The notes below the pieces were generated by a model that was not told the DNA's origin, did not search any database, and worked only from the letters and a program-made list of their open reading frames with translations. A stretch of 10,672 nucleotides of DNA from Candidatus Borrarchaeota archaeon. Its GTDB lineage: Archaea; Asgardarchaeota; Sifarchaeia; Borrarchaeales; Borrarchaeaceae. Numbering within the stretch: position 1 is the first letter of the stretch; each line of letters opens with the position of its first letter. Of the stretch, positions 1-10,672 are shown in pieces. The translations under genes and the position numbers were made by a program. The DNA lies in assembly GCA_016840645.1 (NCBI GenBank), contig JAEORY010000096.1, positions 1-10,672 on the forward strand, read 5' to 3'.

Positions 1-38
1 ATTTAATGATAATATCATAAACCTTTAATTCATTAATA

Positions 39-1250
39 ATGAAAAGATTAGTTATTGTAGTTATATCAATTTCGGTTTTCTTCTGCAATACAGAAGCTCA
101 ATTAATAATGGATTGTGATGGAAATGTGGGAATTGATGAGAGTTCTCCAGTTAGTACCCTTGCCATCGGTGGACCAGGGGCATCAAACTATAAGGTCAAC
201 TCAGTAGGAACAATTGGAGCTTACCACTGCGGTCTTAGAGGAGAAAATCCCACTTCTAGTGGCAATTCCAATTATGGAGTTGTCGGTGGTATCATTTATG
301 GACAGAACTCTGGCAAAGCATTTGGAGTATATGGAGTTGGATGGAAAGGTTCAACGCCGACAGATGGAAGAAGCTATGGTGTTTATGGTTATGCTGGAAA
401 TGCCACAAACGGCTACAACTATGGTGCATATGGATATCTGGTAAGTGGTCGCGATGGTGCTGCGGTGTATGGTACATTAAGTGGCGATACTGATGTAGAT
501 GGACAATATGCTGGATATTTTAATGGAGACGTTCATATTGAAGGAGATTTAACAGTGGATGGCACCTACCCATCGTCAGATATAAAATTGAAGAAAGATG
601 TCAGGGTGATTGAAGAAGATGTTATATCTAAACTTGAAAGTTTGCAAATCATAAGGTTTAAGAAAAAGCATTATTCGGAATATGAAGAATTGAGTGATAC
701 GACAGACAGAATGATAATCGAAGCTGAACTTCAATCAGAAAGATTCACCAAAGACAGAATTGGTCTGATTGCCCAGGAGCTCCAGCTCACCTTTCCAGAG
801 GTAGTAAAGGAAACAAATAGTGGTTATTTGGCTGTGGATTATAACCAACTAATTCCTGTATTGGTGAAAGCAATCACTGAGCAACAGGTTCAAATTGAGG
901 AACTGCAAGCTGCAATTGAATCAGGTGAGGCTCTAAAAGGGGCTGCTGTCAATTCATCAAGTTCAGATCCACTTTCCTCTGATGCTGGCGCATCTGCTCT
1001 ATATCAAAATGCACCAAATCCATTCACTGAGGAAACCTCAATCAGCTTTAGCTTGAGTGAAACCGTAGAATCAGCCACTCTGTTCATCTATAACATGAGT
1101 GGAAAGCAGTTAAAGAGCTATAGTTTGCATGATAGTGGGGATTCCAAAATTCGTATAAACGGTGGCGAGCTTGATGCAGGTATGTACATGTATTCTCTTG
1201 TGGCTGACGGTGACCTAATAGGGACCAAGCAAATGATTTTGACAGATTAA
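39..1250 (+). CDS. Secreted protein with S74 intramolecular chaperone domain and T9SS sorting tail
   Basis: Of 403 residues, 1-20 form a signal peptide ending before Gln21. Residues ~78-165 are Gly/Tyr-rich with recurring YGVYG/YGAYG/AVYG units, like fibre or beta-helix passengers. Residues ~179-290 match the Peptidase_S74 domain: Ser180-Asp181 followed by LKKDV, then the IGLIAQELQ and YLAVDYNQL motifs and a short helical stretch (AITEQQVQIEELQAAI). In phage endosialidases this domain trimerises the fibre and cleaves itself at a Ser with a Lys five residues on; Ser180 and Lys185 fit that spacing. Residues ~321-403 are a type A T9SS sorting domain (NAPNPF, then YNMSGKQL and GMYMYSLVADG), so export through the outer membrane by the Por system is expected. 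The start is the first ATG with a signal peptide. It is probably the first gene of a run, but only 38 nt of upstream sequence are visible, so its promoter cannot be judged. The ligand or surface role is unknown. Confidence 0.9.
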   Translation: MKRLVIVVISISVFFCNTEAQLIMDCDGNVGIDESSPVSTLAIGGPGASNYKVNSVGTIGAYHCGLRGENPTSSGNSNYGVVGGIIYGQNSGKAFGVYGVGWKGSTPTDGRSYGVYGYAGNATNGYNYGAYGYLVSGRDGAAVYGTLSGDTDVDGQYAGYFNGDVHIEGDLTVDGTYPSSDIKLKKDVRVIEEDVISKLESLQIIRFKKKHYSEYEELSDTTDRMIIEAELQSERFTKDRIGLIAQELQLTFPEVVKETNSGYLAVDYNQLIPVLVKAITEQQVQIEELQAAIESGEALKGAAVNSSSSDPLSSDAGASALYQNAPNPFTEETSISFSLSETVESATLFIYNMSGKQLKSYSLHDSGDSKIRINGGELDAGMYMYSLVADGDLIGTKQMILTD

Positions 1251-1282
1251 TTCTCACTCTTTGTTAATTAATTTTAAGGAAT

Positions 1283-2377
1283 ATGGAAACAAAAGATATC
1301 ACTCATTCATTTGCAGCAGAGTGTTTAATAAAATCTAGATATATCTTGTATCTGATAGTCATCCTTTGCTTTTCTGTTCAAAATAGCTACGGCTCAACTG
1401 ACATAACAGTCCGCCCTTATGAGATCAAGTTTGATCATGATAGTACAAGTCACAATGATGATGCGCTTACAATAAGTGATGAAGAGGGAGATCCAGCTCC
1501 TATACCAGAATGGAAGTACAGTCCTTCAAGGAATGATAATATTGCGTACATAAAAAACCAGACTGATCGGAAGATTAAAGTGAAATTCGATAGTAATTGT
1601 TCAGATATGCACCTGATTATTAATCTGACTGTTACTACCGGTACTGGAATTGGGGAAGTATGCAACCACGTCATAATGAACTATGAGGATTTACAAGAGA
1701 TAACATTAACCTTGGATGGTACGATTCCCAGCAGTGTTGACATCCGACAATTCACCTGGAAATGGGAGATATATGCCATTACGAATGAATCAGGTTATTG
1801 TTCTGCTTTGAGTACAAACTACACATCACATACTTATTATACCTTACTTGCAGTCCCTCAGGCGCCTATGACGGAACCTTGGTCTAATGTGCTGGATTAT
1901 GCTTGTGACTGGGCAAGTGGTGAATCAATTGATGTAAATGTTGTTGCAAAGGTTACAGAAGGTGCCTATAATAATTTAGAGGTAGAGTATGATGGAGATT
2001 GGTCACATGCATGGGTACCATATTTCGACTTAACAGATATGCTCAGTGATGGCTGGGCAGATTGTCAGGATATGTCAGCTGTAGTACAGGTATTCTCTAA
2101 CGCATTAGGTATTTCTGGCATTCTTGTAAAACGAATTGATGGTCGATTCGGTTATAAACTTATTCTTCCCATTGGTTTAACTTCATGGCAGGGAGGAATA
2201 TGGAACTTTCATCAGGTTGGTTATTATAGTAATGTCTACGATGCATGTCTTAAACTAAAAGCATCAGCACCTCGTATACCTGTAAACGAATCATTGAATG
2301 CTGAATACAAAAATGATCTGTACGCTTCAGGAACTTGGAATCCTCAAAGCTCAGAGTATTATACAGTTGTATATTAG
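1283..2377 (+). CDS. Secreted transglutaminase-like cysteine protein
   Basis: Of 364 residues, the N-terminus is long and polar, followed by a hydrophobic stretch (~19-33, ILYLIVILCFSV) and probable cleavage near YGS (~36-38), so it should enter the periplasm or be exported. The C-terminal half shows a transglutaminase-like triad: Cys261 in DCQDMSAVVQVFSNALGI, His310 in WNFHQVGYY and Asp320 in NVYDACLKL. The preceding AVPQAPMTEPW and LDYACDWASGE segments (~190-214) resemble what precedes the catalytic Cys in similar secreted proteins. Family members may be proteases, crosslinkers or amidases; the substrate cannot be read here. Residues 40-190 are not recognised and may be a beta-sandwich. No T9SS tail is seen. 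It begins 32 nt after the S74 protein gene with TAAGGA just upstream, and ends 28 nt before the next gene, so co-transcription is likely. A shorter in-frame ATG start was not found near the signal peptide. Confidence 0.8.
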   Translation: METKDITHSFAAECLIKSRYILYLIVILCFSVQNSYGSTDITVRPYEIKFDHDSTSHNDDALTISDEEGDPAPIPEWKYSPSRNDNIAYIKNQTDRKIKVKFDSNCSDMHLIINLTVTTGTGIGEVCNHVIMNYEDLQEITLTLDGTIPSSVDIRQFTWKWEIYAITNESGYCSALSTNYTSHTYYTLLAVPQAPMTEPWSNVLDYACDWASGESIDVNVVAKVTEGAYNNLEVEYDGDWSHAWVPYFDLTDMLSDGWADCQDMSAVVQVFSNALGISGILVKRIDGRFGYKLILPIGLTSWQGGIWNFHQVGYYSNVYDACLKLKASAPRIPVNESLNAEYKNDLYASGTWNPQSSEYYTVVY

Positions 2378-2405
2378 AACCTTATAGATTAATAGAATTA
2401 CTACT

Positions 2406-2912
2406 ATGCCAAAGATATTAAACATACGAATCGTATACGTCTGTATTTCTTTATGTTATTGCATTAATTCAGCATTGTATGCACAGCTTGATTTCATTCT
2501 TAAGGAAGATGCTGTTAAAGGATATGAATTGATTGAACAAAAGAGTTCTTTCTGGCCGATTAATTCCGATTCAATATCTAATGCCGCAATTAAACAGAAG
2601 TGGCAGGACTCTGAAAAAGGTGAATATTATGTTTTCTATTATGAATTTGAAAATAGTTCATTAGCAAGGCAAGGAACTGAATTTATAGCAAATTCATGCG
2701 CTGTACCTTATATTGAAGGATCACCTACTGGGGGTGTTTATGGAGAAAAATCTTGGGTTGCTGTTGATAGTAGCGCAGTATGCTTCCATTTAAGAAAATA
2801 CAGTATAATGATATTTAAACCGATTAACTTTCAACATAACGATAAAGAAAGATTGAAATTCTTTTCTGAAAATATTACAAAACAGATTAAGAGTTTATCT
2901 GATTTGGAATAG
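2406..2912 (+). CDS. Small secreted protein of unknown function
   Basis: A protein of 168 residues. Residues 1-26 form a signal peptide (hydrophobic IVYVCISLCYC, then SALYAQ), so the mature protein begins near Gln27. I do not recognise the family. The visible pattern is an alpha/beta mix: a YYVFYYEF strand (~74-81), EFIANS (~92-97), IEGSPTGG (~103-110), an ekSWVAVD strand (~114-121), then VCFHLRKYSIMIFKPI (~125-140), and a final charged helix containing KERLKFFSENITKQI. The order 'EFIAN ... EGS ... G ... W ... V-F ... I' recurs in the lipoprotein encoded next (residues ~94-166), suggesting the two share a fold. It lies 28 nt after the transglutaminase-like gene and is probably part of the same transcript, so it may be its partner. 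That is inference from position only. Confidence 0.75.
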   Translation: MPKILNIRIVYVCISLCYCINSALYAQLDFILKEDAVKGYELIEQKSSFWPINSDSISNAAIKQKWQDSEKGEYYVFYYEFENSSLARQGTEFIANSCAVPYIEGSPTGGVYGEKSWVAVDSSAVCFHLRKYSIMIFKPINFQHNDKERLKFFSENITKQIKSLSDLE

Positions 2913-3025
2913 TGAAGTAAGGCGCTATTACAACACTCTGGTTATCAATTGAAATCGTTATTGATATAATTGAGAAAACCTTGGATATTTAAATATACTC
3001 CTATGTGAACAACAAACGAATATAT

Positions 3026-3532
3026 ATGAAAAAGACATTCTATTTCATAGTAATTCTTCTTTTCAGTTGTCAGTGTGAGATCTTTGACCAAGCTGAAAAG
3101 TTTTTCGATCCGCAAGATCTGGTTTTGCTTGATCTGGCTGACATAAATGGATTCTGGCAAAATGTGGAGGAAATTGACACCACTTTTCGAGGTCGCGAAT
3201 TGGAAGGTCAGGGTTATCTGGGTGGTATTACATTGTCTGACGAAGATAACAACGAAATCTGTATCACTGTCTATTCGAATCAAGATTCTGCTATTAATGC
3301 TATGGAATTCAGAATTGCAAATGTATCTACGATTATCACGGAAGGCAGTTCAAAAGGTTTTGACAACAAGTGGTGGTATTCAGGTGGGGCGAGCCGTCCT
3401 GCGGTCTATTTCAATCAATGGAATACGATCATTGAGGTTATCATGTCTGATGTGGCATACAGCGAGGCCGAAACCACACTTATAAAGACGGCAAAAATAA
3501 TATCGAAAAGAGTTGATAAATTAAGTAGTTGA
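3026..3532 (+). CDS. Small outer-membrane or periplasmic lipoprotein, unknown function
   Basis: The chosen start is the ATG at 3026, giving MKKTFYFIVILLFSC, a lipoprotein signal with lipobox LFSC and acylated Cys15. An in-frame GTG at 3005 would add only seven polar residues and is less likely. The mature part is about 150 residues with no recognised domain. Its C-terminal half (MEFRIANV ~93-100, TEGSSKG ~105-111, KWWYSGG ~115-121, PAVYFNQWNTIIEVIM ~125-140, then a helix rich in Lys) parallels the C-terminal half of the secreted protein before it. The gap to that gene is 113 nt, longer than the earlier gaps, and holds a weak hairpin (ATCAAT at 2944-2949 with ATTGAT at 2960-2965). The gene may therefore have its own promoter, though no clear Bacteroidota -7/-33 element was seen. 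Confidence 0.75.
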   Translation: MKKTFYFIVILLFSCQCEIFDQAEKFFDPQDLVLLDLADINGFWQNVEEIDTTFRGRELEGQGYLGGITLSDEDNNEICITVYSNQDSAINAMEFRIANVSTIITEGSSKGFDNKWWYSGGASRPAVYFNQWNTIIEVIMSDVAYSEAETTLIKTAKIISKRVDKLSS

Positions 3533-3812
3533 TCTCCTTGGGTAAAGAGATGGAGAAAGATAGGAAGGAGTTCTCGGAGGGACTCATTCCGCAAGATGAT
3601 GGGAGGGGAAGCAGATCAGATTCAGTTCAATAACCATGGTGTTCTTGCTTTCAAATATGATCACATCCTGTAACTAACAAGTGCAAAGCCCATAAGAACT
3701 AAATGCAGATATTGTGCAAGGTAGACATATATGTAATTGAAAAACCAAATGGTTGGTAAATTCGTTTTCACATACATATTTAGAATATACGAAATCATCG
3801 AAAGTCAAGTTA
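3533..3812. other. Intergenic region without a recognised gene
   Basis: This stretch joins the lipoprotein gene to repeat copy A. It begins with a purine-rich run (3541-3610) holding a 27-codon ATG frame at 3550-3633 that has no signal peptide, no visible ribosome binding site and no recognised motif. The rest is AT-rich and has stops in all frames. No terminator with a T-run was seen after the lipoprotein stop. Confidence 0.5.
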
Positions 3813-3869
3813 AAAAGTGTATTGCAAACTGAGCGAAGCAAAGCAAGCGAATTTGTCAAATACGCTTTT
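3813..3869 (+). repeat. Terminal imperfect hairpin of repeat copy A
   Basis: AAAAGTGTATT (3813-3823) pairs with AATACGCTTTT (3859-3869) with one T-G wobble. After a small internal loop, CAAA (3825-3828) pairs with TTTG (3852-3855). The loop is variable between copies, while both arms are kept at 8133-8189. The wobble would be G-U in an RNA read from the + strand but an A-C mismatch on the other strand, which mildly favours a + strand RNA. Confidence 0.6.
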
Positions 3870-3936
3870 ACAATCGACAAACAGAAAAAACCTGCGGGCC
3901 GGAATCGTTGATCAAAAGGGGAGACGGGGGGCAGGC

Positions 3937-3995
3937 CATTGCGCCTGAAGCGGATTTTGCATTTTTCCAGGCACAAAATCCGCGGAACAGCAATG
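3937..3995 (+). repeat. Nested inverted repeats inside copy A
   Basis: The outer stem CATTGC (3937-3942) pairs with GCAATG (3990-3995). The inner stem GCGGATTTTG (3950-3959) pairs perfectly with CAAAATCCGC (3974-3983). In copy B the outer stem (8257-8262 with 8310-8315) is unchanged. The inner one keeps GCGG/CCGC and TTTT/AAAA but carries one mismatch and one wobble. This is the most RNA-like part of the repeat. Confidence 0.6.
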
Positions 3996-4222
3996 TCAGG
4001 GAGTCCGGAGCGGCTATTTAATATAATGCCTAATTATAGGACAATCTGCATAAACCTCAAACATTTAACATTTTGTGCGAAGGCTTGTGTGTCTATTTAC
4101 CTGAGCGACCAGGCGAAGGCAAGCGGCGAATTTTAAGTGCCAAATCGTAAAGATATCCTGGATGTCATCCCAAATGAGAAAGTTCACAAATGGGCATCTA
4201 TACAAGCGCAGATATAATATCA

Positions 4223-4433
4223 ATTATAGGACAAGGATTGCTGGTGTGGATGGATCCAACCAAAGCTGATAGAACTGGTGGAGGTCGCAAATGCTTTAAC
4301 ATAGGACAAACAGCCAGTGGCTGTTTGGGCCAGCATGTGGGCGGCGGCGGATGTAGGACCTGGAAAAGCTCCTATATCTGATTTTATGTCAATCAGCGGA
4401 GCTGACCAGGAATTGCTAGCATTGTCCTATAAT
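4223..4433. mobile_element. MITE-like sub-element in copy A with ATTATAGGACAA inverted ends
   Basis: Perfect 12 bp terminal inverted repeats, ATTATAGGACAA at 4223-4234 and TTGTCCTATAAT at 4422-4433, enclose 187 bp of non-coding DNA. A further ATTATAGGACAA copy lies at 4033-4044 and a partial ATAGGACAA at 4301-4309. The centre holds a perfect AAACAGCC-AGT-GGCTGTTT hairpin (4308-4326) and a GC-rich patch. Copy B has a different hairpin here. The element encodes no transposase, and no target-site duplication is visible. Confidence 0.55.
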
Positions 4434-4451
4434 GTACTTGGATTATGTTAA

Positions 4452-5185
4452 TATAGCTTTGATCCTAAAGCAATAATTATCAATTCTTTGTATGCTCAAA
4501 GAAACTTTCGATTGAACCTGGAAGGGGAGAGGTTAAAAGGTTTTGATTAAGGATTCGGGGATACACTCTTTTTGCGTTGCGCAGCAACGTGAAATGGGTG
4601 TTAACATCTACACTTTTTTTACCATGGTTCTGCATGTTTTGAAGCATATCATTCTCAGGATTGATTCCTATTTGTTACTGATAATTAGATGCTTGGCAGA
4701 AATTCGAAAAGACTCGTTTTCAATGGATATGCTCAATCTCAAAAGAAAATCCGGAGATACTTGACTTGAGAATACGAATGGCATAATTATAATACTGGAA
4801 TTCAGCTCAGGGTTTCCCTGTTTACTTCTTACTACTGTATTACCGCACCCCGGCAATCAGGTATTCGTGTCATCCTAGACCTACTGTCATTGGCATTGAA
4901 ATGATTTTTTCTTGCTTTACCATTGAATCAAGGACCAGTCTAGAATCGCAAAATATGTAATAAAGAAGCAACCTGTAGGACAACTATATCATCTTAGTAT
5001 TAATCAGGCAAATCATGTATTTCAATAATCATTTAACACACAAGCCACGTGATTTCATTTTATCTTATGGTTAACATCATTTAATAGTATCCTTAACACT
5101 ATTTCATGGACTTAGACCATATTCTCAATAGAGGGATATTTTCTGACTATTGAAAATCAAATACAAGATATAATATATAAATACC
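4452..5185. other. Long gene-poor region with one REP-like hairpin
   Basis: These 734 bp hold no convincing gene. Frames of about 60-75 codons occur on both strands but start at TTG or lack any domain or signal-peptide character. A hairpin CGTTGC-GCA-GCAACG sits at 4575-4589 inside a longer imperfect inverted repeat (4563-4602). A partial TGTAGGACAA motif lies at 4974-4983, like the ends of the neighbouring repeat. The last 100 bp are AT-rich and should hold the promoter for the lipoprotein-protease pair. A TATAAT at 5169-5174 is present, but its spacing to upstream TTG is wrong and it does not fit the Bacteroidota TAnnTTTG box, so no promoter is called. Confidence 0.6.
4563..4602. repeat. 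REP-like imperfect hairpin
   Basis: The core CGTTGC (4575-4580), loop GCA, GCAACG (4584-4589) is perfect. Outer arms ACACTC and GGGTGTT extend it with mismatches. It stands alone in the gene-poor region and no second copy was seen in the window. Confidence 0.45.
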
Positions 5186-5557
5186 ATGAAAGAGACAATT
5201 TTTAAAATCGGACTTTTTCTACTCATCTTTAGTTTTTCTGTGCAGGGATGCGAGAAAGATGAAAAATTAGATTCTAAAATATTGGGGAAATGGCAACTTC
5301 TTTATTCAACTGGTGGTATTGTGGGTACTTCTTATCCCAAAGAGGGGCACATTTATACACTTGAATTTACTGATGAGGGCATACTAATTGAGATGGATAA
5401 TAATGTGATCACGTTTGAAACGGAGTATAGTATCTCAGTCGATAAATTGACTTATTCTAGAGGCGCTCTTTTGAATTATACTGTGGCCATTTCTAATGAC
5501 ACGCTAGAACTTTCTGATATTACGTTTTCCTTCTATTATAAACGAATTAAACATTGA
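5186..5557 (+). CDS. Lipocalin-like small lipoprotein
   Basis: A protein of 123 residues. The N-terminus MKETIFKIGLFLLIFSFSVQGC is a lipoprotein signal with acylated Cys22, followed by a charged EKDEKLD tether. The mature part opens with ILGKWQLL (~32-39), then YTLEFTDEGIL (~57-67), and closes with NDTLELSD and FSFYYKR. This layout is typical of small Bacteroidota lipocalin-like lipoproteins, which form an eight-stranded beta barrel and probably sit on a cell membrane. No ligand can be named. The stop codon is only 2 nt before the ATG of the M4 peptidase, so the two are almost certainly co-transcribed and perhaps translationally coupled. That makes a supporting role for the protease (inhibitor, chaperone or anchor) possible but unproven. 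The start is the only ATG giving the signal peptide. Confidence 0.8.
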   Translation: MKETIFKIGLFLLIFSFSVQGCEKDEKLDSKILGKWQLLYSTGGIVGTSYPKEGHIYTLEFTDEGILIEMDNNVITFETEYSISVDKLTYSRGALLNYTVAISNDTLELSDITFSFYYKRIKH

Positions 5558-5559
5558 CT

Positions 5560-8076
5560 ATGAAAACTATACCTTACTATAAAATTTTAGCTTTTGGCTT
5601 TGCCATTATATTTGGATTCTCTCAAAATACTGAGGGTCAGGATAGCACTATTATTAAATACGATAAAACTGGTAATATAAAGTATATTAAGTTTGATGTG
5701 GGTTTTGAAACCGGTGATTGGGTCAGTCCTTCATCACCAGAAGCTTTTTTTAGTGAGATTTTGGGGATGAAAGGGGGTAATGAATTTGTTTTTAAGACCA
5801 AGCTCTCCAGAAAAAATGGAACTTATTATAAAATATATAAACAGTTTTATAAAGGAATTAAAGTTGATGAGGCTATCTATATTCTTGATTTCAAAGATGG
5901 TAAATTAAGAAAAGCAAATGGGCAGTTTGTGAAAATTTCAGATCTAGATACTACTCCTAAAATAACACCAGAAGAGGCCAGTAAATCCTATGCAGAATAT
6001 TTAAATATTAAGAAAACAGAAGAATTAAAATTTGTTTCTGTAATTGCTATTTCGCAAATTGAAGATTTCACCTCAGGAGATACAACTTACACTCCAAGAC
6101 TTTGTTATAAAATCAATCTTCTGAATACTCCAAACGAAAAAGGAGAAACTGGCTATATTGACGCCCATACAGGTAAGGTATACAAATCTGTAAGAATTTG
6201 GAGAGATTTTGCAACATCCGCAACTTTCTATACTCTATATAGTGGAACTAAGACAGCAAATACGGAGTATTATAATTCCAACTATAATTTAGCTGATTAT
6301 AGTCGAGATGCAGATATTCACACATGGGATTTGAACAATACGATTTGGTATAACGACTTGTATAATCGAGTAGAATTTACAGATAGCAATACAAGTTGGA
6401 CAGAGAATGAGCATTCCGCGAATTACGACCAAATGGCACTTGATGTTCATTGGGCACTGCAAGAAATTTATGATTATTTTGAAAATGATCATGGACTGGA
6501 AAGTTTCGATGGGGATAATGCTGATATAGATGCATACATTCATGCAACTTTTACAAATGGTAATAAAGACAATGCAGCTTTTGGAGTAATTGGTGATGAT
6601 CAAGCTTTCTATTTTGGAGATGGTGAAGATATATTCGATCCAATTGCTTCAATTGATGTAGTAGCTCATGAGTATGCTCATGGAATTTCCCATAATCTTA
6701 CAAATCTGAATGTCTCTGGCCACAGCACAATTCAATCAGCTTTGAACGAAGGTCTCTCCGATATTTGGGCAGTGATAATTGAAAATGAAATCGCCCCAGA
6801 AAAAAATGCTTGGAGGATCGCTGAAGAAGTGATCGATGTTTCTGGCAAAAACTGTTTGAGGAATATCGAGGACCCAGGATCAGCTTATGCATATACGCAA
6901 ATTTCTGATACACAGTATGGTGACTACTACGACGATGGAGAATACGAAAAAAGTGGGGTCTTTTCACACTGGTTTTACCTACTATCTGAAGGTGGGTCTG
7001 GGACAAATGATAGCGACCACGACTATACTGTATGGGGGCTTGGAATTGATGCTGCAACGGCCATAGTGTTTGATGGCCATACATCGAAATTCGCAAATAT
7101 TGCAGCCTATTCCCAAGCCGCTGATGCCATGATAGAAGCGGCTGATGACATCTTTGGCACAAATTCTATCCAATCACTTCAAGTTGAAAATGCCTGGTAT
7201 GCTGTTGGTGTGGGAAGTGATCCAGGACAAGTAACCATAACGGGTCCCACCAATGATCTTGTTTGCTCATCCGGAGCATCTTTTACAGTTAACAATGTGC
7301 CATCTGGCCATACTGTGTCCTGGACTTGTAGCACAAATCTTTCTCTGGTTTCATCCTCAGGTAATAATGCAACGTTTAATACCGGAAGTTCCACAAGTAG
7401 TGCAGGCTGGGTTCAGGCCACTATAACCAATGATACCTATGGAGGATCAGCGCCGGTTCGTTATGAAGTTTGGTGCGGAAAACCACAAATAACAAATAAA
7501 AAGGTTGATGGGAGTAGTTACTATACTGGATTCCAAGTTTGTCCCGGTGATCATTATCTAAATGTTACACCTGTCGGTGGTAATGCCGGTACTGCAACAT
7601 GGACTGTACCATATGGTATTACATATTCAGTTGGAACAAACACACTAGACTTTACTTTTCCATCGAATGCAAGTAGTGTTGCAATTACAGCCAAATCAGC
7701 AAATACTTGTGGTACAGGGCCTAACTCTAGTTTCTATTTGACAAAAAAGACCTGGGGATGCTATGATTCATATGCGATGACACTATCTCCAAATCCAGCT
7801 TCGGATTATGTAACTATTACTATGCTTGAAAATCAGCCTTTGATTGATTACACTGAATCTGGCAATACAACTGTGGATGTTGATGCTAAGGCTTACGAAC
7901 CCACTACTTATACGATCAATATCTATAACAACCAAAGTACTAAGTTATCCAGTGTAATCCGAAGTGGAAAAAGCTTTAATGTACCGTTAATAAACTTGCT
8001 TGATGGTACATATACAATAGAGGTAAGCGATGGTAGAAATAGTTACCGCCAACAACTGATTGTTAAACACAATTAA
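5560..8076 (+). CDS. Secreted M4-family (thermolysin-like) metallopeptidase with T9SS tail
   Basis: 838 residues from the ATG at 5560; an overlapping TTG at 5554 is less likely. Residues 1-27 are a signal peptide. Residues ~75-125 are an FTP-type propeptide (GTYYKIYKQFYKGIKVDEA), followed by a PepSY-like part to ~215. The zinc site is intact: H370-E371-Y-A-H374, with the third ligand Glu397 in NEGLSD. The C-terminal catalytic lobe runs to ~550 (SGVFSHWFYLLSEGG; VWGLGIDAA). Thermolysin His231, normally in a V-H-x-N-S-G motif, aligns with Tyr462 (EYEKSG, codon 6943-6945), and Tyr157 is not kept either. Activity may therefore be altered; a nearby His470 might compensate. Residues ~557-640 and ~643-730 look like two Cys-containing Ig-like domains, and ~738-838 is a T9SS sorting domain (LSPNPASDYVTI; LLDGTYTIEVSDG). 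It is likely exported to the surface to cut protein. The gene is paired with the upstream lipoprotein and flanked by the two repeat copies. Confidence 0.92.
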   Translation: MKTIPYYKILAFGFAIIFGFSQNTEGQDSTIIKYDKTGNIKYIKFDVGFETGDWVSPSSPEAFFSEILGMKGGNEFVFKTKLSRKNGTYYKIYKQFYKGIKVDEAIYILDFKDGKLRKANGQFVKISDLDTTPKITPEEASKSYAEYLNIKKTEELKFVSVIAISQIEDFTSGDTTYTPRLCYKINLLNTPNEKGETGYIDAHTGKVYKSVRIWRDFATSATFYTLYSGTKTANTEYYNSNYNLADYSRDADIHTWDLNNTIWYNDLYNRVEFTDSNTSWTENEHSANYDQMALDVHWALQEIYDYFENDHGLESFDGDNADIDAYIHATFTNGNKDNAAFGVIGDDQAFYFGDGEDIFDPIASIDVVAHEYAHGISHNLTNLNVSGHSTIQSALNEGLSDIWAVIIENEIAPEKNAWRIAEEVIDVSGKNCLRNIEDPGSAYAYTQISDTQYGDYYDDGEYEKSGVFSHWFYLLSEGGSGTNDSDHDYTVWGLGIDAATAIVFDGHTSKFANIAAYSQAADAMIEAADDIFGTNSIQSLQVENAWYAVGVGSDPGQVTITGPTNDLVCSSGASFTVNNVPSGHTVSWTCSTNLSLVSSSGNNATFNTGSSTSSAGWVQATITNDTYGGSAPVRYEVWCGKPQITNKKVDGSSYYTGFQVCPGDHYLNVTPVGGNAGTATWTVPYGITYSVGTNTLDFTFPSNASSVAITAKSANTCGTGPNSSFYLTKKTWGCYDSYAMTLSPNPASDYVTITMLENQPLIDYTESGNTTVDVDAKAYEPTTYTINIYNNQSTKLSSVIRSGKSFNVPLINLLDGTYTIEVSDGRNSYRQQLIVKHN

Positions 8077-8085
8077 TACCTATTA

Positions 8086-8121
8086 ACACCCTATCAAGGA
8101 AGTGACTCCTTGATAGGGTGT
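8086..8121 (+). terminator. Perfect 15 bp stem hairpin after the M4 peptidase
   Basis: ACACCCTATCAAGGA (8086-8100) and TCCTTGATAGGGTGT (8107-8121) pair without mismatch around a 6 nt loop. The hairpin begins 9 nt after the peptidase stop, as expected for a transcription terminator or 3' end-stabilising hairpin. No T-run follows on the + strand, so classic intrinsic termination is uncertain. It lies just outside repeat copy B and is not present before copy A. Confidence 0.7.
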
Positions 8122-8539
8122 CATAATCAAATAAAAGTGTATTGCAAACTGAACGAACCGCAGTGAGTGAATTTGCCAAATACGCTTTTACTAACGACAA
8201 ACAGAAAAACCTTGCGTGCCGGAATCGTTGATCAAAAGGGGAGACGGGGGGCAGGCCATTGCGCCTGAAGCGGATTTTGCATTTTCCCTGGCATAAAAAC
8301 CGCTGAACAGCAATGTCAGGGAGGCCGGAGCGGCTATTTAATATAATGCCTAATTATAGGACAATCTGCATAAACCTAAAACACTTAACATTTGCGTGCC
8401 GGCCTGTGTGTCTATTTACCTGAGCGATCAAGCGAAGGCAAGCGGCGAATTTTAAGAAAGAGCTGCCTTGAGATCCAGAATATCAACTCAAATAAGAAAG
8501 CCCGGAAATGGTCAGCTTTGCAAGCGCAGATATAATATC

Positions 8540-8720
8540 AATTATAGGACAATGATTGCCAGCGAGGATGGATCCAACCAAAGCTGGTAGACCAGGAGAA
8601 CATCGCAAATTGCTCCAACATAAAATCGGTACCGATATAGGGCAGCTACGCAGCGCCTATATCTGATTTTATGTTAATCAGCACGGCTTGCCAGGAATTG
8701 CTGGTTGTTGTCCTATAATT
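8540..8720. mobile_element. MITE-like sub-element in copy B with 13 bp inverted ends
   Basis: AATTATAGGACAA (8540-8552) and TTGTCCTATAATT (8708-8720) form perfect 13 bp terminal inverted repeats. A further CCAGC/GCTGG similarity lies just inside each end. The 155 bp interior lacks a gene. The left flank (GATATAATATC) is the same as in copy A, so if this was once an insertion it predates the duplication of the whole repeat. Confidence 0.55.
8617..8675. repeat. Long bulged hairpin in copy B centre
   Basis: AACATAAAATC (8617-8627) pairs perfectly with GATTTTATGTT (8665-8675). GATATAGG (8634-8641) pairs with CCTATATC (8656-8663). A GGTACC bulge (8628-8633) on one arm faces a single T (8664), and the apical loop is 14 nt. 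Copy A retains the right arm (CCTATATCTGATTTTATGT) but has lost most of the left arm, where a different hairpin has taken its place. Confidence 0.6.
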
Positions 8721-8741
8721 AATGTTATGTTAAATAGAATA

Positions 8742-8780
8742 TGTGAAAAGAAAGGGAGATATAATAAAATACCTCCCCTT
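8742..8780 (-). terminator. Intrinsic terminator of the gyrA-TPR operon
   Basis: On the - strand, AAGGGGAGGTA (8780-8770) pairs with TATCTCCCTTT (8761-8751) around an 8 nt AT loop, with minor wobble or mismatch. CTTTTC (8750-8745) then gives a T-rich tail. It starts 12 nt after the TPR gene stop and fits a Rho-independent terminator for this leftward transcript. Confidence 0.65.
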
Positions 8781-8791
8781 CGTTAGTTCTG

Positions 8792-10129
8792 CTACATATT
8801 ATTTTTCAATTCTTTAACTCGCTCGTATTCCGAGGTCATCTCTTCTTTGTAGTAGATTCTCTGGAGCAGATCCAGGGTTTCATATTTCACCTCGCGATTC
8901 TCTTCGTTCAATGAATAGGCTTTCTCCAGTATGGGAATAGCTAACTGGTATTTCTCCTTGCCAAGTTCAATAAGTTTATCCCTTACGGCTCCATCCTGTT
9001 CTTCATTGGATCTCTCAAAGAAATCAGCGCCCTGCAGATAATAGATATAACCCATATCGTACCAGACATAGTATATGTTCGGATTCAGCTCTCCGGCTTT
9101 TTCATAAGCTTCGATTGCTTTATCTACTGCTTCTACCTCTTCCTTATTAATCAGCATACGTCCAAGCCAGTAGTAAGATTCGGGAATCTGATCATTCTTT
9201 TCAATAACCGATTCCATAAAGGTGATCCCCTCATCGATCTGGTGCGTGACTATATATAAATTAGCAATATTTGCAATAATATTCACTGTGTCAGGATATT
9301 TCTCATATGCCTCTTTCAGGGTTGCCAGAGCATTAACCGTATCTCCAATGTTCTGATAGTCCATCTGAATCTGCAGATAGGTATTTGGTCCTCCGAAATC
9401 GGCAGCTGCCAGCTGCTCATAATAAGCAATGGACTTTTTATAAAGCTCTTTATTATCAGTCTTGCCAGCTATCTCCCGGGAAATAATCCCTGCATACTGA
9501 ATCATAACCGTATCAACTTCGCCTGCAAACAAGTCAAGCTGGTTGATTTCAAGAACATCTTCGAAAGAGCCTAATGCACCTTCATAATTCTCTGCATAAT
9601 AGTCATTTACGCCCTGTCTCTTCAAGGATGCCTTCACTGATGTAAAACCCTCTTTTACTTTGGGCGTAAGCTTTCCTTTATCGTCCAGTTCAAGAGTTTT
9701 CTTATAGGCATCGATTGATTCCCTGAGGGGATTTTCAGTGATGGGATTAATACGCTCCCACTGCTGAAGGGCTCCATTCACAAAGACGTATTTCATGTTT
9801 TCATAAATATAGGTCTCCTCAAGTGTTCCATCTTCCATGGTCTCGTTTTCGATGCTCTTGGGTTTCTTGTAAAACAAGGTAAGCATTTGAGTATCCATGC
9901 CTTCCTGAACCTGTTCCAGTCCGATGTTAAAGACATCCTGAAAGAGGTCTCCCCTCTTCTGCCATGTTGCAGCTTTAACATTCTTTTTTGGGTCCTTAAT
10001 TTCCGCATCACTTTTATCAACCTTCTTTTTTACAGCACTGGGATTCAGCAGAACCACAGTTGATGCCTCCTGGGCATTAAGGCTGATAACAGCTAAAGCG
10101 ATAATTACTAATGTTATAAACTTTCTCAT
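8792..10129 (-). CDS. Secreted tetratricopeptide-repeat (TPR) protein
   Basis: A protein of 445 residues. Residues 1-20 (MRKFITLVIIALAVISLNAQ) are a signal peptide, so the protein is periplasmic or membrane-associated. Residues ~45-150 are a charged alpha-helical head with a predicted beta hairpin (TYIYENMKYVFVNGALQQWE). From ~170 on, TPR-type helix pairs follow: NDYYAENYEGALGSFEDVLE (~175-194), the 250-280 pair, 282-314, YYWLGRML through AIEAYEKAGELNP (~319-350), and a last pair near 390-440. TPR arrays mediate protein binding; the partner is unknown. It lies 74 nt downstream of gyrA on the same strand with no terminator between, and I recall Bacteroidales genomes placing such a TPR gene after gyrA, so a shared transcript is likely. 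No Shine-Dalgarno is seen. Base composition looks less AT-rich than the M4 gene, fitting a resident chromosomal backbone. Confidence 0.88.
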   Translation of the reverse strand: MRKFITLVIIALAVISLNAQEASTVVLLNPSAVKKKVDKSDAEIKDPKKNVKAATWQKRGDLFQDVFNIGLEQVQEGMDTQMLTLFYKKPKSIENETMEDGTLEETYIYENMKYVFVNGALQQWERINPITENPLRESIDAYKKTLELDDKGKLTPKVKEGFTSVKASLKRQGVNDYYAENYEGALGSFEDVLEINQLDLFAGEVDTVMIQYAGIISREIAGKTDNKELYKKSIAYYEQLAAADFGGPNTYLQIQMDYQNIGDTVNALATLKEAYEKYPDTVNIIANIANLYIVTHQIDEGITFMESVIEKNDQIPESYYWLGRMLINKEEVEAVDKAIEAYEKAGELNPNIYYVWYDMGYIYYLQGADFFERSNEEQDGAVRDKLIELGKEKYQLAIPILEKAYSLNEENREVKYETLDLLQRIYYKEEMTSEYERVKELKNNM

Positions 10130-10203
10130 ATTGATTGTGATTAATTTGACTTCAAAAATACAATTTTACCTATAACCTTCAAATAGAATGCCAGAACAGT
10201 TTT

Positions 10204-10672
10204 CTATTCTTCAACAGCCTCAGTTTCTGCTTTATCCTCCTCTTCGCCATCGCCATGTGCCGGCACCTGTGTGGCTGCTGCGATCTGATCCCCATCTCTC
10301 AGGTTTATCAGTCTAACACCCTGCGTGTTACGACCCATTACTCTCACGCCACGAACAGCAAGTCTGATGGCTATTCCATTTTCGGTAATAATCATCAGGT
10401 CATCCTCATCCGTAACGGCCTTGATGGCAATCAAATTACCGGTTTTATCGGTAATATTAATGGTTTTGACGCCTTTCCCTCCACGATTTGTAAAGCGATA
10501 GTCCTCCAGTATGGAGCGCTTTCCGAAACCGTTTTCTGAGATAACCAGGATATCCTGTTCTCCCGCTTTTGCAGTAACCATTCCAACGACCTCATCCTTG
10601 GGTCCGCCCAGGGTAACACCTTTCACACCTGATGCGGTTCTTCCAACTGCGCGAACGGTTTCTTCATGAAAG
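10204..10672 (-). CDS. gyrA: DNA gyrase subunit A, C-terminal part (runs off the window)
   Basis: Only the last ~155 residues are in the window, open to its right edge. They form consecutive blades of the GyrA C-terminal beta-pinwheel, which wraps DNA so gyrase can introduce negative supercoils. Blade motifs visible are VGRTASGVKGVTL, NRGGKGVKTINI and MGRNTQGVRLINL, each followed by strands such as EQDILVISENGFGKR and DDLMIITENGIAIR. The protein ends in an acidic tail (GEEEDKAETEAVEE), as in many Gram-negative GyrA proteins, where the tail modulates supercoiling. The first ATG/GTG-like codon in the visible part is internal and not the true start. The catalytic Tyr domain and the GyrA box lie outside the window. 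ParC is the alternative, but the RGGKGVKT repeat pattern and the gene order favour GyrA. Confidence 0.93.
   Translation of the reverse strand, partial: FHEETVRAVGRTASGVKGVTLGGPKDEVVGMVTAKAGEQDILVISENGFGKRSILEDYRFTNRGGKGVKTINITDKTGNLIAIKAVTDEDDLMIITENGIAIRLAVRGVRVMGRNTQGVRLINLRDGDQIAAATQVPAHGDGEEEDKAETEAVEE

Follow-up and report, generated by a model that had tools for sequence, protein, structure and literature searches.

Xer-integrated microviruses of Bacteroidetes and the dif modules of Acinetobacter are already known, and both offer points of comparison for the locus described here. Among the IMEX, CTXphi has two attachment sites 90 bp apart, attP1 with a 12-bp centre and attP2 with a centre of 5-7 bp, and its integration proceeds by XerC-only exchange, according to the available sections of PMC4246890. 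The microviruses of the BMV/Alpavirinae group are integrase-less and use dif-like attachment sites, and some of them have another dif-like sequence close to one end; the 2011 paper that describes them states that chromosome dimer resolution had at that time not been studied in any Bacteroidetes (PMC3091885). The dif modules of Acinetobacter hold TA and adaptive genes flanked by Xer sites (PMC6449649) and form arrays (PMC12907356). No description of a dif module family in Bacteroidota that has neither virus genes nor an integrase was found in the open-licence PMC literature, where no paper combines IMEX, Xer and Bacteroidota; the available parts of PMC6060240, PMC7062461 and PMC13342612 hold nothing of this kind, and the word "bacteroid" is absent from the main text of the IMEX review PMC5357621. 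The two repeats analysed here seem, from their sequence, to be the shared end of small integrase-less modules that would enter Bacteroidales chromosomes at dif via the host XerC/XerD.

The window, by which we mean the whole stretch of 10,672 nucleotides, contains two direct repeats, A (from 3813) and B (from 8133), with a start-to-start distance of 4320 bp. Their leading 261 bp are 92% identical with zero indels and are followed by blocks of 81-89%; blastn aligns 494 bp at 85.8% plus a separate tail block, and over the whole of LE (the first shared end) and core the identity is 83.0% across 587 aligned columns, a likeness far beyond chance. An earlier note had described same-orientation repeats 4320 bp apart with an early stretch of about 92% and no indel, which these measurements bear out, and had reported that no frame with an ordinary start is open in both. 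Each of the six frames is interrupted in both copies (5-14 stops per frame, longest open run 74 codons), and both copies are non-coding. The extents given there, 3813-4451 and 8133-8733, hold at their starts and need correction at their ends: A extends to ~4602 via a second repeat family, RE, which is absent from B, and B ends in a dif-like site at 8708-8735, whose leading 11 bp are matched exactly by A and the remainder as a variant.

Both copies share a defined anatomy. The LE of A, which forms the left part of this repeat (3813-4015, + strand), has a terminal hairpin AAAAGTGTATT..AATACGCTTTT, and the LE of B lies at 8133-8335 (+); the 16-base LE start AAGTGTATTGCAAACT recurs at occupied dif sites of relatives, exactly in genomes G005 and G368 and with 1 mismatch in G308. 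LE is followed by an attP2-like site on the - strand, at 4016-4044 in A (XerD-like arm 4016-4026, 7-bp centre 4027-4033, XerC-like arm 4034-4044) and at 8336-8364 in B (7-bp centre 8347-8353). The core comes next, at 4045-4421 (+) in A, where it includes a long hairpin as well as a third dif-like half-palindrome (4206-4234), and at 8365-8707 (+) in B, with a half-palindrome at 8524-8552. A then continues through an attP1-like site (4422-4453, +), relative to which its attP2-like site is inverted and which consists of a XerC arm (4422-4432), a 10-bp centre (4433-4442) and a XerD arm (4443-4453), into RE (4454-4602, +), the second shared end, with a closing hairpin ACACTC..GGGTGT. B terminates in the chromosomal dif-like site (8708-8735, +), which reads TTGTCCTATAA-TTAATG-TTATGTTAAAT, the 11-6-11 layout of dif, with the XerC arm at 8708-8718, a 6-bp centre at 8719-8724 and the XerD arm at 8725-8735. 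A constant chromosomal flank (8736-8790, no strand assigned) with the hairpin AAGGGAG..CTCCCCTT separates this site from a TPR gene (8792-10129, -, Pfam) that marks the dif locus, and the 3' end of gyrA (10204-10671, -, Pfam) lies beyond it. The attP1-type sites continue into the RE start in 18 of 19 cases, the exception (locus L066) not being RE, and dif-type sites at TPR continue into the TPR flank, not RE; this is the pattern that exchange solely at the XerC-arm border would leave, since the centre then stays with its XerD-side flank. At two loci a 30-bp hairpin-like insert lies inside the dif-like half sites of attP2 and of the mid site (twice in L051, once in L054). An integron attC was also considered and rejected: GTTAAAT resembles an R' box because it sits in the XerD arm.

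A search with a 22-base core word in the GTDB species genomes led to two MAG contigs (Bacteroidales bacterium RS_7_37 and Bacteroidia bacterium CSMAG_481), and window positions 3790-4620 are matched in 11 of the 28 genomes of the family to which these MAGs belong. The matches fall into two separable pieces that overlap by ~35 bp, a 600-bp LE-core piece (3813-~4456) and a 180-bp piece (~4422-4602) that recurs alone, several times on some contigs. B-like copies end at the overlap and most 180-bp copies start there, some later; judged by its sequence, the overlap is the Xer site. Across the order, the exact attP1 pattern occurs in 4 of 393 genomes, so that the strict pattern understates the element family, and blastn with 2 scored candidates per genome gives matches in at least 11 of the 393. 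In the family of G368, some match was found in 5/6 genomes, mostly short. Many of the copies in relatives come from short contigs or lie at the end of one.

The position of B proved constant. The B-type flank through the TPR-gene hairpin is also present in six other genomes, and the right end of B lies at one fixed locus in seven genomes, window included. Within the family sample of 28 genomes, 21 TPR loci were located: the core stands directly against the site in 6 (the site being degenerate in G004), 1 has a compact form (G013, site degenerate too), 9 are bare, and 5 are on contigs that end inside, at or before the site. Bare sites at TPR in element-less genomes had been predicted beforehand and were then found. 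At the 9 bare loci, blastn with LE-core (E<=1e-4) gives nothing in 8 and, in G026, a 25-base match that is dif itself, and 7 of the 9 genomes lack any match to the element. A comparison of relatives for empty sites, as the earlier note had advised, thus returns a bare dif at 9/21 TPR loci.

The site can be followed by pattern as well. TATAA-N6-TTATGTTAA has 26 matches in 18 of the 28 family genomes, against 6 for a reversed-pattern control; 15 are of dif type, 10 are one recurrent other sequence and 1 is another. All dif-type matches save one (14/15, including G022:C135) lie beside a gyrA-linked TPR gene, the exception being in G001, near parC. There, on contig C21 (L044/L164, ~1540-2147), an LE-core copy ends in a dif-like site near parC/parE, and the TPR-side dif of this genome (L090) is bare; the explanation could be a mixed bin, or an additional dif or replicon. 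The recurrent other sequence behind 10 of the 26 matches is TATAAAAAAGATTATGTTAA; it occurs in 10/28 family genomes with a similar flank and is not the TPR-side site. Beyond the family, a 23-base dif pattern occurs in 54 of 295 genomes of the order (reversed control 0). Among 30 loci examined out of 56 sites, a convergent TPR gene lies within 400 bp on the XerD side in 21 and farther away in 3, with none found in 6; attP2 is present upstream in 3 (27 without) and LE, by pattern, in 0, 3 of the 30 having less than 110 bp of upstream sequence. Hence, element-less dif sites are the rule in the order. Several single loci deserve mention. On G265:C190 the exact dif sequence occurs twice, with a spacing of 203 bp and the same orientation (5622-5644 and 5825-5847). 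Three MAG contigs (L086, L089, L094) start inside the dif site, as expected if the XerC-side sequence is a multi-copy repeat. In G013 (L183), a compact attP2 at 17485-17581 lies ~50 bp from the degenerate dif, and a group II intron reverse transcriptase gene (Pfam) follows at 18147-19631.

GC skew was analysed in 10 site-bearing contigs, each 20 kb or longer, using the raw and the detrended cumulative maximum. The skew switch falls within 70 bp of the site in 5/10 contigs by at least one of the two measures: by both in G308 (raw 35 bp, detrended 24 bp) and G091 (44 bp for each), by the raw measure alone in G319 (64 bp; detrended 48 kb off), and by the detrended measure alone in G198 (68 bp; raw 77 kb) and G026 (36 bp; raw 16 kb). 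On G001:C21 the switch is 414 bp away detrended and 70 kb raw, which is hardly a test since the site is 2 kb from the contig end. It lies off the site in G013 (2.3 kb at best), G027 (3.8 kb), G368 (11 kb, on a 34-kb contig) and G146 (55 kb). In 10/10 contigs the skew drops from the left of the site to its right, and the site is placed at the replication terminus.

Three places make both dif and other module sites visible, namely the window, G308 and G368, and each is a single-orientation array ending at dif. In G308 the array spans 9.6 kb with every site in the same orientation and runs TPR, dif, LE, Vsr, AAA_21, Response_reg_2, HEF_HK/HATPase, C5 methylase, attP1; loose patterns applied to 340 kb of this genome (17/20 pieces, the three nearest dif being excluded) gave dif 0, attP1 0, attP2 0, LE 2 and RE end 1. 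In G368 a single contig carries two attP1 sites, at 1.7 and 15.8 kb, and, at 22.7 kb next to TPR/gyrA, a dif that is occupied and has LE, all in one orientation. On G015:C126, four RE sites are interspersed with an FG-GAP-like gene (by eye), an MNT/HEPN pair, an AbiE-like pair (by eye; without a Pfam or PADLOC match) and a HepT-like gene. The ends of this contig (L041, 1-39 and 6796-6834) overlap exactly over 39 bp, and an MNT/HepT pair would span the join; this reflects either modules joined in a circle or a loop in the assembly graph. The genes between the common ends in G308, G368 and G015 show a cargo that differs from place to place and in which TA and defence genes recur. Another five contigs (G065, G176, G012, G018 and G001:C52) showed no dif in the 14.7-20 kb scanned of each; their sites lie within ~2.5 kb of a contig end, with the dif-ward side facing it, so that closeness to dif is unreadable there.

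In the window, the candidate cargo genes are all on the + strand. A lipocalin-like lipoprotein (5186-5557; so named in the earlier note, with zero Pfam matches) and an M4 (thermolysin-type) peptidase (5554-8076; Pfam; with a PKD-like domain and a T9SS tail slightly below the Pfam cut-off) are best explained as the cargo of a dif-proximal unit of 4,286 bp (4433-8718), neither of whose two main ORFs matches a recombinase family in Pfam. The suggestion that this pair had been captured fits what was found, since it is flanked by two Xer-type sites at the chromosomal dif. The peptidase has matches at E<=1e-30 in just 2 of the 28 family genomes, at 34-36% identity, and is therefore accessory; in a large protein set (best 120 of 553 matches; 7,993 candidates scored), it matches one cluster at 97%, one at 78% and others at no more than 54%. 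Upstream, a S74/T9SS-tail protein (39-1250; Pfam) and three unassigned ORFs (1283-2377, 2406-2912 and 3005-3532) are the probable cargo of another module (39-3532), whose left end is outside the window. No integrase was found among the 8 window ORFs scanned by Pfam, and no phage family save the Peptidase_S74 chaperone domain, which is present outside phages too. At L053 (946-1342), a C-terminal fragment of a relative of the S74 gene abuts a truncated RE copy, so that this gene family may also be cargo or target.

We consider it very probable that the region is a tandem array of IMEX-like modules exploiting Xer recombination, at the chromosomal dif beside gyrA-TPR. This reading starts from direct observations: the sites, their order and orientation, the position at dif, the bare sites in relatives and the varied cargo. 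We infer from these XerC/XerD as the enzymes, a single-stranded substrate and the transfer route. A circular module would have a single attachment region composed of LE, the inverted attP2-like site, the core, the attP1-like site with its enlarged centre, and RE. XerC would swap strands at the border of XerC arm and centre, between dif and attP1, the latter probably as a folded single strand. At one end, the insert would then consist of LE-attP2-core-XerC arm joined to the chromosomal 6-bp centre and XerD arm, which would restore a normal dif beside TPR (copy B); at the other, it would consist of XerC arm, enlarged centre, XerD arm and RE. A further insertion at the rebuilt dif would create junction A, whose layout is that expected from CTXphi-like XerC-first integration of two modules in tandem at dif. 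Xer excision would probably be poor given the enlarged 10-bp centre in A, and by analogy with CTXphi A and B would be expected to be stable against it; loss of the pair by recombination between A and B, which offer direct dif-like sites and long homology, is possible. Single-strand folding of seven compact attP sites gave z -6.1 for L081 and +0.1 to -1.8 for the six others, and arm covariation amounted to 1 double change, equalled in 183/500 shuffles, a lack of signal explained by arms that are too conserved.

Among the alternatives, the repeats may be remnants of ssDNA viruses (microvirus/inovirus) integrated by Xer at dif that have enclosed host genes between their prophage ends. Such proviruses of Bacteroidetes do use dif-like sites, some with a second near one end, as the available sections of PMC3091885 report. 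Against this, Pfam finds no capsid or replication family in the 28 ORFs scanned, 8 of the window and 20 from relatives (several of these ORFs having no match at all), IMG/VR scans returned 0 contigs for the exact attP1 pattern, 0 for the LE 20-mer and 0 for the core 22-mer, and blastn of A against phage and plasmid collections (word size 11) gave zero matches; we regard a viral origin as unlikely. The dif pattern has 1 match in IMG/VR, a phage contig (L187) with a dif-like site at 28-51 beside an integrase-like gene at 199-1335 (by eye), and this phage may use dif with its own enzyme.

Spread of a non-autonomous transposon or MITE family into intergenic gaps, with the gene pair bracketed by chance, is very unlikely. 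The family is multi-copy in relatives, its arms resemble inverted repeats, transposase genes (IS30-like in L001, by eye, and DDE in L043) lie near two copies, and one copy is near parC (G001:C21). However, what looked like a "terminal repeat" is a dif-like site, which stands bare in element-less genomes too, the right end of B occupies one locus in seven genomes, and copies form one array wherever dif is visible. The idea in the earlier note that the element spreads on its own into intergenic gaps runs against the same pattern, one array at dif in 3/3 readable places, with the parC copy as the exception. A transposon with CTATTTAA terminal repeats had been a candidate and was dropped when the arms turned out dif-like.

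An old structured RNA gene, vertically retained downstream of gyrA-TPR, would account for the same location in 6 family genomes and for the fold of B (z -3.45, 20 shuffles), and a conserved ncRNA was favoured while six gyrA-TPR loci were seen to share the repeat, until bare dif sites appeared there. The fold of A reaches only z -1.49, Rfam has no match in the whole window at the gathering cut-off and nothing credible by E-value in 3700-4700, attP2 is absent at 27/30 order dif loci, and copies lie away from TPR in arrays, all of which makes an RNA gene highly improbable. Least credible of all, to the point of being nearly negligible, is a tandem duplication of local origin, or one that included the gene pair, with no mobile element involved: the window has two copies only, in the same orientation, but RE and the enlarged centre are in A and neither is in B, identical anatomy occurs in other genomes, and A is as near to the G005 copy (83.1%) as to B and nearer to that of G004 (89.9% over 179 columns; B versus G004 78.6% over 145 columns), so that A is not a recent duplicate of B and the purely local origin that the earlier note had named as its refutation is contradicted.

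If the region is an array of Xer-dependent modules, entry by host Xer at dif would give one fixed spot for gathering TA, defence and protease genes. It links an intergenic repeat to the chromosome terminus, makes the dif beside gyrA-TPR a fixed address for accessory genes of a Bacteroidales lineage, and supplies a ready dif marker in the order, the site on the gyrA-TPR side. Next to integrons and the dif modules of Acinetobacter, it could represent a further way for bacteria to build gene arrays with a housekeeping recombinase. We also offer, tentatively and as an idea that may well prove wrong, that Bacteroidales possess an integrase-less system resembling an integron, in which interchangeable TA, defence and secreted-enzyme modules are collected in an ordered terminus array by host XerC/XerD acting on a folded single-stranded site, dif being rebuilt at each insertion, and in which the long shared ends carry signals for travel as satellites of a helper, e.g. 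a dif-using ssDNA phage.

Mobile integrons share with this locus cassette arrays with TA/defence cargo, and a folded single-stranded site is plausible here. In integron attC the conserved/variable border is at the R' box, whereas here the borders are at the LE start and the RE end and the scanned ORFs contain no integrase. Acinetobacter pdif modules (PMC6449649, PMC12907356) likewise have Xer sites around TA/adaptive genes and module arrays, but their sites are plain 28-bp ones in opposite orientation (XerC/D and XerD/C) and they occur on plasmids or far away from dif1. The sites in the window point one way, in direct orientation, with centres of 10 and 6 bp, and the modules have long conserved ends and sit at the primary dif. 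Microvirus proviruses of Bacteroidetes resemble the modules in phylum, absence of an integrase and dif-like sites, as far as the accessible portions of PMC3091885 go; BMVs carry capsid and Rep genes in ~6 kb, whereas the cargo seen here is of cellular type and the 8 scanned window ORFs include no microvirus capsid or Rep gene. The closest counterpart is the CTXphi-type IMEX of Vibrio. Unlike it, the modules are known from sequence alone, have no phage genes seen, have shared ends of ~600 and ~150 bp and form tandem arrays with varied cargo, and we would not class them as CTX-type phage. Like CTXphi as described in PMC4246890, they have a pair of dif-like sites in inverted orientation: the centre of one is enlarged, to 10 bp against 12 bp in CTXphi, and that of the other measures 7 bp, against 5-7 bp in CTXphi. 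A normal dif likewise stands at one insert end. The unit in the window is positioned at the chromosomal dif, has its own dif-like attachment site and encodes no recombinase in its two main ORFs, as an IMEX does, and the evidence of its sites suggests that it works like one of the CTXphi type.
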